A stretch of 64,000 nucleotides of DNA, taken from the NCBI GenBank assembly GCA_019637095.1, contig JAHBWG010000035.1, positions 1 through 64,000 on the forward strand, in the 5' to 3' direction. Below, in pieces: positions 1 through 64,000 of the stretch (its first letter is position 1; each line of letters opens with the position of its first letter). Below the pieces are notes generated by a model. That model saw nothing but the letters and a program-made list of their open reading frames with translations. It had not been told where the DNA came from and made no database searches. Source of the DNA: Sandaracinaceae bacterium (GTDB lineage: Bacteria; Myxococcota_A; Polyangia; Polyangiales; Sandaracinaceae). The position numbers and the translations under genes were made by a program.

Positions 1-2078
1 GGCGTCTGCTCGAGGACCGCCCGCTGCACGAGGCCGTGGCTGAGCCGGTAGCGCGGCGGGCCCGCGTCCTCGTCGTCCTGGCGCACGACCATCTGCCGGC
101 GGATCAGCAGGTCGAGCGCGTCGAGGCAGGCCGCCGGCGTGCGGCCGGCCGCGCCGGCGACGACCTTGAGCCGCGCCGGCGCGTCGAGCGCCGCCAGCCC
201 GACGAGGAGCGCCCGCGCGTCGTCGGGCACGCGCGCCAGCCGCTGCCCGAGGAGCTCGGCGAGCGAGCGCGGCGCGACGACCTTCTCCAGCGCCTCGGGC
301 CCCAGCGCCGCGCGGCGCAGCCCCAGGACCCCGTCCTCGGCCAGGCTCTTGACCAGCTCCTCGACGAAGAACGGGTTGCCGCCCGTGGCCTCGTGCACGG
401 CGCGCCCCAGCTCGAGCGGCGCGCCCGGCAGGGCGAGCATCGACGCGACCATGGACCCCGTGGCCGCGGGGTCGAGCCGCTCGAGGGCCACGCGCAGGAG
501 CGCCGCCTGGCCGCGCAGGAGGTCGAGCGCGGCGTCGAGCGCCGGCGGGGCGGCGCCGGGGCGGTCGGTGAGCACGACCAGCGGCACGCGGCTGCGGCGC
601 CGCCGCACGGCGATCGAGCGCAGGAGGGCGCCGGCGAGCGCGAGGGTCGTCTCGTCGGCGCCGCGCAGGTCCTCGAGCACGAACAGGAACGGGCGCTGCC
701 GGCCGATCCGCAGCAGCAGCTCCGCCACGCGGTCGAGGACCAGGCGCGGGTCGTCGCCGGGGCCGGGGGAGAGGAGCGCCGCCGGCGCGTCGAGGCGCGC
801 GGCCGTGCCGGGGAACAGCGCCTCGAGCTCGGGCAGGTAGCCCGCGGCCAGCGTGCGCGCGCCCGGGAGCATGAGGGCCATGCGCACGAGCCGCTCGAAC
901 GGCCGCCCGCCCTCGCCCAGGCAGGTCGCGTCGAGCACCGGCACGGCGGCGAGCTGCGCCCGGACGCGCAGCTCGTAGACGAGCCGCGTCTTGCCGAGCC
1001 CCTCCTCGCCCTCGAGCCAGACCACGCTGGGCGTGGGGCTGGGCGTCGGGCTCGGCGGGCGCGGCGGCGCCGACGCCAGCGCCGCCGGCGCCAGGGCCAG
1101 GGCCGGGGCCTCGGTCGACTCGGGCTCGAACGGCGCGTCGGACGGCACCGGCTCGGGCAGGAGCTCGACCAGGCGGTCGAGGAGCGCCGCCCGCCCGACG
1201 AACGTCGGCGCGAGCACCTGCGTCGAGGCCCGCTCGATCGCCGCGTAGGGCTTGGCCAGGCGGCGCGACAGGTCGGCCAGCGCCTCGTGCGCGCTGGCCG
1301 GGCGCCGCGCCGGGTCCTTCTCGATCAGCCGCAGGATGAACCGCGCCCAGGCCTCGGGCACGTCGGGGCGCACCTGCGTGGGCGGGTCGGGGACGCGCTC
1401 GAGGTGCTTGCGGATGATCGACAGGGCCGAGCCGCCGTCGTAGGGCAGGCGCCCCGTGACCACGTAGTAGAGCGAGATCCCGAGCGAGTACAGGTCGGCG
1501 CGCCGGTCGGCCGGCAGCGACTTGGCCACCTCGGGCGCGACGTAGTGGACCGTGCCCTTGATCTTCTCCCCGCGCCGCGTCGTGGCCTCGCCCGTGAGGC
1601 CGAAGTCCATCAGCTTGACCAGGAACGACGGCCGCCCGCCCGGGCGCGAGGGCGGCACGACGGCGACGTTGACGTTCTCGGGCTTCACGTCGTAGTGCAC
1701 GAGGCCGCGGTCGTGGATGTAGGCCAGGGCCTCGAGCACCTGCCGGGTGACCTCGTACAGGCCGTCCCAGTCCATGTCGCGCGTGGCCTGGAACAGGTCG
1801 CGCCCCTCGAGCAGCTCGCACGTGTAGAAGCACGTGTCCTGGCCGCCCTCGCGCAGGGTCTGCAGGTCGTGCACCCGGACGAGGTGCGGGTGGTCCAGGC
1901 GCGCCAGGACCTGGAACTCGTGCATGAAGTAGTCGCGGCCCGGGTCGCCGGGCTTGAGCAGCTTGAGCGCGAGCGGGCGGCGCTCGAGCGCGTCGTGGAC
2001 GAGGAACACCTCGGCCATGCCGCCCTCGCCGAGCTTGCGCTGGATGGCGTAGCGATCCGCGAGGACCCGGTCGGCCAC
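1..2078 (-). CDS. Ser/Thr protein kinase fused to AAA-type ATPase, C-terminus cut by window
   Basis: Cytoplasmic signalling protein with an N-terminal Hanks-type kinase. Visible motifs are the glycine loop GEGGMAEV (about residues 16-23), the ATP lysine in LALKLLK (about 38), HYDVKPEN (about 127) and MDFGLTG (about 157). A proline-rich linker leads to a second nucleotide-binding module with Walker A GEEGLGKT (about 358), then an AAA/STAND-like helical region that runs off the window edge. This architecture fits myxobacterial kinase-ATPases. The catalytic loop reads HYD instead of HRD, so it is a non-RD kinase. A GTG at 2078 is chosen because a TACGCT hexamer ends six bases upstream and no Shine-Dalgarno is present; no ATG lies nearby. 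It is divergent from the DUF2914-like gene. The substrate is unknown. Confidence 0.9.
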   Translation of the reverse strand, partial: MADRVLADRYAIQRKLGEGGMAEVFLVHDALERRPLALKLLKPGDPGRDYFMHEFQVLARLDHPHLVRVHDLQTLREGGQDTCFYTCELLEGRDLFQATRDMDWDGLYEVTRQVLEALAYIHDRGLVHYDVKPENVNVAVVPPSRPGGRPSFLVKLMDFGLTGEATTRRGEKIKGTVHYVAPEVAKSLPADRRADLYSLGISLYYVVTGRLPYDGGSALSIIRKHLERVPDPPTQVRPDVPEAWARFILRLIEKDPARRPASAHEALADLSRRLAKPYAAIERASTQVLAPTFVGRAALLDRLVELLPEPVPSDAPFEPESTEAPALALAPAALASAPPRPPSPTPSPTPSVVWLEGEEGLGKTRLVYELRVRAQLAAVPVLDATCLGEGGRPFERLVRMALMLPGARTLAAGYLPELEALFPGTAARLDAPAALLSPGPGDDPRLVLDRVAELLLRIGRQRPFLFVLEDLRGADETTLALAGALLRSIAVRRRRSRVPLVVLTDRPGAAPPALDAALDLLRGQAALLRVALERLDPAATGSMVASMLALPGAPLELGRAVHEATGGNPFFVEELVKSLAEDGVLGLRRAALGPEALEKVVAPRSLAELLGQRLARVPDDARALLVGLAALDAPARLKVVAGAAGRTPAACLDALDLLIRRQMVVRQDDEDAGPPRYRLSHGLVQRAVLEQT

Positions 2079-2084
2079 GCGCCG

Positions 2085-2090
2085 AGCGTA
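2085..2090 (-). promoter_or_regulatory. -10-like hexamer TACGCT of the kinase gene
   Basis: TACGCT ends six bases before the GTG at 2078, so transcription would begin at or beside the start codon. One of ten similarly placed TANNNT hexamers in this window. Inferred. Confidence 0.5.
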
Positions 2091-2163
2091 GCGCGCGCCC
2101 CGCCCGCGGGGGAGTCCGGTCGCGCGGCGGCCGGAGCGGCATGCGGGGGCCTCCCCGTTGGTG

Positions 2164-2169
2164 TATAGT
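2164..2169 (+). promoter_or_regulatory. -10-like hexamer TATAGT
   Basis: TATAGT lies 16 bases before the GTG at 2186, with AGGAG at 2176-2180 between them, giving a short-leader transcript with a ribosome binding site. It drives the DUF2914-like gene, divergent from the kinase. Confidence 0.5.
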
Positions 2170-2185
2170 CGGCCCAGGAGCGCCG

Positions 2186-2983
2186 GTGGTCACCTACGTC
2201 GTCGGAGAGGGCGGAGAGGGCGGAGCGGGCGAAGGCCAGCAGCACCAGGTCGACCATCCGCCCATGTTCGCCTGCCGCGAGCACAAGAGCCTCCTGCGCT
2301 TCTCGGCGCGCTTCGTCGACGAGCTCCTCTCGGCCGCCCAGGACGTCATGCCGGGCAACCCCGACGAGATCGCCACCGCCTTCCTGCGCGAGGCGGGCCC
2401 GGCGTTCCGCCTGCCCGAGTTCCTCATCCCGCCCAAGCTGTTCCTGTTCAACCCGCGCGGCCTGCGCGGCGCCGAGGCGCTGCCCTACGCCGTGGTGCTC
2501 GTCGACCGCAAGTTCTTCGGCATCCCCGCGCGCTACCTCACGGCCGACCGCTTCGAGGGCTGCGAGGACTGCGCCGAGGAGCTGGCGCATCGCCGCCCGC
2601 CGCCGGCGGCCGCCCGGCCGGCGCCGCCGAGCGCGCCGAGCGCGCCGCCGAACATCGAGCTCGCGCGGGTCGTCGTCGCGCGGGCGGTCGAGAACCGCGA
2701 GCCCGTCGGCGAGGGCCCGTTCCGTGCCGACCTCGACCGGCTCTTCCTCTTCCTCGAGCTGAGCAACACGGGCGGCCCGACGACCCTGTCGATCCGCTGG
2801 GACGGCCCCGACGGAGCGCGCGTTCGCCCGGTCACGCTCGAGGTGCCGACGGCGCGCCGCTGGCGCACCTGGGCGACGACGAGCCGCACGCGCGCCGGCG
2901 CCTGGACGGTCGTCGTCGAGGGCGCCGACGGCCGCGAGCTGGCGCGCCGCGCCTTCGTCGTTCACCCCCCGTCCGCGAGCTGA
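2186..2983 (+). CDS. Protein with C-terminal DUF2914-like domain
   Basis: 265 residues, no signal peptide. A helical N-terminal part (from FACREHKSLLRF) is followed by an Ala/Pro-rich linker and a C-terminal beta domain containing FLFLELSNTGG, RRWRTWATTSR and WTVVVEGADGRELARR. That pattern (paired strands around RWRTWSSK, then GxWxVEVVDxxGxxL) is the DUF2914 pattern from family knowledge. The GTG start at 2186 is chosen because AGGAG sits five bases upstream; an ATG at 2264 is the alternative and would remove a Gly-rich leader. Its divergent partner is a Ser/Thr kinase, so a role in signalling is possible but unproven. Confidence 0.75.
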   Translation: MVTYVVGEGGEGGAGEGQQHQVDHPPMFACREHKSLLRFSARFVDELLSAAQDVMPGNPDEIATAFLREAGPAFRLPEFLIPPKLFLFNPRGLRGAEALPYAVVLVDRKFFGIPARYLTADRFEGCEDCAEELAHRRPPPAAARPAPPSAPSAPPNIELARVVVARAVENREPVGEGPFRADLDRLFLFLELSNTGGPTTLSIRWDGPDGARVRPVTLEVPTARRWRTWATTSRTRAGAWTVVVEGADGRELARRAFVVHPPSAS

Positions 2984-3023
2984 GCTGCCATCGTGGGGCC
3001 GACGCGCTCCGACGCTCGCGCGG

Positions 3024-3052
3024 TTGACAGACGCGCCCCAGGCGACTTGACT
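3024..3052 (+). promoter_or_regulatory. Sigma70-like promoter of the NSS transporter gene
   Basis: A perfect -35 TTGACA at 3024-3029 is followed after 17 bases by TTGACT at 3047-3052, which keeps T1, A4 and T6 of the -10 consensus. The start codon follows nine bases later, giving a very short leader. Confidence 0.55.
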
Positions 3053-3060
3053 CGCGCGCC

Positions 3061-4467
3061 ATGAGCGAGGGGACGCGGAGCCACTGGGGCTCCAAGGCCG
3101 GGTTCGTGCTCGCGGCCGCCGGCTCGGCGGTCGGGCTCGGGAACCTGTGGAAGTTCCCGTACATCACCGGCGAGAACGGCGGCGGCGCGTTCGTCCTCGT
3201 CTACCTCGCTTGCATCCTCCTGGTCGGCGTCCCGATCATGGTCGGGGAGGTCTTCGTCGGGAAGCTCGCGCAGAAGGGCCCCGTCGGCGCGTTCGGTGAT
3301 CTGACCCCGCGCGGCAGCCCGTGGAAGCTCGTCGGCGCGCTCGGCGTGGTGACGGGCTTCGTGATCCTCTCGTACTACAGCGTCGTCGCGGGCTGGGCGA
3401 TGCACTACGTCTTGCTCGCCGCGCGCGGGACCTTCTCGGGCGCGGACACGCCGGAGGAGATCGCCGCGATCGGCGCGCACTTCGGCGCCCTCTACGCGGA
3501 CCCGACGCTCAACGTCCTGTGGCACGTCGCCTTCATGGCGATCACGATCGCGATCGTCATCGCGGGCGTCCAGAAGGGCGTCGAGCGCGCCGGCCGCGTG
3601 CTGATGCCGGCGCTCCTCGTGGTGCTCGCCGCGCTCGCCGCCTACGCGGCGACGCTCTCCGGCTTCGGTCGCGCCGTGTCGTTCGTGTTCGGGCTGCACA
3701 CCGAGGATCTCACCGGCGCGGGCGTGCTCGAGGCGCTCGGCCACAGCTTCTTCACGCTCAGCCTCGGCATGGGCGCGATGATCACCTACGGCTCGTACCT
3801 GCGCCGCGAGGACGGCGTCGTCGCGACGTCGTTCGTCATCAGCGGCCTCGACACGGGCGTCGCGCTGCTCGCGTGCCTCGCGCTCTTCCCGATCACGTTC
3901 ACCTACGGGATGGAGCCCGCCGCCGGCCCGGGGCTCGTGTTCGTCAACATGCCGACCGCGTTCGCGCAGATGCCGGGCGGCTCCGTCTGGGCGACGCTCT
4001 TCTTCGTCCTGCTCACGTTCGCCGCGCTCACCTCGGCGGTCTCGCTCCTCGAGGTCGTCGCCTCCTACTTCATCGACGAGCTCGGCTGGAGCCGACCGCG
4101 CGCGGTCGCCGTGCTCGGGGTCGCGATCCTCCTCTTCGGGATCCCGTCGGCGCTCAGCGGCGGCACCGAGCTCTTCGGGAGCGGCTTCTCCACCGCGATC
4201 GCGGGCGCGCTCGGCCAGGAGCGAGGCAAGAACTGGTTCGACGGCCTCGACTACCTCGCCTCGAACTGGATGCTGCCGCTCGGCGGGCTCGGCCTCGCGC
4301 TCTTCGCGGGCTGGCGGCTCGACGACGTGAAGCGCCGCGCCGCGCTGTCCGAGGGCGGCACCTTCGGCCGGATCGTCCCGCTCTACCTCGGCTGGCTCTG
4401 GCTGCTGCGCATCGTCGCGCCGATCGCGATCGTCCTCGTCATGCTCCACGCGATCGGCCTGCTGTGA
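3061..4467 (+). CDS. Sodium-dependent transporter, NSS (LeuT/SNF) family
   Basis: 468-residue polytopic inner-membrane symporter, the usual size for bacterial NSS proteins of 11-12 helices. The N-terminus carries the family signature for the unwound TM1 that binds sodium and substrate: GSAVGLGNLWKFPY at about residues 20-33, followed by NGGGAF. TM6/TM8-type segments such as SFFTLSLGMGAM and the SAVSLLE stretch also fit. The family moves amino acids or related amines with Na+; the substrate cannot be read from sequence. The ATG lies nine bases after a good promoter. The stop codon overlaps the GTG of the next gene, so both are probably translated from one mRNA. Confidence 0.93.
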   Translation: MSEGTRSHWGSKAGFVLAAAGSAVGLGNLWKFPYITGENGGGAFVLVYLACILLVGVPIMVGEVFVGKLAQKGPVGAFGDLTPRGSPWKLVGALGVVTGFVILSYYSVVAGWAMHYVLLAARGTFSGADTPEEIAAIGAHFGALYADPTLNVLWHVAFMAITIAIVIAGVQKGVERAGRVLMPALLVVLAALAAYAATLSGFGRAVSFVFGLHTEDLTGAGVLEALGHSFFTLSLGMGAMITYGSYLRREDGVVATSFVISGLDTGVALLACLALFPITFTYGMEPAAGPGLVFVNMPTAFAQMPGGSVWATLFFVLLTFAALTSAVSLLEVVASYFIDELGWSRPRAVAVLGVAILLFGIPSALSGGTELFGSGFSTAIAGALGQERGKNWFDGLDYLASNWMLPLGGLGLALFAGWRLDDVKRRAALSEGGTFGRIVPLYLGWLWLLRIVAPIAIVLVMLHAIGLL

Positions 4468-5174
4468 CGATCGCGATCACCCTCGCGCTCGCGGTCGGCT
4501 CGGTCTTGCTCGTGGTGTGCGGCTTCGCGTGGGCCGCGCGTCGCGAGGAGGTCGCGCTCGTCCGTCGCATCGAGCGGCTCGAGGTGCGCCCGCTCGCCGA
4601 CGCCGTCCCGGGCGAGCTCGTCGCGGTGCGCGGCCGCGCCGGCGCGAGCGGAGCGTTCGAGGACCCGGTGGGCGCCGAGCCCGCGCTCTGGGTCGACGCG
4701 CGCCTCGTCGCGCGCGACCGCGGCGAGGAGCTCTGGTCGCTCACCCGCGGCGAGACGCTGCGCCTCGACGACGGCTCCGGCCGCGAGGCGATCGTCGAGC
4801 TCGTCGGAGCCGAGATCTCCATCGCGCCGCGCGACGTCGACGAAGCGGACCGGGCGCCGAGCGAGCGCATGCGCGCCCTGCTCGCGGGGAGCGAGCGCGC
4901 GGTCCCGGACGCGCGCCCGGGCGCGCGCTACGCGATCGAGCACCGCGCGATCCGCCCGGGCGACGCGCTCGGGCTCGTCGGCGTGCCCTCGCGCGAGGGC
5001 GACGCGCTGCGCTTCACCTCCGCGGACCCGCTCCACCTCGGCCCCGAGCCGCTCGACGCGCTCGTCGCGCGCCTGCGCGCCGATCTGCGGGCGATGGACG
5101 CGATGCTGAAGTTCGGCGGCGCGCTCGGCATCCTGCTCCTCGCGGGCGGGATCGCGCTCGTGCTCGCCTCGTGA
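4464..5174 (+). CDS. Membrane protein, GIDE-domain-like
   Basis: 236 residues with one hydrophobic helix at each end (about 2-23 and 214-236) and a soluble middle. The middle starts with a small beta unit (GELVAVRGRA), has WVDARLV and ELWSLTRGETLRLDDGSG, and ends with an EHRAIRPGDALGLVG-like stretch. This order resembles GIDE-type membrane modules, where a charged beta domain sits between two helices; the assignment rests on pattern only. The GTG at 4464 overlaps the stop of the NSS transporter by four bases (GTGA), indicating translational coupling, so it may assist that transporter. No RING domain is present. Confidence 0.7.
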   Translation: MTIAITLALAVGSVLLVVCGFAWAARREEVALVRRIERLEVRPLADAVPGELVAVRGRAGASGAFEDPVGAEPALWVDARLVARDRGEELWSLTRGETLRLDDGSGREAIVELVGAEISIAPRDVDEADRAPSERMRALLAGSERAVPDARPGARYAIEHRAIRPGDALGLVGVPSREGDALRFTSADPLHLGPEPLDALVARLRADLRAMDAMLKFGGALGILLLAGGIALVLAS

Positions 5175-5205
5175 AGGCCCGAGCGGCGCGCGCGCGCGGC
5201 GCTGC

Positions 5206-5211
5206 TAGAGT
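5206..5211 (+). promoter_or_regulatory. -10-like hexamer TAGAGT of the ubiB-like gene
   Basis: TAGAGT ends eight bases before the ATG at 5220 and no ribosome binding site intervenes, which suggests a leaderless mRNA. Confidence 0.5.
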
Positions 5212-5219
5212 CGGGCTCC

Positions 5220-6521
5220 ATGCGCGTCCTCGGGCTCGCGGCGCGCGCGGTGGCGATCGGCCTGGTCGTCTCGGCCGCGCTGTTCGTCTACGGCATCCGC
5301 CGGCTGTCGATCCTCGACGACCAGGACGCCGTCGACCATCTGCGCGGCCGCGTCGTGCGCGGCGCGATGAGCACGCTCGGGGCGACGTTCATCAAGCTCG
5401 GGCAGGTCATGAGCACGCGGCCGGACCTCTTCCCGCCCGGCTTCATCGCCGAGCTCCGTCTCTTGCAAGACGAGTTGCCGCCCTTCTCCGCCGGGGCCGC
5501 GCGCGCGCGGATCGAGGAGGAGCTCGGCCAGCCCGCCGACGCGATCTTCACCGAGCTCGACGAGGCGCCGCTCGCGGCGGCGAGCGTGGCGCAGGTGCAT
5601 CGCGGCCGCCTCCGCGCGACGGGGCAGGAGGTCGCGGTCAAGGTGCTGCGGCCGGACGTGCGCCACAAGACCGAGCGCGACGGCGCGATCCTGATGGCCT
5701 TCGCGGATCTCGCGATGCGGCTGAGCGAGGTCGCGCGGCACGCGGACTTCGCCGGTCACGCGGCGCACTTCCTCGAGGGCGTGCTCGCGCAGACCGACCT
5801 CACCGTCGAGGCCGCGAACTACGAGCGCTTCCGCGCCAACTTCGCCGCGGTCGAGGGCATCCGCTTCCCGCGCGTGTACCCCGAGGCGAGCGGGCGCACG
5901 GTGATGACGATGGACCTCGTGCGCGGCCGCAAGGTGGACGCGTTGCGCCCCGAGGACGACACCCCGGCCATCGCGCGGCGGCTGCGTCGCGCGTTCCTCA
6001 AGATGCTCTTCGAGGATGGGTTCCTGCACGCGGACTTGCACCCCGGCAACATGCTCGTCGACGACCGCGGCGACGTCGCGATCTTCGACGTCGGGCTCGC
6101 GACCGCGCTGAGCGACGAGCTGCTCGAGTACTACATCGACTTCAACAAGTGCCTCGTCCTCGGGACGGCGCCCGACTTCGTCGAGCACCTGCGCCGCTAC
6201 CACTCGTACGTCGAGGGCCGGGTGGACTGGGACGAGCTCGCGCGCGACGTCGAGGACATGGTCGGCGCGTTCCGCGGCAAGTCCGCGAGCGAGCTCGAGT
6301 TCGGCGCGATGATCGAGCGCACGTTCGCGGTCGGCCGCAAGTACGAGGTGCGCCCGTTCCCCGAGATGACGCTGATCATGGTGGGCCTCGTCACCGCCGA
6401 GGGGATCGGCAAGCAGCTCGCGCCCGAGCTCGACTCGTTCTCCGAGGTCGCGAGCTACCTCATGCCGATCCTGGCCCGGCGCGGCATGCTGCCGGTCGGG
6501 ATGCCCGTGCTGGCCGGATGA
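5220..6521 (+). CDS. UbiB/ABC1/ADCK family atypical kinase
   Basis: 433 residues. An N-terminal hydrophobic segment (about 8-24) is followed by the family-defining KxGQ motif (K59-Q62), AAASVAQVH (about 119-127) and the ATP lysine in VAVKVLRP (about 141). HADLHPGN (about 270-277) and FDVGLA (about 289-294) replace the kinase HRD and DFG. The protein-kinase-like fold acts on lipids or as an ATPase supporting isoprenoid-quinone metabolism in known members. It lacks the two C-terminal membrane helices of E. coli UbiB, and no ubiquinone genes are adjacent, so a quinone role is inferred only from family. The ATG has no Shine-Dalgarno. Confidence 0.9.
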   Translation: MRVLGLAARAVAIGLVVSAALFVYGIRRLSILDDQDAVDHLRGRVVRGAMSTLGATFIKLGQVMSTRPDLFPPGFIAELRLLQDELPPFSAGAARARIEEELGQPADAIFTELDEAPLAAASVAQVHRGRLRATGQEVAVKVLRPDVRHKTERDGAILMAFADLAMRLSEVARHADFAGHAAHFLEGVLAQTDLTVEAANYERFRANFAAVEGIRFPRVYPEASGRTVMTMDLVRGRKVDALRPEDDTPAIARRLRRAFLKMLFEDGFLHADLHPGNMLVDDRGDVAIFDVGLATALSDELLEYYIDFNKCLVLGTAPDFVEHLRRYHSYVEGRVDWDELARDVEDMVGAFRGKSASELEFGAMIERTFAVGRKYEVRPFPEMTLIMVGLVTAEGIGKQLAPELDSFSEVASYLMPILARRGMLPVGMPVLAG

Positions 6522-6542
6522 GGCAACCGCCGCGCGCGGCGC

Positions 6543-6548
6543 TACAGT
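6543..6548 (+). promoter_or_regulatory. -10-like hexamer TACAGT
   Basis: TACAGT ends seven bases before the ATG at 6556, giving a probable leaderless transcript for the small downstream gene. It is also the reason for preferring 6556 over the in-frame GTG at 6547, which overlaps the hexamer. Confidence 0.5.
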
Positions 6549-6555
6549 GACGCCG

Positions 6556-6882
6556 ATGCCCAAGCCCAAGGGCGCCGAGGAGGACGTGGCGTTGGTCCTC
6601 GGCGCGAGCGAGAACGCCGAGCGGCTCGCGGTCTTGCGCAAGCGCGGCGAGCGCGTCGAGCCCGCCGTCCTCTGGAAGGCCGAGGAGGGCAAGCCCCTCC
6701 ACGGTGAGCTCGTGCGGCTCGAGGCCCGCGAGGACGCGCCGCTGCTCTTCGACGTCGAGACGATCCACCCCGCGCCGGCCGAGCCCGCGCGCTCCGGCCC
6801 CGCGCAGGTCGCGAGCGACGCGTACCGCGAGGGCTGGGACCGCCTCTTCGCGAAGCGCCGGCCCTCGCGCACCGCGAATTGA
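6556..6882 (+). CDS. Small conserved-looking cytoplasmic protein, unrecognised
   Basis: 108 residues with no signal peptide or membrane helix. The sequence is charged, with an alternating pattern typical of a small folded domain (VALVLGASENAERLAVLRK, then PLLFDVETIHPA). The C-terminus is Arg/Lys-rich. I do not recognise a family. It stands alone between the ubiB-like gene and a hairpin terminator, with its own -10-like hexamer. A GTG at 6547 would add three residues. Confidence 0.7.
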   Translation: MPKPKGAEEDVALVLGASENAERLAVLRKRGERVEPAVLWKAEEGKPLHGELVRLEAREDAPLLFDVETIHPAPAEPARSGPAQVASDAYREGWDRLFAKRRPSRTAN

Positions 6883-6888
6883 GCTCGC

Positions 6889-6911
6889 GGAGGGGTTGGC
6901 GCGACCCCTCC
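6889..6911. terminator. Hairpin between convergent genes
   Basis: Perfect 8-base stem GGAGGGGT/ACCCCTCC with a 7-base loop, lying between the stops at 6882 (+) and 6919 (-). It has no U-tract on either side, so termination is likely but unproven. Confidence 0.55.
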
Positions 6912-6918
6912 AACCGAC

Positions 6919-7716
6919 TCACCGCGTACGCTGGATGACGTGGTAGCCGAACTGGCTCTGGACCGGATCGGAGATCTGGTTCACCGCGAGCCGGAACGCC
7001 GCGCGCTCGAACGCGGGGACCATGCGGCCGCGCTCGAAGATCCCGAGGTCGCCGCCCTCCGGGGAGTCGGGCTCGTCGCTGTGCTCGCGGTGGAGCGCGA
7101 TCCAGTCGCCGCCCGCGCGCGCCTGGGCGACGATCTGGAGCGCGAGCGCGAGCGCCTCCTCGCGCGAGCGCGTCACCGACGGCGCCGCCTGCGAGGCGCC
7201 CGCCCACTGGATGAGGATGTGCCTCGCGGCGATGCTCGCGGGCCCCGACTCCGCCTCGGTGGGATCGGGCTCGCGGCGCAAGAGCACGTACCCCGCGGTC
7301 GTCTCCACCGGGCGCGACACCTGCCCCGCGCGCAGCGCGAGCGCCGCGTCGATCTCCACCTCGCTCAAGCCCACGGCGCCGCGGCGGACGCGCACGACGT
7401 CGCCGCGATCGTCCTGGTCGGGCGGGAGGTCGCCGTACTCCGTCACGAGCTCGCGGAAGTTCCCCTCGGCGTCGCGGGCCATGCCGGCGAGCATCGTCGC
7501 GCGCTCGAGCGCCTCTTCGCGCGTGCGGGTGACCTCGCGGCCCGCACCCTGCGCGCCCTCGTACGCGACGAGCAGGCGCCGGACGCGGACCTCCTCCGCG
7601 GCGCTGGACTCCGCGCGCGGGCCGGGCCCCCCTTCGCGCGCGGGCGCGCGGATCACCCCGCTGCCGCAGCCGGCGAGCGCGAGCGTGAGCATGAGCGCGA
7701 GGTTCGACGTGCGCAT
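6919..7716 (-). CDS. Lipoprotein with two parvulin (PPIC) domains
   Basis: 265 residues. The signal peptide ends in the lipobox LAGC (Cys about 18). Two rotamase-type repeats follow: a first, weaker copy (about 43-145, VRRLLVAYEG to GYVLLRR) and a better second copy (about 157-263). The second has AARHILIQW, SREEAL, the HSDEPDSPEGGDLGIFERG core and the terminal SQFGYHVIQRT. Parvulins catalyse prolyl cis-trans isomerisation. The position suggests a periplasmic chaperone of the SurA/PrsA type, with the first domain perhaps only binding clients. It begins five bases after the FliG_C-like gene, so the two form one operon. Confidence 0.9.
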   Translation of the reverse strand: MRTSNLALMLTLALAGCGSGVIRAPAREGGPGPRAESSAAEEVRVRRLLVAYEGAQGAGREVTRTREEALERATMLAGMARDAEGNFRELVTEYGDLPPDQDDRGDVVRVRRGAVGLSEVEIDAALALRAGQVSRPVETTAGYVLLRREPDPTEAESGPASIAARHILIQWAGASQAAPSVTRSREEALALALQIVAQARAGGDWIALHREHSDEPDSPEGGDLGIFERGRMVPAFERAAFRLAVNQISDPVQSQFGYHVIQRTR

Positions 7717-7721
7717 GCGGC

Positions 7722-8498
7722 TCAGCCCTCGACGAACACGCGCGCGTCGAACGCGCTCGCGGCCTCGCCGTCGCCGATCGCGACGAGCGCCTCGGTCATC
7801 CACGCGAGCCGCTGCGCGTAGCGGCGCTCGAGCTCGGCGCGGAGCGGCGCGAGCGCCTCGCGCAGGGCCGCGCCGCGCGAGCCCGCGCCGACCTTCGCGA
7901 GCCCCTCGAGGAGCAGCGGCTCCCCCGCCGACTCGGCCAGCTCGGTGAGCGCCTCGGGCCCCGCCTGCTCGGCGATCCGGACGAGATCGACGAGCAGCTC
8001 GCGCAGGGCTCTGCGCTCCGGATCGGGCGCCTCTTCCTTCCCGACGGCCTCGGGCTCCGGCCACGCGATCGTGCCCGCGCGCAACAGCGCGTTGGCTACC
8101 TTCAAGAGCTTCGCGCTCGCCTGGTCGCGCTCGTGGTCGGTGACGTGCTCGATGTGCTCGAGGTTCGCGCGCACCCACGCGACCGACTCCGGGCCGAGGT
8201 TGCGCAAGATGCGGCGCTGCACCACGTCGCCCGCCGTCGCGAGCACGACGAGCAGGTCGTCCGGCGCGGCCTCGCCGAGCACGCGCCGCAGATCCTTCTC
8301 GATGAGCCCGGTGAGCTGCGCGACGTCGTCGAGCGCGCGCGGCGCCTCGGGCGCGGCGGCCGCGCGCTTCTCGGCGAGCTCGGCCGCCGCCTGCGCGCGC
8401 TCCTGCGCCTCGCGGCGGCGCACGTCCTCGGCCGCCTGCTCGAGGGCGCTGTCGTCGAGCATGGAGTCGAGGAGGTCCGAGAGGTTCTTGGTGCTCAT
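7722..8498 (-). CDS. FliG C-terminal-like domain protein
   Basis: 258 residues, cytoplasmic, mostly helical. After a charged helical N-terminus, residues about 75-145 resemble the FliG C-terminal torque domain. It has LGEAAPDDLLVVLATA, RRILRNLGPESVAW and ERDQASAKLLKVANAL, with the same spacing of conserved hydrophobics and the IxRNL-like turn. The remaining C-terminal half is helical and unrecognised. ATG 8498 is chosen because GAGGGGCGCC precedes it; a start 12 bases upstream is possible. No flagellar gene is nearby and full-length FliG is longer, so this is a borrowed domain rather than a motor subunit. It is the first gene of an operon with the parvulin lipoprotein. Confidence 0.7.
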   Translation of the reverse strand: MSTKNLSDLLDSMLDDSALEQAAEDVRRREAQERAQAAAELAEKRAAAAPEAPRALDDVAQLTGLIEKDLRRVLGEAAPDDLLVVLATAGDVVQRRILRNLGPESVAWVRANLEHIEHVTDHERDQASAKLLKVANALLRAGTIAWPEPEAVGKEEAPDPERRALRELLVDLVRIAEQAGPEALTELAESAGEPLLLEGLAKVGAGSRGAALREALAPLRAELERRYAQRLAWMTEALVAIGDGEAASAFDARVFVEG

Positions 8499-8599
8499 GG
8501 CGCCCCTCATATCACGGCTCGCCGGGCCGCGCGCGCCCCCGTCCCTCGCGGGGAGCTGACGGCGAGGCCGCGCCGGAGTAGCTTCCCAGAGAAACCCCG

Positions 8600-10525
8600 A
8601 TGCCCACGACGGTCGACGTCCCCCCCGCGCTCGCGCCCGTCTTCCGGGCCGCCGAGGAGCTCGTCGCCCGTTACTTCGCGAAGAAGGCGGAGCGGCCGGC
8701 CGAGGGCACGATCGAGATCGACTCGGAGCGCTACGTGCTGGTGCGCGCCGCGTCGCTCTCGGAGCGCTTCTTCCACGTCGTGCGCGACATCTACGGTGAA
8801 GCGCGCCGCGCAGAGGCCGACGACTTCGCGCGCAACATCCTGTTCGACCTCGCGCACGCGATCGGCAAGAGCGACGCGGAGCGCTTCGCCTCGACGCAGC
8901 TCGTGACCGACGACCCGATCGAGCGGCTCAGCGCCGGGCCCGTCCACTTCGCCTTCACCGGCTGGGCGCGGGTCCGCGTCTTGCCGGAGTCGAGCCCGAC
9001 GGCGGACGAGGAGTACTTCCTGCTCTACGACCACCCATACAGCTTCGAGAGCGACGCGTGGCTCCGCAGCAGCTCGCCCGCCGACTTCCCGGTCTGCATC
9101 ATGAGCTGCGGCTACTCGTCGGGCTGGTGCGAGGCCTCCTTCGGCGTGCGCCTCGTGGCGACGGAGGTCCTCTGCCGCGCGTGCGGAGACGAGGCGTGCC
9201 GCTTCGTGATGGCGCCCCCCCAGCGCATCGACGACCACGTCGACCGCTGGCTCGCCGCCTCGCGCGCGTCCGGCGCCCGCCGCACCGCGCGCCACCGCTA
9301 CCCCGTGCCGGATCTCTTCGCGCGCAAGACGTTCGAGGAGAAGCTGCGCCAGGCGCACGACGAGCTCGAGGAGCGCGTCGCCGAGCGCACCGCCGCGCTC
9401 GAGCAGGAGATGAAGAGCCGCCGCGAGATCGAGCGGCAGCTGCGCCAGTCGCAGAAGATGGAGGCGATCGGCCGGCTGTCCGGCGGGATCGCGCACGACT
9501 TCAACAACGTGCTCGGCATCGTGCTCGGGTGCGCCGAGGTGCTCGAGCGCCGCTACCCCGACGACGAGGCGGTCGGCCTGATCCGCGACGCGGCCTCCCG
9601 CGCCGCCGAGCTCACCAGCCGGCTGCTCGCCTTCGGCCGCGCGCAGATCGTCCAGGCCGACGCGATCGATCTCGACGAGGTGGTCGACGAGAGCGTGCGC
9701 CTCGTCAGAAACATCCTGGGCGCGCACATCGAGCTCGTGCGCGAGCGCGAGGGCGGGCCGCTCGTCGTGTGGGCGAGCCCGGGAGCCCTGCAACAAGTCT
9801 TGCTCAACCTCTGCCTCAACGCGCGCGACGCGATGCCCGAGGGCGGCCGGCTCACGGTCCGTACGCGCCGCGACGCCGAGCACGCCGAGCTCGTCGTCGA
9901 GGACACGGGCATCGGGATGGACGAGGCGACGCGCGAGCGCGTGTTCGACCCGTTCTTCACGACGAAGGAGAGCGAGGGGACCGGCCTGGGCCTGAGCACG
10001 GCGCACGGCATCGTCACGCAGCTCGACGGGACGATCGAGGTCGCGAGCGAGCCCGGCGCGGGCGCTCGCTTCGCGGTGCGGCTGCCGGTGATCGACGCGC
10101 CACCGGCGCGGCGCCCCGAGAGCGAGGAGCGCCCCGCCGTGCGCCGCGACGTGAGCATCCTGCTCGTCGAGGACGACGGCGCGCTCCGCGGAGTCGTGCA
10201 AGAGATGTTGACCCGCGCGGGGCACCGCGTGCTCGCGTGCGACGAGGCCGCGGGCGCCCTCGCCCACCTCGACGCCGGCGCACCCGTCGATCTGCTGCTC
10301 ACCGACGTGGTGATGCCGGCGATGAACGGGCGCGCCCTCGCGGACGAGACGCACGCGCGGCGGCCGGGTCTGCGGGTCCTCTACATGAGCGGCTACGCGG
10401 ACGACGACGTCGTGCGCCGCGGCGCGACGGGCCCCGGCACGCGCTGCCTCTCGAAGCCGTTCACGAGCGTGCAGTTGCTCGACGCGATCGACGCGCTGCT
10501 CGCCGACGAGGCAGGCCCGCGATGA
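8600..10525 (+). CDS. Hybrid histidine kinase with V4R/XylR_N-type sensor and receiver
   Basis: 641 residues, soluble. Residues about 60-210 carry a XylR_N/V4R-like small-molecule-binding module with a cysteine cluster (C166, C170, C177, C192, C195, C200) in SCGYSSGWCEASFG and CRACGDEACRF. A coiled coil (about 242-285) leads to the HisKA H299 in GIAHDFNN. The N box follows (LLNLCLNARDA, about 401-411), then G1 DTGIGM, G2 GTGLGL and an attached receiver domain with DD at 524-525, phospho-acceptor D569 and K619. It probably senses an aromatic or similar ligand, or a metal through the cysteines. Its output partner is not adjacent. A TAGCTT hexamer lies 15 bases before the ATG. The stop overlaps the next ATG. 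Confidence 0.92.
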   Translation: MPTTVDVPPALAPVFRAAEELVARYFAKKAERPAEGTIEIDSERYVLVRAASLSERFFHVVRDIYGEARRAEADDFARNILFDLAHAIGKSDAERFASTQLVTDDPIERLSAGPVHFAFTGWARVRVLPESSPTADEEYFLLYDHPYSFESDAWLRSSSPADFPVCIMSCGYSSGWCEASFGVRLVATEVLCRACGDEACRFVMAPPQRIDDHVDRWLAASRASGARRTARHRYPVPDLFARKTFEEKLRQAHDELEERVAERTAALEQEMKSRREIERQLRQSQKMEAIGRLSGGIAHDFNNVLGIVLGCAEVLERRYPDDEAVGLIRDAASRAAELTSRLLAFGRAQIVQADAIDLDEVVDESVRLVRNILGAHIELVREREGGPLVVWASPGALQQVLLNLCLNARDAMPEGGRLTVRTRRDAEHAELVVEDTGIGMDEATRERVFDPFFTTKESEGTGLGLSTAHGIVTQLDGTIEVASEPGAGARFAVRLPVIDAPPARRPESEERPAVRRDVSILLVEDDGALRGVVQEMLTRAGHRVLACDEAAGALAHLDAGAPVDLLLTDVVMPAMNGRALADETHARRPGLRVLYMSGYADDDVVRRGATGPGTRCLSKPFTSVQLLDAIDALLADEAGPR

Positions 10526-10902
10526 GCACGAAGAAGAAGAGAACGGAGGCGCCGCCGAAGGAGCTCACGCAGAGCCCGTTCGCCGCGCTCGCCGGCGCGC
10601 TCGCAGAGGCCCCGCCCGGCCCCGCGCCTCCGAGCCCGGCGCCTCGAGCGGCCGAGCCCGCCCGCTTCGAGCCGCGCGTCGTCGTGCGACGCGAGAAGAA
10701 GGGCCGCGGCGGCAAGACGATCACGCGCATCAGCGGCGTCGCCGCCCCGGCGCGCGCCGACGTCGCGGCGGCGCTGAAGCGTGCGCTCGGCTGCGGCGCC
10801 ACGATCGAGGACGACGACGTGGTCCTGCTCGGCGCCCTCGTCGATCGCGCGGCCGATTGGCTCGAGGCCGAGGGCGCCCGCCGCGTCGTGCGCGCCAACT
10901 GA
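10522..10902 (+). CDS. SUI1/eIF1-family translation initiation factor (YciH-like)
   Basis: 126 residues. A disordered Ala/Pro-rich N-terminus of about 50 residues is followed by the compact SUI1 domain. The domain carries VVRREKKGRGGKTITRI, ALKRALGCGATIEDDDVVLLG and a closing RVVRAN. Bacterial YciH/SUI1 proteins bind the small ribosomal subunit and influence start-codon selection fidelity. The basic KGRGGKT loop and the GCGAT turn are intact. The start ATG overlaps the stop of the hybrid kinase (ATGA), so it is translationally coupled to a sensor protein, which is unusual for a translation factor. Confidence 0.9.
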   Translation: MSTKKKRTEAPPKELTQSPFAALAGALAEAPPGPAPPSPAPRAAEPARFEPRVVVRREKKGRGGKTITRISGVAAPARADVAAALKRALGCGATIEDDDVVLLGALVDRAADWLEAEGARRVVRAN

Positions 10903-10969
10903 CTCGAGCGCGCCCGCGGGAGCGCGCGTGCTTCCCGCCGCCAAACGGTCATACTCCGCCGCCTGATCC

Positions 10970-12625
10970 ATGACGATGAGCCGACGTGACACGCTCCGCC
11001 TCGCGGAGGCGCTCGAGCGCGAGGCGCACCGCGCCAGGCGCGAGGCGCGAGCGCACGGGCACCCTCGCCCCTACTTCGTCTCGTACCTGCTGCGAGACTT
11101 CGAGCAGCACTGGTTCCAGGGCCGCTTCGGCACGCTCTTCGGCTCCGAGACGCGGCGTTGGCGCCGCTGCTTCGCGGACGTGCGGGTCGGCTCGTACCGC
11201 ACCGACCACGTGCGCGACGGCGGCCTCGGCGACAACTCGCAGAAGGCCGAGTCCTTCAGCTACTCGACGCTGCCGATCGGCGCGCGGCTCGACGGCGTGC
11301 TCCACGGCGTCTGGCAGCTCACCGAGGCCCGCTACCGCGAGGCGGCCGAGGAGCTGCTCGACAAGCAGGCCGACTCGCTCCACTACCGCGACGAGAACGA
11401 GAGCCTCGCCTCGTTCATCCGCCGCGACCCGACCGAGAGCGTCTCGACGCCGAGCCTGCCCGAGGTCGATCACGCGCACTGGGAGCGCTACGTGGAGGCC
11501 GCGAGCGCCGTCGCCAAGAAGCTCCCCGGCGTCTACGGCTGCGACGTCGAGCTCACCGTGCGCCACTCGCAGCGCGTGCTCGTGAGCACCGAGGGCACGC
11601 GCGTCGTGGACCGCCTGCCGCTGTGGCAGGTCCTCGTGAGCCTCGATCTGATGAGCGCCAAGGGCGTGTCGGTCCCCTGGACCCTCAGCCACTTCGTGAC
11701 GCGCCCCGAGGAGCTGCCCCCGCTCGACGCCCTCAAGGCGGAGATCAAGCGCGCGATCGGCGTGATGCGCGCGATCGCCGACGCGCCGACGCTGCGCGCG
11801 TACTCGGGCCCGGTGCTGCTCGGCCCGCGGCCGGCGGGGCTCTTGATGCACGAGGCGCTCGGGCACCGGCTCGAGGGCAGCCGCCTGCTCTCGAGCGGCG
11901 AAGGGCAGACGTTCAAGGACTCGCTCGGCGAGTCGCTCCTGCCCGAGGCGATCTCGATGCGCGACGACCCGACGATCGAGAGCTGGCAGGGTCGCTCGCT
12001 CGTCGGCCACTACCTCCACGACGACGAGGGCGTCGCCGCGACGTCGGCGAGCCTCGTCTCGCGCGGGCAGATCGAGGGCTACCTCACGACGCGCCAGGCG
12101 ATCGCGAAGCGCCACGCCTCGAACGGCCACGCGCGCAACGAGTCCTACGAGCGCCCCATGAGCCGCATGGGCGTGACGATCGTGGAGGCGGAGCGCCCGC
12201 TCGACGAGGCCGCGCTCAAGCGCCGCCTGATCGAGGAGGTGAAGCGCCGCAAGTTGCCTTTCGGCATCCACGTCATCGACGCGGACAGCGGCGAGACCGC
12301 TACGAAGAGCTACGACTTCCAGGCGTTCCTCGGGGAGATCCGCGCCGCGACGCGCGTGTTCCCGGACGGCCGCGAGGAGTACGTGCGCGACGTCTCGTTC
12401 GTCGGCACGCCGCTGAACGCGATCCGCAGCATCGTCGCGGCCGGCGCGCGCCACGAGGTCGACAACGCGTATTGCGGGGCCGAGAGCGGCGCGGTCCCGG
12501 TCAGCACGATCAGCCCCGCCCTGCTCGTCGAGAGCCTCGAGCTGCAGTCGAGCGCACGGCAGCCCAACGCGCCGCACACCTACCCGATGCCGTGGGAGGA
12601 CGAGGCCGCGGAGGCGCGCCGCTGA
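10970..12625 (+). CDS. TldD/PmbA-family metalloprotease
   Basis: 551 residues, cytoplasmic. The zinc motif HEALGH (H294-H299, HExxxH) lies in LLMHEALGHRLEG, as in TldD, and the C-terminal half carries the TldD pattern of GVAATSASLVSRG and NGHARNESYERPMSRMG. It is about 70 residues longer than E. coli TldD because of an N-terminal region with two aromatic-rich blocks (PYFVSYLLRDFEQHWFQG; VGSYRTDHVRDGGLGDN). TldD normally pairs with PmbA/TldE to digest unfolded peptides or mature RiPPs. No partner gene and no peptide precursor is visible here. The ATG follows a CATACT hexamer by 14 bases; ATG at 10976 is an alternative. Confidence 0.92.
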   Translation: MTMSRRDTLRLAEALEREAHRARREARAHGHPRPYFVSYLLRDFEQHWFQGRFGTLFGSETRRWRRCFADVRVGSYRTDHVRDGGLGDNSQKAESFSYSTLPIGARLDGVLHGVWQLTEARYREAAEELLDKQADSLHYRDENESLASFIRRDPTESVSTPSLPEVDHAHWERYVEAASAVAKKLPGVYGCDVELTVRHSQRVLVSTEGTRVVDRLPLWQVLVSLDLMSAKGVSVPWTLSHFVTRPEELPPLDALKAEIKRAIGVMRAIADAPTLRAYSGPVLLGPRPAGLLMHEALGHRLEGSRLLSSGEGQTFKDSLGESLLPEAISMRDDPTIESWQGRSLVGHYLHDDEGVAATSASLVSRGQIEGYLTTRQAIAKRHASNGHARNESYERPMSRMGVTIVEAERPLDEAALKRRLIEEVKRRKLPFGIHVIDADSGETATKSYDFQAFLGEIRAATRVFPDGREEYVRDVSFVGTPLNAIRSIVAAGARHEVDNAYCGAESGAVPVSTISPALLVESLELQSSARQPNAPHTYPMPWEDEAAEARR

Positions 12626-12634
12626 TTCGGCGGC

Positions 12635-12737
12635 GGAGCACGTTCCAACCCCTCCCCCGACGGCCATCGCTGCGGGCCTGGCCTCGATGGCGCGGTCGGC
12701 CGCGTGCGCGCTCGATCCATCGACGGACTTCGAGCGC
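12635..12737 (+). repeat. Dispersed intergenic repeat, copy A
   Basis: Begins GGAGCACGTTCCAAC and ends CGACGGACTTCGAGCGC. Shares the conserved ends and the internal GGCCATCGCTGCG and CTCGATGG blocks with the copy at 24849-24954. Fills the gap between the TldD gene and a convergent small gene. Confidence 0.7.
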
Positions 12738-13187
12738 TCAACGCGCGCAGTAGACCTCGGCGCCGCGCGCGGCGGTCTCGCACCCGACGTCCTCGGCGAT
12801 CCCGTGGCGCACGCAGAGCGCCGACGCGTAGTCCAGGTCCTGGAGCACGCCGACGCGCGCCGGGGCACCGGCGCAGAGCTCCGGGCTCGCCGGCGCGGCG
12901 CGCAAGCACGCGCGCACGTAGGACTCGGCGTGGTTCAGGCAGTCGAGCCCCAGCTCGCCACACACCCGCGCGCGCTCCGCCCCCGAGACGAGGCAGTCCT
13001 CGGCGGTGCCCACGCGGCCCGCGGCCTCCCCCTCGACGAGCGCCCGCTCGTCGGTCGTCTCGTACTCGGGCATCGTCGCGAGGAGCCAGCCGCTGCCCCC
13101 GCACACGCACACGCCACCGCCGAGCACGAACCCCACGAGCGCCAGCGCCCCTCCCCCGATCAGCCACGCGCGGCGTGAGTCGCTCAC
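12738..13187 (-). CDS. Membrane-anchored cysteine-rich protein, unrecognised
   Basis: 149 residues. A short basic N-terminus leads into one hydrophobic helix (about 9-36, ending in GGGVCVCGGSGW), then an exported domain with about ten cysteines (DCLVSG, GLDCLNHAES, LRAAPASPELCAG). This suggests a disulfide-bonded periplasmic domain tethered to the inner membrane. I do not recognise a family. The GTG at 13187 is supported by a TATGCT hexamer ending six bases upstream and the absence of a ribosome binding site. It stands alone on the minus strand. Confidence 0.75.
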   Translation of the reverse strand: MSDSRRAWLIGGGALALVGFVLGGGVCVCGGSGWLLATMPEYETTDERALVEGEAAGRVGTAEDCLVSGAERARVCGELGLDCLNHAESYVRACLRAAPASPELCAGAPARVGVLQDLDYASALCVRHGIAEDVGCETAARGAEVYCAR

Positions 13188-13193
13188 CGCGCG

Positions 13194-13199
13194 AGCATA
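13194..13199 (-). promoter_or_regulatory. -10-like hexamer TATGCT
   Basis: TATGCT ends six bases before the GTG at 13187. This is the closest of the leaderless-type hexamers to the TATAAT consensus. Confidence 0.55.
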
Positions 13200-13394
13200 C
13201 GCCGGCGAGCCCGCGGTCTGCCGCGACACGCGCAGCGCGTGCGCCGGGATGCAACCGCTTCGCGGCTCGGAGGGAGCCTCGCGTCGCCGCTGCGCGGGCC
13301 GCACGTGGCACTCGCGTTGCAGCTTCGGGGGACGAATCGAGTATTGCGAGAATTCGCGCGCTGCGCGCCGCGACCTGCGGCTTTGGAGGAAGAC

Positions 13395-14897
13395 ATGCGA
13401 AATCACTTCGGATCGATGGTGCTCGTGCCCGTCATCGCCGCCTTCGCGGTCGCGTGCGGTGGCGGCGGGCCCGGCGAACCGCAGCCGGTGACCGGCGGCA
13501 TCGTGATGGGCACGGTCTCGGACCTCTACGGCACGCCGATCGAAGGCGCGGAGGTGACGATCGCCGGACGCATGACGCAGAGCAACCCGCACGGGTGGTT
13601 CAACGTCGCAGGGATCGCCGCGGCCGAGCGGCTGGTGATCCGCGCGTCGCGCGCCGGCTCCTTCGACGCGGTCGAGGCGGTGACGGTGCGCGACGGCGCG
13701 ACGACCTGGGTCGAGCTGCGCATCCCGCCGGTACAACAGGCGGTCACCGTCGATCCCGCGACCGGCGGTGACGTCGTGGCCTCGGGCCACACCGTCCGCT
13801 TCCCCTCGAACGCGTTCGTGGACGAGCGCACGGGCGCCGCGGTCACCGAGCCCGTCTCGGTCGCGATCAGCGCGTACGACTACTCGAACGAGAGCGACAT
13901 CGACGCCTTCCCCGGCGACTTCGTCGGGCGTGATCGCGCGGGGATCGAACAGCCACTCGAGAGCCTGGGCTTCCTGAAGGTCGAGCTGCGCACCGCGAGC
14001 GGCGCGCGCGTCGCGATCGCGCCGGGCACGAGCGTAGAGCTGCGGCTCGACTCGGCGCTGAGCGCGACCGCCCCCGACGTCGTCCCGCTCTGGTACTTCG
14101 ACGAGGCCGCGGGTCTCTGGGTCGAGGACGGCCAGGCGACGCGACAGGGCACTGCGCTCGTCGGCAGCGTGACGCACTTCACCGCGTGGAACTACGACAT
14201 CACCTACGACGCCTCCTTCCTGACGGGCCGCGTCGTCGACCTCGCCGGCAACCCGCTCCCCTACGCGCACGTCGAGCACCAAGGCGTCGACTACCGCGGC
14301 GGCTCGGCGCGGGACGCCGACGCGAACGGTAACTTCCGCCTGCCCGTGAACCCGAACCGGCAGGCGCGCGTCTGGGCGGTCTACCGCGGCCACCGCAGCG
14401 TGCCGATCGTCGTCGAGACCCCGCCGGCCGGCATGACCTCGTACATCGGCGACCTCGTGATCGCCGACCTCGACGGCGCGATCAACGCCACGTTCACCCT
14501 GAGCTGGGGCGCGGAGCCGAACGACCTCGACGCGCACCTCTACACGCCGAGCGGCGCGCACGTCTACTACGGCAGCCGCGGCTCGCTCTCGGAGGCGCCG
14601 TTCGCGCAGCTCAACACCGACGACACCTCCTCCTACGGACCCGAGATCACCACCATCACGCGGCTCGAGAACGGCTCGTACCTCTACTGCGTGCACAACT
14701 ACTCGGGCTCGCCGGGCTTCGACCGGTCGAACGCGATCGTGACCTACTCGGACGCGCGCGGCGTGATCCAGCAGCTCGCCGCGCCGACGAGCGCGAGCGA
14801 TCTGCGCTGGTGGCGCGTCGCGAGGCTCGAGGCGTCGGACGGCCGCGTCAGCGCGGTGCACTTCGACGGCTCGCTCGTCGCGGGCTGCGCCGACTGA
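13395..14897 (+). CDS. Lipoprotein with carboxypeptidase-like and DUF2135-like domains
   Basis: 500 residues. The signal peptide ends in AVAC followed by a glycine run, so this is a lipoprotein. A carboxypeptidase-regulatory-like beta sandwich (about 30-105) contains VSDLYGTPIEGAEVTI and NPHGWFNVAG. The middle (about 110-265) resembles FAM171/CILP-type regions (FPSNAFVDERTGAAV, PDVVPLWYFDEAAGLW). A second carboxypeptidase-like domain (RVVDLAGNPLPYAHV) follows. The C-terminal domain has SWGAEPNDLDAHLYTPSG, the DUF2135/YfaP-type W...DLDxH motif. It is probably surface-exposed or periplasmic and binding or structural. GGAGGA sits four bases before the ATG, fixing the start. Its stop TGA abuts the TCA of the convergent CLC gene. 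Confidence 0.88.
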   Translation: MRNHFGSMVLVPVIAAFAVACGGGGPGEPQPVTGGIVMGTVSDLYGTPIEGAEVTIAGRMTQSNPHGWFNVAGIAAAERLVIRASRAGSFDAVEAVTVRDGATTWVELRIPPVQQAVTVDPATGGDVVASGHTVRFPSNAFVDERTGAAVTEPVSVAISAYDYSNESDIDAFPGDFVGRDRAGIEQPLESLGFLKVELRTASGARVAIAPGTSVELRLDSALSATAPDVVPLWYFDEAAGLWVEDGQATRQGTALVGSVTHFTAWNYDITYDASFLTGRVVDLAGNPLPYAHVEHQGVDYRGGSARDADANGNFRLPVNPNRQARVWAVYRGHRSVPIVVETPPAGMTSYIGDLVIADLDGAINATFTLSWGAEPNDLDAHLYTPSGAHVYYGSRGSLSEAPFAQLNTDDTSSYGPEITTITRLENGSYLYCVHNYSGSPGFDRSNAIVTYSDARGVIQQLAAPTSASDLRWWRVARLEASDGRVSAVHFDGSLVAGCAD

Positions 14898-16316
14898 TCA
14901 CTCCTCCTCCGCCGAGGGGGGCGGCGGAGGAAGCGGCTGCGCTGGCTCGGGTGGCTCGGGCGGCGGCGCCCGCGGCGTGAAGAGATCGCGCAGCGCGATC
15001 GGCGCCTCGAGCGTCCCGCCGCCCTTCGCGTCCACGACCCGCTGCGCGGTGTAGATGCTCCGGTGGCCAGAGAGCACGTACGCCAGCACGCACACGATCA
15101 CCACGTGCGGGAAGACGCTGGCGCCGAGCAGCTCCATCGCCATGATCGAGAGCGCGAGCGGCGTGTTGGCGGACGTCGCGAAGACCGCCGCGAGGCCGAC
15201 GCCGGCGCCGAGCTCGATGGGGATCCCGAGCACCCGCGCGAGCACGCTGCCGAGCGCGGCGCCGATGAAGAAGAGCGGCGTGACCTCGCCGCCGAGGAAG
15301 CCCGCGCCGAGGGTGACCGCGGTGAACAGGAGCTTGAGCGCGAAGGCGTAGACGGGGAGGCTCGGGTCCTCGAACGCCCGCACGATCGTGGGCACGCCGA
15401 GGCCGAGGTAGTCGCTCGTGCCGACGAGTCGCCAGAGCACCACGACGACGAGCCCGCCGACGAACATCCGCACCGAGAGCCACCGGATGTGACGCTTGCC
15501 CAGCACCTTGAGCCAGTGCGTGAGCTCGATGAACGCGGTCGTCGTCGCGGCGATCGCGACGGCGAAGACGAGCCACTTCGCGAGCAAGAGCGGCGTGAGC
15601 GGCACGTGCGCAGAGGCGGGGTAGTGCGTGTGCCCGATGCCCAGCGCCTGGGTCGTGAGGTCCCCGACCACCGACGCGGCGAGCGCGGGCACGAGCGCCT
15701 GGTAACGAACGCGGCCGAGCACGGCGACCTCGAGCCCGAAGAGCGTGCCGGCGATCGGCGTCCCGAACACGGACCCGAAGCCGCCCGCGACCCCGGCGAC
15801 CAGGAGCTGGCGGCGCGTCTCGCCGTCGAGCCGCAGCCGATGCGCGAGCCAGTCCGCGAGGCTCGCGCCCATCTGCACCGCCGTCCCCTCGCGGCCGGCG
15901 CTGCCGCCGAAGAGGTGCGTGAGCACGGTCCCGACCATCACCATCGGCCCCATCCGGAAGGGGATCTCGGGACCCATCTGGTGGACGGTGTCGAGGACGA
16001 GGTCGTTGCCTCCCTCGATCGGCTTGCCGAAGCGCTCGTAGGCCCACCCGATCGCGAGCCCGGCGATGGGGAGCGCGAACACGAGGACCTCGCTCTCGGT
16101 GCGCAGGTCCGTCGCGTGCTCGAGCAGCCAGAGGAAGAGCGCCGAGGCCGCGCCGCACAGCACGCCGACCAGCGAGCCGAGCAGGAGCCAGCGCGCGAGC
16201 GCGACCGCGCGCTCCGCCAGCGTCATCCTACCCTCCGCGGTGCGGCGCTCGCTCGGGGACGTTCGTGGTCTCGCACCGTCGGCCTCTCCCGGTCTCGGGG
16301 TGCCGTCGTCGTCCAT
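14898..16316 (-). CDS. CLC-family anion transporter, possibly CLC-F type
   Basis: 472 residues, 10 or more membrane helices. The CLC fold shows in GGSAGREGTAVQMG (about residues 137-150; the gating-glutamate motif) and GAGFLGGEVTPLFF (about 350-363). GREGT replaces the GREGP of chloride members, and the GSGIP-type first signature is absent, replaced by EGGNDLVLDTVH. From family knowledge both changes occur in the fluoride/proton antiporter (CLC-F) branch, so fluoride export is plausible but not proven. The C-terminus is a Pro-rich acidic tail. The start has AGGAG six to seven bases upstream. It ends exactly against the convergent lipoprotein gene. Confidence 0.9.
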   Translation of the reverse strand: MDDDGTPRPGEADGARPRTSPSERRTAEGRMTLAERAVALARWLLLGSLVGVLCGAASALFLWLLEHATDLRTESEVLVFALPIAGLAIGWAYERFGKPIEGGNDLVLDTVHQMGPEIPFRMGPMVMVGTVLTHLFGGSAGREGTAVQMGASLADWLAHRLRLDGETRRQLLVAGVAGGFGSVFGTPIAGTLFGLEVAVLGRVRYQALVPALAASVVGDLTTQALGIGHTHYPASAHVPLTPLLLAKWLVFAVAIAATTTAFIELTHWLKVLGKRHIRWLSVRMFVGGLVVVVLWRLVGTSDYLGLGVPTIVRAFEDPSLPVYAFALKLLFTAVTLGAGFLGGEVTPLFFIGAALGSVLARVLGIPIELGAGVGLAAVFATSANTPLALSIMAMELLGASVFPHVVIVCVLAYVLSGHRSIYTAQRVVDAKGGGTLEAPIALRDLFTPRAPPPEPPEPAQPLPPPPPSAEEE

Positions 16317-16474
16317 GCGGATCTCCTACGGCACCGTGAAGGTGACTTCGTAGGAGTCATTGGCGGCGCGACGCCGCGGTTCTCGGCGGACTCCACCGCC
16401 ATCGCGCTCTCGATGTGCGAAGCGTCGCTCGCCCGTCGCCGCGACGTCAAGTCGCCGCGACGTCGCGCGGGCAC

Positions 16475-19060
16475 TCAACGGTGGAGGAAAATCGGGTTGG
16501 TGACCCCGAACGGGATCCGGCCCGGGTGCACGGGCACGAGCGGGCGCTCGCCGTACGCGGCGAAGAGCACGAAGCCGCCCGCGGCGGCGACGTCGACGTC
16601 GAGCGTGCGATCGAAGCGGACGGTGGGGACGAGCGGGTCGGCGTCCTCGGGCCGGATCGCGATGGTGTCGACGATCACGCCGTCGACGACGACGTCGAGC
16701 GCGTCGACGTCGACCCAGCTCGCAGCCTGCACGCGCACCCGCACCCCGGCGCTCGGGCCGAGCGCGCGCGCGTCGTCGCCTGGCTGCGCCTCGCCGACCC
16801 ACGCGTCGACGTAGATGCCCCCGCTGATCGTCGCGCGCCCGCCCGCGAGCGCGTCGCGCACGCCGAGCGCGGTGAGCTCGCGCGGCGCGTCGGTGCCGAG
16901 CCGCAGGCACGTGCGCGGGTAGCCCATCGGCGAGCGCGACAGCGCGTGCGAGTCGGAGCTGCCGACCGCGAACACGCGGCGCCCCGCGCGCAGGAGGCCG
17001 AGCCAGTCGGCGACGATGCCGCCGAGCTGGCTGCGCCAGTCGCGATCGTTGAACACCTCGACGAGCCCGAACTCCTCCTCCCACGCCTCGGGCCGCGCCA
17101 CGGTGCCGGTCATCGGGTCGTAGCCGGCGTAGGTGAAGTAGTTCGTGCTGCCGCGCGGGTGGTTGATGATCACGACCGGCGCGCCGGACCGCTCGCGCAC
17201 GGCGCGGAAGACCTCGGGCGGAGTGCGCGCGACGATCGGCGCGTCGGGCTCCTCGAGGGTCGGGTAGGTCTGCCAGCGCGGCGCGCCGGCGTTCACCTCG
17301 CTCGGGTCGGCCTCGAGCGGGACGACGCCCATGTGACCCCACAGCTGGAAGCTCGTCAGCTCGATCGAGCCCAGGGGGAACGCCCAGTCCTCGAGCCCGA
17401 GCTCGGCGATCTCGCGCGCGAACGAGCCGGGGTACTCGTGCTCGGAGCGCACCGGGAGCTCGAGCCCGTCCCCGACGGCGGCGCGTACCTTCTCGAGCGC
17501 GTCGTCGCCGGAGTCGTTGCTGCGGTGGGTGTGGATGTGGAAGTCGCCGCACTGGACGGCCGCGGTGTCGATCACGCGCTCGAGGACGACCGGGACCTCG
17601 ACGGTGGCGCCGTCGACCACCGTGACGAGCTCGTCGAAGAGCTCGTACTCGTAGCCGCGCGAGACGATCACGCGCACCGCGCCGGCCGGCGCGCGCAGGG
17701 TGACGTCGCCGCGCTCGGGGTAGGCGACGGTGAGGCGATCGCCGTGCGGGTCGGGCAACCCGAACGCCGCAGAGGGTCGCGGGGCGGCCCCCGCGGGCAA
17801 GGCGAGCTGCACTCGCGCAGGGAGCGCCTCGTCGGCCTCGCCGCGCACGCGCACGCGCACCCAGCCACCGGGCGCGAGCGCGAGGTCGAGCGGCCCGTCG
17901 AAGGTCGCGGCGCGCGCCGCGCTCGGCGCGTCGCCCTCGCGGAACGCGAACAGCTCGGCGCGCGCATCCGCGGGCACGGCGACGCGATAGGCGCCGTCGG
18001 CGCCGCTCCGCGTACGCGAGACGAAGCCGCCCTCGTCGCGCGCGAGCACCCACGCGCCGGCCACCCCCTCGCCCGCGGCGTCGCGCACGGTCCCGGTCAC
18101 CTCGCGGCTCGCCTCGCCGAGCGTCTCGCGCACCGCGCGGCTCAGCCCGTCGACGTCCGGCCCGCCCAGGACGAGGCGCGCGTGGTGCGTCCGGTTCGGC
18201 GCGCACGCCTGCGCGACGATCCCGCGCGTGATCACCGAGAAGAACCCGCTCACCTCGAGCCCGGCGCCGAGCGGGCGCCCGGGCGAGAGGTACGCGAAGC
18301 CCGTCCCGGCCGGATCCGCGAAGCCGAGCCAGGCCACGTCCGCGCCGGCCGCCTCGAAGCCGATGCCGCTCGCGAAGGGCGGCATCCGCGGCGTGTGCAT
18401 GAAGCCGTGCAGCGTGAAGGTCGAGCGCTCGGTCGCGGTCGGCGAGCGCAGCTCGAGGAACACGTCGACGTGCCGCGCGCCGGGCTCGAGCACGTAGTCG
18501 ATGGCGCCGGTGAACGCGCTGAAGTCCGCCGGCAGGAGGCCCGCCGTCACGCTCTCGAAGAAGGGCAGCGGTCGCATCGGCCCCTCGGCGCGCACGATCG
18601 CGGCGCCGCCGTCACTTCCGTCGGCGAGCACCGTGACGTGCGTCGTCAGCACGGTCATGCGGCCCGCGAGGATCAGGATCTCGCCGAAGTCGCCCGGCTC
18701 GACGAGCGCGCCGCGCTCGACGCGCGCGATCCCGACGGGGCGGCCGCCCCACGGATCGTAGAGGTCCGAGGCGCCCGCGTCCTCGATCACGATCGCGACG
18801 TGCTCGTTGGCGAGGACGAAGTCGCCGCCCTCCCAGACCTCGAGGCGGCTCGGGAACGCCGGGAGCTGCTCGGCGCGTACGCGACCGGCGCGCGCCTCGC
18901 CGGCCGCGACGCCGAGCGGGTCGGGGTGCCCGTCGCGCGCGCCGCGCTCGAACGCGGGGAGCTCGCACGGCCCGCCGGCGTCCTCGCGCGAGGCGTCGGG
19001 CGGGGAGTCCCCCGGGTCGCACCCGGCGAGGAGGAGCAGCACGAAGGCGAAGCGGCGCAT
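16475..19060 (-). CDS. Large lipoprotein with C-terminal PHP-type metallohydrolase domain
   Basis: 861 residues. A signal peptide with lipobox LLAGC and an Asp/Ala/Gly-rich spacer are followed by a long beta-rich N-terminal region and a carboxypeptidase-like insert (TGTVRDAAGEGVAGAWVLA). The C-terminal half is PHP/CehA-like. It carries CGDFHIHTHRSND, SEHEYPG, INHPRGSTNYF and VGSSDSHALS, which supply the His/Asp/Glu metal ligands of this superfamily. Known relatives hydrolyse phosphoesters or carbamate-like bonds. The substrate is unknown; a surface or periplasmic location is inferred. ATG 19060 is preferred over a TTG nine bases upstream because TACCCT ends eight bases before it. Confidence 0.88.
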   Translation of the reverse strand: MRRFAFVLLLLAGCDPGDSPPDASREDAGGPCELPAFERGARDGHPDPLGVAAGEARAGRVRAEQLPAFPSRLEVWEGGDFVLANEHVAIVIEDAGASDLYDPWGGRPVGIARVERGALVEPGDFGEILILAGRMTVLTTHVTVLADGSDGGAAIVRAEGPMRPLPFFESVTAGLLPADFSAFTGAIDYVLEPGARHVDVFLELRSPTATERSTFTLHGFMHTPRMPPFASGIGFEAAGADVAWLGFADPAGTGFAYLSPGRPLGAGLEVSGFFSVITRGIVAQACAPNRTHHARLVLGGPDVDGLSRAVRETLGEASREVTGTVRDAAGEGVAGAWVLARDEGGFVSRTRSGADGAYRVAVPADARAELFAFREGDAPSAARAATFDGPLDLALAPGGWVRVRVRGEADEALPARVQLALPAGAAPRPSAAFGLPDPHGDRLTVAYPERGDVTLRAPAGAVRVIVSRGYEYELFDELVTVVDGATVEVPVVLERVIDTAAVQCGDFHIHTHRSNDSGDDALEKVRAAVGDGLELPVRSEHEYPGSFAREIAELGLEDWAFPLGSIELTSFQLWGHMGVVPLEADPSEVNAGAPRWQTYPTLEEPDAPIVARTPPEVFRAVRERSGAPVVIINHPRGSTNYFTYAGYDPMTGTVARPEAWEEEFGLVEVFNDRDWRSQLGGIVADWLGLLRAGRRVFAVGSSDSHALSRSPMGYPRTCLRLGTDAPRELTALGVRDALAGGRATISGGIYVDAWVGEAQPGDDARALGPSAGVRVRVQAASWVDVDALDVVVDGVIVDTIAIRPEDADPLVPTVRFDRTLDVDVAAAGGFVLFAAYGERPLVPVHPGRIPFGVTNPIFLHR

Positions 19061-19068
19061 ATCCGCCA

Positions 19069-19074
19069 AGGGTA
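19069..19074 (-). promoter_or_regulatory. -10-like hexamer TACCCT
   Basis: TACCCT ends eight bases before the ATG at 19060; no ribosome binding site is visible. It supports that start over the upstream TTG, which overlaps the hexamer. Confidence 0.5.
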
Positions 19075-19185
19075 CTCGCCGTCACACGTTCGTCACAGTG
19101 TGAGGGACGCCCGAGACGCGACGAGCGCCCGCGGCCGACGGCCGGGGCGCTCGCAGCGAGCTCTCTTGCCGATGGACGCGTGGTC

Positions 19186-19878
19186 TCAGCGCGCCGCGAG
19201 CGTCTGCTCGGTGCTCACCTCGACGCGGCGCAGGCCGCCGACGAGCTCGCGCAGGTGCGCCTCGCCGAGGAACGACCACACCTGGTAGACGCAGCCCTGG
19301 CCGTTGATCGTCAGCGTCGCGGCCGCGACCTGCTCGCCGTCCGCCGGCGGCTCGACCTCGAGGTGGCTGCCGTCCGCGAAGGTCGGCACGGGCCCCTCGT
19401 CGGAGGAGAGCTCGTCCGGGCTCATCGCCGTGCCCGCGACGCCGAAGACGCCGCGGCCGCAGCGCGCGCAGGCGTCGCCGTGCGCGCTCAGGCCGGGCAT
19501 GCCGGGCCGGTCGAACTCGACGGCCCAGCCGCCCTCGATCATCCGCGAGACGCGCGCGCGCGCCTCACCCGCCGTCGCGAGCGCGACCGGCGCGCACACG
19601 CCGCGGTTGTCGGCCGTCGCCCACGCGCTCAGCACGGCGCTCGGCACCGCGTCCATCGCGAGCGGAGGGCTCGACCACGGCGCCTCCGGCAGTCCCGTCG
19701 TGTCGAAGCTCGGCCGCGCGATCGCCTCGTCGATCGGGGCCGCGAAGGCCACCGGCTCACCACCGGCGAGCGCCGCGAACGGGTTGGCCGGCGTCATCGT
19801 CGCCGGCGGGGGGCTGCTCGCGCAGCCGAACGACACCATCACCGCCGCGAGGATCGCGGCGCTCTGCCACTTGCGCAT
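19186..19878 (-). CDS. Lipoprotein, unrecognised
   Basis: 230 residues. Lipobox SFGC at about residues 16-19 is followed by a Pro/Ala-rich spacer and a globular domain with two cysteine pairs (GVCAPVAL, DACARCGRGVFG, GQGCVYQVW). I recognise no family. GGAGGAA lies six bases before the ATG. It is divergent from a methyltransferase gene and ends upstream of a GC-rich inverted repeat (about 19122-19155) that could terminate its transcript. Probably periplasmic or outer-membrane facing. Confidence 0.8.
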   Translation of the reverse strand: MRKWQSAAILAAVMVSFGCASSPPPATMTPANPFAALAGGEPVAFAAPIDEAIARPSFDTTGLPEAPWSSPPLAMDAVPSAVLSAWATADNRGVCAPVALATAGEARARVSRMIEGGWAVEFDRPGMPGLSAHGDACARCGRGVFGVAGTAMSPDELSSDEGPVPTFADGSHLEVEPPADGEQVAAATLTINGQGCVYQVWSFLGEAHLRELVGGLRRVEVSTEQTLAAR

Positions 19879-19983
19879 CGGATGTTCCTCCCTGTACGAG
19901 AGCCGCGGGTCGCCCACCTCGCCGACTGCTCGGCCACTCAGATACGCGACTCCGATCGAGGACGTGAAATTCCCGGCGAACGA

Positions 19984-20715
19984 ATGACCCCCGACGAAGC
20001 CCGCCTCTACTCCCTCGTGCACGACGGCGCGCCCGGCGACGTCGCGTTCTACCAGCGCCTCGCGAGAGGCGCGGGCCGCGTCCTCGAGCTCGGCTGCGGC
20101 TGGGGCCGCGTCGCGTCGCAGCTCGACGCGCGCGAGGTGATCGGCCTCGACGCAGACCCCGGGATGCTGGCGCTCGCCGCGGCGCATGGCTTCACCGCGG
20201 TCGAAGGCGACATGCGCTCGTTCGAGCTCGGCGTGTTCGACCTCGTGATCGTCCCGTTCACCGGGATCTACTGCCTCACGACGGAAGACGATTTGCGAGC
20301 TTGCCTCGCGTCGGTCCGCCGCGCGCTCGCGCCGCGCGGGCGGCTCGTCTTCGACGCGTACGCGGCGGATCGCTTCCACGAAGAGTCGCTGCCCGAGGAC
20401 TACCCCGACGATCTGTTCGAGCTCGTCGCCGAGATCGAGGACGAGGGCGAGCCGCTGCTCGTCTACGAGGCGAGCACCTGGGACCGCCCGACCCGCCGCG
20501 TGGACGCGCGCTACGCCTACGAGCGCGCGCGCGACGGCGCCCGGATCGCGGAGCTCGTGGTCGGTCATCGTTACTTGCTCACGACGGAGCTCGCCCCGCT
20601 CCTCGCGCGCGCCGGCCTCGCGCTCGAGACGCTCGCCGGCTCGTTCGAGGGCGAGCCGTTCGAGCCGGCGCGCTCGGGCTCGATCGTCGTCACCGCTTGC
20701 CGCGACGACGCCTAG
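19984..20715 (+). CDS. Class I SAM-dependent methyltransferase
   Basis: 243 residues. Motif I VLELGCGWGR (about 34-43) binds SAM. The acidic post-I residue lies in VIGLDADPGM, motif II in FDLVIVPFTGIY, and motif III-like RGRLVFDAYAAD follows. The C-terminal half (RVDARYAYERARDG, VGHRYLLTTEL) resembles small-molecule methyltransferases of the ubiquinone/sarcosine type. The acceptor is unknown. The downstream oxidoreductase begins 18 bases after the stop with its own AGGAGGG, so the two are probably co-transcribed. Confidence 0.88.
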   Translation: MTPDEARLYSLVHDGAPGDVAFYQRLARGAGRVLELGCGWGRVASQLDAREVIGLDADPGMLALAAAHGFTAVEGDMRSFELGVFDLVIVPFTGIYCLTTEDDLRACLASVRRALAPRGRLVFDAYAADRFHEESLPEDYPDDLFELVAEIEDEGEPLLVYEASTWDRPTRRVDARYAYERARDGARIAELVVGHRYLLTTELAPLLARAGLALETLAGSFEGEPFEPARSGSIVVTACRDDA

Positions 20716-20733
20716 GACTTAGGAGGGAGCGCC

Positions 20734-21753
20734 ATGCGAGCGATCTGGATCCGGAAGCATGGGGGCCCCGGGGTCCTCGAGGTGCGCGAGACGCCTGACC
20801 CGGAGCCGGGCCCCGGCGCGGTGCGCGTGCGCGCGAAGGCGTGCGGGCTGAACTTCGCCGAGGTGAGCGCGCGCCAGGGGATCTACCCCGACGCGCCCAA
20901 GCCCCCGTGCATCGTCGGCTACGAGGGCGCGGGCGTGGTCGACGCGGTCGGCGAGGGCGTCGACGACATCGCGCTCGGCACCCGGGTGATGTTCATCTCG
21001 CGCTTCGGGGGACACTCGGACACGGTGGTCGTCGAGCGCCACCAGCTCGTGCCGATCCCCGACGCGCTCTCGTTCGAGGACGCGGCGGCGATGCCGGTGA
21101 ACTACCTCACCGCGCACCAGATGCTCTTCCGCGTGCGGCGCCTCGCGCCGGGCGATCACGTGCTCATCCACGCGGCGGCGGGCGGCGTCGGCACGGCGGT
21201 GCTGCAGCTCTGCCAGACCGTCGAGGACGTGACCACCTACGGGACCGCGTCGGCGCGCAAACACGACTACGTGCGATCGCAGGGTTGCGATCACCCGATC
21301 GACTACCGCTCGACCGACTACGTCGCGGCCGTGCGCGAGCTGACCGGCGGCGCGGGCCTCGATCTGGTGTGCGACGCGCGCGGCGGCGCGGACTGGAAGA
21401 AGGGCTACTCGCTCCTCAAGCCCGGCGGGATGCTGATCTGCTTCGGGCTCGCCAACGCGAGCCAGGCCGGGTCGCGGAGCCTGATCCGCGTGGCCGGGCA
21501 GCTCCTGGCCACGCCGCGCTACAGCCCGATCGCGCTCATGGGCGACAACCGCGCGGTCGCCGGCGTGAACCTCGGCGCGATGTGGGAGCACCGAGCCCAC
21601 ATCCAAGACGGCCTCCAGCGCATCGTCGCGTACTGGGAGGCCGGCCAGGCGCGGCCGCACATCGACTCGACGTTCCCGTTCGAGCAGGCGGGCGAGGCCC
21701 ACGGCCGGCTCGAGCACGCAGAGAACGTCGGCAAGGTCCTGCTCGTCCCCTGA
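20734..21753 (+). CDS. Zinc-independent MDR oxidoreductase (quinone oxidoreductase/VAT-1-like)
   Basis: 339 residues, the usual size of medium-chain dehydrogenases. The N-terminal GroES-like domain (ETPDPEPGPGAVRVR, GLNFAEVSARQG, GYEGAGVV) has no catalytic zinc ligands. The Rossmann domain has HAAAGGVGTAVLQLC, the NAD(P)H-binding AxxGGVG motif, and later PGGMLICFGLAN. This pattern belongs to NADPH:quinone oxidoreductases and VAT-1-like proteins, which reduce quinones or enones. AGGAGGG is six bases before the ATG. A hairpin follows the stop. Confidence 0.9.
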   Translation: MRAIWIRKHGGPGVLEVRETPDPEPGPGAVRVRAKACGLNFAEVSARQGIYPDAPKPPCIVGYEGAGVVDAVGEGVDDIALGTRVMFISRFGGHSDTVVVERHQLVPIPDALSFEDAAAMPVNYLTAHQMLFRVRRLAPGDHVLIHAAAGGVGTAVLQLCQTVEDVTTYGTASARKHDYVRSQGCDHPIDYRSTDYVAAVRELTGGAGLDLVCDARGGADWKKGYSLLKPGGMLICFGLANASQAGSRSLIRVAGQLLATPRYSPIALMGDNRAVAGVNLGAMWEHRAHIQDGLQRIVAYWEAGQARPHIDSTFPFEQAGEAHGRLEHAENVGKVLLVP

Positions 21754-21770
21754 CGGCGGCTTCGAAACGG

Positions 21771-21802
21771 ACGAGGCGCCTCGATCGCTCGAAGCGCCTC
21801 GT
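21771..21802. terminator. Hairpin between convergent genes
   Basis: Perfect 9-base stem ACGAGGCGC/GCGCCTCGT with a 14-base loop, between the stop at 21753 (+) and the stop at 21818 (-), followed on the plus strand by TTCTC. It can serve both directions. Confidence 0.65.
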
Positions 21803-21817
21803 TCTCGCGCGCCGCGC

Positions 21818-22921
21818 TCAGGGCGCGAGGTTGATGTTCACGCGGAACGCGCCCGCGTCGAAGTTCGAGCAACCCTTCACGTGCACGATCACCATCTGGC
21901 CCGACGTCATCGCGAGGCTCAGGCGCGAACGGAACCCGATGTCGGGCGTGCCGCTCGCGTCGTCGTTGCACGCGAGCTCGGTCCCGCCGCACGTGTCGCT
22001 GAGCGCGAGCACGGTGTCGAAGCCGCTCCCGTTCGTATCGAACACGTAGGTCCCGTCAGCCGGCGCGGCCCACGCGAACGCGCGGTCGGCCGCGGTGTCG
22101 TCGCAGAAGAACGAGCTCGCGCACGAGAGCACGACGTCGCTACCGCCGCCCGTGGTGTCGCCCATGAAGACCGCGGCGCCGGTCGCGCTCGAGACGGTCG
22201 CGTTCTCGGGGCAGGTCGACGGCGTCGTGCCGATGACGTTCGTCTCGACGCACGTGCCCAGCATGGTCCCGAACTCGCTCGGGAGCGTCGGGCACAGTGA
22301 CACCGCGTCGAACTCGTCGTCGTCGCAGATCTCGAGGAGGTCCTCGTCGCAGGCCACGCTGGCCGCGCACGTGACGTACGCCTCGCGCGCCATCGCGCGG
22401 CACTCGATGGACGCCATGGCGCCGGTCACCGCCGCGTAGACCGTGTCCTGGCACGCGTCGACGGCGGGGTTGCGCCCGAAGGCCGCGCACTCGGCCGCGT
22501 CGGCGTAGCCCGTGAAGTCGCACATGCAGTAGTGCGCCGTGAGCGCGCGCGACGCGTCGCGGAAGCGCGCGATCCCGCTCGGCATCCCGGCGTCGGTGCC
22601 CGCGTCGGTCTCGCCCGCGTCGGTCCCCGCGTCGGTCTCGCCCGCGTCGGTCTCGCCCGCGTCGGTCTCGCCCGCGTCGGTCTCGCCCGCGTCGGTCTCA
22701 CCCGCGTCCATGCCGCCGCCGGCGTCCTCGGAGGGGCCCGCGTCCACGCCGGGGCCGGCGTCCATGCCGGTCGGGCCGGCGTCGGTCCCGGCGCCGGCGT
22801 CCGAGCCGCTCGGGCCGGCGTCCGTGCCGCCGCCGCCGTCGCAGCCGAGCGGCGCGAGGCCGAGCACTGCGCACAGGATCAAGGGAAGTTGACGATGAAT
22901 GGAGGTCTGGATCGAGAGCAT
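21818..22921 (-). CDS. Lipoprotein with Asp-Ala-Gly repeat spacer and PPC-like domain
   Basis: 367 residues. Signal peptide with lipobox PLGC (about 23-26), then about 80 residues of DAG/ETDAG repeats. A cysteine-rich region (HYCMCDFTGY, CDEDLLEICDDDEF) follows, and a C-terminal beta sandwich has the pre-peptidase C-terminal pattern FAWAAPADGTYVFDT, FDTVLALSDTCGG and CNDDASG. Such proteins are typically outer-membrane or surface lipoproteins of this group; the role is unknown. ATG 22921 is chosen because the signal peptide begins there; an upstream in-frame start would give an implausible leader. Confidence 0.85.
   Translation of the reverse strand: MLSIQTSIHRQLPLILCAVLGLAPLGCDGGGGTDAGPSGSDAGAGTDAGPTGMDAGPGVDAGPSEDAGGGMDAGETDAGETDAGETDAGETDAGETDAGTDAGETDAGTDAGMPSGIARFRDASRALTAHYCMCDFTGYADAAECAAFGRNPAVDACQDTVYAAVTGAMASIECRAMAREAYVTCAASVACDEDLLEICDDDEFDAVSLCPTLPSEFGTMLGTCVETNVIGTTPSTCPENATVSSATGAAVFMGDTTGGGSDVVLSCASSFFCDDTAADRAFAWAAPADGTYVFDTNGSGFDTVLALSDTCGGTELACNDDASGTPDIGFRSRLSLAMTSGQMVIVHVKGCSNFDAGAFRVNINLAP
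22631..22705 (-). repeat. Five tandem 15-base units inside the lipoprotein gene
   Basis: Unit GTCGGTCTCGCCCGC on the plus strand, five copies, the last with one change. Degenerate copies flank it. In frame it encodes a repeated DAGET pentapeptide, so copy-number change lengthens the spacer without a frameshift. Confidence 0.9.
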
Positions 22922-22964
22922 CCGGCCGGTATGGACCGGCGCGCCGCGCCGTGCCACCGAAATG

Positions 22965-23783
22965 TCACACGGACGGCCCCTCGCTCGCCGGCTCGGCCCC
23001 GCGCGCTCGCTCGCGGATCTTGGTGAGCGGGCGGCCCGCCCGCGCGCGCTCGCTGACCTCGATCCAGTCCTCCCACTGCGTGCCGAAGATCGCGTCCATC
23101 CACGCGGTCGCGAACCCGTAGTGGCGGTCGAAGCGCGCGTGATGGAGCGCGTGGTACGCGATGGGGTTCGAGAAGAGCCGGCTGCCCCAGCGCGTCGAGG
23201 TCGGCGCGGGCATGAGCTCGGCGTTCGCGTGCCCGACGATGTTCCCGTACCAGGCGAAGGTCAGGAACGCGAGGTAGCCCCACACCCCGACGCCGCCCGC
23301 GAGCGAGCCGACGACGAGCGGGCCGAGGAAGCCGACCACCCAACCGATCGCCTCGAGCGGGCTCATCGAGAACCCGGTGAGCGGCGTCGTCACCAGCGAC
23401 TCGTGGTGCCAGCGGTGGATGAAGAAGAGCGGGCGCAGGTGCATCGCGCGGTGCAGGAACCAATAGAAGGCCTGGAAGCCGATCATCGAGCCGAAGAACG
23501 TCGCGACCTCGAGCAGCGCGCCCTCCCCTGCGCGCAGCCAGCCCGACGCGAGGAGCGCCGCCGCCGAAGGGATCCACACGGCGTGGAACAGCGCCGTGCC
23601 GAGCGCCTCGGTGCGGAGCTGCCCGCGCTTGAGGGGCACGGCGAAGATCGCGCGCCCGCGCCGCTGCATCGCCCGCTCGGCCGAGAAGCCCGCCGCGAGG
23701 CTGAAGAGGGTGAGCCCGATCGAGTACGCCGCGACCAGCGCGAGCGCCTCCGCGAATCCGAGCGAGGTGAGCCAGCTCCCCAC
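22965..23783 (-). CDS. Sterol desaturase / fatty acid hydroxylase superfamily protein
   Basis: 272 residues, polytopic membrane protein with four to five helices. The di-iron histidine boxes are intact: HRAMH (111-115), HRWHH (123-127), a lone H185 in GHANAEL and HALHHARFDRHYG (211-223). This fold hydroxylates or desaturates sterols, carotenoids or acyl chains using oxygen. The substrate is not predictable. The start is a GTG at 23783 without a clear ribosome binding site. Repeat copy C lies just upstream. Confidence 0.9.
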   Translation of the reverse strand: MGSWLTSLGFAEALALVAAYSIGLTLFSLAAGFSAERAMQRRGRAIFAVPLKRGQLRTEALGTALFHAVWIPSAAALLASGWLRAGEGALLEVATFFGSMIGFQAFYWFLHRAMHLRPLFFIHRWHHESLVTTPLTGFSMSPLEAIGWVVGFLGPLVVGSLAGGVGVWGYLAFLTFAWYGNIVGHANAELMPAPTSTRWGSRLFSNPIAYHALHHARFDRHYGFATAWMDAIFGTQWEDWIEVSERARAGRPLTKIRERARGAEPASEGPSV

Positions 23784-23846
23784 GACGCCCGGAGGATGGG
23801 CTCGGTCGGCCCCCGAGGGAAGGCCCCGCGATCGAGCGGGCGGCGC

Positions 23847-23913
23847 GCTCGAAGACCGTCGACTGATCGCGCACGCACGCGCCTTCCCCGGCGACGAGGA
23901 GGGTTGGAACGTG
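23847..23913 (-). repeat. Dispersed intergenic repeat, copy C (shortened)
   Basis: Minus-strand copy bounded by CACGTTCCAAC and CGACGGTCTTCGAGC. Its interior is shorter than in copies A and B and keeps the GCGCGATCA block. It lies between two minus-strand genes. Confidence 0.65.
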
Positions 23914-23933
23914 AGAACGACGCCTGCGCCAAC

Positions 23934-24548
23934 TCACCCGCCGGCGATGAGCGCCTTGGCGAGCGCGGCCCAGCGATCCGACTCCGCGCGCTCCTGGTCG
24001 GCGCGCTCGAGCAGGATGAGCTCGTGCTTGCGGAGCGGCGTCGGGCCGTCGGGATCGGGCGCGTGCAGCCAGAGCTTGTGCGCGCGGCGCCGGTGGTACT
24101 CGGACAGCGTGCGCGCCACGACGATCGAGGCGGCGCTGTCGATCGGATCGCCGAACCCCTCGGGGAGCTTCGTGTAGCGGCCGATGCGCGTGACATCGAC
24201 GCCCGCGAGGAAGGAGAGCCGCCGCAGATCCGCGAGCGTCGCGTGCGGGAGCACCTCGCCGCGGTCGAGGTCCATGCCGACCTTGCGCGCGTCGAGGATC
24301 ACCTCCCGCCGCAGATCCGCGTCGGCGAGGTCGAGCACCATCTCGCGCACGGGCTCCTCGACGCGCACGCGCTCGAGGCCGCGGAGCTTGCCGGCGACCT
24401 TGGTGACGCCCGCGACCGCGGCGCGCCAGCGGAACCGCTCGGGCACGCGCTGGCGCACGACCCGCACCGCACCCTGCATCTCGTTGCGACGCACGTGGTA
24501 GTGCGCCGCGTCCGTGACCCGAGATCCGGAGTTCATGGTCGGGGTCAT
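23934..24548 (-). CDS. Helical cytoplasmic protein, unrecognised
   Basis: 204 residues, rich in Arg, Leu and Glu, predicted largely helical, no signal peptide or membrane segment. Notable stretches are VLDLADADLRREVILDARK, LADLRRLSFLAGVDV and ASIVVARTLSEYHRRRAHK. I do not recognise a family. An alternative ATG at 24536 would shorten it by four residues. It is divergent from a small membrane-protein gene 63 bases away. Confidence 0.7.
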   Translation of the reverse strand: MTPTMNSGSRVTDAAHYHVRRNEMQGAVRVVRQRVPERFRWRAAVAGVTKVAGKLRGLERVRVEEPVREMVLDLADADLRREVILDARKVGMDLDRGEVLPHATLADLRRLSFLAGVDVTRIGRYTKLPEGFGDPIDSAASIVVARTLSEYHRRRAHKLWLHAPDPDGPTPLRKHELILLERADQERAESDRWAALAKALIAGG

Positions 24549-24611
24549 CGCTCGCCGGCGCGCTCCTCGTCAAAAAAACGGCGCCGCCTCGGCTCGTGCT
24601 ATGTCGTGCCC

Positions 24612-24839
24612 ATGAAGCTCGACGCACGGACCACCGGAGGGCTGGCCGCCGCAGGAGGCGCGATCTTCATCGCGCTCGCGTTCGGCGCCCCGCGCCTGGG
24701 CTCACTCGTCGACGAGTGGGTACGGCCACCGCACCTGCTCTTCGACTGCTGCAGCTGCTTCGGCATCGTCGCGCTCGTGCTCCCGCTCGGGCTCCTCGCG
24801 CTCGCGTTGATGCGCAAGCCGCCCGACGCGCCGCGCTGA
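24612..24839 (+). CDS. Small membrane protein with two helices
   Basis: 75 residues with two hydrophobic segments (about 9-28 and 48-66) separated by a loop containing CCSCFG. The C-terminus is basic and Pro-rich. No family recognised. A TATGTC hexamer at 24600-24605 lies six bases before the ATG and there is no ribosome binding site. Small size and lack of homology knowledge make this a moderate call. Confidence 0.6.
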   Translation: MKLDARTTGGLAAAGGAIFIALAFGAPRLGSLVDEWVRPPHLLFDCCSCFGIVALVLPLGLLALALMRKPPDAPR

Positions 24840-24848
24840 GCTCGCGGA

Positions 24849-24954
24849 GGAGCACGTTCCAACGATCGGGCCCCCTCGGCCATCGCTGCGCGATGACCTG
24901 GCTCGATGGGGCGCTCGATCGCGTGGGCGCACGATCGAGCGACGGTCTTCGAGC
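24849..24954 (+). repeat. Dispersed intergenic repeat, copy B
   Basis: Begins GGAGCACGTTCCAAC and ends CGACGGTCTTCGAGC, with internal CGGCCATCGCTGCG and GGCTCGATGG blocks shared with copy A. It fills the gap between two convergent genes. Confidence 0.7.
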
Positions 24955-24958
24955 CTTG

Positions 24959-26707
24959 TCAGTTCGGGAGGCCGGCGAGGAGCTGGAGCAGCAAGTCGGC
25001 GCGCACCGCCCACGCGTACGGGGCGTCGGCCTCCACGGTGCGCGAGAGGCGCGTGTTCGCGTCGGTGACGCGGCGGCGCGTGCGCACGTTGCCGGCGTTG
25101 ATCGCGACGACGTGGCCGTTGCGCGCGAAGATGGGGCTGCCCGCGGTGCCGTCGTCCGAGAACGCGCTGTGCGCGACGAGGTGGCGCGCGACGGGCGGCG
25201 CCTCCGTCCCGTCGAACGCGGTGAGCCGGCCGACGACGCCGGTCGTCACGCCCGCGACCGGCGCGCCCTCGGCGGCGAGCAGCGACGGGAAGCCCAGGAC
25301 GAAGAGCTCGTCGCCCGCGCGCATCGCGGTGAGGTCCGTCATCGTCGCGATCTGGCAGTGGTCCGGCGCGGTGCCGCGGATCCGGATCATGCCGACGTCC
25401 GGGCTCGCAGGCGCGCTCGCCACGTAGCCGGGGTGCCGCCACATCTGCTGGATGACGAGCGGCTCGCCCAACCCGCGGTTGCGAACGGCGCGCACCGTGT
25501 CGCCCTGCGCCATCGCGCGCTCGACCGTGCCGACGCACTGCGCGCTCGTCGCGAGCAGGTCCCCGCGCACCGCGAACGCGCTGCAGACGACGGATCGGCG
25601 CGTCCCCGCGGTGCGCACGAGGGCCCACACCGCGCCCTGGTGCCGCTCGGCGATCGACGAGCCCGTCGCCTGCTCCTGACGGCCGATCTGATCGTTGAGC
25701 TCCTGGATGCGCTGGGAGAGGCGCGCGCGCTCCTCGCCCTCGCCCTCGCCCTGCTCCTCGAGGTCCGCGAGCTGGCGCTGGAGGCGCACGTTCTCGTCGC
25801 GCAGCTCCCGCTCCTGCTGCTGCGTGTAGAGGAAGAGCGCGACGACCGCGCCCGCCGTCGCGAGCAGCAGCAGCGTGATCGCGGCGAGCGCGACCTTGAG
25901 CCCTCGCGAGCTGCGCTTGGCGGCCTCGGTCGCCACCGCATGGATCGCGGCCGTCGAGCGGTTCGGGCTGCTCGCGCGCGTGCGCTCGGCCTGCTCGAGC
26001 GCCGCCTGGATCATCATCCCCACCGTGCGCTGGCCGTAGCGCTTCTCCCCGACGCCGGGCGGCGGCGTGGGCTGCCCCATCATCGGGGTCGGGTGCGGAG
26101 GCGACGAGCCGAGCCGGCCGATCGGCGGGGTCACGCCCGGCGGCACCCCCACGCCGTACGGCGGCGGCGTGAGCGGCGGCGCGCTCCCGTAAGGCGGAGG
26201 GGTGAGCGGAGGCGAGCTGCCAGGCCCGAACGGCGACGGCGGCGGCGTCGGGTGCACGATCGCCTCGCCGTGGGGGAGCGGGGAGAGCGGGACGTGCGAG
26301 GGCGGCGCGATCGGCGGGCCGATCGGCGTCGCAGGCCCGGTGACGTAGCTGCTCGGCGCGCCCGCGCCGAGCGGCGTCGCGGCGGCGGTGTGCGGCGAAC
26401 CGCGCCCGACGAGCTCGACGCGCACGCGCGGGCCGCCGAGCCCGAACTCGACCTCGTCTCCGCTCGCGAGGACGTGCCGCGTGATCCGCTGGCCGCCGAT
26501 CAGCGTGCCGTTCTTGCTGCCGACGTCGACGACGACCCACTGTCCACCTTCCTTGCGGATCTCCGCGTGCCGCCCCGACGCGTCGAGGTCGGCGTGCGGG
26601 TCGAAGGCGACCTCGTTGTCGGGGAGGCGGCCGAGGCGGATCACGTCGAGGTCGAGCTCGACGACCCGACCGGTGTGCGCGCCGAACGTCTGGTGCAGGC
26701 GAATCAT
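24959..26707 (-). CDS. FHA domain - transmembrane - degenerate trypsin-like protein
   Basis: 582 residues. An N-terminal FHA phosphopeptide-binding domain (about 22-100; RLGRLPDNE, SGRHAEI, SKNGT) is followed by a Pro-rich linker (103-220), a membrane helix (about 270-295), a coiled coil (296-345) and a trypsin/HtrA-like domain (about 355-560). The protease core is recognisable, but two of the three catalytic residues are replaced. TSAQC has Gln390 for His and GTAGSP has Ala522 for Ser; Asp437 in DVGMIRI remains. It should therefore bind rather than cut, linking cytoplasmic phosphorylation to the periplasm. It starts 11 bases after the PP2C gene in the same operon. Confidence 0.88.
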   Translation of the reverse strand: MIRLHQTFGAHTGRVVELDLDVIRLGRLPDNEVAFDPHADLDASGRHAEIRKEGGQWVVVDVGSKNGTLIGGQRITRHVLASGDEVEFGLGGPRVRVELVGRGSPHTAAATPLGAGAPSSYVTGPATPIGPPIAPPSHVPLSPLPHGEAIVHPTPPPSPFGPGSSPPLTPPPYGSAPPLTPPPYGVGVPPGVTPPIGRLGSSPPHPTPMMGQPTPPPGVGEKRYGQRTVGMMIQAALEQAERTRASSPNRSTAAIHAVATEAAKRSSRGLKVALAAITLLLLATAGAVVALFLYTQQQERELRDENVRLQRQLADLEEQGEGEGEERARLSQRIQELNDQIGRQEQATGSSIAERHQGAVWALVRTAGTRRSVVCSAFAVRGDLLATSAQCVGTVERAMAQGDTVRAVRNRGLGEPLVIQQMWRHPGYVASAPASPDVGMIRIRGTAPDHCQIATMTDLTAMRAGDELFVLGFPSLLAAEGAPVAGVTTGVVGRLTAFDGTEAPPVARHLVAHSAFSDDGTAGSPIFARNGHVVAINAGNVRTRRRVTDANTRLSRTVEADAPYAWAVRADLLLQLLAGLPN

Positions 26708-26718
26708 GCCCGCAGGGC

Positions 26719-28851
26719 TCAGAACGGGTTGGGCGGCGGGGTGACGCTCCCGCCCGTGCCGCCGCGCCGCGTGGCCGGGGGCGTCGTCGGAGGCGCGAGC
26801 GGGCGGACGACCGGCACGGGCGGCGTCGGTCGCGGCTCGCCGCCACCGCGGCGCGTCGAACCGGCCTGCTGCGAGCCGCCTTGCTCCGTCGTCGTCGGCG
26901 GCGGCGGGTCGGGCGTCGCTTCGGCGGGCTCGTCGGCGATGCTCTCCTGATCGAGGCTCACCGTGCTGGTCGCGCCGGCGGAGACGGACACGCTCTCGGG
27001 CCCCGCGAGCCGCGCCTCACCGTCGCGGACCTCGAGCTGGTACGCGCCGGGCGCGAGCTCGAGCGTCATTCCGTCGGAGACCGGACCGCGCGCCTCGCCG
27101 TTCACGAAGAGCGTGCCCTCCTCGACGTCCGTGTCGACCTGCACGGTCCCGGTCGCGGCGGCCGGGCTCGTCCCGGTCGCGCCCCCCGCCTGCGCCTCGC
27201 CGGCGCCGCGCTCTGCGCCCGTCGTCGGGCGCGGCGGCGGAGGAGGCGGCGTCTCGCTCGTCCCGGTCGCGCCGGAGAGCATCGCGGCGCCGCCGCCGTA
27301 GAAGTACCAGCCCGCGAGGGCGGCGCCGAGGAGCAGGAGCGCGACGACGAGGAGCACGCCGATCTTCGCGCCGCCGCCGGACGACGCGGCGTACTCGCCC
27401 GCTGCCGGCGCGACGTAGTCGTCGCGCTTCACGTCCGCGCCCGGCTTCTGCCCGGGCGCCTTCATCCGCATGTCGCGCGGCGGCAGCGACTTGCCGCGCA
27501 CGGTGTCGTCCGCCGGCGGCAGCGGGTACTGCTGATAACACGCCTTCGCGCCGTCCGGCGCGGGGAGGCCGTCGCCGTCGAAGTCCGCGACGATCACCGT
27601 GATGTTGTCGTGGCCGCCGCCCGCGTTCGCCATCTGCGTCAGGCGCGACGCGGCCTCGTTCTGGTCCTTCGTGTCGCGGAGGACCTCTTTGATCATCTCT
27701 GCGTGGACGAGACCCGAGAGGCCGTCCGAGCACATCATCAGGCGATCCCCGCGGCGGAGCTGGAGGAAGGTCAGATCGACCGTCACCTCCTCGGTCGTGC
27801 CGAGCGCCTGCAGGATGATGTTCGAGTGCTCGAAGGCCTCCGCCTCCTCTTCGGTGAGCTGACCCGCCTCGATGAGCTGGTTGACGAGCGACTGGTCCTT
27901 CGTGACGAGCACGAGCTCGTCGCCGCGCAGCACGTACGCGCGGCTGTCGCCGACCTGACCGACGAAGAGCGTGTCGTCGATCAGCCCCGCGAGCGTGGAC
28001 GTGGTGCCCATGCCGCGGCGCGAGCGATCCATCTTCGCGGCGCTGAAGATGCGGTGCCCCGCCTCCTCGATCGCGTAGACGAGGCGGCGCGCGAAGTCGT
28101 CGCGGTCGAGCGGCGGAGGCTCCGCGCTCATCACCTCGAGGATCGTGTCGACGGCCATCTGGCTCGCGACCTCGCCGGCCGCGGCGCCACCCATCCCGTC
28201 GCACACCGCGAACACGCAGCCGCGAGGGTCGAGCACGGTCTCGGTCGGCGCGCTCGGGTTGCGCGTCCCCGCCGCGACGTCCGCGACGAGGAAGTTGTCC
28301 TCGTTGTGCTCGCGCACGAGGCCGACGTCGGTGCGGCCGAAGTAGCGGATGCGGACCGGGCCGCCCGGCGTCACCACCGCGGCGGGCTGCGCGGGCGGGG
28401 CGCGCTCCGGATCGGGGAGCGTGCTGTCCGACGCGCGGGGCTCTTCCGCCGGCGTGGGCGCCGGCTCTCCGACCGCCTTCACCGCGGCGGCCTCGACCAC
28501 CACCGCGGGCGGCTCGGACGGAGGCGCGGACGGCGCCTCGACGATCACCGCGGGCGGCTCGGACGGAGGCGCGACGGGCGCCGGCGCGGCGATGCCCGGC
28601 CCCCCGGCCCAACGCGACACGAGATCCGCGAACGAGCCGGGGCCGCTCCGGAACCCGTTCGAGCGCACCGCCGCGGGCGCGCTCACCATCGGGGGCGCGC
28701 CCTGCTTGGTCGCTGCGCAGCCGGCCTCCGCCGGCGCCGGCTCCAACGCGTTCTGCGCCGTCTTCTCTTCGTCGATCTTCCCGAGCGCGGCGACCACCGC
28801 GTCGGTGAGCGACGATCCCCCGCGCGGCGGCTTGTGAGCCCCTCTGCTCAT
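26719..28851 (-). CDS. PP2C-type Ser/Thr phosphatase with membrane anchor and PEGA-like domain
   Basis: 710 residues. A disordered Ala/Pro-rich N-terminus (1-165) is followed by a PP2C domain (about 167-424) with all metal-binding motifs: EHNEDNF (181-187), CDGMGG (217-222), GDSRAY (301-306), SDGLSG (375-380) and GGHDNITVI (412-420). A single membrane helix (about 496-516) and a periplasmic PEGA-like beta domain (about 567-633, TLFVNGEARGP, LAPGAYQLEV) follow, then a Pro-rich tail. It removes phosphate from Ser/Thr targets, presumably those bound by the FHA proteins beside it. The ATG overlaps the stop of the upstream gene. Confidence 0.93.
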   Translation of the reverse strand: MSRGAHKPPRGGSSLTDAVVAALGKIDEEKTAQNALEPAPAEAGCAATKQGAPPMVSAPAAVRSNGFRSGPGSFADLVSRWAGGPGIAAPAPVAPPSEPPAVIVEAPSAPPSEPPAVVVEAAAVKAVGEPAPTPAEEPRASDSTLPDPERAPPAQPAAVVTPGGPVRIRYFGRTDVGLVREHNEDNFLVADVAAGTRNPSAPTETVLDPRGCVFAVCDGMGGAAAGEVASQMAVDTILEVMSAEPPPLDRDDFARRLVYAIEEAGHRIFSAAKMDRSRRGMGTTSTLAGLIDDTLFVGQVGDSRAYVLRGDELVLVTKDQSLVNQLIEAGQLTEEEAEAFEHSNIILQALGTTEEVTVDLTFLQLRRGDRLMMCSDGLSGLVHAEMIKEVLRDTKDQNEAASRLTQMANAGGGHDNITVIVADFDGDGLPAPDGAKACYQQYPLPPADDTVRGKSLPPRDMRMKAPGQKPGADVKRDDYVAPAAGEYAASSGGGAKIGVLLVVALLLLGAALAGWYFYGGGAAMLSGATGTSETPPPPPPRPTTGAERGAGEAQAGGATGTSPAAATGTVQVDTDVEEGTLFVNGEARGPVSDGMTLELAPGAYQLEVRDGEARLAGPESVSVSAGATSTVSLDQESIADEPAEATPDPPPPTTTEQGGSQQAGSTRRGGGEPRPTPPVPVVRPLAPPTTPPATRRGGTGGSVTPPPNPF

Positions 28852-30032
28852 CGTCCGCCCTCCATCTCGAAGCGAAACAGGTGCCTTCCGACGCGGAACT
28901 GATCGCCGGCCTTCAGCGTCCGCTCACCGCGGAAGCGCACGGCCGTCCCGTTGGACGAGCCGAGGTCCCGCAGCACGTAGCGCCGGCTCGCGCGATCGAT
29001 CGTCACGGCCGCGTGACGCCGCGACATGAACGGGTCGTCGGTGAAGACGAGATCTCCCTGCTCGCGGCCGATCACGGTCTCGTCACGATACAGGTAATGC
29101 ACGTCTCGTCCCACCCCTTCGGTGGTGTACTGTACGAGCCTGGCGACGCGTTGCACCTCCGGCGTGCCGAAGACCATCACGCCGTGCTGCGTCGCCGGCC
29201 CGAGCGGCAGCTCGGCCTCCCCGAGCACCTCGAATCGGAGCACCTGCTGGCCGAGCAGGAACATGTCGCCCGACACGAGATCGACGGGCTCGCGCACGCG
29301 GACGTAGACGCCGTTGACGCTGTCGAGGTCGCGCAGCACCGCGGCGCCGCCGCGGAGGCTGAGGCGGGCGTGACGCGGCGACAGGTAGGGATCGTCGGTC
29401 AGGACGATTTGCCCCTCCTCGCGCCCGATGTCGGTGTGGTCGTCGTGGATCGCATAGCGGCGGCCGTCGGACCCGTCCTTGAGGATGCTGACGAGCGCCG
29501 CGCGCCCCGCGGCCGACGCCGCGGGCGCGGGGACCGAGGACGGGGCCGGCAGATCGGCCGGCGGGCGCCGCACCTCCTCGCGAGGCGGCGCCGCGACCGG
29601 CGGCGCCTTGCCGGGCGGCGCCTTGCCGGGCTCCGACGCGGCCGACGACGGCGCGTCCGCGTACCGCGCGCCGCAGAACTTGCAGAAGTCCGCGCCGGGA
29701 TCGCCGACGCCGTAGCAGCGCCAGCAGACCGTGCCCTTCGCGCCCGCGACCGGCGGCGGCGAGTCGAGCGGCTGCTCGCGGGAGGCGGGCTCGCGGAGCG
29801 AGTAGCCGCAGTGGTTGCAGAACCGCATGTGCGACGCGTTGCGCCCGCCGCAGCGCGGGCACGCGGGCTCGCCCGACGCCGCGCCGCCGCCGCTGCGCGA
29901 GAGCCCGGTCGGCGGCGTCGCCATGCGGCTCGCCCCCTCGGACGGCTCCCAGTCGCCGAGGCGCGACCCGCAGTCCTGGCAGTACAAGCTGCTGTCGGGG
30001 TTCTGTGCGCCGCAGTTCTTGCAGGACTTCAC
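28848..30032 (-). CDS. Triple zinc-ribbon protein with two FHA domains
   Basis: 394 residues, cytoplasmic. Three zinc ribbons occur at C4-C7/C18-C21, C58-C61/C72-C75 and C103-C106/C117-C120, followed by a Pro-rich linker and two FHA domains (about 180-268 and 310-390). Both FHA domains keep the phosphothreonine-binding residues: GRE at 203 with SPRH, and GRE at 322 with SRRH and SSNG. Two FHA domains can bind two phosphosites at once, so this looks like an adaptor. The start is a GTG at 30032, served by a TTGACG-N17-TTCCAT promoter and apparently leaderless. First gene of the FHA/PP2C operon. Confidence 0.92.
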   Translation of the reverse strand: MKSCKNCGAQNPDSSLYCQDCGSRLGDWEPSEGASRMATPPTGLSRSGGGAASGEPACPRCGGRNASHMRFCNHCGYSLREPASREQPLDSPPPVAGAKGTVCWRCYGVGDPGADFCKFCGARYADAPSSAASEPGKAPPGKAPPVAAPPREEVRRPPADLPAPSSVPAPAASAAGRAALVSILKDGSDGRRYAIHDDHTDIGREEGQIVLTDDPYLSPRHARLSLRGGAAVLRDLDSVNGVYVRVREPVDLVSGDMFLLGQQVLRFEVLGEAELPLGPATQHGVMVFGTPEVQRVARLVQYTTEGVGRDVHYLYRDETVIGREQGDLVFTDDPFMSRRHAAVTIDRASRRYVLRDLGSSNGTAVRFRGERTLKAGDQFRVGRHLFRFEMEGGR

Positions 30033-30040
30033 TGGGGCGA

Positions 30041-30069
30041 ATGGAACCTGTCGGCGCGCCTTCCGTCAA
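30041..30069 (-). promoter_or_regulatory. Sigma70-like promoter of the FHA/PP2C operon
   Basis: TTGACG (30069-30064) and TTCCAT (30046-30041) are separated by 17 bases. The GTG start lies eight bases after the -10, so the mRNA would be leaderless or nearly so. Confidence 0.5.
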
Positions 30070-30076
30070 GCGACTG

Positions 30077-30727
30077 TCAACGCCCCCCGGAGTCGGCGAG
30101 GATCGTCAAGCCGACGTGCGCGGAGACGGCGAGGTTCAGCCCCGCGCCCTCGGAGCGCCGCGTGCGATCGCGCCCGGTCGTGAAGGGGGACGTGGTGAAC
30201 ATCCAGAACGAGAGCCCGCCGGTGAGCACGACCGAATCGCTCAGCTCGATCTCCGCCGACGCGCCGACGTCGAACGCGCCGCCGACCGTCTCGACGAGGA
30301 ACGTGTCGCCGAAGATCAGCGCCCCGGCGCCGACGTGCAGCGACGGGTGGACGATCTGCTCGAGCAGGAAGGTGTAGCGCATGCCCGCGCGCACGAGCTG
30401 GGCGAGCCCGAGCTCGAAGACCCCGCCCGAGTCCACGAACCACGCGTCGTAGGCGACGAGGATGCCGATGCCGATCGGCCAGCGGCGCTCGATCTCGACC
30501 CCGACGGAGGCGCCCGAGCCCAGCACGCAGAAGGCGTCACCCGGGCAGATGTCCGCGCTCTCGAACGGGAAGATCGCCCCGAGACGGATCGCCACGTTCA
30601 GCTCCGCGTCGAGCGCGTCGGGCGCGGGCGGGGGCTCGACGCGCGGCTCCGCGGCCGGTTGGGCGAGGGCCGGCGCTGCGAAACACCAGGCCGCGGCGAG
30701 CGGCAGCAAGGCGGAGCGGAGACCCAC
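30077..30727 (-). CDS. Exported beta-rich protein, probably outer-membrane
   Basis: 216 residues. A signal peptide (GLRSALLPLAAAW, cleavage after ALA-Q) is followed by alternating hydrophobic strands (VAIRLGAIFPF, GVEIERRWPIGIGIL, LTGGLSFWMF), consistent with an eight-strand outer-membrane barrel. It has two cysteines near residue 70. The family is unrecognised. Three in-frame GTG codons (30742, 30733, 30727) are possible starts; 30727 gives the most typical signal peptide. It is divergent from the acidic-protein gene. Confidence 0.75.
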   Translation of the reverse strand: MGLRSALLPLAAAWCFAAPALAQPAAEPRVEPPPAPDALDAELNVAIRLGAIFPFESADICPGDAFCVLGSGASVGVEIERRWPIGIGILVAYDAWFVDSGGVFELGLAQLVRAGMRYTFLLEQIVHPSLHVGAGALIFGDTFLVETVGGAFDVGASAEIELSDSVVLTGGLSFWMFTTSPFTTGRDRTRRSEGAGLNLAVSAHVGLTILADSGGR

Positions 30728-30751
30728 GCGCACAGGGTACACCGTTCGTGT

Positions 30752-30780
30752 TTGACAGCGCCGCGGTCAGCGGATAATGG
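30752..30780 (+). promoter_or_regulatory. Sigma70-like promoter of the acidic-protein gene
   Basis: Perfect TTGACA at 30752-30757, 17 bases, then TAATGG at 30775-30780. The ATG at 30807, preceded by GAGGGG, follows 26 bases later. Confidence 0.6.
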
Positions 30781-30806
30781 AGCCCCCGTCAACGAGCGAG
30801 GGGTCG

Positions 30807-31187
30807 ATGGAGATTCACCTGCGGAAGCGAGCCATCCGGCAGATTCGTCTGTCCGCTCACGATGCGATCGAGGAAGGGGACTCGGACACCCTCCGCGAGG
30901 ACATCATGGACGCCTTCAAGGACGACGACATCGAGGAGATCGAGCGCCGCATCGACAGCGGCGAGTTCTACGAGTTCGTCAGCGACGTCCTCGACGAGTG
31001 GTCCGGTGAGGAAGTGGAGGAGCTCTTCGAGCTGCTCGAACAGGCCCTCTCCGACGTCGGGATCGAGGTCAAGTACAGCGACCCGGAGTTCGACGACGAC
31101 GAAGAGGAAGAGGAAGAAGAAGAGGACGAGGAAGAGGCGGCGGAAGAGATCGAGGACTACGAGCCGCCCGAGGAAGAGGACATCTGA
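30807..31187 (+). CDS. Acidic protein with Glu-rich C-terminal tail
   Basis: 126 residues, very acidic. The helical N-terminal domain (about 1-95) contains REDIMDAFKDDDIEEIERR and SDVLDEWSGEEVEELFELL, and the last 30 residues are almost all Glu and Asp. I recognise no family. An acidic tail of this type may bind basic proteins or metal ions. A GAGGGG motif precedes the chosen ATG; an ATG at 30777 overlaps the promoter and is rejected. Its end overlaps the convergent TPR lipoprotein gene by 31 bases. Confidence 0.75.
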   Translation: MEIHLRKRAIRQIRLSAHDAIEEGDSDTLREDIMDAFKDDDIEEIERRIDSGEFYEFVSDVLDEWSGEEVEELFELLEQALSDVGIEVKYSDPEFDDDEEEEEEEEDEEEAAEEIEDYEPPEEEDI

Positions 31188-32205
31188 CAGTCGGCCTCGA
31201 GCCGCCTCCGCGCGAGGCGGCGCGGCCGACCCACCTCGAACCTCTCCACGACCTCGCGCAGGATCGGACACCCGCGCTGCGGCGCGCCGCGATCGAGCCA
31301 CATCGCGCCGATCTCGTAGAGCGCGTCGTCGCGCAGGAGGCTCGTCGGGAACTCCGCGATCAGCGCGCGGTACGCCGCCTCGGCGCGCTCCGGGTCGTCG
31401 AGCGCGTCGCGGTAGACGCGCGCGATGCGCAGCGCGGCGCGCGGGAACGACGGCAGCGTCTGCGAGCCGGGGATCACCGTCAGCGTGTGCGGCGCGATCA
31501 TCTGGCGCAGGTACTCGATCGCGCGCTCCGGATCGCCGCGCGCCTCCGCGAGATCGGCGAGCTCGAAGAGCGCGTCGTCCCAGCGCTGCCCGTGCGGGTA
31601 CGGGTGCTCGAGCGTCACGCGCTCGAAGACGATGACCGCGCCGTCGAGGTCGCCCGCGTCGCGCAGCAGCCGCGCCTCGTGCATCAGGAGGTCGTCGCCG
31701 AGATCGCTCCGCCCGACGAGCGGGTAGAGCTCGCGCACCAGGTCGAGCTGGGCTTCCGCCGATCGCGCCGCGAGCAGCAGCCGCAGCGCGCGGCTCGCCG
31801 GCCCGTCGCCGGGGCGCTCGCGCACGATCCACTCGAGCGCCTCGTGAGCGCGCGCGTCCTCGCCCCGCGCGAGGCGGAGCAGCGCCGCGTCGAACCGCGC
31901 GCGCACGGTGCGCCGCGAGAGCGGCGCCCGATCGCCGAGGTCGTCGAAGAGCGCGAGCGCCTCGTCGGCGCGCCCGAGCCGCCGGTAGGCCTGCGCGCGG
32001 CGGTAGTCCGCCTCGTCGCGATCGACGCGCCGATCCGCCGTCCGCGCCGCCGCCTCCCACGCCGCCACCGCCTCCTCGATGCGGCCGTGGTGGTAGTGGC
32101 GCGTCGCCTCGCGCATCGCCTCCACGTGGGCCTCGGATCGCGGCGCCGAGATCGTCGCGATGCAGCCCGCGAGCGCGAGCGCGCACGGCGCGACGAGCGC
32201 TGCTC

Positions 32206-32209
<4 letters not shown>
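31157..32209 (-). CDS. TPR-repeat lipoprotein
   Basis: 350 residues. The signal peptide [16 protein letters not shown] has an LAGC lipobox. TPR-like helical pairs fill the protein ([69 protein letters not shown]), resembling outer-membrane assembly or lipoprotein-complex scaffolds. The start is a GTG overlapping the stop of the threonine aldolase gene (GTGA), so the two are coupled. The final eight codons overlap the convergent acidic-protein gene. Confidence 0.85.
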
Positions 32210-33225
<1,016 letters not shown>

Positions 33226-33228
33226 CGC

Positions 33229-33257
33229 TTGACACCCGCGGGGCCCGGGGCTAACCC
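33229..33257 (+). promoter_or_regulatory. Promoter of tRNA-Thr
   Basis: TTGACA at 33229-33234, 17 bases, TAACCC at 33252-33257. The tRNA begins 22 bases after the -10. A CCCCCCACGTGGGGG palindrome (33264-33278) lies in the leader and may aid 5' processing. Confidence 0.6.
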
Positions 33258-33279
33258 ATGCGCCCCCCACGTGGGGGAC

Positions 33280-33352
<73 letters not shown>

Positions 33353-33372
33353 CTTCGCTCGAGCCGGCGCGC

Positions 33373-33657
33373 TCAGCGGAACGCGAGATAACCGCCCGCG
33401 AGCGCGCCGAAGAACACCGCGAGCGCGACCACGACGAGGGCGACCCAGAGCATGCGCGCGCGCGTCTGCTCGCGCGCCTCGCGCTCGCGGCGATCGCGCG
33501 CGACCGCCTGCTTCAGCTGCGCGTGCCGCAGGTCGTCGACGGTGGCCGCCGGGCGATCGATCGTCGTCGCGGCGAACTCCGGCATCTCGCCGACCTCCTC
33601 GTCGGAGGCGCGCCGCGTCTCGAACGCGGCGCGGGGCTTGTAACGAGGCGTGCTCAT
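33373..33657 (-). CDS. Small tail-anchored membrane protein
   Basis: 94 residues: a charged, Arg-rich cytoplasmic part (about 1-66, with RHAQLKQAVARDRREREAR) and one C-terminal hydrophobic helix (about 70-90, ALVVVALAVFFGALAGGYLAF). No family recognised. A TACGCT hexamer lies 13 bases before the ATG. It has the same layout as the predicted 37081-37362 protein. Confidence 0.7.
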   Translation of the reverse strand: MSTPRYKPRAAFETRRASDEEVGEMPEFAATTIDRPAATVDDLRHAQLKQAVARDRREREAREQTRARMLWVALVVVALAVFFGALAGGYLAFR

Positions 33658-33710
33658 CGTGGCGCCCCGCAGCGTAGCGCCGTTCGGGCCGCGAGGGGAC
33701 CGCGCGCGCG

Positions 33711-35708
33711 TCAGGGCCGCCCCGAGGTGACGCACGCGCCGCCGCACACGTCGATCAGCTCGCCGGTGCGCAGGAAGTGGATCATCTGGTCCTGCGCGGG
33801 CGGGTACGCGCGCAGCCAGCCGTGCGTGTCGCCGCCGTCGGGCTGGCTCGGGTCGCCGTCGGGCGGATCGAGCGGCGTCGGATCGTCGGGGATCCCGAAG
33901 TCCACCTCGACCACCGCGGCGCCCGGCGACGCCGGGTACGGGACCTCGGGCAGCCCGAACACGGGGCGCAGCGCCGGCGTCATGAGCACCGCGCCGGCCG
34001 CGCGCGCGCTGATGAAGCTGGCCTCGTTGTGCACCTGCCGGTCCTCCTTGGCGACGTGGTAGAGCACCGCGTGATCCGGCGTGCCCGGCAGCGGCGCGCC
34101 GTGGAGGTGCGGCGCGAACGTGAGTGGGTCGAACGCATCCCAGCCCGTGCCGAGCACCGTGAGGAACGTCGGGAGCGCCTCGGGGAAGCGATACGAGAGC
34201 GCGATCAGATCGGCGAACGGCGTGAACGCGGTGCTGCGGTGGAGCAGGAACGGGTAGCCGCTGCCCGGCACGCCCAGGACGCCTCGCTGGACGTCGACGC
34301 TGAGCGCCATGACGACGGTGCCGACGGAGCCGCCCTGGCTGTTGCCGTAGTACCAGACGGTCTCGGGGTCCCAGGCGAGCCGCCCGTCGGCGCGGCGCAG
34401 GCGCGCGTCGTCCTCCCGCGCGAGGCTCGTCTTGACGAGGCGCTGCTGCACGAGCTGGTTCATCACGCCCTGCCACGCGAGCTCCGAGAGCTCGGGGAAG
34501 CGCCCGCCCTCGCTCAGCAGGACGTCCGTCCAGACGCTCGTGATGTCCTCGCTCATCCCCTGCATGTCGCAGGCGAGGATCGCGAAGCCGAGGCGGTTCG
34601 CCATGTCGCGGAGCCAGCCGTTGTTCGCCTCGCGGCGGCGCCCGAGGAAGCCGTGGCCGTATTGCAGGACGGGCACCGGCGCGTCGCCTTCGAACGCGAC
34701 GTGAGGGAGCTGGAGCCGGAACGGCCACTCCTCGACGCCCTCCACGACCGGCGCGCCGCTCGCGTCGCGGCGCACGAGCCGCACGCCGAGCGCGTCCGCC
34801 GGCGACATCACGCTGGGCACGCGCACGACGCCGTCGATGATCACGCGGATCGAGCGGTGACACTCGGCGCCGCCGCCGCCGCCCGGATCGCAGACGTGGA
34901 CCTCGTCGATGCGATAGCTCGGACCGTCGGCGGGCAGCGCGCCGAGCACCGCGTCGCGCACGGCCACGGTGTGGCGCGTGGCGTCCTCGTCCGACTGCAC
35001 GGGGAACGACCACGCGAGCTGGAGCGAGCTGCGCGGGACGCCGGCCGCCTCGAGCGCGGGGAACACCACCCCGTCGAAGTGCGCGCGCCGCGCGTGCACG
35101 CCGCGGTGATGGCTCACCGTCCGATCGCGCAGCGCCGCGAAGGCCGCGCCCGCCGGCGCGAGCCCGCTCCCTGCGCGCATGCCCGTGACGCCGACGACGA
35201 TCGTCGTCCCGCGCGGCAGCGGGACGGCGGGGCGGATCACGAAGATCGGCGGCTCGAGATCGGGCGAGAGGAAGTCGGTCTCCACCCAGTGGGGGATGCG
35301 CGCGCCGCTCGTCACGTCGATCACGACGGTCGGGTAGCCGGCCTCGAGGCTCGGGGCGGCCGCGAGCGGCGCGACGCCCGCGGGGATCTGCGCGCCCTCG
35401 AGCTGGAACACGATCGGGCTCGCCGCGCCGAACCCGCGCTGCTCGTTCGTGCGGCCCGGGCGGAAGCTCGTGCGCCCCCGCGAAGGCAGGAGCGGGTCGG
35501 GCAGCGCGAGCCGGTCGCCGTCGACGTACGCGTCGGACGGGAACGGCCACAGGCAGCCCGGCGCGAGGTTGTCGCAGCCCTCGGCGCCGACGTCCTCCGT
35601 CACGCCGAAGTTGTCCTCGAGCGTGCCGGTCGAGCCGCCGTCGTCGGCGGGCGGGAGCCCGTCGCAGCCGAGCGCGAGGGTGAAGAGAAGCGTCGCGTGG
35701 AGTCTCAC
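33711..35708 (-). CDS. Lipoprotein of the alpha/beta-hydrolase type
   Basis: 665 residues. A signal peptide with LALGC lipobox is followed by a long beta-rich N-terminal region (about 30-320) and an alpha/beta-hydrolase core (about 330-620). The nucleophile sits in WYYGNSQGGS (GxSxG form GNSQG), with a likely catalytic Asp near KEDRQVHN and a His in DTHGW. It probably hydrolyses esters at the cell surface or in the periplasm; the substrate is unknown. The GTG at 35708 has GGAGGG directly upstream. Cysteine pairs (CDPGGGG, VCGGACV) suggest disulfides. Confidence 0.85.
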   Translation of the reverse strand: MRLHATLLFTLALGCDGLPPADDGGSTGTLEDNFGVTEDVGAEGCDNLAPGCLWPFPSDAYVDGDRLALPDPLLPSRGRTSFRPGRTNEQRGFGAASPIVFQLEGAQIPAGVAPLAAAPSLEAGYPTVVIDVTSGARIPHWVETDFLSPDLEPPIFVIRPAVPLPRGTTIVVGVTGMRAGSGLAPAGAAFAALRDRTVSHHRGVHARRAHFDGVVFPALEAAGVPRSSLQLAWSFPVQSDEDATRHTVAVRDAVLGALPADGPSYRIDEVHVCDPGGGGGAECHRSIRVIIDGVVRVPSVMSPADALGVRLVRRDASGAPVVEGVEEWPFRLQLPHVAFEGDAPVPVLQYGHGFLGRRREANNGWLRDMANRLGFAILACDMQGMSEDITSVWTDVLLSEGGRFPELSELAWQGVMNQLVQQRLVKTSLAREDDARLRRADGRLAWDPETVWYYGNSQGGSVGTVVMALSVDVQRGVLGVPGSGYPFLLHRSTAFTPFADLIALSYRFPEALPTFLTVLGTGWDAFDPLTFAPHLHGAPLPGTPDHAVLYHVAKEDRQVHNEASFISARAAGAVLMTPALRPVFGLPEVPYPASPGAAVVEVDFGIPDDPTPLDPPDGDPSQPDGGDTHGWLRAYPPAQDQMIHFLRTGELIDVCGGACVTSGRP

Positions 35709-35795
35709 CCCTCCGAAGTAGTGCGAGGAGCAGCCTCGGGTCAACCGGGCGGGACGGGGTTGCGCCGCGACGCTCGGGCCGCGATCCTCGCCGCC

Positions 35796-36047
35796 ATGAC
35801 GCTCTGCTGCGCCTGGTGCGGGAGCCCGATGCGCTACGTCCACGGCCACGCCGCGTGCGTGGCCGGGCGCTGCCCGATGTTCGGCGTCAACCAGTCCGAG
35901 TGCTGCCAGGGTGAGGTCTGCGTGCCGCCCACGGCCGCGGTCGGTCGCGCACCGCACGCCCCGCCCGCGAGCGCGGAGCGCGCCTGCGCCGACGGCGACG
36001 CGGAGCCGCGCTACTCGGCGGGGCCGCGTCGGGGCCAGAGCGCGTAG
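35796..36047 (+). CDS. Small cysteine-rich (zinc-finger-like) protein
   Basis: 83 residues with cysteines at CCAWCG, CVAGRC and ECCQGEVC in the first 45 residues, a possible zinc-binding knuckle, then a disordered Ala/Pro/Arg tail. No family recognised. The last 37 bases overlap the convergent DUF457 gene, so the tail may be dispensable. Confidence 0.65.
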   Translation: MTLCCAWCGSPMRYVHGHAACVAGRCPMFGVNQSECCQGEVCVPPTAAVGRAPHAPPASAERACADGDAEPRYSAGPRRGQSA

Positions 36048-36508
36048 AGCAGCAGCGGCGCGAACAGCGCCGCCTCGACGCCGAGCACGTAGAGCCCTCG
36101 GCGCGAGAGCATCCCGGCGCCGATCGGCGCCACCGGGATCGGCCTCGCCGGCAGGAAGTAGCGGGCGTCGTCGAACGGCCAGAGGAGCGCGACGCCGAGC
36201 CCGCCCGTCGTCGCGGCGTCGAGGAGGCCGTGGCTCGCGACGGCGATCACCCCGAGCGCTCCCGCGCGCGCCCGGTGCTCCGACGGCGCGAGCGCGGCGA
36301 GCGCGCCGGCGAGGGCGACGAGCAGCGCGTGGCTCGCCCCGCGGTGTCCGAGCGCGTGCTCGTAGGGGACGCCGAGCGCGAAGGTGATCACGTCGAGGTC
36401 CGGCGCGAGCGCGAGCAGCGAGAAGGCGAGCATCCAGCGCGCCGGACGCTCGCGCGCGTGCGCGCGCCCGAGCGCCATCCCCACCGCCACGTGCCCGAGG
36501 CTCGCCAC
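36011..36508 (-). CDS. YdjM/DUF457-type membrane-bound metal-dependent hydrolase
   Basis: 165 residues with several hydrophobic helices. The family signature appears as LAPDLDVITF, GHRGASHALL and ASHGLLDAATTGG, in which His and Asp residues bind metal at the membrane face. Members include E. coli YdjM, an LPS/membrane-related hydrolase of unknown substrate. The start is a GTG at 36508. Its end overlaps the small cysteine-rich gene on the other strand by 37 bases. Confidence 0.85.
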   Translation of the reverse strand: MASLGHVAVGMALGRAHARERPARWMLAFSLLALAPDLDVITFALGVPYEHALGHRGASHALLVALAGALAALAPSEHRARAGALGVIAVASHGLLDAATTGGLGVALLWPFDDARYFLPARPIPVAPIGAGMLSRRGLYVLGVEAALFAPLLLYALWPRRGPAE

Positions 36509-36561
36509 GCGCCCCGAACGCGCGAGGGACGCGGCGCCGTTCCCGTGCGATGCTCGGCGCC

Positions 36562-37065
36562 ATGAGCGAACGCGTCGTCGTCGAGACCTCCCTGGGCTCC
36601 TTCACCATCCGCCTCGACGCCGCGGCGGCGCCCAAGACCGTGGCGAACTTCCTCGCGTACGTCGACGCCGGCCACTACGACGGGACCGTGTTCCACCGCG
36701 TAATCCGCGGCTTCATGGTCCAGGGCGGCGGCTACGACGCCGCGTACGACAAGAAGCCCGTGCGCGCGCCGGTCGAGAACGAGGCGACGAACGGGCGCAA
36801 GAACGTCGTCGGGACGGTCGCGATGGCGCGCACGAGCGATCCGCACTCGGCGACCGCGCAGTTCTTCGTCAACGCGAAGGACAACGGGTTCCTCGACCAC
36901 TCCGCGCCGTCCGGCAACGCGTGGGGCTACTGCGTGTTCGGCGAGGTCGACGACGGGCTCGACGTCGTGCGCGCGATCGAGCAGGTCCCGACGGGCGCGG
37001 CCGGCCCCTTCGCGAAGGACGCGCCGACCACGCCGGTCGTCATCGCGTCGGTCCGCCGCGCCTGA
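36562..37065 (+). CDS. ppiB: Cyclophilin-type peptidyl-prolyl isomerase
   Basis: 167 residues, cytoplasmic, no signal peptide. Catalytic and proline-pocket residues are present: FHRVIRGFMVQGG, MARTSDPHSATAQFFVN, and WGYCVFGEV. The sequence follows E. coli PpiB closely from the first residue (MSERVVVETSLGSFTI). It accelerates proline isomerisation during folding. ATG 36562 is preferred over 36550, which would add four residues before the conserved start. Stops just before a convergent small membrane gene. Confidence 0.95.
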   Translation: MSERVVVETSLGSFTIRLDAAAAPKTVANFLAYVDAGHYDGTVFHRVIRGFMVQGGGYDAAYDKKPVRAPVENEATNGRKNVVGTVAMARTSDPHSATAQFFVNAKDNGFLDHSAPSGNAWGYCVFGEVDDGLDVVRAIEQVPTGAAGPFAKDAPTTPVVIASVRRA

Positions 37066-37080
37066 GCTGGTCACCGCCGT

Positions 37081-37362
37081 TCACGGCGCCGCGAGCGCCG
37101 CGAGCGCCCCGAGCGTCGCGCCCATCGCCCCGCACGCGAGCAGGACCGCGGCGGCGAGGCGCCGCACGACGCCCGGCTGATCGAGCCAGTGGACCTCGAG
37201 CGCGGGGATCGACCGCGGTGGGAACATCGAAGGATCTACGCGCGGGCGGTCGAGCGCCGTCGCGCCGAAGTCCCGCGCCGGGTCGAGGGCGACCCGCTCC
37301 GAGGCGGATCGCCGGGTTCGATAGCGGGCGCGGGAGCCGTAGCGAGGACCTCGGGCGGGCAT
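37081..37362 (-). CDS. Small tail-anchored membrane protein
   Basis: 93 residues: a basic N-terminal half (PRYGSRARYRTRRSASER), then a C-terminal hydrophobic helix (about 68-92, AAAVLLACGAMGATLGALAAL). No family recognised. The pattern resembles the 33373-33657 product. No ribosome binding site is obvious. Confidence 0.6.
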   Translation of the reverse strand: MPARGPRYGSRARYRTRRSASERVALDPARDFGATALDRPRVDPSMFPPRSIPALEVHWLDQPGVVRRLAAAVLLACGAMGATLGALAALAAP

Positions 37363-37406
37363 GCCGGTTCATCGGCGCGCCCGCCGCGTGGTTTCCTCTC
37401 CCCCGC

Positions 37407-37979
37407 TCAGGGATGATTGCGGTCGAGCTCCGTCACGTAGAGCGTCGCCGGGTTGCGCGACGAGGCGTCGTAGGTGCCGACCCACACGTCGTAGCGGCCG
37501 CTCTGCGGGTTCTGGAAGTCGATCGCCGGCATGAGCCCGTTGCCCCAGCCCGTGCGCCCGTGGTCGTCGTTGCAGCGCCACTGCGTGTTCGGCTGGTTGA
37601 TCAGGAGCGTCGCGTCGGCGCCGTTGGCGGTGATCACGTAGAAGCGGATCAACGGGAACGAGTTGCCGGCGACGAACGTGAAGTTGAAGTCGGGGCGGCG
37701 CGTGACGAACGAGCGGCCGCAGGGCTGCCCGGTGGCCGCGTCGACCAGCCCGAGGTCGGCCACGTTGACCGCGTTGCGACCGCCGCCCGCGGTGAGCGGG
37801 AAGCCCCACGGGTCGGGCGTGAACCCGGTGCGGAGCTGGCCGCCGCCGAAGTTCGGGCGCGCGTTGTAGTCGAGCGGGAAGCGCCCGCCGCGCTGCGCGT
37901 CCGCCGGCTCCGGGATCGCGAGCGCGACCCCGAGCAAGCCGACCGCCGCGGCGGCGAGCCACCATCGTACGTTCTTCAT
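37407..37979 (-). CDS. Secreted protein with PPC-like C-terminal domain
   Basis: 190 residues. A signal peptide (KNVRWWLAAAAVGLLGVAL, cleavage after ADA-Q) is followed by a Gly/Asn-rich stretch and a beta-sandwich domain (about 90-185) with SFVTRRPDFNFTFV, CNDDHGRTGWG and SGRYDVWVGTYD. These are like the pre-peptidase C-terminal pattern of strands with a CNDD turn. It is probably secreted; the function is unknown. GAGGAGG lies before the ATG, fixing the start. Confidence 0.85.
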   Translation of the reverse strand: MKNVRWWLAAAAVGLLGVALAIPEPADAQRGGRFPLDYNARPNFGGGQLRTGFTPDPWGFPLTAGGGRNAVNVADLGLVDAATGQPCGRSFVTRRPDFNFTFVAGNSFPLIRFYVITANGADATLLINQPNTQWRCNDDHGRTGWGNGLMPAIDFQNPQSGRYDVWVGTYDASSRNPATLYVTELDRNHP

Positions 37980-38064
37980 CGCATTCCTCCTCGCCTTGGA
38001 AGGCCGTCGAGAGACGAGGCGGATGGTCTCACGGATTCACCGGTTCCGGGGTGTCGGTAGAGTT

Positions 38065-38694
38065 TCAGGTGAGGCGATTGCTCGAGAGCAACCGGTGGAC
38101 GGCCGCCTGCAGCGCCTCCGCGCTCGCCGCGGCGGGCGCGACCACGCCGCCGGCGACCACCTCGACCCGCGCGCGGAAGCGCCGCGGCGCCTTGGTGAGC
38201 GGGGGCCCGCCCGCGTAGCTGAACACGCTGCCCCAGAGGCCGTCGAGGGCGACGGGCACCACCGGCACCGGCCGGCGCGCGAGGATCTCCTCGACCCCGG
38301 GCCGGAAGCTGGAGAGCTCCCCGTCGCGCGAGAGCTGCCCCTCGGGGAAGATCCCGACCACCTCGCCCCGCGCGAGCGTCGCGTCGATCGTCTCCATCGC
38401 GCGCGCGAGCAGCGCGGGATCCTCGCGGCGCCCCGCGATCGGGATGGCGCCGCACGCGCGGAACAGCCACGAGAGCGGCCAGCGCTCGTAGAACGCGCGG
38501 TGCATCACGAAGCGGACCGGCCGCGGCGCGAGCGCGCCGAGCAAGAACGCGTCGAGGTAGGAGACGTGGTTGGCGACGAGCAGCGCCGGCCCCTCGGCGG
38601 GGAGCGCGTCGAGGCCGCGCACCCGGACGCGGTACATCAGAGCGACGAGGGCACGGACGACGGTGCGGAGGATGCGCTCGCGGAGGGTGAACAT
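38065..38694 (-). CDS. 1-acyl-sn-glycerol-3-phosphate acyltransferase-like (PlsC family)
   Basis: 209 residues. The HX4D motif NHVSYLD (H43, D48) and FPEGQLSRDG (116-125) are the catalytic and glycerol-phosphate-binding motifs of this family. RFVMHRAFY and PVVPVAL complete it. Members transfer an acyl chain to lysophosphatidate in membrane-lipid synthesis, but related enzymes acylate other lipids. It has no strong membrane helix other than the first hydrophobic stretch. ATG 38694 is preferred to a GTG nine bases upstream. Confidence 0.9.
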   Translation of the reverse strand: MFTLRERILRTVVRALVALMYRVRVRGLDALPAEGPALLVANHVSYLDAFLLGALAPRPVRFVMHRAFYERWPLSWLFRACGAIPIAGRREDPALLARAMETIDATLARGEVVGIFPEGQLSRDGELSSFRPGVEEILARRPVPVVPVALDGLWGSVFSYAGGPPLTKAPRRFRARVEVVAGGVVAPAAASAEALQAAVHRLLSSNRLT

Positions 38695-38762
38695 GCCTCG
38701 CACGAGAGCGACCCGCGTGCCAGCGCGCGCGGAGCGTGCTCGAGCGCGCCCCGCGAGCGGGC

Positions 38763-38783
38763 GCCGTACATCCTGCGTACGGC
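38763..38783 (-). terminator. Possible terminator of the OmpA-like gene
   Basis: 7-base inverted repeat GCCGTAC/GTACGGC, 7-base loop, starting ten bases after the stop at 38793. No U-tract; tentative. Confidence 0.35.
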
Positions 38784-38792
38784 GTCCGTACG

Positions 38793-39572
38793 TCAGCTGT
38801 CGAGATCGAGCCCGCTGAGGTCCGGCAGCTCGTCCAGGTTCGGCAGGACGATGATCTCGATGCGCCGGTTCTGCGCGCGGCCCTCGTCGGTCGAGTTGCT
38901 CGAGACCGGCTGCGTGTCGGCGTAGCCGGCCGCGGCGAGCCGCTCCGGGCTCATGCCGTGCTCGGCGAGGAAGCGCACGACGGCGACCCCGCGCGCGGCG
39001 GACAGCTCCCAGTTCGACTCGTAGCGGCTCCGGCGGCCGACCGGGACGTTGTCGGTGTGCCCTGCGACGAGGAAGTTGCGGTTGGGCACGCTCGAGAGGA
39101 CCTGCGCGACCCGCTCGAGCGTGGAGCTCGCGGCGTCACGCAGCGCGGCCTGCCCGGAGTCGAACAGCACGCCCTCGGGCAGCTCGACCACCATGTTGCC
39201 GCGCACGATGCGCACGCGAAGCTGCCCGGCCGCGACCATCTCGCGGAACGCCATCGCCATGCGGCGCAGCGAGTCGAGCCGCGCGCGGTTCGCCTCCTCG
39301 CGGGCCCGCGCCGCCGCGAGCTCCGACTGCAACCGGTCGCGCAGCGCGTTCAGGTCCGACAGGTCGGCGCCGCGCGACTCCAAGAGCCCGCGCAGCTCGC
39401 CGTTCTGGTGCTCGAGCTCGCTCAGGCGCTGCTGCGTCGTGCGCAGCTCCGCCTGCGTTCGCTCGTGCTCGGAGTGGAGCTGGTTGTACTCCGCCTCCCA
39501 ATCGCGCCCGCAGCCCGCGGTCGCGAGCCCCACTGCCAGGACGCCCGCGGTCCATCCGATGATCGTTCGCAT
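38793..39572 (-). CDS. OmpA-family peptidoglycan-binding lipoprotein with coiled coil
   Basis: 259 residues. The signal peptide ends in the lipobox TAGC (Cys about 20). A coiled coil (about 27-120, with HERTQAELRTTQQRLSELE) is followed by an OmpA C-terminal domain (about 130-245). That domain has LPEGVLFDSGQAALR, GHTDNVPVG and the peptidoglycan-binding NWELSAARGVAVVRFL. It tethers the outer membrane to the cell wall, as Pal/OmpA-type proteins do. It diverges from a PilZ gene 61 bases away. Start fixed by the signal peptide. Confidence 0.92.
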   Translation of the reverse strand: MRTIIGWTAGVLAVGLATAGCGRDWEAEYNQLHSEHERTQAELRTTQQRLSELEHQNGELRGLLESRGADLSDLNALRDRLQSELAAARAREEANRARLDSLRRMAMAFREMVAAGQLRVRIVRGNMVVELPEGVLFDSGQAALRDAASSTLERVAQVLSSVPNRNFLVAGHTDNVPVGRRSRYESNWELSAARGVAVVRFLAEHGMSPERLAAAGYADTQPVSSNSTDEGRAQNRRIEIIVLPNLDELPDLSGLDLDS

Positions 39573-39620
39573 GAGCGATGGGTAGATCGCGCGCGGTACC
39601 GAACGCAAGCCCAAGCGCGC

Positions 39621-39626
39621 TACGAT
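39621..39626 (+). promoter_or_regulatory. -10-like hexamer TACGAT
   Basis: TACGAT ends seven bases before the ATG of the PilZ gene at 39634. No ribosome binding site; probable leaderless start. Confidence 0.5.
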
Positions 39627-39633
39627 GCGCGGC

Positions 39634-39969
39634 ATGGACGAGGATCGACGCCGCGCCAAGCGCCACGCCTTGTGGATCCCGGTCGAGCTCCGCGCGGGCG
39701 ACGACACCTATCTGCTGGCGGTGAGCCGCAACATCAGCTTCACCGGCGTGCTGGTGATCGTCGGCGCGAGCCTCGACGAGGGCCAGCGCGTCGCGCTCAC
39801 GCTGTCGATCCCGGGCGGCGGCGAGCGCGCGGTCGGCGGCGAGATCGTCCGCGTCGGGGCCAACGAGGAGGACCCGGACGGCCTCTGGCGGCACCTGCTC
39901 GCGATCGCGTTCGACGAGCCCGTCCCCGAGCTCGAGGCCGCCTTCGAGCGCCTCGAGGCCCGCGCCTGA
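39634..39969 (+). CDS. PilZ-domain protein (probable c-di-GMP receptor)
   Basis: 111 residues, a stand-alone PilZ domain. The c-di-GMP-binding RxxxR (in RRRAKRHALW) and the NxSxxG motif (in SRNISFTGVLV) are both present, so nucleotide binding is likely. Such proteins couple c-di-GMP to motility or envelope functions. The divergent OmpA-like lipoprotein gene may share its regulation. Start 39634 is preferred to 39625, which overlaps the -10. Confidence 0.88.
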   Translation: MDEDRRRAKRHALWIPVELRAGDDTYLLAVSRNISFTGVLVIVGASLDEGQRVALTLSIPGGGERAVGGEIVRVGANEEDPDGLWRHLLAIAFDEPVPELEAAFERLEARA

Positions 39970-40042
39970 TCGGCCAGGGCACGTACGATTCGTGCACAGC
40001 CCCGGCGGCCTGCGCTAGACTCCGCGGCTGGAGGCACACGGG

Positions 40043-42217
40043 ATGGCATTCGGGCGATGGCACGCGGTCGGGCTCGCGGTCGTGCTGGTGACGGGCTGCG
40101 CGGCAGGAAACACAGAGAGCGACGCCGGCAGCCCCCGGATGGACGCGGCTTCCCTCCCCGACTCGGGGCTCGTCGACGACGACTCAGGACTCGCGGACGC
40201 GGCGGCCGACGCCGGCTCGGATGCGGGTCCCATCGACACGACCGGCATGACGTGCGAGCCGTGCCGCTCCGACGAGGACTGCGTGGCGTCCCACTACTGC
40301 GCGATGATCGGCGTCGGCGGGCGGGTCTGCCTTCCGGCCTGCGTGATCGACCTCCCCGATTGCCCCGCGCGATTCGACTGCGTCACCTCCTTCAGCGAGA
40401 GCATCCCGATGCCGGTCTGCGCGCCGGTGGGAGAACGGTGTTGCGTGGACGAGGACGGCGATCTCCACGGGACCGGCGTCGGCTGCCTCGGGATCGACTG
40501 TGACGACGAGGACGCCGAGACGCACGCGAGCGCGGCGGAGATCTGCGACGGCCAAGACAACGACTGCAACGGGGTCGTCGACGACGGGGACATCGCCACG
40601 ATGTGCCCGCGGGGTGACCACGTGGCGGCCACGGGCTGTCGGGACGGCGGATGCACGATCCTCGAGTGCGAGCCCCGCTTCGCCGACTGCAACATGGACG
40701 CCAGGGACGGCTGCGAGACGTCCACCACCACGGAGTCTTCCTGCGGGAGCTGTGGTGTCCCCTGCGCTCCCGCGAACGCGACGGGCGACTGCGCGGGCGG
40801 TAGCTGTCGAATCGGAGCGTGCATGCCTGGGTACGCCGACTGCAACATGGACGCCAGGGACGGATGTGAGACTCGGCTGAACAGCGTCCTCGACTGCGGT
40901 GGGTGCGGTCGTTCGTGCTCGCCGGCCGGTGCCATCGGTGACTGTTCGACCGGAACGTGTGCCATCGGGGCATGCGACCCGAACCGCGGCGACTGCGACG
41001 GACGGGCGGAGAACGGCTGCGAGACGCTCCTGACGACGAACTCCGACTGCGGCGCCTGCCGGATGATCTGCGCGCCGTCGGGAGGAGTGGGGGAGTGCTC
41101 CACCGGAACCTGCCGACTCACGACGTGCACTTCGCCCGGTACGGCAGACTGTGACGGGAACGCAGCCAACGGCTGCGAGACGAGCATACGCACGCTGACG
41201 GATTGCGGTGGCTGCGGAGTCCCTTGCTCGCACGTGAACGGCGCGTCCACGTGTGACACGGGTACTTGCGCGTTGGCGGGGTGCGCGCCGGGCTACGGCA
41301 ACTGCGACAGCGTTCCAGGGAACGGCTGTGAGCAGCGGCTCAACACGGTACAGCACTGCGGCGCTTGCGGATCGCCGTGCACGATCGCGAACGGTACCGG
41401 AGATTGTTCGATGGGCTCGTGTCGCGTAGCCACATGCAATCCGGGGTGGGGCAACTGCGACGGTCGCGACGACAATGGATGCGAGCAGCGGTTGGACACT
41501 TTGACCCACTGCGGTTCCTGTGGAGCGTCCTGCTCTCTGACGAACGCAAGCGAGAGCTGCTCGACAGGAGCCTGCTTGGTCGGATCATGCAACTCGGGGT
41601 GGGGCAACTGCGACGGCTCCCATTCCAACGGTTGCGAAACGAACACGAACACTTCCGTCGCTCACTGCAACACGTGCGGCAACGCTTGCAGCCTGGCGAA
41701 CGCCAACCCCACGTGCGCGGGCGGCGCCTGCGCCATCTCCAGCTGTCGGTCGGGGTGGTGCAATCTCGACGGTACGGTCCCGAACGGCTGTGAGCATCAG
41801 CTGAATCCGACGCCCATGTGCGAGATGTACACGGACCTGGGCACGATCAACGGCGACACAGGAGGCGGCACCTCGCAAGTCGAAGTCACGGGGCGAGGCA
41901 CGAGGTGGTATCGCATTCGTGTCCGTGAGAACTACGACCTGATCAGAGGCTTGTCCGTCCGAGCGACTCTCGCCATGCCCTCGACCGTGGACTACGACCT
42001 CACGATCTACTGCTCTGGATGCAGTGGAACGTCGGCCTCGTCGTCAGCAACCGCGGGAACGACCGACATCGCGTCGCTGATGTGGGGTGACAGCTGGGGC
42101 TCGGACGACAGCCGAAACATCTACATCCACGTGCGTTACTGGAGCGCCAACGTGTGCGATACCTACACGTTGACCGTTCAGGGCAACGTCACCGGGGGGA
42201 ACGTGAGCTCCTGCTGA
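40043..42217 (+). CDS. Secreted cysteine-rich lipoprotein with MopE-type and eight-fold repeat
   Basis: 724 residues. Lipobox VTGC near residue 20 and an Asp/Ala/Gly-rich spacer precede a putative metal-binding region like MopE (DCDDEDAE, CDGQDNDCNGVVDD). Eight repeats of about 47 residues follow, each with a (D/N)C-x(6-7)-NGCE-type motif and a CGxCGxxC core, then a C-terminal beta domain (about 600-724). The repeats should be disulfide-rich and surface-exposed, perhaps an adhesin or spore-coat-like filament. GGAGG lies before the ATG and TAGACT at 40016-40021 is a candidate -10. The second half of the gene is visibly less GC-rich than its neighbours. Confidence 0.88.
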   Translation: MAFGRWHAVGLAVVLVTGCAAGNTESDAGSPRMDAASLPDSGLVDDDSGLADAAADAGSDAGPIDTTGMTCEPCRSDEDCVASHYCAMIGVGGRVCLPACVIDLPDCPARFDCVTSFSESIPMPVCAPVGERCCVDEDGDLHGTGVGCLGIDCDDEDAETHASAAEICDGQDNDCNGVVDDGDIATMCPRGDHVAATGCRDGGCTILECEPRFADCNMDARDGCETSTTTESSCGSCGVPCAPANATGDCAGGSCRIGACMPGYADCNMDARDGCETRLNSVLDCGGCGRSCSPAGAIGDCSTGTCAIGACDPNRGDCDGRAENGCETLLTTNSDCGACRMICAPSGGVGECSTGTCRLTTCTSPGTADCDGNAANGCETSIRTLTDCGGCGVPCSHVNGASTCDTGTCALAGCAPGYGNCDSVPGNGCEQRLNTVQHCGACGSPCTIANGTGDCSMGSCRVATCNPGWGNCDGRDDNGCEQRLDTLTHCGSCGASCSLTNASESCSTGACLVGSCNSGWGNCDGSHSNGCETNTNTSVAHCNTCGNACSLANANPTCAGGACAISSCRSGWCNLDGTVPNGCEHQLNPTPMCEMYTDLGTINGDTGGGTSQVEVTGRGTRWYRIRVRENYDLIRGLSVRATLAMPSTVDYDLTIYCSGCSGTSASSSATAGTTDIASLMWGDSWGSDDSRNIYIHVRYWSANVCDTYTLTVQGNVTGGNVSSC

Positions 42218-42223
42218 GCTCGA

Positions 42224-44101
42224 TCAGCGATAGTGGAGGCCCGCCCTCTGGCCGGCGACGACACCATAGTTGCCGTTCGAGACGGGTGTCGGTGCGGACA
42301 AGATCCGTACCTGATTGAGGCCGCTCGCCCCGAGCGTGAAGACGTAGAGCTGCCCGGCCCCTGCGCGGGTTTCCGCTTCTGCGACCGGAGCAGCGATCGC
42401 CATCCAGTCGGACCCGTCCCCAGGAACGTCGCCAAGCCACGCCATCCCTGCTCCGAAAGCCGCAGGAGGGCTGCCGCTGCGGCCCTCCACACGCATCAGT
42501 GAGCCATCTGGACGGTAGAAGTAGGCCGCTCCGTTCACCGAGTCCTCGAGCGCAGCCCCCAAGACGACACCGCCTCCGGCGATGATCGCCTGGTCCGAGC
42601 CGAAGAAGCTGCCCTCACTCGGTGTGGTGGGCTCGATTCGAACCTCGGTCGCGAGAGACCCGCGGCGACCGCGCTGGTAGTAGGCGACCCCCGCCTGCAC
42701 GTCGGCAACGGCCTCGCCGACGGCGCCAATCACGAGATCGGCGAAACCGTCTCCGTCGACATCACCGATCGTCAACGTCCCGCCGAAGACACTCCCCTGC
42801 TGCCCCATCGGGCTCACGATCGTGGCCCGCGGCGCCGTCTCCACCCCCGATGCGCCACCTCCGAAGACGTGGACTCGCCCCATACGCCGGATCCCGGAAG
42901 CGGTCTCCCGGTAGGCACCGACCGCGAGGTCGACGTACCCGTCTCCGTCCAGATCGCCCGAGCACGATACGGCCCACCCGAACTCTCCCTCTGCTTCGGG
43001 CGCCGGTGAGACCAACTCGATGGGCGCCGGTCTGCGCTCGGCGGCCGACAGCAAGTAGACGTAGACCCGACCAGCCTGTGCATGCCCATCGACGGTCTCG
43101 CCCGGAGCACCGACGACGAAATCCATCACGCCGTTTCCGTCGAGATCACAGGCCGCCGCCAGCGCGGAGCCGAATCCACCGCCCGCTTCGGCGTTGGGGC
43201 TCGCAAGGCGGTTCTCCTCGACGAACGCGCTCTCACCGCGCGGCAAGACGAAGACCCTACCGGCCTCGGTCCGCCCTTGCGCCGCGTCGGCGTAGGCGCC
43301 GACGAGCGCATCCGCTCGGCCGTCCCCAGAGAGGTCTCCAGCGAATACGGCGACCCGGCCAAAGGACCCCTCGACTCCAGTCGGCGTGATCGTCTCGACG
43401 TAGGCGAGGGTCGGACCGCGATAGCGATGAACGGCCTGACCGCCAATCGTTCCGACCAGGACGTCGGCGAAGCCGTCTCCATCGAAGTCGTTCGGTTGCC
43501 TACCAACCTCGAGGTATCGGACATCGGAGTAGCTGGAGCAGCCCCCCCGATTGCACGCCCGTACCCTCCAGAAGTATCGACGGCCGATCGGCACGGTGGT
43601 CGCGACCGGGAGCGGTGCATCGGGTCGCCACTGCGTCTCGGTCGCGGTGCCCGCGATGTCGTCCCCGAATGCGCAGAGGTCACGCGCCGCAGCATCACAC
43701 GTCGCAGAGATCTGCACTTCGTAGCGGTCAGCGCGCGCCGCTGCCTCCCATCGCAACAGGGGACGCATGGCGTTACGGGGCCCCGGCTGGCCACTCGAGA
43801 GCGCGCTCCCCGTGAAGTAGCCGTTCCAAGGGAACCGCAGGAGCGGCGCCTCGGGCGGAGCAGGCGGCGGCCCTGCATCGACCGTCGGGTCGCCACCGTC
43901 TGGAGTCGGGGAGCCGCCGCCATCCTCGACACCTGCATCGCCGGCATCGGGACCGGCGTCCCTGGGGGTCGTGCCGGCGTCGTCGAAGGGCTCCACGCGA
44001 AAGCGGTCGAGGTCCACCAACGCACTACAGCCGGAGGCCAGCAAGACGCTGCCGAGGAGCCACGCCCAACGCTCAGAACCGCGTACGTACGCTGCCGACA
44101 C
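42224..44101 (-). CDS. FG-GAP/integrin-alpha-like repeat lipoprotein
   Basis: 625 residues. The signal peptide has lipobox ASGC (Cys about 25). A DAG-type spacer is followed by a region at about 85-190 with a fibronectin-like RYEVQISA stretch and RRYFWRVRACN. Seven or so FG-GAP blades follow, with calcium-type motifs such as DFDGDGFADVLVG, DLSGDGRADALVG and DVDGDGFADLVIG, probably a beta-propeller. It should be surface-exposed and calcium-binding. The GTG at 44101 has GGAGGG five bases upstream and overlaps the preceding TPR gene by 29 bases. The gene looks less GC-rich than average here. Confidence 0.88.
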   Translation of the reverse strand: MSAAYVRGSERWAWLLGSVLLASGCSALVDLDRFRVEPFDDAGTTPRDAGPDAGDAGVEDGGGSPTPDGGDPTVDAGPPPAPPEAPLLRFPWNGYFTGSALSSGQPGPRNAMRPLLRWEAAARADRYEVQISATCDAAARDLCAFGDDIAGTATETQWRPDAPLPVATTVPIGRRYFWRVRACNRGGCSSYSDVRYLEVGRQPNDFDGDGFADVLVGTIGGQAVHRYRGPTLAYVETITPTGVEGSFGRVAVFAGDLSGDGRADALVGAYADAAQGRTEAGRVFVLPRGESAFVEENRLASPNAEAGGGFGSALAAACDLDGNGVMDFVVGAPGETVDGHAQAGRVYVYLLSAAERRPAPIELVSPAPEAEGEFGWAVSCSGDLDGDGYVDLAVGAYRETASGIRRMGRVHVFGGGASGVETAPRATIVSPMGQQGSVFGGTLTIGDVDGDGFADLVIGAVGEAVADVQAGVAYYQRGRRGSLATEVRIEPTTPSEGSFFGSDQAIIAGGGVVLGAALEDSVNGAAYFYRPDGSLMRVEGRSGSPPAAFGAGMAWLGDVPGDGSDWMAIAAPVAEAETRAGAGQLYVFTLGASGLNQVRILSAPTPVSNGNYGVVAGQRAGLHYR

Positions 44102-44822
44102 AGCCGCCCTCCGTGCAGAACGCTCCACCCTGGACGCCGCTCGAGCGCGTCCCCATGCCAACCGCGAGCAGCGTCGCGCCGACCGCGGCGATCGAGAGGC
44201 CCGCGATCCAGAAGACGTCCGTCATCACCGCCAGCGTCCGTGTGTCGTCGAGCAGTCCCTGCTGCGCAGGTGTGCACGCCCCCGTCGCACCGCAGGCCTC
44301 GACGAGCTGCGCCTCGCCGTCCAGGGTCGCGACGCCGAGCGGGATCGCGACGGCGGCCGCCAGCGCTCCGGCGCCGATGAAAGCGAGCCCCGTGAGCTCG
44401 AGTGCGCCGAGGCCGTCTTCTCGCGGCCCCGAGGACGAGGGCGACGGCTCACTCGACGGTGGGGCGTCCCCCGCGAGTCGCGTCCGCAGCTCGCGAACGT
44501 GATCGAGGGTGTTCTCCCGGAACGGCGCGTCCGGCGGTGCTTCCGCCAGGTAACGCTCGAAGCTCTCGAGCGCATCGCGGTTCCGACCGAGGCGGATCTG
44601 GCACTGGCCGATGTTGTAGAGGATGAGCGGACCGCGCGGGTCCGCGCGCATGATCTCGTACGAGCGCTGATACCCATCGAGCGCGAGCGCGAAGTGACCT
44701 TCCTCGAACTGGCGGTCCGCCTCCTCGAAGTGGCGGCGCGCGGTCTCGCGATCTTGGGCTCGCGTGACCAGCGAGCCGCCAGCCAGCGCGACGAAGAGCA
44801 ATAGCCCCACCCACTTTGCCAT
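44073..44822 (-). CDS. TPR protein with two membrane helices
   Basis: 249 residues. A signal peptide (LLLFVALAGGSLVTRA) leads to TPR helices (RRHFEEADRQFEEGHFALAL, LILYNIGQCQIRLGRNRDAL) up to residue 115, then a Ser/Pro linker and two hydrophobic helices (about 145-165 and 200-225). It probably serves as a periplasmic TPR scaffold anchored in the inner membrane. It overlaps and is likely co-transcribed with the downstream FG-GAP lipoprotein. Family is a common but uncharacterised type in this group. Confidence 0.8.
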   Translation of the reverse strand: MAKWVGLLLFVALAGGSLVTRAQDRETARRHFEEADRQFEEGHFALALDGYQRSYEIMRADPRGPLILYNIGQCQIRLGRNRDALESFERYLAEAPPDAPFRENTLDHVRELRTRLAGDAPPSSEPSPSSSGPREDGLGALELTGLAFIGAGALAAAVAIPLGVATLDGEAQLVEACGATGACTPAQQGLLDDTRTLAVMTDVFWIAGLSIAAVGATLLAVGMGTRSSGVQGGAFCTEGGCVGSVRTRF

Positions 44823-44918
44823 GCCGGACCGTGCCCCGTACGCGGGCGAGGTTCAAGTCGGGCTCGAGCTCTCGGGGGCACGTGCCCTGACGGCTGGCCG
44901 CGCGGGCGGTGAGAGGAT

Positions 44919-45557
44919 ATGGACTGCGCGGTGGCGCGCAGGTGGCGAGCGGCGTGGGCGCTGATCGCGGTCGTGAGCGGGTCGGGGCTCGCCGCCGCGC
45001 AGGAGCGCGTGCCGGAGCCGCCCGACGTGGAGCTCAGACCCGTGACGGTGCGCTTCCGCGCCGACGTCGCGGGCCTGCGCGTCCTCTACGCGCAAGATCC
45101 CGTGCTCGACGAGGGCGCGAGCGGGCTGGTGGTGCGCGCGGCGCCGACGTCGCGCTACGCGGAGCTCTGCGTCGCGCCTTGCGACGCGGAGCTGCCGCAG
45201 ACGCACCTGGGGCTCGCGGTCGCGCGCGCGGGTCGGGTCCACCGCTTCGAGACGCCCCTCGGGCTCGACGGACCGACGGGCGTGCGCTTCGCGTGGGACG
45301 ACCGATCGGAGCTCCGCCTCGCGGGCGTGATCGCGCTCGTCGCCGGCGCGGCCGTCGCCGTCCTCGCGGGCGGCCTGACGCTCGGGCTCGCCACCACCGA
45401 CGCGGAGTACGCCGCGGGGCTCTCGACGAGCGGCCTCTTGCTCGCGGCCTCGCTCGGGGTCGGGCTCGCGCTCGCGCTGCTCGAGGACTCGGTGAGCTTC
45501 TCGGTGACGCCGCTCCCCGCCGACGGAGCCACGCTCTACAGCGCCGAGTGGCGTTGA
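44919..45557 (+). CDS. Exported membrane-anchored protein, unrecognised
   Basis: 212 residues. A signal peptide or membrane helix (about 9-26) is followed by an extracytoplasmic domain (about 30-125, with CVAPCDAEL) and two C-terminal helices (about 131-155 and 165-185). No family recognised. GAGAGGAT immediately precedes the ATG. It lies only six bases from the convergent MerR gene. Confidence 0.75.
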   Translation: MDCAVARRWRAAWALIAVVSGSGLAAAQERVPEPPDVELRPVTVRFRADVAGLRVLYAQDPVLDEGASGLVVRAAPTSRYAELCVAPCDAELPQTHLGLAVARAGRVHRFETPLGLDGPTGVRFAWDDRSELRLAGVIALVAGAAVAVLAGGLTLGLATTDAEYAAGLSTSGLLLAASLGVGLALALLEDSVSFSVTPLPADGATLYSAEWR

Positions 45558-45563
45558 GGTGCG

Positions 45564-46352
45564 CTATGCGTCGCGATCGTCCGCGGCGGGGTCGTCCTCC
45601 GCGGGGTCGTCGTCCGCCGCGGGATCGTCGTCGCGATCGTCGTCCGCCTCGCGGCGCGCCCGGTCCGCGAGCGCGCGCATCGTCGGCACGAGCATCTTGC
45701 GGCGCATCAGGACCACGAGCCGCTCGCTGAGCGTGACCGCGGCCTCCGTGAGCGCGGGGAGCCGCTCGGCCGGCACGTCGGGCAGGACGCCGCGCCGGAA
45801 GAGCGAGAGCTCGACCTCGACGAGCTTCGAGAGCGCGCGGGCGTAGTCGGCGAGGATCTCGACGGGCAGCATGCCCTCGGTCAGCCCCGCCTTGCGCGCC
45901 GCGCCGAGGACGCGGAGGATCTCGACGTCGTCGCCGCGGTAGGTCTCCTCGTCGCGGCCCGGGATCGGGCGCACCGCCCCGAGCTGCGTGAGCAGCTCGA
46001 GCTGCGACGGAACGACGCCCGACGCGAGCAGCTCCGCGCGCGTCCGCTCCTCGCCCTCGGCCTGCTCGAGCACGCGCGCGATCGTCGCGGCGACGGTCTC
46101 GTCCTGGTTGTCGAGCTCGCTCTCGTCGAGCACCGCCTTGATGACCTTGAGCGGCAAGAACCGCGTGCGCTGCAGCTCCTTGATCCGCTGGATCCGATCG
46201 ACGAGCGAGGGATCGTAGTAAGCCATGTTGCGGCTCGTGCGCACGGGCTCGGGCAAGAGCCCCTCGCGCACGTAGTGCTTGATGGTCGCGGCCGGCACCC
46301 CGCTCATCTTCGCGAGGACGGACACCTTGACGAGCTCGTCGGACTCTCCCAT
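45564..46352 (-). CDS. MerR-family transcriptional regulator with acidic tail
   Basis: 262 residues. The N-terminal winged HTH has VSVLAKMSGVPAATIKHYVREGLLP and the MerR recognition wing (RTSRNMAYYDPSL), followed by the usual dimerisation helix (about 60-100). The C-terminal half is a helical effector region of unknown ligand with no metal-binding cysteines, and it ends in an Asp/Ala-rich repetitive tail. ATG 46352 is preferred over 46373 because TACGCT ends nine bases before it, within the longer version. It follows the five-gene hydrolase operon and could control it. Confidence 0.88.
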   Translation of the reverse strand: MGESDELVKVSVLAKMSGVPAATIKHYVREGLLPEPVRTSRNMAYYDPSLVDRIQRIKELQRTRFLPLKVIKAVLDESELDNQDETVAATIARVLEQAEGEERTRAELLASGVVPSQLELLTQLGAVRPIPGRDEETYRGDDVEILRVLGAARKAGLTEGMLPVEILADYARALSKLVEVELSLFRRGVLPDVPAERLPALTEAAVTLSERLVVLMRRKMLVPTMRALADRARREADDDRDDDPAADDDPAEDDPAADDRDA

Positions 46353-46361
46353 CGCGCGCGC

Positions 46362-46367
46362 AGCGTA
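46362..46367 (-). promoter_or_regulatory. -10-like hexamer TACGCT of the MerR gene
   Basis: TACGCT ends nine bases before the ATG at 46352, giving a short or absent leader. It implies the MerR gene also has its own promoter. Confidence 0.45.
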
Positions 46368-46377
46368 CGACATCGGC

Positions 46378-46797
46378 TCAGTCGTTCGGTAGCGCGAGGT
46401 CGATCACGAGCTCGTCCCCCGCCGCGAGCTCGATGCGCGGCGTGTACACCTCGAGGTCCTCCGGACCGGGGATCGTCGGGTTGTCGCGCCCGATGTCCAG
46501 CACCGCCCCGACGAAGTAGCTGCCCGGTCGGATCGCGCGCAGCTCGTACGGGTGAGGGAACGTAGGCGTCGTGACCGGCACGAGCTCGCGCGGCGGGCCC
46601 ATCGGCTGCGACGGGCTCGCGTCGTCCCAGTCGAAGACGCCGATGAGCAGGGAGCCGTCCGCGCTCCCCGCGTAGGTGACCTCGCCGCGGATCGACGCGC
46701 GGGTCGTTCCGGCGCCGGCGTCGTCCATCGGCACGGGCGCGCCATCGCAGCCCGCCGTCCAGGCCGCCACCATGAGCAGCCACCTCGCATGATCCAC
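46378..46797 (-). CDS. Small lipoprotein with beta-sandwich domain
   Basis: 139 residues. Lipobox TAGC in AAWTAGCDGAP, then one beta domain (GEVTYAGSADGSLLIGVFDWDD, PYELRAIRPGSYFVGAVLDIG), resembling carboxypeptidase-like or transthyretin-like sandwiches. No family assigned. GGAGGAA is five bases before the GTG. It is the last gene of the five-gene operon, 23 bases after the amidohydrolase. Confidence 0.8.
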   Translation of the reverse strand: MDHARWLLMVAAWTAGCDGAPVPMDDAGAGTTRASIRGEVTYAGSADGSLLIGVFDWDDASPSQPMGPPRELVPVTTPTFPHPYELRAIRPGSYFVGAVLDIGRDNPTIPGPEDLEVYTPRIELAAGDELVIDLALPND

Positions 46798-46820
46798 TGG
46801 TTCCTCCGTCGTCGCGCCCG

Positions 46821-47897
46821 TCACGGCCGGGCCTCGAAGAACAGGCGCCGCGCGTTGCCGCCCATCACGGCCTCGATCTGATCGACCGAGTAACCCTGAT
46901 CGATCAGCGCCGCGAGGATGGTCTGGACGTAGCGGCGCATCATCCCGCTGAACTGCGGTCCGTCCGTCGCGAACATCGTCCGCTCGACCACGCCGCGCTC
47001 CAGCACCCGCGCGAGCACGCTCGGATACTGCGGCTCGCTCGACGTCACCGGCTCGCCGCGCTCGTCGATGACGAGCGGCCGCCCCAGCGCGCTCAGCTCG
47101 AGCCACACGTTGTCGTGCGCGGCGGCGAGGTCGAGGGCGTGCGCGACCGCGCGGGCGTCCCCCTGCCCGACGTGTGACAAGACGAATTCCACACGACCGA
47201 GGCCGTGCGCCCCGTCGTACTGTTCGACGACCTGCGCGAGCCCGGACGGGTCGTAGTACGCCGGGTCCGTCTGCGAGCCGGGGAACGGCGAGAAGCCCGT
47301 GTGCAGGAGCACCGCGACCCCGTGGCGCGCCGCGACGTCGTAGACGCCGAGGTACGCCGGGTCGTCGAAGCGCACCGCTTGGTGGGCGTGCGCGAGCTTG
47401 ATGCCCGCGAAGTGCTCCGGGTAGGTCTCGATCCAGGACTCGAGCAGCGCGAGGCGATCGGTGGTCCACTCCTCGAAGTGCACGCTCGCGAGGCCACGCG
47501 CCCAGCCGTCTGCGTTCTCGGCCGACGCGAGGTGCGAATGGAGCGCCTCGTTCTCGAAGTAGCCGGTCGTGCGCGGGGTGTAGACCGCGAGCAGGAGCAC
47601 GTGATCGACGCCGGCCCAGTCCGCCTGCGCGCGGATCCCGATGTGCGGCGCCCACGGGTCGAGGAGCCGGTCGATCAGCGCCGGCGCGTAGAGCCGCGCG
47701 AACGGCGGGAGCGAGCCGATGATGAAGCCGCGCCCGCGCTCGGCCATGCGCCCGAAGGACGCCGGGTGCAGGTGCGGATCGATCACCTCGATGCGGCGCC
47801 CGTCGACCTCGACCTCCGCGCGCGCGAGCGACGCCGCCAGGCAGGCGAGACCGAGCGCGAGCGCCGTGCCGAGCCGCCCTCGATGGAGGTGCCTCAT
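46821..47897 (-). CDS. Exported amidohydrolase-family (PF04909-like) metal-dependent hydrolase
   Basis: 358 residues. A cleavable signal peptide (TALALGLACLAASLARA) leads to a TIM-barrel metallohydrolase. The DPHLH metal motif (about 40-44), LLHTGFSPF, VLSHVGQG and the terminal FATDGP Asp are all present. Family members decarboxylate or hydrolyse aromatic or lactone substrates, and periplasmic versions are uncommon. It overlaps the preceding gene by four bases (ATGA), so expression is coupled. Substrate unknown. Confidence 0.88.
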   Translation of the reverse strand: MRHLHRGRLGTALALGLACLAASLARAEVEVDGRRIEVIDPHLHPASFGRMAERGRGFIIGSLPPFARLYAPALIDRLLDPWAPHIGIRAQADWAGVDHVLLLAVYTPRTTGYFENEALHSHLASAENADGWARGLASVHFEEWTTDRLALLESWIETYPEHFAGIKLAHAHQAVRFDDPAYLGVYDVAARHGVAVLLHTGFSPFPGSQTDPAYYDPSGLAQVVEQYDGAHGLGRVEFVLSHVGQGDARAVAHALDLAAAHDNVWLELSALGRPLVIDERGEPVTSSEPQYPSVLARVLERGVVERTMFATDGPQFSGMMRRYVQTILAALIDQGYSVDQIEAVMGGNARRLFFEARP

Positions 47898-48391
47898 CGC
47901 CCGGCCCCCGTCATCGGCGGGACCGCCTGGCGCCGCTCGTAGGGGGGGATCACGCCGACGCGCGCCACGACGTCGCCGTCGTACTCGACGCTCAGCCCGA
48001 TGGGGTAGTACTCGAGGCTCTCGACGACGTCGGGCGCCGCGCCGAGCCCGGCCTCGACCACCGCGCGGCTCGCACCTGGGAAGGCGGGACCCTCCACCTC
48101 CGCGCCCTCCGACGCGCCGATGCCCACGACGAGCGCGTCGTCCGTCAGCAGGGTGGCCTCCGGCGAGGTGAGGACGACCTCGAGGCTCCCCTCGAAGCGC
48201 GCGAAGCCGATGCGATCGTTCACGAGCACGCCCGACGGCTCGCCGAGCTGGGCGCGGACCGCGGCGAGCGTCATCCCGAGCTGAACCTCACCGATCCCCT
48301 CGCCCGGCGCGATCCGAGCGCCCGGCGCCGGCGCCGGCCCCGTGCACGCGATCGCGAGGACGGCAGAGAGGGCGAAGCGACAGGCGCTCAT
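47894..48391 (-). CDS. BamE/SmpA-like small lipoprotein
   Basis: 165 residues. The signal peptide ends in AIAC (Cys about 16). The domain starts with the BamE/OmlA-like pattern GIGEVQLGMTLAAVRAQLGEP, followed by alternating strands and helices. BamE-like proteins usually bind other envelope partners. It overlaps both neighbours by four bases (ATGA at each junction), so it is the middle of a tightly coupled operon. Confidence 0.75.
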   Translation of the reverse strand: MSACRFALSAVLAIACTGPAPAPGARIAPGEGIGEVQLGMTLAAVRAQLGEPSGVLVNDRIGFARFEGSLEVVLTSPEATLLTDDALVVGIGASEGAEVEGPAFPGASRAVVEAGLGAAPDVVESLEYYPIGLSVEYDGDVVARVGVIPPYERRQAVPPMTGAGR

Positions 48392-49062
48392 GGCGCCATC
48401 GTGTACGGGCTCGGGCAGCGACCGTCGCGGCTGCAGATCCCGTAGGTCACGTCGAGGATGCCGCCCGTCGGGGGCTGGCACGCGACGCAGCGCGCGCCAC
48501 CGGTGCAGTCGGAATCACCATGGCAAAGTTCGTTGTCGCCGCTCGGACAGCCGCCGGCGCGGCAGAACGCGCCGTTGTTCGGGTCGAACATGCCGAAGTG
48601 CACGCAGCACGCGTTGCCGCTGCAGTCCTCGGGGCCGTCGCACGTGCCCGGCGCGCTGAAGCCGCCGCTGCAGCTCGCCATCGCGCCGCAGGTCGCGCCC
48701 GACAGGCTCACGCAGCACACCTGCGGGGCCATGCAGCTCGTCATGCCGCAGCCGACGTAGCCGGCGCGCGGGTCACCGCCGGAGACGCTGCCGCCGCCGC
48801 CGCCGTCGGCGCCGGTCGAGCCCCCGGCGTCGGTCCCCGCGGGGCCCGCGTCGAAGGTGCCTGACCCGCCGGCGTCGATCTGGGGGATGGGGCCAGAGTC
48901 GACGCCGGGGGCCGGCGGACCTGCATCGACTCCCGTGGGCCCGGCATCGAGACCGCTGGGCGGGGGAGCGCCGGCGTCGGTGCCAGGGCGAGAGTCGTCG
49001 CAGGCAAAGGCGAGGAGGAGCGCGCAGAGCGCGGGGAGACAAACCGAGTTGCAGTTCTTCAT
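48388..49062 (-). CDS. Cysteine-rich lipoprotein with DAG spacer
   Basis: 224 residues. The lipobox AFAC follows a hydrophobic core, then about 75 residues of DAG/Gly/Pro spacer and a domain with about 16 cysteines (GCGMTSCMAPQVCCV, CDGPEDCSGNACCVHF, CHGDSDCTGGARCVAC). The paired cysteines suggest a disulfide knot-like surface domain. Family unknown. It overlaps the lipase upstream and the BamE-like gene downstream by four bases each. Confidence 0.82.
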   Translation of the reverse strand: MKNCNSVCLPALCALLLAFACDDSRPGTDAGAPPPSGLDAGPTGVDAGPPAPGVDSGPIPQIDAGGSGTFDAGPAGTDAGGSTGADGGGGGSVSGGDPRAGYVGCGMTSCMAPQVCCVSLSGATCGAMASCSGGFSAPGTCDGPEDCSGNACCVHFGMFDPNNGAFCRAGGCPSGDNELCHGDSDCTGGARCVACQPPTGGILDVTYGICSRDGRCPSPYTMAP

Positions 49063-50102
49063 GGGACCGTCCGATCGGTGGTGACGAGGCCGTCGAAGCA
49101 GGCGCCTGCGCCGTCGAGCGCGCCCGGATCGGGGGCCTCGAGGTGCGCGCGCAGGGTCGCGGTCACGTAGTGGCGGATGAGCGGCCACGCCTCCTCGGCG
49201 GGCAGGTCGTCGGGGCGGCACCCGTCGCTCGCGAGGCGCACGACGAGGTCGCTGATCTCGAGGCCGGCCTCCTGCGCGATGCGCAGCACGCCGCCACGCT
49301 CGCGACCGATGAGGCAGATGTCGCTGAACGCGAGGTGCCCCGCGCCCGTGACCGAGACGTAGCGGCTCTCGGGGTGGACGGCGTCCTCGAAGGTGCGCGC
49401 GACGGTCTCGGGGACGGCGATGAGGTCCGTCTCGCCACCCATGAGCAGCCCCGGTACGCGCTCGCGCGGCGCCGCGATGGTCGCGAGCGCGATCCACGCG
49501 CGCGCCCCGACGGAGCCGTCGTCGACGAGGGCCGCGATGGCGCCACCGCCCGCGCTGTGCCCCATCACCGCGACGCGCGAGGCGTCCACGCGGGGGTCGC
49601 CACGGAGCGCATCGAGCGCCGCGCGCAGCTGCGGGATCGCCCGGTCCGAGAGCTCCTCGCGCAGCACCGCGGCGAGGTTGCGCTCGGCGTGCTCGGGCGC
49701 GGCGACGACGAAGCCCCAGGTCGCGAGGTGCGCGGTCAGGAAGCTCGACTGTTGCCGGAACCCGCCGAGCCCGTGGCTGAACAGGACGAGCGGAAAGCGC
49801 CCCGCCGCCGCCGGCGCGTCGCGGCGGGCGAGGGTCGTGAAGCGGGTCGGCTCGGTGTCCGCGATGCGCCCCTGCATCTCCTCGGGGAGCGCGGCCCGCA
49901 TGTCGTACACGTCGGCGGGCGCCGCGGCGGCGGCGGCGTCGGCGGGATACCAGAGCTCGACGAGCACGCCCTCGACGTCGAGCGTGGTCACGCCCGCCAC
50001 GTAGGGCCCCGACTCGGCGTACTGGTCGCACGGCGGCGGGGTGTCGGTTCCACACCCAGCGGCCACGAGCAGTAGCAAAGTCGCAAGTCCAACTTTCAGC
50101 AT
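49059..50102 (-). CDS. Lipoprotein alpha/beta-hydrolase (PAF-AH/PETase-like)
   Basis: 347 residues. Lipobox VAAGC at about 16-20, then an alpha/beta-hydrolase. The nucleophile lies in VMGHSAGGG (GHSAG), the oxyanion region in LFSHGLGGFR, and a His in GAGHLAF. Family relatives are platelet-activating-factor acetylhydrolase and polyester hydrolases, which act on esters outside the cytoplasm. It is the first gene of the five-gene operon. Its ATG lies at the centre of a 32-base palindrome, and two inverted-repeat sites lie just upstream. Confidence 0.88.
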   Translation of the reverse strand: MLKVGLATLLLLVAAGCGTDTPPPCDQYAESGPYVAGVTTLDVEGVLVELWYPADAAAAAAPADVYDMRAALPEEMQGRIADTEPTRFTTLARRDAPAAAGRFPLVLFSHGLGGFRQQSSFLTAHLATWGFVVAAPEHAERNLAAVLREELSDRAIPQLRAALDALRGDPRVDASRVAVMGHSAGGGAIAALVDDGSVGARAWIALATIAAPRERVPGLLMGGETDLIAVPETVARTFEDAVHPESRYVSVTGAGHLAFSDICLIGRERGGVLRIAQEAGLEISDLVVRLASDGCRPDDLPAEEAWPLIRHYVTATLRAHLEAPDPGALDGAGACFDGLVTTDRTVP

Positions 50103-50117
50103 GCTGGAAGTCGGACT
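50086..50117. promoter_or_regulatory. Start-codon-centred palindrome of the lipase gene
   Basis: 32-base inverted repeat with 14 of 16 positions matching; one mismatch becomes a G-U pair in the mRNA. The ATG (50102-50100) lies at its centre, so the start codon would sit in the loop of a stable hairpin. No Shine-Dalgarno precedes it. It could control translation or serve as an operator. Confidence 0.6.
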
Positions 50118-50118
50118 T

Positions 50119-50165
50119 CTCACGATCGCGTGAGCCGGGCAACCGACCGCGTGAGGGTGCTCACG
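50119..50165. promoter_or_regulatory. Paired operator-like inverted repeats
   Basis: CTCACG-N4-CGTGAG at 50119-50134 and CGTGAG-N4-CTCACG at 50150-50165, centred 31 bases apart, about three helical turns. They lie 17 to 63 bases upstream of the lipase start. Likely binding sites of a dimeric regulator; its identity is unknown. Confidence 0.55.
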
Positions 50166-50200
50166 ACCAACCCCAGCCGCTGGGCGGGTGGACCTCTCGT

Positions 50201-50449
50201 TCAGCGTGGCGTGGCGGGGGTGGGCGCGAGCCCGAGCGCCCGGACGAGCGCCGGTGGGCCGCGCTCCGCGAACCGAGCGCGCAGCGCGCGGCCGATCGCC
50301 CGCGCGAGGGGTGCCAGGTCGTCGCGGCCGAGCTCGAGCCGGACGGCGACCATCCCCTCGACGAGGCCCTCGACCACGAGCTGCTCGTCCGCGATCGTCG
50401 CGCTGACGATCGCCGCGTCGAGCGACAGCAGCTTGCCTCGGATCCGCAC
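50201..50449 (-). CDS. Small cytoplasmic protein, unrecognised
   Basis: 82 residues. It starts with MRIRGKLLSLDAAIV and alternates charged and hydrophobic residues, suggesting a compact alpha/beta domain without a signal peptide. No family recognised. The GTG at 50449 is supported by TAGCCT ending six bases upstream. It precedes the lipase operon but is separated by 98 bases containing operator-like repeats. Confidence 0.6.
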   Translation of the reverse strand: MRIRGKLLSLDAAIVSATIADEQLVVEGLVEGMVAVRLELGRDDLAPLARAIGRALRARFAERGPPALVRALGLAPTPATPR

Positions 50450-50455
50450 GCGGCG

Positions 50456-50461
50456 AGGCTA
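50456..50461 (-). promoter_or_regulatory. -10-like hexamer TAGCCT
   Basis: TAGCCT ends six bases before the GTG at 50449, with no ribosome binding site, another leaderless-type arrangement. Confidence 0.45.
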
Positions 50462-50469
50462 CCCGGTCC

Positions 50470-52131
50470 TCAAGGGTGGCGGCACCCCGATCGCGCCACC
50501 GACCCGGAGCGCAGCTCGGCGCGGCGGTTCGCGCGACGACCGGCGCGCGTGTCGTTCGGCTCGGCGGGGTAGCTCTCGCCGCAGCCCGCGACGACGAGCC
50601 GCCCGCGATCGACCCCGCGCAGCGCGAGCCAGCGGGCGACCGCGACGGCGCGCCGCACGCTGAGCGCGACGTTGTTCGGCTCGCTGCCGCGGAAGTCCGC
50701 GTGCCCCTCGACGACGAGCGGCCCGCCGCCCGCGCGCGCGATCGCGAGGAGCGCGAACAGCGCCGGCCGCTCGCGCGCGCGCAGGAAGTGGCTCCCCACC
50801 TCGAAGTGGACGCTGCCGTCCGCGCTCGCCGGCGGCGGCTCGTCACGCCGAGGCGGCGTCGGATCGGGCGCGATGGGCGGCGGCTCCGGATCACACGACG
50901 GGCACCCGGTGCACTCGGGCCGCAGGGCGAGCGCGATCCCCGGCACGGTCGGGCAGCGGTCCGTCTCGTCGGGCACGCCGTCACCGTCGAAGTCGTCCTC
51001 GGGGCAGCCGTCCTCGTCGCCGAGGCCGTCACGATCCTCGGGCTCGTTCGGGCACGCGTCGCGCGTGTCGTCGATGCCGTCCGCGTCGTTGTCGGCGTCG
51101 GGGCAGCCGTCGTCGTCCTGGAATCCGTCGGCGTCCTCGGGCTCGTCGGGGCACGCGTCGACGTCGTCGGCGAGCCCGTCGCCGTCGCGGTCGCCCGCCG
51201 GCCGCTCGCCCGGCGTCGCGTAGCCGACCGTCAGGATCGCGCGGAAGTCCCCCGCGCCGTAGCCGCGCGCGACGCCCGCGCCCGCCGCCGCCGCGATCGA
51301 GAGGCCGTCGCCCGGGAGCACGCGCACGCCGCCGACCAGCTCGACGGGCGAGACCTGGGCCTGGCCGAAGCGCGCATCGAGCGCGCTCGCGCCCCACGAC
51401 TCCACGGTGAGCTCGAAGACCGACGGGACCACCGCGACGGCGAGCGCGCCCGCCCACGTCAGCTCGTGGCCCACCCTCAGGCGCCCGAGATCCTGCTCGT
51501 CGCGGACGATCGCGCCGACGTTGCCGGTCACGCGCACGACGTCCGCGAAGCGCACCTCGAAGAGCAGCTCCGGGTGCAGCGTCCAGCCGCCCTCCCCCGC
51601 GAAGCGCGCCTGGAAGCGCGCCGCCTGCGCGGTCGGCGCGGTGCCGGTGAGCTGGAGCGCGAGCGCGAACGCGTCGTCCGCCTCGCCGAAGAGGCGCCCG
51701 CGCACGCCGAAGCCGAGGTCGCCCAGGCTCGTCCCGTCCGCGCGCGGCTGACCGACGACGTCGCGGCCCTCCATCACGAGGTTCACCGGCAGGCCCACGA
51801 AGAAGACGAGGCGCTCGAAGACGCTGAACGAGACGCCGAGCTGCGCCGCGAGCAGGTGCTCGACGACCGGCGCGATCTCCGTCGAGGCGTCCGACGCGCG
51901 GAGCTGGTAGACGAGCGGCGAGAGCGCGTAGTCGACGTCGAGCCGCGCGCCGAAGGAGAGGTGTCCGTGATCGTTGGGGCGCGCGACCGCGAGCCCGTCG
52001 GTCGGCGCCGGTCCCGGTCGATACTGATCGAGCCGGAGCGATTGCGCGGACGCGATCGACGCGATCGACGCGATCGACGCGAGCCACGCGAGCGCGAGGC
52101 CGGGGACGAGGATGGACCCCAGGCGGGACAT
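50470..52131 (-). CDS. OmpA-family outer membrane protein with TSP3-like calcium repeats
   Basis: 553 residues. A signal peptide (WLASIASIASIASA) is followed by a beta-barrel-like region (about 35-300) and thrombospondin type-3-like repeats (about 315-400; DRDGDGLADDVDACPDEPED and relatives). The C-terminal OmpA peptidoglycan-binding domain (about 440-545) contains VEGHADFRGSEPNN and SVRRAVAVARWL. It should span the outer membrane and bind the cell wall. The CATACT hexamer seven bases before the ATG resembles the other start-proximal -10s. Confidence 0.92.
   Translation of the reverse strand: MSRLGSILVPGLALAWLASIASIASIASAQSLRLDQYRPGPAPTDGLAVARPNDHGHLSFGARLDVDYALSPLVYQLRASDASTEIAPVVEHLLAAQLGVSFSVFERLVFFVGLPVNLVMEGRDVVGQPRADGTSLGDLGFGVRGRLFGEADDAFALALQLTGTAPTAQAARFQARFAGEGGWTLHPELLFEVRFADVVRVTGNVGAIVRDEQDLGRLRVGHELTWAGALAVAVVPSVFELTVESWGASALDARFGQAQVSPVELVGGVRVLPGDGLSIAAAAGAGVARGYGAGDFRAILTVGYATPGERPAGDRDGDGLADDVDACPDEPEDADGFQDDDGCPDADNDADGIDDTRDACPNEPEDRDGLGDEDGCPEDDFDGDGVPDETDRCPTVPGIALALRPECTGCPSCDPEPPPIAPDPTPPRRDEPPPASADGSVHFEVGSHFLRARERPALFALLAIARAGGGPLVVEGHADFRGSEPNNVALSVRRAVAVARWLALRGVDRGRLVVAGCGESYPAEPNDTRAGRRANRRAELRSGSVARSGCRHP
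52052..52078 (-). repeat. Three tandem 9-base units in a signal peptide
   Basis: Plus-strand unit GCGATCGAC three times, encoding three Ala-Ser-Ile units of the signal peptide hydrophobic core. Copy-number change would alter core length in-frame. Confidence 0.8.
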
Positions 52132-52183
52132 CGCTCCGAGTATGCCTCCCCGCGCGCTCGTGGCGTGATTCTCCGTCGCGTGC

Positions 52184-53101
<918 letters not shown>

Positions 53102-53108
53102 GCGCGTG

Positions 53109-53114
53109 ACGGTA
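53109..53114 (-). promoter_or_regulatory. -10-like hexamer TACCGT of the prs-like gene
   Basis: TACCGT ends seven bases before the ATG at 53101; no ribosome binding site. Probable leaderless start. Confidence 0.5.
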
Positions 53115-53321
53115 CGGCGAAGCCGTGGGGCGAGGCGGTGAAATCGTCGCGAGAGCCCCGCCGCGACTTTTTCTCGCCGCCCCCGGAACCTCCCGCCGCG
53201 AGGCGCTGTCGGAACCCGCGAACGGACGACGAGAGGGCGGCCCCGCCAGCGGGCGAGACGGCCGACCCCGGACGAGACGAACGAACGTCGCGGCGCAGCG
53301 CCGCAGAGGGAGACGAGCGCC

Positions 53322-54779
53322 ATGAGCACGGGAGAGACGCAGCGTTGGGGGATCGCGGCGAGCGCGCCGCCGGTGGATCCGGCCGAGATCGAGACGCACG
53401 AGCGCGCGGTCGAGGTCGTGGTGATGTGGGGCGACAGCGTCCTGTGCGTGGAGCACGTGAGCCCCCCGCGCGACGTGATGGTCGAGACGGTCGGCGAGGC
53501 GATCGCGCCGTTCCCCGCGGTCGTCGAGCGCGATGGACGGCTGCTGTGCGTCGTGCCGGCGGGCGCGACCGGCGCCGTCTACGCGGGCGACGCGACGCGG
53601 ACGTTCGCCGAGCTCGCATCGCAAGGCGCGTTGACGCCGTTCGACGGGCTCGAGGGCGCCTCGCTCTACGCCTTGCCGGAGGGCGCGAGCGCGCGCGTCG
53701 AGCACGCGGGGCTCTCGGTGCTCGTGCGGCCGACGCACGCGGCGAGGACGGTGACCGCGACCGGCGCGGTGCCGTGGCGCCGCTACGTGTGGATCGGCGC
53801 CTCGATCGGCGTGCACGCGCTCGTGTTGGTGATGTTCTACTTCCTGCCGCCGAGCTCGAGCGCGCTCAGCCTCGACGCGATCAGCGCGCAAGATCGGATG
53901 GTCCAGTACCTCGACTCGGCGCGCGCGAACGAGCCCGAGCCGCCGGTGACCTGGGAGGACCGCGCGGACGACGGCGCCCCTGGCGATCCGGGGCGCGCGC
54001 ACGCGGGCGAGACCGGCGACAGCGGCCGCGAGGACGCGCCGCAGACGAACCGCCGCTTCGCGATCCAGGGCAACGAGCGCGACCGCGCGCTCTCCCGCGA
54101 GAACCTGCGCGAGACGATGGCCGAGCGCTCGATCATCGGCACCGTCGCGACCGTGATGGGCGCGTGGAACGTGCCGACCTCCCCGTTCGGCGCGGACCGC
54201 CCCCGCGGCGACGACGCGATGAACGCGATCGGCGAGATGCTCGGCGATCAGGCGGGCGACAGCTTCGGCCGCTTCGGGCTCGGCATGCTCGGCACCGGCC
54301 GCGGCGCGGGGGGCGACGGGCTCGGCACCTACGGGGTCGGCCAGCTCGGCACGATCGGGACCTGCCGCGGGACGAACTGCACCGGCGGCCACGGGCCCGG
54401 CGGCTACGGCAGCCGGGCGGGGACGCTCCGCGAGCGCCGCGGGATCACCGTGGGACCGATGGACTCGAGCGCGCAGGTGCTGGGCGGGCTGAGCCGCGAC
54501 GCGATCCGCCGCGTCGTGCGCCGCAACCTGCCGCAGGTCCGACACTGCTACGAGCAGGGGCTGACCAACCACCCGAGCCTCGAGGGGCGCGTGGTCGTGA
54601 GCTGGACCGTCGACTCGAGCGGCACGGTGCAGCGCTCCGAGGTCGCGCAGAGCACGCTGGGCAACGCGGGCGTCGAGTCGTGCATCGCGAGCGCGGTGCG
54701 CCGCTGGACCTTCCCGCAGCCGGACGGTGGGATGCCCGTCGGCGTCAACTACCCGTTCATGCTCCAGTCGCCGGACTGA
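53322..54779 (+). CDS. AgmX/PglI C-terminal domain protein (TonB-like energy transducer)
   Basis: 485 residues. A cytoplasmic N-terminal domain (about 20-140) is followed by one membrane helix (about 154-174, [18 protein letters not shown]), a long Gly/Arg-rich periplasmic linker (about 260-375), and a C-terminal AgmX/PglI domain (about 385-480). That domain has [40 protein letters not shown] and [12 protein letters not shown]. In M. xanthus related proteins serve gliding motility or energy transfer across the envelope. A GGGAG lies before the ATG. Its partner ExbB/TolQ genes are not in this window. Confidence 0.88.
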
Positions 54780-54815
54780 GGCCGGCCCTCGAGCGGCGGC
54801 ATCGTCGAGCTCACC

Positions 54816-54848
54816 GAACGGCGCGTCCCTCCGCGGGGCGCGCCGTTC
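54816..54848. terminator. Bidirectional hairpin terminator
   Basis: Perfect 10-base stem GAACGGCGCG/CGCGCCGTTC with a 13-base loop, between the stop at 54779 (+) and 54858 (-). Strong GC stem without U-tract. Confidence 0.6.
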
Positions 54849-54857
54849 GCGCGTCCG

Positions 54858-55388
54858 TCACCAGCGGCCGCCGCGGTGGCGACAGCGGCGGCGGTGCTCC
54901 CACGCCCTCGCGTCGTCGTACGAGGGGCCGCGCCAGTCGACCTCGAGGGTGACGCCGCGGGCGGCGACCGGCTTCTCGAGATCGCGCGGCGCCGCCGCGA
55001 CGGGCGCGGCGCGCTCGTGCCACGCGAGCGCGCCGGCGCCGCCGGTCAGCCCCGCGAACGCCATCCACGCCGACGCGGCCGCCGCGTCGAACCGGACGGC
55101 GCGCACGAGGGGCAGCGCGACGACGGCGAGGCCGGCCGCGGCGACGAGCGCCGCCCAGCCCGGGACCTCACCGACGCCGGACGCGACGAAGAGCAGCGCC
55201 GCGCCGCCGAGCGCCGCGAAGAGGCCCCAGGTGCGCCCGAGGGCCGCGCCGACGAGCCCCGCGAAGAGCGGGACGACGGCGAGCGAGGTGAAGGGCGAGC
55301 CCTCGCGCAGCGCGAGGAGCCCGAACGTGACGAGTACTGCGAGCGCGCCGAAGCCGGCCGCCCACCTCGAGGAGGTGTCAGAGGACAT
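54858..55388 (-). CDS. Polytopic membrane protein, unrecognised
   Basis: 176 residues with about four hydrophobic segments (FGALAVLVTFGLLAL, AVVPLFAGLVGAALG, GLFAALGGAALLFVAS, WAALVAAAGLAVVALP) and a polar basic C-terminal tail. Family unknown. No recognisable motif. It lies 44 bases after the EGF-repeat gene on the same strand and may be co-transcribed with it. Confidence 0.75.
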   Translation of the reverse strand: MSSDTSSRWAAGFGALAVLVTFGLLALREGSPFTSLAVVPLFAGLVGAALGRTWGLFAALGGAALLFVASGVGEVPGWAALVAAAGLAVVALPLVRAVRFDAAAASAWMAFAGLTGGAGALAWHERAAPVAAAPRDLEKPVAARGVTLEVDWRGPSYDDARAWEHRRRCRHRGGRW

Positions 55389-55432
55389 GCGCCAGCGACG
55401 CGCGAGGCGCGACGCGCATTCTGGACAAGATG

Positions 55433-57856
55433 TCAGCCGCGGCGGCGGCGGGCGACGAGCGCACCGAGCAGCCCGAGCACGGCGAGCCAGAGCGCGCCGG
55501 CGCGCGGGGGCGCGGCGCGGCAGCTGCAGCCGTCCTCGATCGGCTCGATCGGCTCGCTCGCGCCCGCGTCGGGCGACGCGCACGCCGTCGTGCACGCCGC
55601 CGGGCTCACCGCGCCGCGGCCTGGGTCGCAGAGCTCGCCGCGATCGACGACGCCGTCGCCGCACGCCGCGAGCGCGCAGCTCGTGCGGCACGCGTCGGGG
55701 GCCTCGTCCGAGTTGAGCTCGCCCTCGTCGCACGCCTCGCCCGAGTCGAGCACGCCGTCGCCGCAGGCCGCGAGGCGGCACGTCGTGCGGCACGCGTCGG
55801 GCGCGTCGTCCGAGTTCGCGTCGCCCTCGTCGCACTCCTCGGCGAGGTCGACGAACGCGTCGCCGCAGGTGTTCCAGCACTCGCTCTCGAGCCCCGTCGG
55901 CTCGAAGCACGCCCAGCCCGGCTCGATGCGACAGAGCGCGCTGCAGCCGTCCCCGTCCGCGGCGTTGGCGTCGTCACACGTCTCGCCCGGACCGACGCGG
56001 CCGTCGCCGCACGCCGTGTCGCACTCGCCCTCGGCGTTCGCCACGAAGCCCGGCAAGCACGCGCACAGCGGCGGCATCCCGATCCGGTTCACGCAGCGCT
56101 CGCGCGGCCCGCACGAGTGCAGGCTCCGCGCGCACTCGTCGACGTCGGCGCAGTCGAAGCCCGAGCCCATGAACCCCTCGCGGCACGCGCAGCTGTACGC
56201 CCCGGTGGTGTTCGTGCACGTCGCGTCGGGGTGGCAGCGGTGGGTTCCGTCCGCGCACTCGTCGAGGTCCTCGCACTCGAACCCGTCGCCCGTGTAGCCG
56301 CCGTTGCAGACGCAGCGCCAGTCTCCCGGGAGGTTCTCGCACATCGCCGCGGTCGAGCAGCGGCTCGTGAACGCGGGGTCCGCGCACTCGTTCACGTCCG
56401 CGCACGTCCTCCCGTTGCCCATCCAGCCGTCGTTGCAGGCGCAGCTGAACGAGCCCGGCGTGTTCGTGCAGAGCGCGTTGCGATCGCAGTCGTGGCTGCT
56501 CTCGCGGCACTCGTCGATGTCGGTGCACGCGACCCGCCCGTCGCCCCGATAGCCGCGGTTGCAGTCGCACGCGAACGAGCCGACCGTGTTGCGGCACGTC
56601 GAGTTGGGGCGGCACATCGCGACGAAGACCGGATCGCGGCACTCGTCGACGTCGGTGCACGTCCGGCCGTTGCCCGAGAAGCCGGCGTTGCACGCGCACG
56701 TGAAGCTGCCGGGTGTGTTCGTGCACGTCGCGTTGCGGTCGCAGTCGGCGAGGCCGCTCGTGCACTCGTTCACGTCGCGGCACCCCGTCGCGCCGCGCCC
56801 GGTGCCGGTGTAGCCGGCCGGACAGGTGCAGGTGAAGTCGCCCGGCGTCGGCGAGGGATCGTTGCAGATCGCGACCGGGTGGCAGTCGGCGAGCCCCGCG
56901 TTGCACTCGTTCTGGAGCGCGCACGTCGTCCCGTTGAACACGTAGCCGGTCTGGCAGGTGCACGTGTAGCCCGGCGCCGTCCAGCTCCCGAGCGGGCGCT
57001 CGGTGCACGACACGCCGTTGGGACCGCACGGGTTGCTCGCGCACTCGTTGATGTTCTGGCACCCGGTGCCGGGGTTGCGCCCGTCGCCCATGTAGCCGGC
57101 GTGCGGGCACTGGCACGTGAACACCGCCGACGAGCCCGGGGTGTCGACGCAGGTCGCGATCGCGACGCAGGTGTGCGTGCCCGCCATGCAGGCGTCGACG
57201 AGCTGGCAGCCGGTCGCCGTCGCCGCGTAGCCGGCCGGGCAGCTACACGTGTAGCCCGGCGCGCTCCAGCCCGCGCCGACGGCGCGCTGCGTACACGACC
57301 CGGGCGCGCACGGGTTGCCCGAGCACTCGTTCGGATCGAGGCAGCGATCGCTCCAGTTCGTGTCGCTCGCGATCGGCGCCGGCGAGGTCCCGTTCACGCA
57401 GCGGAAGTCGAACGCGTAGTTGTGCGTCCCCGTCGCCGAGTACGTCGCGCGGACCTCCACGAAGCTCGCGCCGCAGGCGAGGTAGCTCCCCGGGAAGGTC
57501 GAGGCGGTCAGCATGTTGCAGCCGACGCTCTCGGCGCCCTGCGGGAAGCCGGCCGAGCGCGCGTTCGTCAGCTCGTTGAGGTTCGTGAAGCCGTCCGCGT
57601 CGCGGTCCGCGTTCCCGAGCGCCACCGACCAGCCCGAGGCGCGGTACGTCGCGCCGAACGGGTTCAGGCACGGCAGGCGCGGGTGGACCGTCGAGGCGTT
57701 GCAGGAGCCGCCGCCGCTCGGGTGGACGTGGCAGTCGTAGCACTCGTACCCGGCGCCCATGTACGCGGGCGAGACGTAGTCGGGGTAGGCGCTCGCGACG
57801 GAGGTCGAGCCCAGGATCAAGAGGAGACACGAGCCGGCGGCGAACGACGAGCGCAT
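55433..57856 (-). CDS. EGF-repeat protein with MYXO-CTERM-like sorting signal
   Basis: 807 residues. A signal peptide (SCLLLILGSTSVASA) is followed by a cysteine-containing N-terminal domain (CYDCHVHPSGG), then about nine to ten calcium-type EGF-like repeats (residues about 175-580; DVNECTSGLADCD, DIDECRESSHDCD, NTPGSFTCACNAG). Myxobacterial Cys-rich CGDGVLDSGEACDEG repeats come next. The C-terminus has GCSC, a hydrophobic helix and RRRRG, matching a MYXO-CTERM cell-surface signal. Likely a large surface adhesin or matrix protein. AAGGGG precedes the ATG. Confidence 0.92.
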   Translation of the reverse strand: MRSSFAAGSCLLLILGSTSVASAYPDYVSPAYMGAGYECYDCHVHPSGGGSCNASTVHPRLPCLNPFGATYRASGWSVALGNADRDADGFTNLNELTNARSAGFPQGAESVGCNMLTASTFPGSYLACGASFVEVRATYSATGTHNYAFDFRCVNGTSPAPIASDTNWSDRCLDPNECSGNPCAPGSCTQRAVGAGWSAPGYTCSCPAGYAATATGCQLVDACMAGTHTCVAIATCVDTPGSSAVFTCQCPHAGYMGDGRNPGTGCQNINECASNPCGPNGVSCTERPLGSWTAPGYTCTCQTGYVFNGTTCALQNECNAGLADCHPVAICNDPSPTPGDFTCTCPAGYTGTGRGATGCRDVNECTSGLADCDRNATCTNTPGSFTCACNAGFSGNGRTCTDVDECRDPVFVAMCRPNSTCRNTVGSFACDCNRGYRGDGRVACTDIDECRESSHDCDRNALCTNTPGSFSCACNDGWMGNGRTCADVNECADPAFTSRCSTAAMCENLPGDWRCVCNGGYTGDGFECEDLDECADGTHRCHPDATCTNTTGAYSCACREGFMGSGFDCADVDECARSLHSCGPRERCVNRIGMPPLCACLPGFVANAEGECDTACGDGRVGPGETCDDANAADGDGCSALCRIEPGWACFEPTGLESECWNTCGDAFVDLAEECDEGDANSDDAPDACRTTCRLAACGDGVLDSGEACDEGELNSDEAPDACRTSCALAACGDGVVDRGELCDPGRGAVSPAACTTACASPDAGASEPIEPIEDGCSCRAAPPRAGALWLAVLGLLGALVARRRRG

Positions 57857-58003
57857 CGGCACCCCTTCGAAGGGAGGAAAGAGAGCGAGCCGCGCCATTG
57901 TAGCGCGCGCCCCGCGCCCGACGACGACGACGCGGTTACGCGCGTCCGCCGCCCCTGTGAGCGTTCCCTTGGGTCGCCCGTGGCACGGCATGGCCCCCGG
58001 GAG

Positions 58004-58009
58004 TACGGT
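58004..58009 (+). promoter_or_regulatory. -10-like hexamer TACGGT of the halogenase-like operon
   Basis: TACGGT ends seven bases before the GTG at 58017. No ribosome binding site intervenes, so the operon probably starts with a leaderless mRNA. Confidence 0.5.
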
Positions 58010-58016
58010 TCGCGCC

Positions 58017-59528
58017 GTGAACAAGGTCGATGTGGCCATCCTCGGCGGGGGACTGGCCGGAAATCTCCTGGCCCGCCAGCTTCGTCGCACGCGCGACGAC
58101 CTCAGCGTCCTCGTCGTCGAGCCGTCCCACGAGACGAGCTGGAAGGTCGGCGAGTCCACCGTGGAGATCGCCAGCGACTACCTCGTCCGGCGGCACGGGC
58201 TCTCTGCCTATCTCTACGACCGGCAGCTCCCGAAGAACGGCCTACGCTTCTTCTTCGACACGCCGGACAAGGACGCCGACCTCTTCGAGATGAGCGAGCT
58301 CGGCTCCGATCACCTGCCGCTCTTCCCGACGTTCCAGCTCGACCGCGCCCGGTTCGAGGCGGACCTGCGCGTGATGACGCGCGCCGCGGGCGCCGAGCTG
58401 CGCGAGGGCGAGACCGTCCGCTCGATCGAGCCGGGCACGCCGCACCGCGTGACGGTGCGCAGCGACGGCCAGGAGCGCGCCGTCGAGGCGCGCTGGGTGG
58501 TCGACTGCACGGGGCGCGCGCGCGTCCTCTCGCGCACCCTCGACTCGGGCACCGAGGTGGACCACGGCATGGCCGCCGTGTGGGGGCGCTTCTCGAACGT
58601 CGTCGACCTCGACGCGATGCCGAACGCCGCGTGGCGCGGGCGCGTGCGCTGGACCTCGCGCGTCCTGTCGACCAACCACTTCTGCTATCCGGGCTACTGG
58701 ATCTGGTTCATCCCGCTCGGCGAGGGCGTGATCTCGGTCGGCGTCGTCGGCGAGAAGGCGATCTTCCCGCGCGGCGCGCGCACGCCGGAGGGCTTCCTCG
58801 CGTTCCTGCGCGAGCACGCCGCGGTGAAGGCGCTCCTCGAGCCCGCCGAGCTGCTCGACGTGCACGGCTTCTCGCAGCTCGCCTACGGGACCAAGCAGTT
58901 CTTCGACGGCGAGCGGCGCCTCGCGATGGTCGGCGACGCGGCCGCGTTCCTCGACCCGTTCTACAGCCCGGGCTCGGACTTCATCTCGGTGCAGAACGAC
59001 ATCGTGACGGACCTGATCCGGCGCGACGCGGCGGGCGAGGACGTCGGCGCGCTCGCGGGCGACTTCGATCGCTTCATGCAGATGCGGTTCGAGGCGACGC
59101 TGCTGCTCTACCAGCAGCAGTACAAGGCGCTCGGCAGCTTCGACATCATGAGCGCCAAGTGGAACTACGACCTCGCGACCTACTACAACCTCTGGCTCGA
59201 CGACTACATGGGCGACAAGCACCTCGACCCGCGCCACGTGCGCGCGCAGGTGCGCCGCAAGAAGTTCATCCTCGAGGCGCTCGCGGCGTTCCGCGATCGC
59301 TTCCGCGACATGGCGGCGCGCACGCTGGCCGACGGCCGCTACCACCGGCACAACCTCGGGATGTACAACCCGGGCACGAACCTCGACTGGTTCTGGCGCG
59401 AGGTCGGCACCGGCCGCACGCGGCGCCGCCAGAACGAGGTGACGGCGAGCATCTTCGAGGCGATCGAGCAACAGACCGCGTGGGCCTTCGAAGCGGACAG
59501 GCGCGGCACGGCGAGGAAGCAAGCGTGA
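58017..59528 (+). CDS. Flavin-dependent halogenase-like oxidoreductase, copy 1
   Basis: 503 residues. The N-terminal Rossmann motif GGGLAGN (10-16) binds FAD, and the pocket motif WKVGEST carries Lys43, equivalent to the catalytic lysine of flavin halogenases. WIWFIP (228-233) is the halogenase WxWxIP signature, and VGDAAAFLDPFYSPGSDF is the second FAD motif. The enzyme should be an FADH2-dependent halogenase or closely related flavoenzyme; a substrate is not evident. Starts at GTG (MNKVDVAILGG). The downstream paralogue overlaps by four bases. Confidence 0.9.
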   Translation: MNKVDVAILGGGLAGNLLARQLRRTRDDLSVLVVEPSHETSWKVGESTVEIASDYLVRRHGLSAYLYDRQLPKNGLRFFFDTPDKDADLFEMSELGSDHLPLFPTFQLDRARFEADLRVMTRAAGAELREGETVRSIEPGTPHRVTVRSDGQERAVEARWVVDCTGRARVLSRTLDSGTEVDHGMAAVWGRFSNVVDLDAMPNAAWRGRVRWTSRVLSTNHFCYPGYWIWFIPLGEGVISVGVVGEKAIFPRGARTPEGFLAFLREHAAVKALLEPAELLDVHGFSQLAYGTKQFFDGERRLAMVGDAAAFLDPFYSPGSDFISVQNDIVTDLIRRDAAGEDVGALAGDFDRFMQMRFEATLLLYQQQYKALGSFDIMSAKWNYDLATYYNLWLDDYMGDKHLDPRHVRAQVRRKKFILEALAAFRDRFRDMAARTLADGRYHRHNLGMYNPGTNLDWFWREVGTGRTRRRQNEVTASIFEAIEQQTAWAFEADRRGTARKQA

Positions 59529-61042
59529 AGAAGGTCGACGTCGCGATCCTCGGCGGCGGGCTCGCCGGGAACCTGCTCGCGCGGCAGCTGCGCCGCGAGG
59601 TCCCGGGCGCGTCCGTCATGGTGATCGAGCAGAGCCACGAGCGCGGCTGGAAGGTCGGCGAGTCGACCGTCGAGATCGCCGCGCACTACCTCGGCGTCAA
59701 GCTCGGGCTGAGCACCTACCTCTACGACCAGCACCTGCCGAAGAACGGGCTGCGGTTCTTCTTCGACACGGATCGGCGCGACGCCACGCTCACGCAGATG
59801 AGCGAGGTCGGGACGGACCGGCCGCCGCCGACCCCGAGCTTCCAGCTCGACCGCGCCCGCATCGAGCAAGACCTCTTGCGAATGAACACCGAGGACGGCG
59901 TCGACGTCCGCGTCGGCGCGCCCGCGCGGAACCTGGACCTCGACGCGCGCACCTTCGCGCTCGAGGGCGAGACGATCGGGGCGCGCTGGATCGTCGACGG
60001 CACCGGCCGCGCGAGCACGATCGCGCGCATGCGCGACCTGCGGCTGCCGATGGAGGCCGTCCACCCGATCGCGAGCGTGTGGGGCCGCTACGAGGGCGTG
60101 CGCGACTTCGACGACGTCCCCGATCGCGCCTGGCGCGCGCGCAGCCGGTACGTGGCGCGCTCGCTGAGCACCAACCACTTCATGTACCCCGGCTACTGGA
60201 TCTGGTTCATCCCGCTGGGCCGCGGGGTGACCAGCGTCGGGATCGTCGGAGAGAAGCACGTCTTCAAGCGCGGGAGCCGGACGCCGGAGGGGTTCCTCTC
60301 GCTCGTGCGCGAGCACGGCGCGCCGGCGGCGATGATGGAGGGCGCGCGGCCGCTCGACCTCGAGGGCTTCACGCAGCTCGCGTACGCGACCAAGCGCTTC
60401 TTCCACGGCGGCGAGCGCTGGGCGCTGCTCGGCGACGCGGGCGCGTTCCACGACCCGTTCTACAGCCCCGGGTCGGACTTCATCTCGCTCGAGTGCGACT
60501 TCACGACGGACCTGATCCGCCGCGAGCTCGCGGGCGAGGACGTCACGGATCGGGCCCGCACGTACGACGCGTTCATGCAGTTCCGGTACGACGCGACGCT
60601 CCTGCTCTACAAGGACCTCTACCCCTGCTTCGGCTGCTACGATCTCATGCGGGTCAAGCTGAACTTCGACCTGGGCTGCTACTACAACCTCTGGCTCGAC
60701 CCGATCGTGAAGGGCGAGCACCTCGACGAGAAGTTCCTGATGAGCGAGCTCGCGCGAGGCCCCGAGACGCTCGCCGCGCTCGAGCACTTCTCGAAGCTCT
60801 TCCAGCGCGCGCGCGAGCACCTCGTCGCGACGGGGGCGTACTACGAGAAGAACCTCGGCGAGTACAACGTGGGCGTCGACTGCCTGCGACACTGGCTCGA
60901 GGAGGTCGGCACGCCGCGCAAGCGCCGCCAGATCCGCGAGCGCACCGAGGAGGTCTTCAACTACGGCCGCCGCGAGGCGCTGAAGCTCCTCGGCGAGGAC
61001 GACGGCAAGACGCTGCGCCTCGACGAGCTCGTCCCCGCCTGA
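59525..61042 (+). CDS. Flavin-dependent halogenase-like oxidoreductase, copy 2
   Basis: 505 residues, a paralogue of the preceding gene with the same motifs: GGGLAGN (10-16), WKVGEST with Lys43, GYWIWFIP, and GDAGAFHDPFYSPGSDF. Similarity continues to the C-terminal helical domain (YYNLWLDPIVKGEHL versus YYNLWLDDYMGDKHL). Gene duplication is the simplest explanation; the two could make a heteromer or act on different positions. GTG 59525 overlaps the previous stop (GTGA). No flavin reductase gene is adjacent, so reduced flavin must come from elsewhere. Confidence 0.9.
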   Translation: MKKVDVAILGGGLAGNLLARQLRREVPGASVMVIEQSHERGWKVGESTVEIAAHYLGVKLGLSTYLYDQHLPKNGLRFFFDTDRRDATLTQMSEVGTDRPPPTPSFQLDRARIEQDLLRMNTEDGVDVRVGAPARNLDLDARTFALEGETIGARWIVDGTGRASTIARMRDLRLPMEAVHPIASVWGRYEGVRDFDDVPDRAWRARSRYVARSLSTNHFMYPGYWIWFIPLGRGVTSVGIVGEKHVFKRGSRTPEGFLSLVREHGAPAAMMEGARPLDLEGFTQLAYATKRFFHGGERWALLGDAGAFHDPFYSPGSDFISLECDFTTDLIRRELAGEDVTDRARTYDAFMQFRYDATLLLYKDLYPCFGCYDLMRVKLNFDLGCYYNLWLDPIVKGEHLDEKFLMSELARGPETLAALEHFSKLFQRAREHLVATGAYYEKNLGEYNVGVDCLRHWLEEVGTPRKRRQIRERTEEVFNYGRREALKLLGEDDGKTLRLDELVPA

Positions 61043-61099
61043 CGAACCGCGGGGTCGGCTTGCGCCGGCGCGGCTCGCGGACATGTCTCGTACCTGGCC

Positions 61100-62575
61100 G
61101 TGAGCGCGACCCCCGACGACGACGAGGACGAGCGCCATGGACGCGTGTCGTCCGTGATGATCGCGTCGCGCCGCAACGCGGCGCGGGTGATCGGGCGGCT
61201 CGAGGTGTCGAGCTGGCGCCGGATCGGGATCGCGCTCGCGTGCCTCGCGCTCGCGGCGGCGATCACCCTCGTCCCGCCCTACCCGGATCTGCCCGACGCG
61301 GCCCGGTGGGCGCTGTTCATCACCGTGCTCGCGGCGGGGCTCTGGATCACCGAGGCGATCTCCGCGTTCGCGGTGGGGCTGCTCGTGATCGGGCTCAGCG
61401 TGGCGATCCTCGGCCGCCCCGGCGGCGTGTTCGCACAGGACGAAGAGACCTGGAAGATCTTCCTCGAGCCGTGGGGCAGCCCGCTGATCTGGCTGTTCTT
61501 CGGCGGGTTCGTGCTCGCGCGCGGCATCTCGCGCTCGCGCCTCGACGCGTGGCTCTCGCTCGCGGTCCTGCGCCGCTTCGGAGCCTCGCCGAGCCGCGTG
61601 CTGTTCGGCGCGATGGGGGTGACGTTCGCGTTCTCCATGTTCGCGTCGAACACCGCGACGAGCGCGATGATGATCGCGACGCTCGCGCCCGTCGTCGCGG
61701 CCTACCGCGGCCAGGGCTTCGCCAAGGCGCTGCTGATCGGGGTGGCCTTCGCGGCGAACCTGGGCGGCATGGCCACCCTCATCGGCACGCCACCCAACGC
61801 GATCGCGGCGGGCTTGCTCGCGACCCGCGCGCCGATCGGGTTCGCGAAGTTCATGGTCGTCGGCCTGCCGGTCGGGCTCATCTCGCTGATGATCGCGTGG
61901 AGGTTCCTCGTGTGGACGCTCGGGAGCGAGCGCGCCCCGATCGATCTGTCCGCGCTCGAGCGTCCAGCACGAGAGCAATCAGCCTTGCCTGCGTGGCGCC
62001 GGCTCGTCGTGATCGGGACCGCGCTCGTCACCGTGGTCCTCTGGATGACCGAGCCGCTCCACGGGATCATGCCGCCCGTCGTGGCGCTCGTGCCGGTGAC
62101 GGCGCTGACCGTCTCCGGCGTGCTCGGCTCGGCGGACATCCGGGGGCTCGAGTGGGACGTGCTGCTGTTGCTCGCCGGCGGGCTCACGCTCGGGGTCGCC
62201 GTGTCGCGCACCGGCCTGGCCGACTACCTCGTGCGAACGCTCCCGGTCGAGGGCGCGAGCCCGCTCGCGCTCGCCGCGGTCCTCGCGCTCGCCACCGCGG
62301 TCCTCTCGAACTTCATGAGCAACACCGCGACCGCGAACATCGTCGCGCCGATCGGTCTCGCGCTCGCCGGCGCCTCGGGCGCGGAGGCGCCCGTCGTGGT
62401 CGCGATCGGGCTGTCGGCGTCCGCGGCGATGGCCCTGCCGATCTCGACGCCGCCGAACGCGATCGCCTTCGCGTCGGGGGAGCTGACGACGCGCGACTTC
62501 ATCCCGCTCGGGGTGCTGGTCGGCGCCGTCGCGACCGCGCTCGGCGTGCTCTGGTCCGCGCTCGTGCTCGGGTGA
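61100..62575 (+). CDS. DASS (SLC13-type) anion:sodium symporter
   Basis: 491 residues, about 11-12 membrane helices. The two symmetry-related SNT motifs (SNTATSAMM and SNTATANI) and the GTPPNAI and STPPNAIAF motifs that bind sodium and substrate are intact. The family moves dicarboxylates, citrate or sulfate. The chosen GTG start adds a 19-residue leader before ATG 61157; either is possible. It follows the two halogenase-like genes and may import a related substrate. Confidence 0.9.
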   Translation: MSATPDDDEDERHGRVSSVMIASRRNAARVIGRLEVSSWRRIGIALACLALAAAITLVPPYPDLPDAARWALFITVLAAGLWITEAISAFAVGLLVIGLSVAILGRPGGVFAQDEETWKIFLEPWGSPLIWLFFGGFVLARGISRSRLDAWLSLAVLRRFGASPSRVLFGAMGVTFAFSMFASNTATSAMMIATLAPVVAAYRGQGFAKALLIGVAFAANLGGMATLIGTPPNAIAAGLLATRAPIGFAKFMVVGLPVGLISLMIAWRFLVWTLGSERAPIDLSALERPAREQSALPAWRRLVVIGTALVTVVLWMTEPLHGIMPPVVALVPVTALTVSGVLGSADIRGLEWDVLLLLAGGLTLGVAVSRTGLADYLVRTLPVEGASPLALAAVLALATAVLSNFMSNTATANIVAPIGLALAGASGAEAPVVVAIGLSASAAMALPISTPPNAIAFASGELTTRDFIPLGVLVGAVATALGVLWSALVLG

Positions 62576-62657
62576 GCTCGCCGCTGCGTGCTCCGCCTGC
62601 CCGCCTCCGTGGCGCTCGAGCGAGGGCGCGTACGATGGGTCGACCGCCGTGGAGTGA

Positions 62658-62663
62658 TAGGAT
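62658..62663 (+). promoter_or_regulatory. -10-like hexamer TAGGAT
   Basis: TAGGAT ends ten bases before the ATG at 62674 of the DUF2378 gene. Weaker candidate of the start-proximal class. Confidence 0.4.
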
Positions 62664-62673
62664 CGTCGCCGCG

Positions 62674-63285
62674 ATGCGACGCAGCCTGCACCGGACTGAG
62701 CCGCCACGCTTCGATCGCCCGATCGCGCTCGACGAGCACGTCGCCGCGTTGCCGCCCGGGGGCGCGGTCAAGGGCATGTTCCTGCGCGACCCGCTCGCGG
62801 TCGCGGCCGAGGGCGACCCTCGCGCCGACCTCTTCGCGCTCGCGGGCCTCCCGCCGCGCCGGGTGCTCCCGTTCTTCGACTACCCCTACGCCGACCACAT
62901 GCGGCTCCTCGTCGCCGCCAGCCGGCTGCGCTGGCCCGACCAACCGATCGGCGAGGGCCTGCGCAGGATCGGGCAGCGTGGCTACGACACGCTGCTCGGC
63001 CACAACATCGGCCGCGTCATATTCGCCGCGATGGGCCGCGACTTCGGCCGCGTCGTCTCGGTGGGCGCCCGGGGCTGGAAGGTCGGCGTGAGCTTCGGCC
63101 AGGTCGTCTTCGAACCGCTCGGCGAGCGCCACGGCGCCTACCACATGCGCAACCTCCCTTGCTTCATCGAGACCTACCAGGTCGGCGTCGTGGAGGGCGC
63201 GATGCGGACCTGCGGCGTCGTCGGCGAGGTGTGGGTCCGCCTGGACTCGTTGTCCGACGGGACCCTCGAGTTCTGGTGGGACTGA
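62674..63285 (+). CDS. DUF2378 (M. xanthus paralogous family) protein
   Basis: 203 residues, cytoplasmic. The DUF2378 pattern covers the whole protein: AVKGMFLRDPL, GDPRADLFALAGLPP, ADHMRLLVAASRLRWPD, GEGLRRIGQRGYDTLLG and EFWWD at the end. The family is expanded in Myxococcales and its role is unknown. ATG 62674 is favoured by a TAGGAT hexamer ten bases upstream; 62635 would add 13 unconserved residues. Confidence 0.85.
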   Translation: MRRSLHRTEPPRFDRPIALDEHVAALPPGGAVKGMFLRDPLAVAAEGDPRADLFALAGLPPRRVLPFFDYPYADHMRLLVAASRLRWPDQPIGEGLRRIGQRGYDTLLGHNIGRVIFAAMGRDFGRVVSVGARGWKVGVSFGQVVFEPLGERHGAYHMRNLPCFIETYQVGVVEGAMRTCGVVGEVWVRLDSLSDGTLEFWWD

Positions 63286-63381
63286 GCGCGTCCTCTGCAT
63301 GGCGGTCGCCGACGCCGGCGCTCGAGGGCGTTTGGCGCTTCCCGCGAGGCGGGACCTCCGGCACGCTCGCCGCGCTGCGCC

Positions 63382-64000
63382 ATGCACCGCATCGCCCTCG
63401 CCACCCTGCTCCACCAGCGCGCGAAGGTGATCGCGGCGCTCGCCGGGGTCGCGTTCGCCACGGCGCTCATGGTGATCCAGGTCGGGCTCTACGACGGGCT
63501 GCGCGCGCGCGCGTCGGTGCTCGTCGACCGCATCGGCGGCGACCTCTGGATCATGGCCGACGGCACCTCCATGGTGGACGACAGCGAGCTGCTCGCGACG
63601 GGCTCGGACGCGTCGGTGCGCGCGCACCCGTGCGTCACGCGGGTCCGGCCCGCGATCGTGGCGTGGCTCCCGTACCGGACGCCGGCCGGCGCGCGACACA
63701 CCCTCCAGCTCGTGGGCACCGAGCGCGGCGCGCCGCTCGTCCCGTGGTCGATGGCCGAGGGCCTGCCCGACGATCTGCGCGGGCCGGAGCGCGTCGCGAT
63801 CGACGAGGGCGACCTCTCGCGCCTCGGGCTCTCCCCGCCGCTCGTCGGCAGCCGGCTCGAGATCGCCGAGACGGACGTGCGCGTCGCCGCGGTCACGACG
63901 GGGATCCGCAACGTCTCGCTCATCCCGATCGTGTTCGCGGACATCGCGACCGCGCGCGCGCTCGCCGGCGCGGCGCCCGAGGGCGCGACGTACTGGGTGC
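63382..64000 (+). CDS. ABC transporter permease (DevC/MacB-like), cut by window
   Basis: First 206 residues; the gene runs off the end. A short N-terminus (MHRIALATLLHQRAKV) is followed by a membrane helix (about 17-37) and a periplasmic domain with LVDRIGGDLWIMADGTS, VRPAIVAWLPYRT and SRLEIAETDVRVAAVTTG. This is the layout of DevC-type permeases of ABC exporters, where the first helix precedes a MacB-like periplasmic domain. No ribosome binding site stands out. The ATPase partner would lie outside the window. Confidence 0.8.
   Translation, partial: MHRIALATLLHQRAKVIAALAGVAFATALMVIQVGLYDGLRARASVLVDRIGGDLWIMADGTSMVDDSELLATGSDASVRAHPCVTRVRPAIVAWLPYRTPAGARHTLQLVGTERGAPLVPWSMAEGLPDDLRGPERVAIDEGDLSRLGLSPPLVGSRLEIAETDVRVAAVTTGIRNVSLIPIVFADIATARALAGAAPEGATYWV

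Follow-up and report, generated by a model that had tools for sequence, protein, structure and literature searches.

The window, a 64,000-nucleotide stretch of myxobacterial DNA, carries a tight operon of three adjacent genes, A, B and C, at 24959-30032 on the minus strand (Table 1). The original prediction for this DNA had described overlapping or adjacent genes that form an operon, and the coordinates agree: A shares 4 bases with B, a gap of 11 bases separates B from C, and all three reading frames run in the same direction. A check of the gene order had also been called for, and the order A-B-C is conserved in relatives. Kinase-like neighbours occur at several loci. A search of the open PMC text found no paper on the A-B-C operon.

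Table 1. Genes, domains and active-site positions of the A-B-C operon (positions in the window)
Feature	Coordinates	Strand	Description or basis
Gene A	28848-30032	-	ORF of 394 aa, start GTG; zinc ribbons and double-FHA adaptor; no membrane helix
A, three zinc ribbons	29673-30023	-	Pfam DZR and Zn_Ribbon_1; Cys 4,7,18,21 / 58,61,72,75 / 103,106,117,120
A, FHA 1 (residues 201-261)	29250-29432	-	Pfam; alignment
A, FHA 2 (about 322-387)	28872-29069	-	Pfam; alignment
Gene B	26719-28851	-	ORF of 710 aa; PP2C phosphatase, one membrane helix, PEGA-like tail
B, PP2C catalytic domain (174-422)	27586-28332	-	NCBIfam Stp1_PP2C_phos; alignment
B, membrane helix (about 497-515)	27307-27363	-	hydropathy
B, PEGA-like domain, far side of membrane	26920-27159	-	profile-profile match; model comparison
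Gene C	24959-26707	-	ORF of 582 aa; FHA, membrane helix, coiled coil, degenerate trypsin/HtrA fold
C, FHA domain (22-88)	26444-26644	-	Pfam; alignment
C, membrane helix (about 275-293)	25829-25885	-	hydropathy; positive charge on FHA side
C, trypsin/HtrA-fold domain (about 355-582)	24962-25645	-	Pfam, profile alignment, AlphaFold model, structural matches
C, Cys375	25583-25585	-	pairs with Cys391; chymotrypsin 42-58 type disulphide
C, Gln390 (CAG), catalytic His position	25538-25540	-	codon alignment
C, Cys391	25535-25537	-	directly after Gln390
C, Asp437 (GAC), catalytic Asp position	25397-25399	-	codon alignment
C, Ala522 (GCG), catalytic Ser position	25142-25144	-	codon alignment

Domains of the three proteins

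In A, Pfam recognizes two FHA stretches (2.1e-25; 89.4 bits against a cut-off of 20.7) and a DZR domain (1.1e-12) plus zinc-ribbon matches, and the 12 cysteines form three CxxC..CxxC sets, in line with the predicted double-FHA zinc-ribbon adaptor. Among 28 aligned A proteins, R204, S218, H221 and N240 of the first FHA domain and R323, S337, R338, H340 and N361 of the second are invariant. The FHA domain of C (Pfam, 22-88) scores 59.4 bits against the same cut-off (4.7e-16), and its R27, S44, H47 and N66 do not vary across the 21 C proteins aligned. Judged by profile score and by the presumed phosphothreonine-binding residues, the domains of both proteins can be classed as FHA. A search of the genome with the FHA domain of C alone yielded 21 more matches, none of which was used as an orthologue.

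As for B, it is matched by PP2C_2 (Pfam, 1.6e-14) and by NF033484 (Stp1_PP2C_phos; 231.8 bits, cut-off 230). E184, D185, D218, G219, D376, D415 and N416 are invariant in 33/33 aligned B proteins, and this set includes all the metal-binding residues (E184/D185, D218, D376, D415/N416). By profile cut-off and metal-binding residues, B would be a Stp1/IreP-type PP2C phosphatase. The Pfam model PF08308 (PEGA), at E 0.01, has no match in the B of the window and matched only 1 of the 33 B proteins; the tails of 22 B proteins are similar in a profile-profile comparison to genuine PEGA domains of the same genome (hhalign 97.7%, E 1.7e-12, 65 columns). The tail is therefore named PEGA-like only, and the predicted pairing of a PP2C with a periplasmic PEGA-like domain holds in that sense. 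The predicted trans-envelope topology is likewise supported, B and C each having one hydrophobic helix and C being positively charged on its FHA side.

What lies beyond the helix of C? Pfam reports Trypsin_2 at 374-535 (2.5e-9, 38.5 bits against a cut-off of 27.6) and Trypsin (1.8e-5). A profile alignment with elastase sets the triad columns of C on the motifs AHC and DIALL; an AlphaFold model with pLDDT 89 matches HtrA-type proteases (MucD, Z 22.5; DegS, Z 22.1). These two results together show that the triad positions are placed correctly, and the ectodomain can be assigned a trypsin/HtrA fold, so that the predicted architecture, an FHA protein whose helix leads to a trypsin-like domain, is borne out. 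A PDZ domain in C was not matched by Pfam at E 0.1. C has no complete H-D-S triad: Q390, D437 and A522 occupy its positions, and the codons give the predicted changes of His to Gln and of Ser to Ala, with Asp kept. The original prediction had named a structural alignment that puts the triad elsewhere as an objection; alignment and model keep the same placement. Another catalytic set in C was considered and rejected on the evidence of sequence and fold, which leave no ambiguity in the position of the triad. The active site is thus degenerate, as in MamO-type pseudoproteases. The His-to-Gln change (H390Q) is known from one assembly alone, so that a single wrong base is possible.

Protease and PEGA-like domains among the relatives

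Is the loss of the triad a property of the family? Sixty protease domains were counted, C and its tandem C' copies together. Intact triads are found in all 13 domains of family f5, in all 5 of f7 and, within f12, in 5/14 FHA-bearing C copies and 15/15 tandem C' copies. Relatives outside the order have an intact triad in 7/7 cases, so that an active protease was probably ancestral to C. Orthologues with intact His/Ser triads, which the original prediction had listed as evidence against it, thus exist (38/60 domains), and triad loss is accordingly a lineage-level event and not a family property.

The degenerate domains fall into two states: Ser alone is missing in 13, and Ser and His are both missing in 9; no domain has lost His while retaining Ser (0, n=60). 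By these counts, Ser would have been lost first or together with His. The change of Ser to Ala is common to the C of the window and three sister genomes, and that of His to Gln is confined to the window. The Cys pair of the disulphide is present in 60/60 domains and the Asp in 59/60. Beyond these states, 12 of 51 operons are without the protease domain of C, and no such domain was found elsewhere at these 12 loci; in 11 of these 12, the C protein stops just past the membrane helix, in a tail-anchored FHA form. Within the 51-row set, the domain is deleted in four further genomes from the family to which the window belongs. One further dead domain (G068) has no B on its contig and stands outside the 51 operons, and L038, on the same contig as the locus of G008, was counted once.

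A tree of A and B (51 rows, G178 having been set aside before the triad counts with its C cut by a contig end) has a branch at 100/98 that splits 24 rows from 27. On the 24-row side there is no intact triad (12 dead domains, 12 rows without the domain); on the 27-row side, every row has at least one intact protease. B carries the PEGA-like tail in 24/24 rows of the former and 0/27 of the latter. On the 111-row tree, analysed without G004 (frame break) and G018 (contig end), tail and intact protease are never found together: of 41 operons with the tail none is intact, and of 68 without it 27 are. The PEGA state changes twice on this tree, and the exclusion amounts to one deep split. The rule that no operon lacks both an intact protease and a PEGA tail was true in the first 51 and false in 60 further loci, where 40/40 f12 loci and G009 have neither; these f12 loci came for the most part from genomes with no strong match to the protease domain and are thus uninformative on the frequency of C in f12. 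Given one deep split and 41 sampled operons with neither, the ectodomain was not simply replaced.

A proposed phosphothreonine module and its possible history

The best explanation, to which we give slightly better than an even chance, is that A-B-C forms a phosphothreonine module spanning the inner membrane, in which C would derive from an active membrane-anchored FHA-protease and its ectodomain would no longer cut. In sequence, the residues for PP2C catalysis are present in B, and those for phosphothreonine binding in each of the three FHA domains. C was probably once a complete H-D-S protease; Ser went first, a loss shared with sister genera, and His followed on the branch leading to the window. 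Close relatives dropped the protease domain, keeping FHA and helix. In the module as it stands, an unlinked Ser/Thr kinase may phosphorylate a client or a module protein, the FHA domains of soluble A and membrane-anchored C would gather the phosphorylated partners at the membrane, and B would remove the mark. The periplasmic protease would have become optional, with input probably shifted to B, where it would now enter mainly via the PEGA-like domain; the ectodomain of C may survive under weakened constraint, as a binding or structural part that is dispensable in relatives.

How far is a dead domain still constrained? In 7 pairs with dead domains, identity is.51-.65 in the domain (dN/dS.33-.64) and.77-.85 in the FHA of the same protein; in 5 pairs with live domains the values are.84-.93 (dN/dS.08-.24) and.79-.92, the near-identical pair G005-G008 not being included in these ranges. 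In f1 and f4, the rate of change is much higher in the dead domain than in the FHA of the same protein. In genus g78 of f12, the Ser-less domain (dN/dS 0.14) is under no less constraint than the live tandem copy (0.17), so that a domain can lose catalysis and stay constrained. This result and the active-site segments of f1, the best conserved part of the domain there, count against the best explanation. It is possible, albeit on the unlikely side, that the ectodomain of C is a dedicated ligand-binding sensor for a peptide, glycan or metal, kept by selection, which would use the old active-site cleft and signal inward via FHA. The fold and disulphide kept throughout, the tight constraint in g78, the reported precedents of MamO and RsgI9, and the active-site segments of f1 (25/32 identical vs 92/186 elsewhere, p 0.0035, in segments picked after seeing the alignment) are consistent with such a sensor. 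However, live groups show the same cleft bias, which may be core packing, and the rapid change in f1 and f4 and the deletion in the window's own family speak against it. The original prediction had called a binding function likely on the strength of the retained Asp; the conserved Cys and Asp, the f1 cleft and g78 agree with that claim, the fast-evolving f1 and f4 domains and the lost domains do not, and Asp retention is weak evidence because this residue sits in a core strand.

In f12-type operons, the window's not being one, the dead FHA copy might regulate or position the live tandem copy in a MamE/MamO-like manner, the window's dead copy having lost its partner or never had one. The intact C' copies, their lost or degraded FHA, the Ser-to-Asn change in 9/14 FHA-bearing C copies and the MamE duplications, reported to give one dead copy repeatedly (PMC4794232), would fit such a pair, but C and C' are separate clades within f12 and no C' was found in the window genome at E 1e-8; we regard it as improbable. 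It is less probable still that A-B-C is a threonine phosphorylation pathway of the T6SS type with its target machinery encoded at another place in the genome; a VipB-like match lies on another contig. The combination of PP2C and FHA recalls such pathways, and the PEGA-like model of B has its first-ranked match in the kinase chain of 9k1u, a complex of RtkS and PpkA (Z 8.6, rmsd 2.6, 73 aligned); yet the Z lead of this chain (D, the named kinase) over the next match is below 1, C and A, at 22.5 and 34.1 bits, are far under the TIGR03354 (TagH/VI_FHA) cut-off of 120.25, and no T6SS family was found among the 29 ORFs scanned, a part of the window's genes. The predicted absence of T6SS genes nearby holds within that scan.

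The phosphothreonine module may have a deeper history, which we put forward tentatively and would sooner doubt than accept: a module exchange across the envelope. In the ancestor of the window's clade, B would have gained the PEGA-like domain, whose fold class is also that of the periplasmic domain in the T6SS kinase PpkA, and taken over the input of the FHA-tethered protease, which would then have died stepwise (Ser, His, domain). In the sister lineage f12, C would instead have been duplicated and its two roles divided: one copy would have kept the protease without FHA, the other FHA, with loss of the catalytic Ser in two genera. On this view, docking to phosphothreonine and proteolysis in the periplasm would be separable outputs of one ancient receptor. 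Pseudoenzymes are mostly observed only at their end point; here, one gene position displays a graded series among relatives, from an intact triad through loss of Ser and loss of both Ser and His to absence of the domain, with tandem split copies in addition. The Ser/Thr signalling of the host group is large and poorly mapped, and the relatives of A-B-C offer a testable system in which a receptor swaps its sensor domain, with FHA and PP2C phospho-logic held constant.

Comparison with known systems

The best structural matches of the C domain are DegS, AlgW and MucD of the HtrA family (Z about 22), and DegS is membrane-anchored with its protease in the periplasm. These proteins have an active triad and a PDZ domain; C has neither, and carries an FHA domain on the cytoplasmic side. 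The mycobacterial FhaA/FhaB-PstP-PknA/PknB operon combines FHA proteins, a membrane PP2C and kinases without a T6SS, and A-B-C resembles it in joining FHA to a membrane PP2C; however, no kinase adjoins A-B-C, and A scores 87.2 bits with the FhaB model, below the cut-off of 125.

In the T6SS pathway of Serratia (PpkA/PppA/Fha/RtkS), PP2C and FHA logic is reported together with a periplasmic domain that gates the switch (PMC6082577); as described, it is the kinase that bears this domain, whereas in A-B-C the phosphatase B bears one. A protein of Bacteroides thetaiotaomicron, NP_811686.1, in print since 2008 as FHA-FHA-trypsin (PMC2605481), shares with C the join of FHA and trypsin and differs, by description only, in having two FHA domains. 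RsgI9 of Clostridium thermocellum (7sjy; PMC12203970) is, like C, a membrane signalling protein with a protease-like ectodomain, reported in its case to bind polysaccharide; unlike C, it is described as an anti-sigma factor, with neither FHA nor phosphatase partner. A parallel in the active site comes from MamO and MamE of magnetotactic bacteria, whose triad is reported to have been lost repeatedly by lineage, often alongside an active copy, and for MamO a noncatalytic role was shown (PMC4794232). They have in common with C a Trypsin-2/HtrA fold with a degenerate triad; in C, for which no metal role is known, that fold is tied across the membrane to an FHA domain and encoded with a PP2C.

The operon and its distribution

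The three adjacent genes, a zinc-ribbon/FHA protein (A), a PP2C phosphatase (B) and an FHA protein with a protease fold (C), are packed like an operon in a genome of 9.25 Mb: A shares four bases with B, and eleven bases separate B from C.

Features of the operon, its neighborhood and related loci
Feature	Position	Strand	Description
A, B and C together	24959-30032	-	Operon-like packing
A		-	Soluble; three zinc ribbons and two FHA domains
B		-	PP2C phosphatase; one membrane helix, then a PEGA-like domain
C		-	FHA, proline-rich linker, helix, coiled coil, trypsin/HtrA fold
204-aa gene	23934-24548	-	Directly downstream of C; no Pfam/NCBIfam match; same position in relatives of the same family (f1) with or without the C protease domain
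Small acidic protein	30807-31187	+	Upstream of the operon, opposite strand; no family match; the N-terminal ~90 residues are highly conserved in the order, at 54-83% identity
Tandem gene pair	58017-61042	+	Near-identical starts (VNKVDVAILGGGLAGN / VKKVDVAILGGGLAGN); recent-looking duplication
VipB-like sheath match	contig C46:41812-42555		Same genome (G000), outside the window
C' copies (tandem to C, family f12)	L109:7892-9322; L113:7691-8998		FHA relic with apparent changes at the conserved Arg and Asn positions

A search with C matched 40 of 56 genomes of the order at 1e-10. Forty stretches were retrieved, of which 39 surround such C matches and the remaining one, from the window's own genome, surrounds an FHA match. 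B adjoins C in 32 of these 40 loci. Gene order, whose conservation the original prediction had proposed to look for, is indeed preserved in many of them, and reads threonine aldolase-like, TPR, acidic protein (opposite strand), small envelope protein, A, B, C. Loci L039, L069, L071, L073, L074 and L075, all of family f5, have an extra FHA-containing gene of about 570-625 aa immediately after C. Of 183 genomes of the order, 58 had a match to the protease domain at 1e-8, whereas B alone was found in 170, which makes A-B the core to which C is added.

Degeneration and loss of the protease

In the C protein of the window, the triad positions are occupied by Gln390 (CAG), Asp437 (GAC) and Ala522 (GCG). 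The numbering is not an alignment artefact, because a profile of 21 orthologous domains places the two cysteines of C on the elastase disulphide beside the catalytic His, and the AlphaFold model (pLDDT 89) matches MucD, DegS and HtrA1 with Z of 21-22.5. The predicted loss of two catalytic residues, with the Asp kept, is thus confirmed, and conventional protease activity is, as judged from these residues, ruled out.

Among 60 aligned protease domains, both Cys are retained in 60, Asp in 59, His in 51 and Ser in 38; Ser is lost with His kept in 13, both are lost in nine, and His is never lost with Ser kept. The loss foreseen for C does not extend to all orthologues: the triad is intact in f5 (13/13) and f7 (5/5), and also in C', one of two tandem copies in the f12 operon (15/15). 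The FHA of C' is gone or degraded, and the accompanying C retains its FHA and has Ser replaced by Asn in 9/14; the changed-looking Arg and Asn positions of the C' relic suggest a loss reciprocal to that of Ser in C. Since Asn and Ser codons are one base apart, some changes in genus g82 may be reversals. In f6 the Ser position is Met, and in f4 eight of eight domains are degenerate at the His and Ser positions. The three other domain-bearing f1 genomes show only Ser to Ala, and the window also lacks His; its sister on the A+B tree, G002 (97/82), retains His, so Ser loss preceded His loss in this lineage. Outside the order, motifs are intact in 7/7 FHA-helix-protease proteins read, from five families, and the ancestral protease was therefore, most simply, intact.

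On the A+B tree (51 rows), one branch (100/98) splits 24 rows (f1, f2, f3, f4, f6) from 27 (f5, f7, f12). Each of the latter 27 has one or more intact proteases. The former have none (0/24): 12 have a dead domain, and in the 12 domain-less loci a lenient search for the protease domain found none. Of these 12 C proteins, 11 stop at most 16 residues past the membrane helix and one lacks the helix. Parsimony requires at least five changes of Ser state and at least four of domain presence (50 rows with a state).

The PEGA-like tail of B

The same 24 rows all have the PEGA-like domain on B, and the 27 others have none. The profile derives from 22 of these 24 proteins, and the tail matches genuine PEGA domains of its own genome at 97.7% (E 1.7e-12). 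The whole genome holds 89 PEGA matches, which makes these domains a common building block there. Among solved structures, the hydrazine dehydrogenase assembly factor 6hif_Y is closest in sequence (E 5e-8). The tail model (pLDDT 90.7) scores highest against a chain of the RtkS-PpkA complex 9k1u (Z 8.6, rmsd 2.6, 73 aligned), the kinase by its chain names; the next rows lie within 1 Z unit, so this modeled likeness to PpkA is a lead only.

With 60 further loci added to the 51, 41 operons have a tailed B, none with an intact protease in the operon, and 68 are tail-less, 27 with one; 41 have neither. The exclusion is complete, yet it is essentially a single historical split, because the tail changes state only twice on the 111-row tree, most simply by one gain and one loss in G009.

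A proposed phospho-signaling module and its precedents

How might such a module work? B looks like an active phosphatase, the three FHA domains of A and C look competent, and the predicted topology is that of the inner membrane. A kinase encoded elsewhere would write phosphothreonine, A and C would collect the phosphorylated partners, C at the membrane, and B, with periplasmic input through its tail, would erase the mark. The C ectodomain is itself a former protease, lost in relatives while the FHA anchor stays.

The main rival is that this ectodomain has a binding role, as originally predicted, and this is possible. Between genera, the dead-triad domains of f1 and f4 share.51-.65 identity against.77-.85 for their own FHA, with dN/dS of.33-.64 (7 pairs); live-triad domains share.84-.93 against.79-.92, with dN/dS of.08-.24 (5 pairs). 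That dead domains diverge more than their own FHA, and live ones do not, argues for weakened selection. But in the f12 genus g78, all six of whose genomes have Asn in place of Ser, the dN/dS of the dead domain,.14, does not exceed the.17 of the live tandem copy (15 pairs, NG86). The active-site segments are the most conserved part of the f1 domains (25/32 versus 92/186 elsewhere, with segments picked once the alignment had been inspected), and groups with a live triad are biased in the same way.

The mycobacterial FHA-PstP operon is an earlier example of an FHA and phosphatase operon. No publication on the A-B-C operon was found in open PMC text. FHA joined to trypsin is listed in 2008 (PMC2605481), MamO/MamE trypsin-2 proteins are described as showing repeated triad loss and active/inactive pairs (PMC4794232), RsgI9 is reported to use a protease fold as the ligand-binding ectodomain of a signaling protein (PMC12203970), and in PpkA and RtkS a periplasmic domain is described as gating an FHA/PP2C switch (PMC6082577). 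The parts are of known kinds; their combination and the graded decay form a new variation on them.

Follow-up and report, generated by a model that had tools for sequence, protein, structure and literature searches.

What holds together a run of adjoining genes whose products all appear to leave the cytoplasm, and what controls it? The window analysed here, a stretch of 64,000 nucleotides from a Sandaracinaceae bacterium, raises this question, since a sequence-only reading of it had proposed a translationally coupled operon of five exported hydrolases and lipoproteins followed by a MerR-like gene. All five reading frames are open where they had been placed, on the minus strand, and the MerR gene is there as well:

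49059..50102, minus strand: esterase gene (gene 1), open reading frame
48388..49062, minus strand: Cys-rich lipoprotein gene (gene 2), open reading frame
47894..48391, minus strand: 'BamE-like' lipoprotein gene (gene 3), open reading frame
46821..47897, minus strand: amidohydrolase gene (gene 4), open reading frame
46378..46798, minus strand: small lipoprotein gene (gene 5), open reading frame with a GTG start
45564..46373, minus strand: MerR gene (gene 6, the sixth cistron), ATG at 46373

All three ATGA overlaps of 4 nt are exactly as stated, and the last gap is present but measures 22 nt with the GTG start instead of the 23 bases claimed. The MerR gene is more than the neighbour it had been taken for: its ATG lies 4 nt past the stop of gene 5, and the operon therefore consists of six genes. 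Export of the first five products is predicted from their N-termini, which are lipobox-like in four and, on inspection of the amidohydrolase sequence, form a cleavable signal ending ASLARA. Across Polyangiales the set resolves into two recurring modules. Module A comprises the esterase, the Cys-rich lipoprotein and the small lipoprotein, often with MerR; module B comprises the small lipoprotein, the 'BamE-like' lipoprotein and the amidohydrolase, so that the small lipoprotein occurs in both. The single five-gene set is thus conserved, but as two separable modules to which MerR also belongs.

That the operon has a control region of its own was borne out. Both CTCACG/CGTGAG inverted repeats to which it had been ascribed exist upstream of gene 1, but the main element is instead a 27-bp AAGT/ACTT dyad, AAGTnGGAAGTnnnACTTCCnACTT, which we found by aligning upstream regions. 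The elements of this region are:

50150..50165, no strand assigned: CGTGAGCACCCTCACG (CGTGAG-N4-CTCACG), a GTGA-N6-TCAC dyad
50137..50142, minus strand: -35-like TTGCCC, 29 nt before the centre of operator site 1
50119..50134, no strand assigned: CTCACGCGATCGTGAG (CTCACG-N4-CGTGAG), its right half overlapping operator site 1
50100..50126, minus strand: predicted operator site 1, ATCGTGAGAAGTCCGACTTCCAGCATG, PWM score 24.0
50077..50103, minus strand: predicted operator site 2, CATGCTGAAAGTTGGACTTGCGACTTT, overlapping the esterase start codon; PWM score 28.8, the best in the window

The dyad AAGTnGGAAGTnnnACTTCCnACTT recurs at promoters of module A, module B, MerR and further exported-enzyme genes, whether these are linked or not. 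The operator PWM was trained on eight loci and scanned over 1.44 Mb; the next unrelated site in the window scores 3.8, and the maximum in 4 Mb of simulated sequence is 12.4. Of the 21 sites in the 1.44 Mb that score at least 25, 20 immediately precede module or MerR genes; most of these were outside the training set, the held-out sites being partly non-independent (L067 and L053, for example, are the same genome). The best site of all falls between divergent MerR and amidohydrolase genes (L112). In a survey of the order (183 genomes), 52 operator sites were found against 2 matches to the control pattern, and the genomes with MerR orthologues (32) and those with sites (41) overlap in 22 (P 3e-10). 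MerR genes standing alone also carry the dyad (L185, L190, L243, L256), which points to MerR itself as the protein that binds it, although the dyad could, despite these cases, belong to another regulator. A second class of site (AAGTGTCAAGTG...) accompanies paralogous MerR genes; a site of this class on C121 in the window's own genome (score 10.7), which adjoins a MerR paralogue, was excluded from the operator count. As for the inverted repeats, CGTGAG-N4-CTCACG occurs at 4 places and CTCACG-N4-CGTGAG at 2 in the 9.25-Mb genome, and control patterns at none. A dyad of the CGTGAGCACCCTCACG type is also found upstream of the esterase in L051, L052, L053, L179 and L184, and its GTGA-N6-TCAC form suggests a CRP/FNR-type site.

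The regulator matches the MerR HTH family PF13411 with 76.4 bits (cut-off 21.6) in a profile search, and its orthologues cluster with esterase genes in L051, L052, L059, L179-L182 and L189. It does not reach the NCBIfam equivalog for FtsR (53.7 against a cut-off of 150 bits). Most MerR proteins are activators, and the spacing between the -35 and the dyad is fixed, as would be expected if a ligand made this regulator untwist the promoter in the classical manner and the operators were activation sites. The geometry speaks against it. Among 38 related sites, the distance from the start of TTG[AC] to the dyad centre is 29 nt in the largest group (9 sites) and 39 nt in the second largest (5 sites), against an average of at most 1.5 per position in shuffled sequences; the centre is thereby set on or after the -10, whereas in classical MerR promoters the operator lies between -35 and -10. 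With the -35 at 29 nt, the predicted operator would cover the -10/start region, as it does with CarA/CarH-type repressors. These MerR proteins, which control carotenogenesis in the photoregulation of Myxococcales, repress through operators that overlap core promoter elements (PMC9304148), and the CarA sites are inverted repeats (PMC9304148). The window's regulator is not one of them: CarH binds 11-bp direct repeats and has a B12-binding domain, whereas the operator predicted here is different, no B12-binding Pfam match was found in the window's MerR up to E 0.1, and its predicted targets are exported hydrolases. The -10 elements of these promoters are poor, and the promoter itself consequently does not settle repression versus activation. 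We regard activation as possible but doubtful, and take MerR to bind the dyad, probably as a repressor.

Turning to the proteins of module A, the esterase lies above the Pfam cut-offs for PF03403 (PAF-AH_p_II; 57.3 bits against 20, with the best segment covering only residues 87-144), PF12740 (44.9) and PF07224 (36.3) in profile searches, and the putative triad S183 (GHSAG), D226 and H256 is invariant among 11 aligned esterases. By these criteria gene 1 encodes a predicted lipoprotein serine esterase, an alpha/beta hydrolase of the PAF-AH_p_II / PETase / chlorophyllase-like kind. It shares the catalytic Ser-Asp-His and the family matches with such enzymes, and differs from them in being a lipoprotein under predicted MerR operator control; as a BHET hydrolase it falls far short (44.1 against 520 bits). 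The Cys-rich lipoprotein belongs to no known family, with nothing usable in Pfam; its gene adjoins that of the esterase in L051, L052, L053/L067, L059/L077, L179, L180, L181, L184, L186 and L193. The small lipoprotein, which we suspect of being a transthyretin-like beta-sandwich, has homologues in L051, L052, L053, L059, L067-L078 and L179-L184. Pfam yielded nothing usable for it or for the f1 lipoproteins of other amidohydrolase loci, and the weak profile similarity between the two (hhalign probability 83%) is only suggestive of homology.

In module B, the amidohydrolase scores 66 bits against Amidohydro_2 (PF04909; cut-off 26.4) in a profile search. The ligand pattern of that family, HxH, His, His and Asp, is complete in the window's protein, as is the Lys, and the residues concerned (H41, H43, K166, H198, H241 and D311) are invariant among 13 aligned relatives. 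Gene 4 would thus encode an exported metal hydrolase of the Amidohydro_2 family, its activity being predicted. Structure comparison gave 3irs (Z 24.0), 4do7 (Z 21.6) and 2dvt (Z 20.3), with clear fold relatives among the aryl-carboxylate decarboxylases and pyrone hydrolases. By sequence no close relatives were found in the PDB, where just two spurious designed proteins came up, and no NCBIfam equivalog matched. Fold and metal-ligand pattern are shared with the gamma-resorcylate and 5-carboxyvanillate decarboxylases, LigJ and PDC hydrolases of PF04909, from which the window's enzyme is set apart by its predicted export and membrane link. The subfamily is also predicted to be exported in marine Gammaproteobacteria.

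The product of gene 3 had been called 'BamE-like', an identity that did not hold. Membership of BamE (PF04355) was rejected, with no match in P0003 and matches in 4/22 relatives at a best E of 0.046, and no Pfam family was found for the product or to cover its relatives. BamE is a single small domain; the 165-aa product has two repeats. In VIA-align comparisons, its AF2 model (pLDDT 91.3) matches YjgB (DUF4309; Z 10.8) and YfeY (Z 10.0), and it also matches the N-domains of SCP proteins (Z 10.0 for 4ifa, and 9.4), all across both halves, whereas single-domain BamE (Z 6.4) covers one half only. For this reason the model is best described as a tandem BLIP/YfeY/DUF4309-type lipoprotein. The fold is common to YfeY, YjgB and the SCP/CAP N-domain; what is particular to gene 3 is that its product is paired with or fused to an amidohydrolase. 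Wherever gene 3 was found, at 21 loci, the amidohydrolase gene lies next to it; 7 of these loci have the two fused, and exactly 4 nt overlap in 10 of the 15 unfused pairs (window included). Genes 3 and 4 are also present together in 11/11 of the genomes with gene 3 at E < 1e-10, among the 183 of the order. The model of a fusion is confident (pLDDT 93.4, pTM 0.90), and in the fused proteins a lipobox-like Cys stands where the gene 3 portion begins.

What might the gene 3 lipoprotein do for its enzyme? BLIP blocks beta-lactamases, and the lipoprotein could by analogy act on the amidohydrolase as inhibitor or regulator, obstructing its active site; its fold resembles tandem BamE/BLIP domains, BLIP chains appear among its matches, albeit at low Z (3.9-4.6), and the 4-nt coupling of genes 3 and 4 suggests a fixed ratio. 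Yet YjgB, YfeY and the SCP-linked domains, not BLIP, match its fold best, and in the seven fusions the enzyme would be permanently inhibited unless relieved. The pattern of anchoring, too, fits a tether: a lipobox-like Cys precedes the amidohydrolase domain in 29 of 45 proteins without gene 3 and in 3 of 15 with a separate gene 3, a difference with P 0.006 under a relaxed, position-based and crude lipobox rule that is not significant under a strict one. The window's enzyme is among the three partnered amidohydrolases that have a Cys in lipobox range. This gives moderate grounds for thinking that anchoring alternates between the amidohydrolase and its partner, and together with the fusions it favours, though it does not prove, a tether over an inhibitor. 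We thus consider inhibition unlikely and the gene 3 lipoprotein a probable partner or tether of the amidohydrolase.

The operator also leads to genes beyond the two modules. In the window's genome one site (C142) precedes an esterase paralogue and another (C163) a small lipoprotein with two genes of the RPE65 carotenoid-oxygenase family; a further RPE65 gene follows a site in L251. Chlorophyllase-family esterases (68-87 bits against a cut-off of 26) lie downstream of sites in many genera (L234, L235, L244, L245, L191, L192), small lipoproteins with a second lipoprotein family in L239, L241, L247 and L253, and the esterase paralogue of G030 in L255. An MpaB/Lcp oxygenase (G007, G008) was not counted as a target, the site being downstream of the gene. 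One could imagine from this list a dedicated system that works outside the cell and dismantles prey pigments, isoprenoid or photosynthetic (chlorophyll and carotenoid esters), in which the tethered amidohydrolase would act on a released acid and a single MerR, sensing a pigment fragment, would control the whole. Such speculation draws only on the family names of the co-regulated enzymes, and we think it quite improbable.

Do the genes, then, belong to a common pathway at all? They might be unrelated exported genes sharing a promoter by chance, and modules A and B do lie at separate places in single genomes (G025 and G060). However, the same operator stands at both modules even when they are separate, and the gene set is conserved across families f1, f4, f5 and f11. 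A scan of 84,980 species genomes found 72 loci, the relatives being mostly draft metagenome genomes with genes from a home-made caller. L051 and L052, the two complete genomes of sister genus g6, which belongs to the same family, have all six genes in the same order, and L053 has the first five. In L059 the modules are rearranged: a fusion of genes 3 and 4 (528 aa) comes first, and after it the genes for MerR, the esterase, the Cys-rich lipoprotein and the small lipoprotein. Module A occurs alone, with or without MerR, in L179, L180, L181, L184 and L193, and L186 has the esterase with the Cys-rich gene. Among more distant amidohydrolases, those of Polyangium, Nannocystis and marine Gammaproteobacteria, gene 3 is absent and a different small lipoprotein, f1, accompanies the enzyme (43 loci); in several Gammaproteobacteria an esterase of the same family adjoins this pair. 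The conserved, translationally coupled and exported set that had been proposed is upheld, its order being kept in other genera and the 4-nt overlap recurring; homologues scattered without fixed order, the pattern that would have told against it in Sandaracinaceae and other Myxococcota, are not what is seen. The gene set is not a chance cluster, and the lack of any common pathway seems very unlikely. An operon for envelope assembly or metal homeostasis, with BamE as a BAM subunit and a metal-sensing MerR, is hardly credible: the MerR DNA-binding domain is related to CadR/MerR, but the protein scores far under the metal-regulator cut-offs, the gene 3 product has a tandem fold and no curated BamE match, and the operator-linked targets are esterases and oxygenases.

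We propose, as the probable reading, that the window's operon is a single transcription unit, autoregulated by MerR, within a MerR-repressed regulon whose hydrolases are anchored to the outer membrane, the amidohydrolase with the tandem-BLIP lipoprotein as its tether. The operon would unite two modules found apart, under the same operator, at other loci. Within the pathway the esterase might, as had been proposed, act before the amidohydrolase. Module A would set a lipid-anchored serine esterase and the Cys-rich and small beta-sandwich lipoproteins at the envelope. Module B would supply a metal-dependent amidohydrolase for export, kept at the membrane by the tandem-BLIP-fold lipoprotein, and some relatives would produce both parts as one lipoprotein. 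MerR, bound to the 27-bp AAGT/ACTT dyad that covers the core promoter, would keep the unit silent until a product derived from the substrate (perhaps a shared ester-containing lipophilic or aromatic compound) reached the cytoplasm, whereupon all modules and MerR would be expressed.

Taken singly, the parts all belong to known kinds. What may be new is how they are combined, together with the fusion of genes 3 and 4 and the regulon, for none of which we found a published description in the open-access literature. Lipoproteins that would otherwise be hypothetical become members of a predicted regulon for which a regulator, a 27-bp operator and target genes can be named, and the domain fusion identifies a partner for one of them. 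With this regulator, Myxococcota would have a MerR system dedicated to hydrolases and oxygenases of the cell surface instead of metals or light. These findings provide a short list of testable enzymes for extracellular digestion by Myxococcota, and make directly testable a possible surface-digestion pathway whose parts recur, rearrange and fuse elsewhere.

In the bacterium's own genome, a strong copy of the operator (the 27-bp AAGT/ACTT dyad that is the putative MerR site) precedes an operon that encodes a small lipoprotein and, in tandem, two carotenoid-oxygenase-like proteins of the RPE65 family whose N-termini are twin-arginine-like (locus L201:6322-9808). An operator-like site is also kept in two related genomes (L254:3707-4735, L242:5236-6253), just past the 3' end of a gene for an MpaB/Lcp-type oxygenase and ahead of one for a TerB-like protein. 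A variant operator, AAGTGTCAAGTGtnACTTGACACTT, accompanies a paralogous MerR that has a ferredoxin-reductase-like gene on one side and an AurF-like gene on the other (L199:5441-8575, L246:1233-4422), and is present too in Polyangium-like and other genomes.

Module A, the esterase-lipoprotein set, is followed at three loci by an exported protein of ~915 aa with beta-propeller and cytochrome/dihaem-peroxidase-like segments (L179:8705-11452, L181:2870-5608, L193:2506-3642). Exported Amidohydro_2 relatives occur in marine Gammaproteobacteria (several loci within L100-L136), most with a small DxDxDG-motif lipoprotein gene on their 3' side and some with duplication and an adjoining PAF-AH-like esterase. 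In Nannocystis pusilla, reverse-transcriptase (group II intron-like) fragments split the amidohydrolase from its partner gene f2 (L126:11874-13141).

Upstream of the esterase in the window lies a CRP/FNR-like dyad (50150-50165). Since this dyad is common to five relatives, it suggests that a second input, a global one, acts on the operon.
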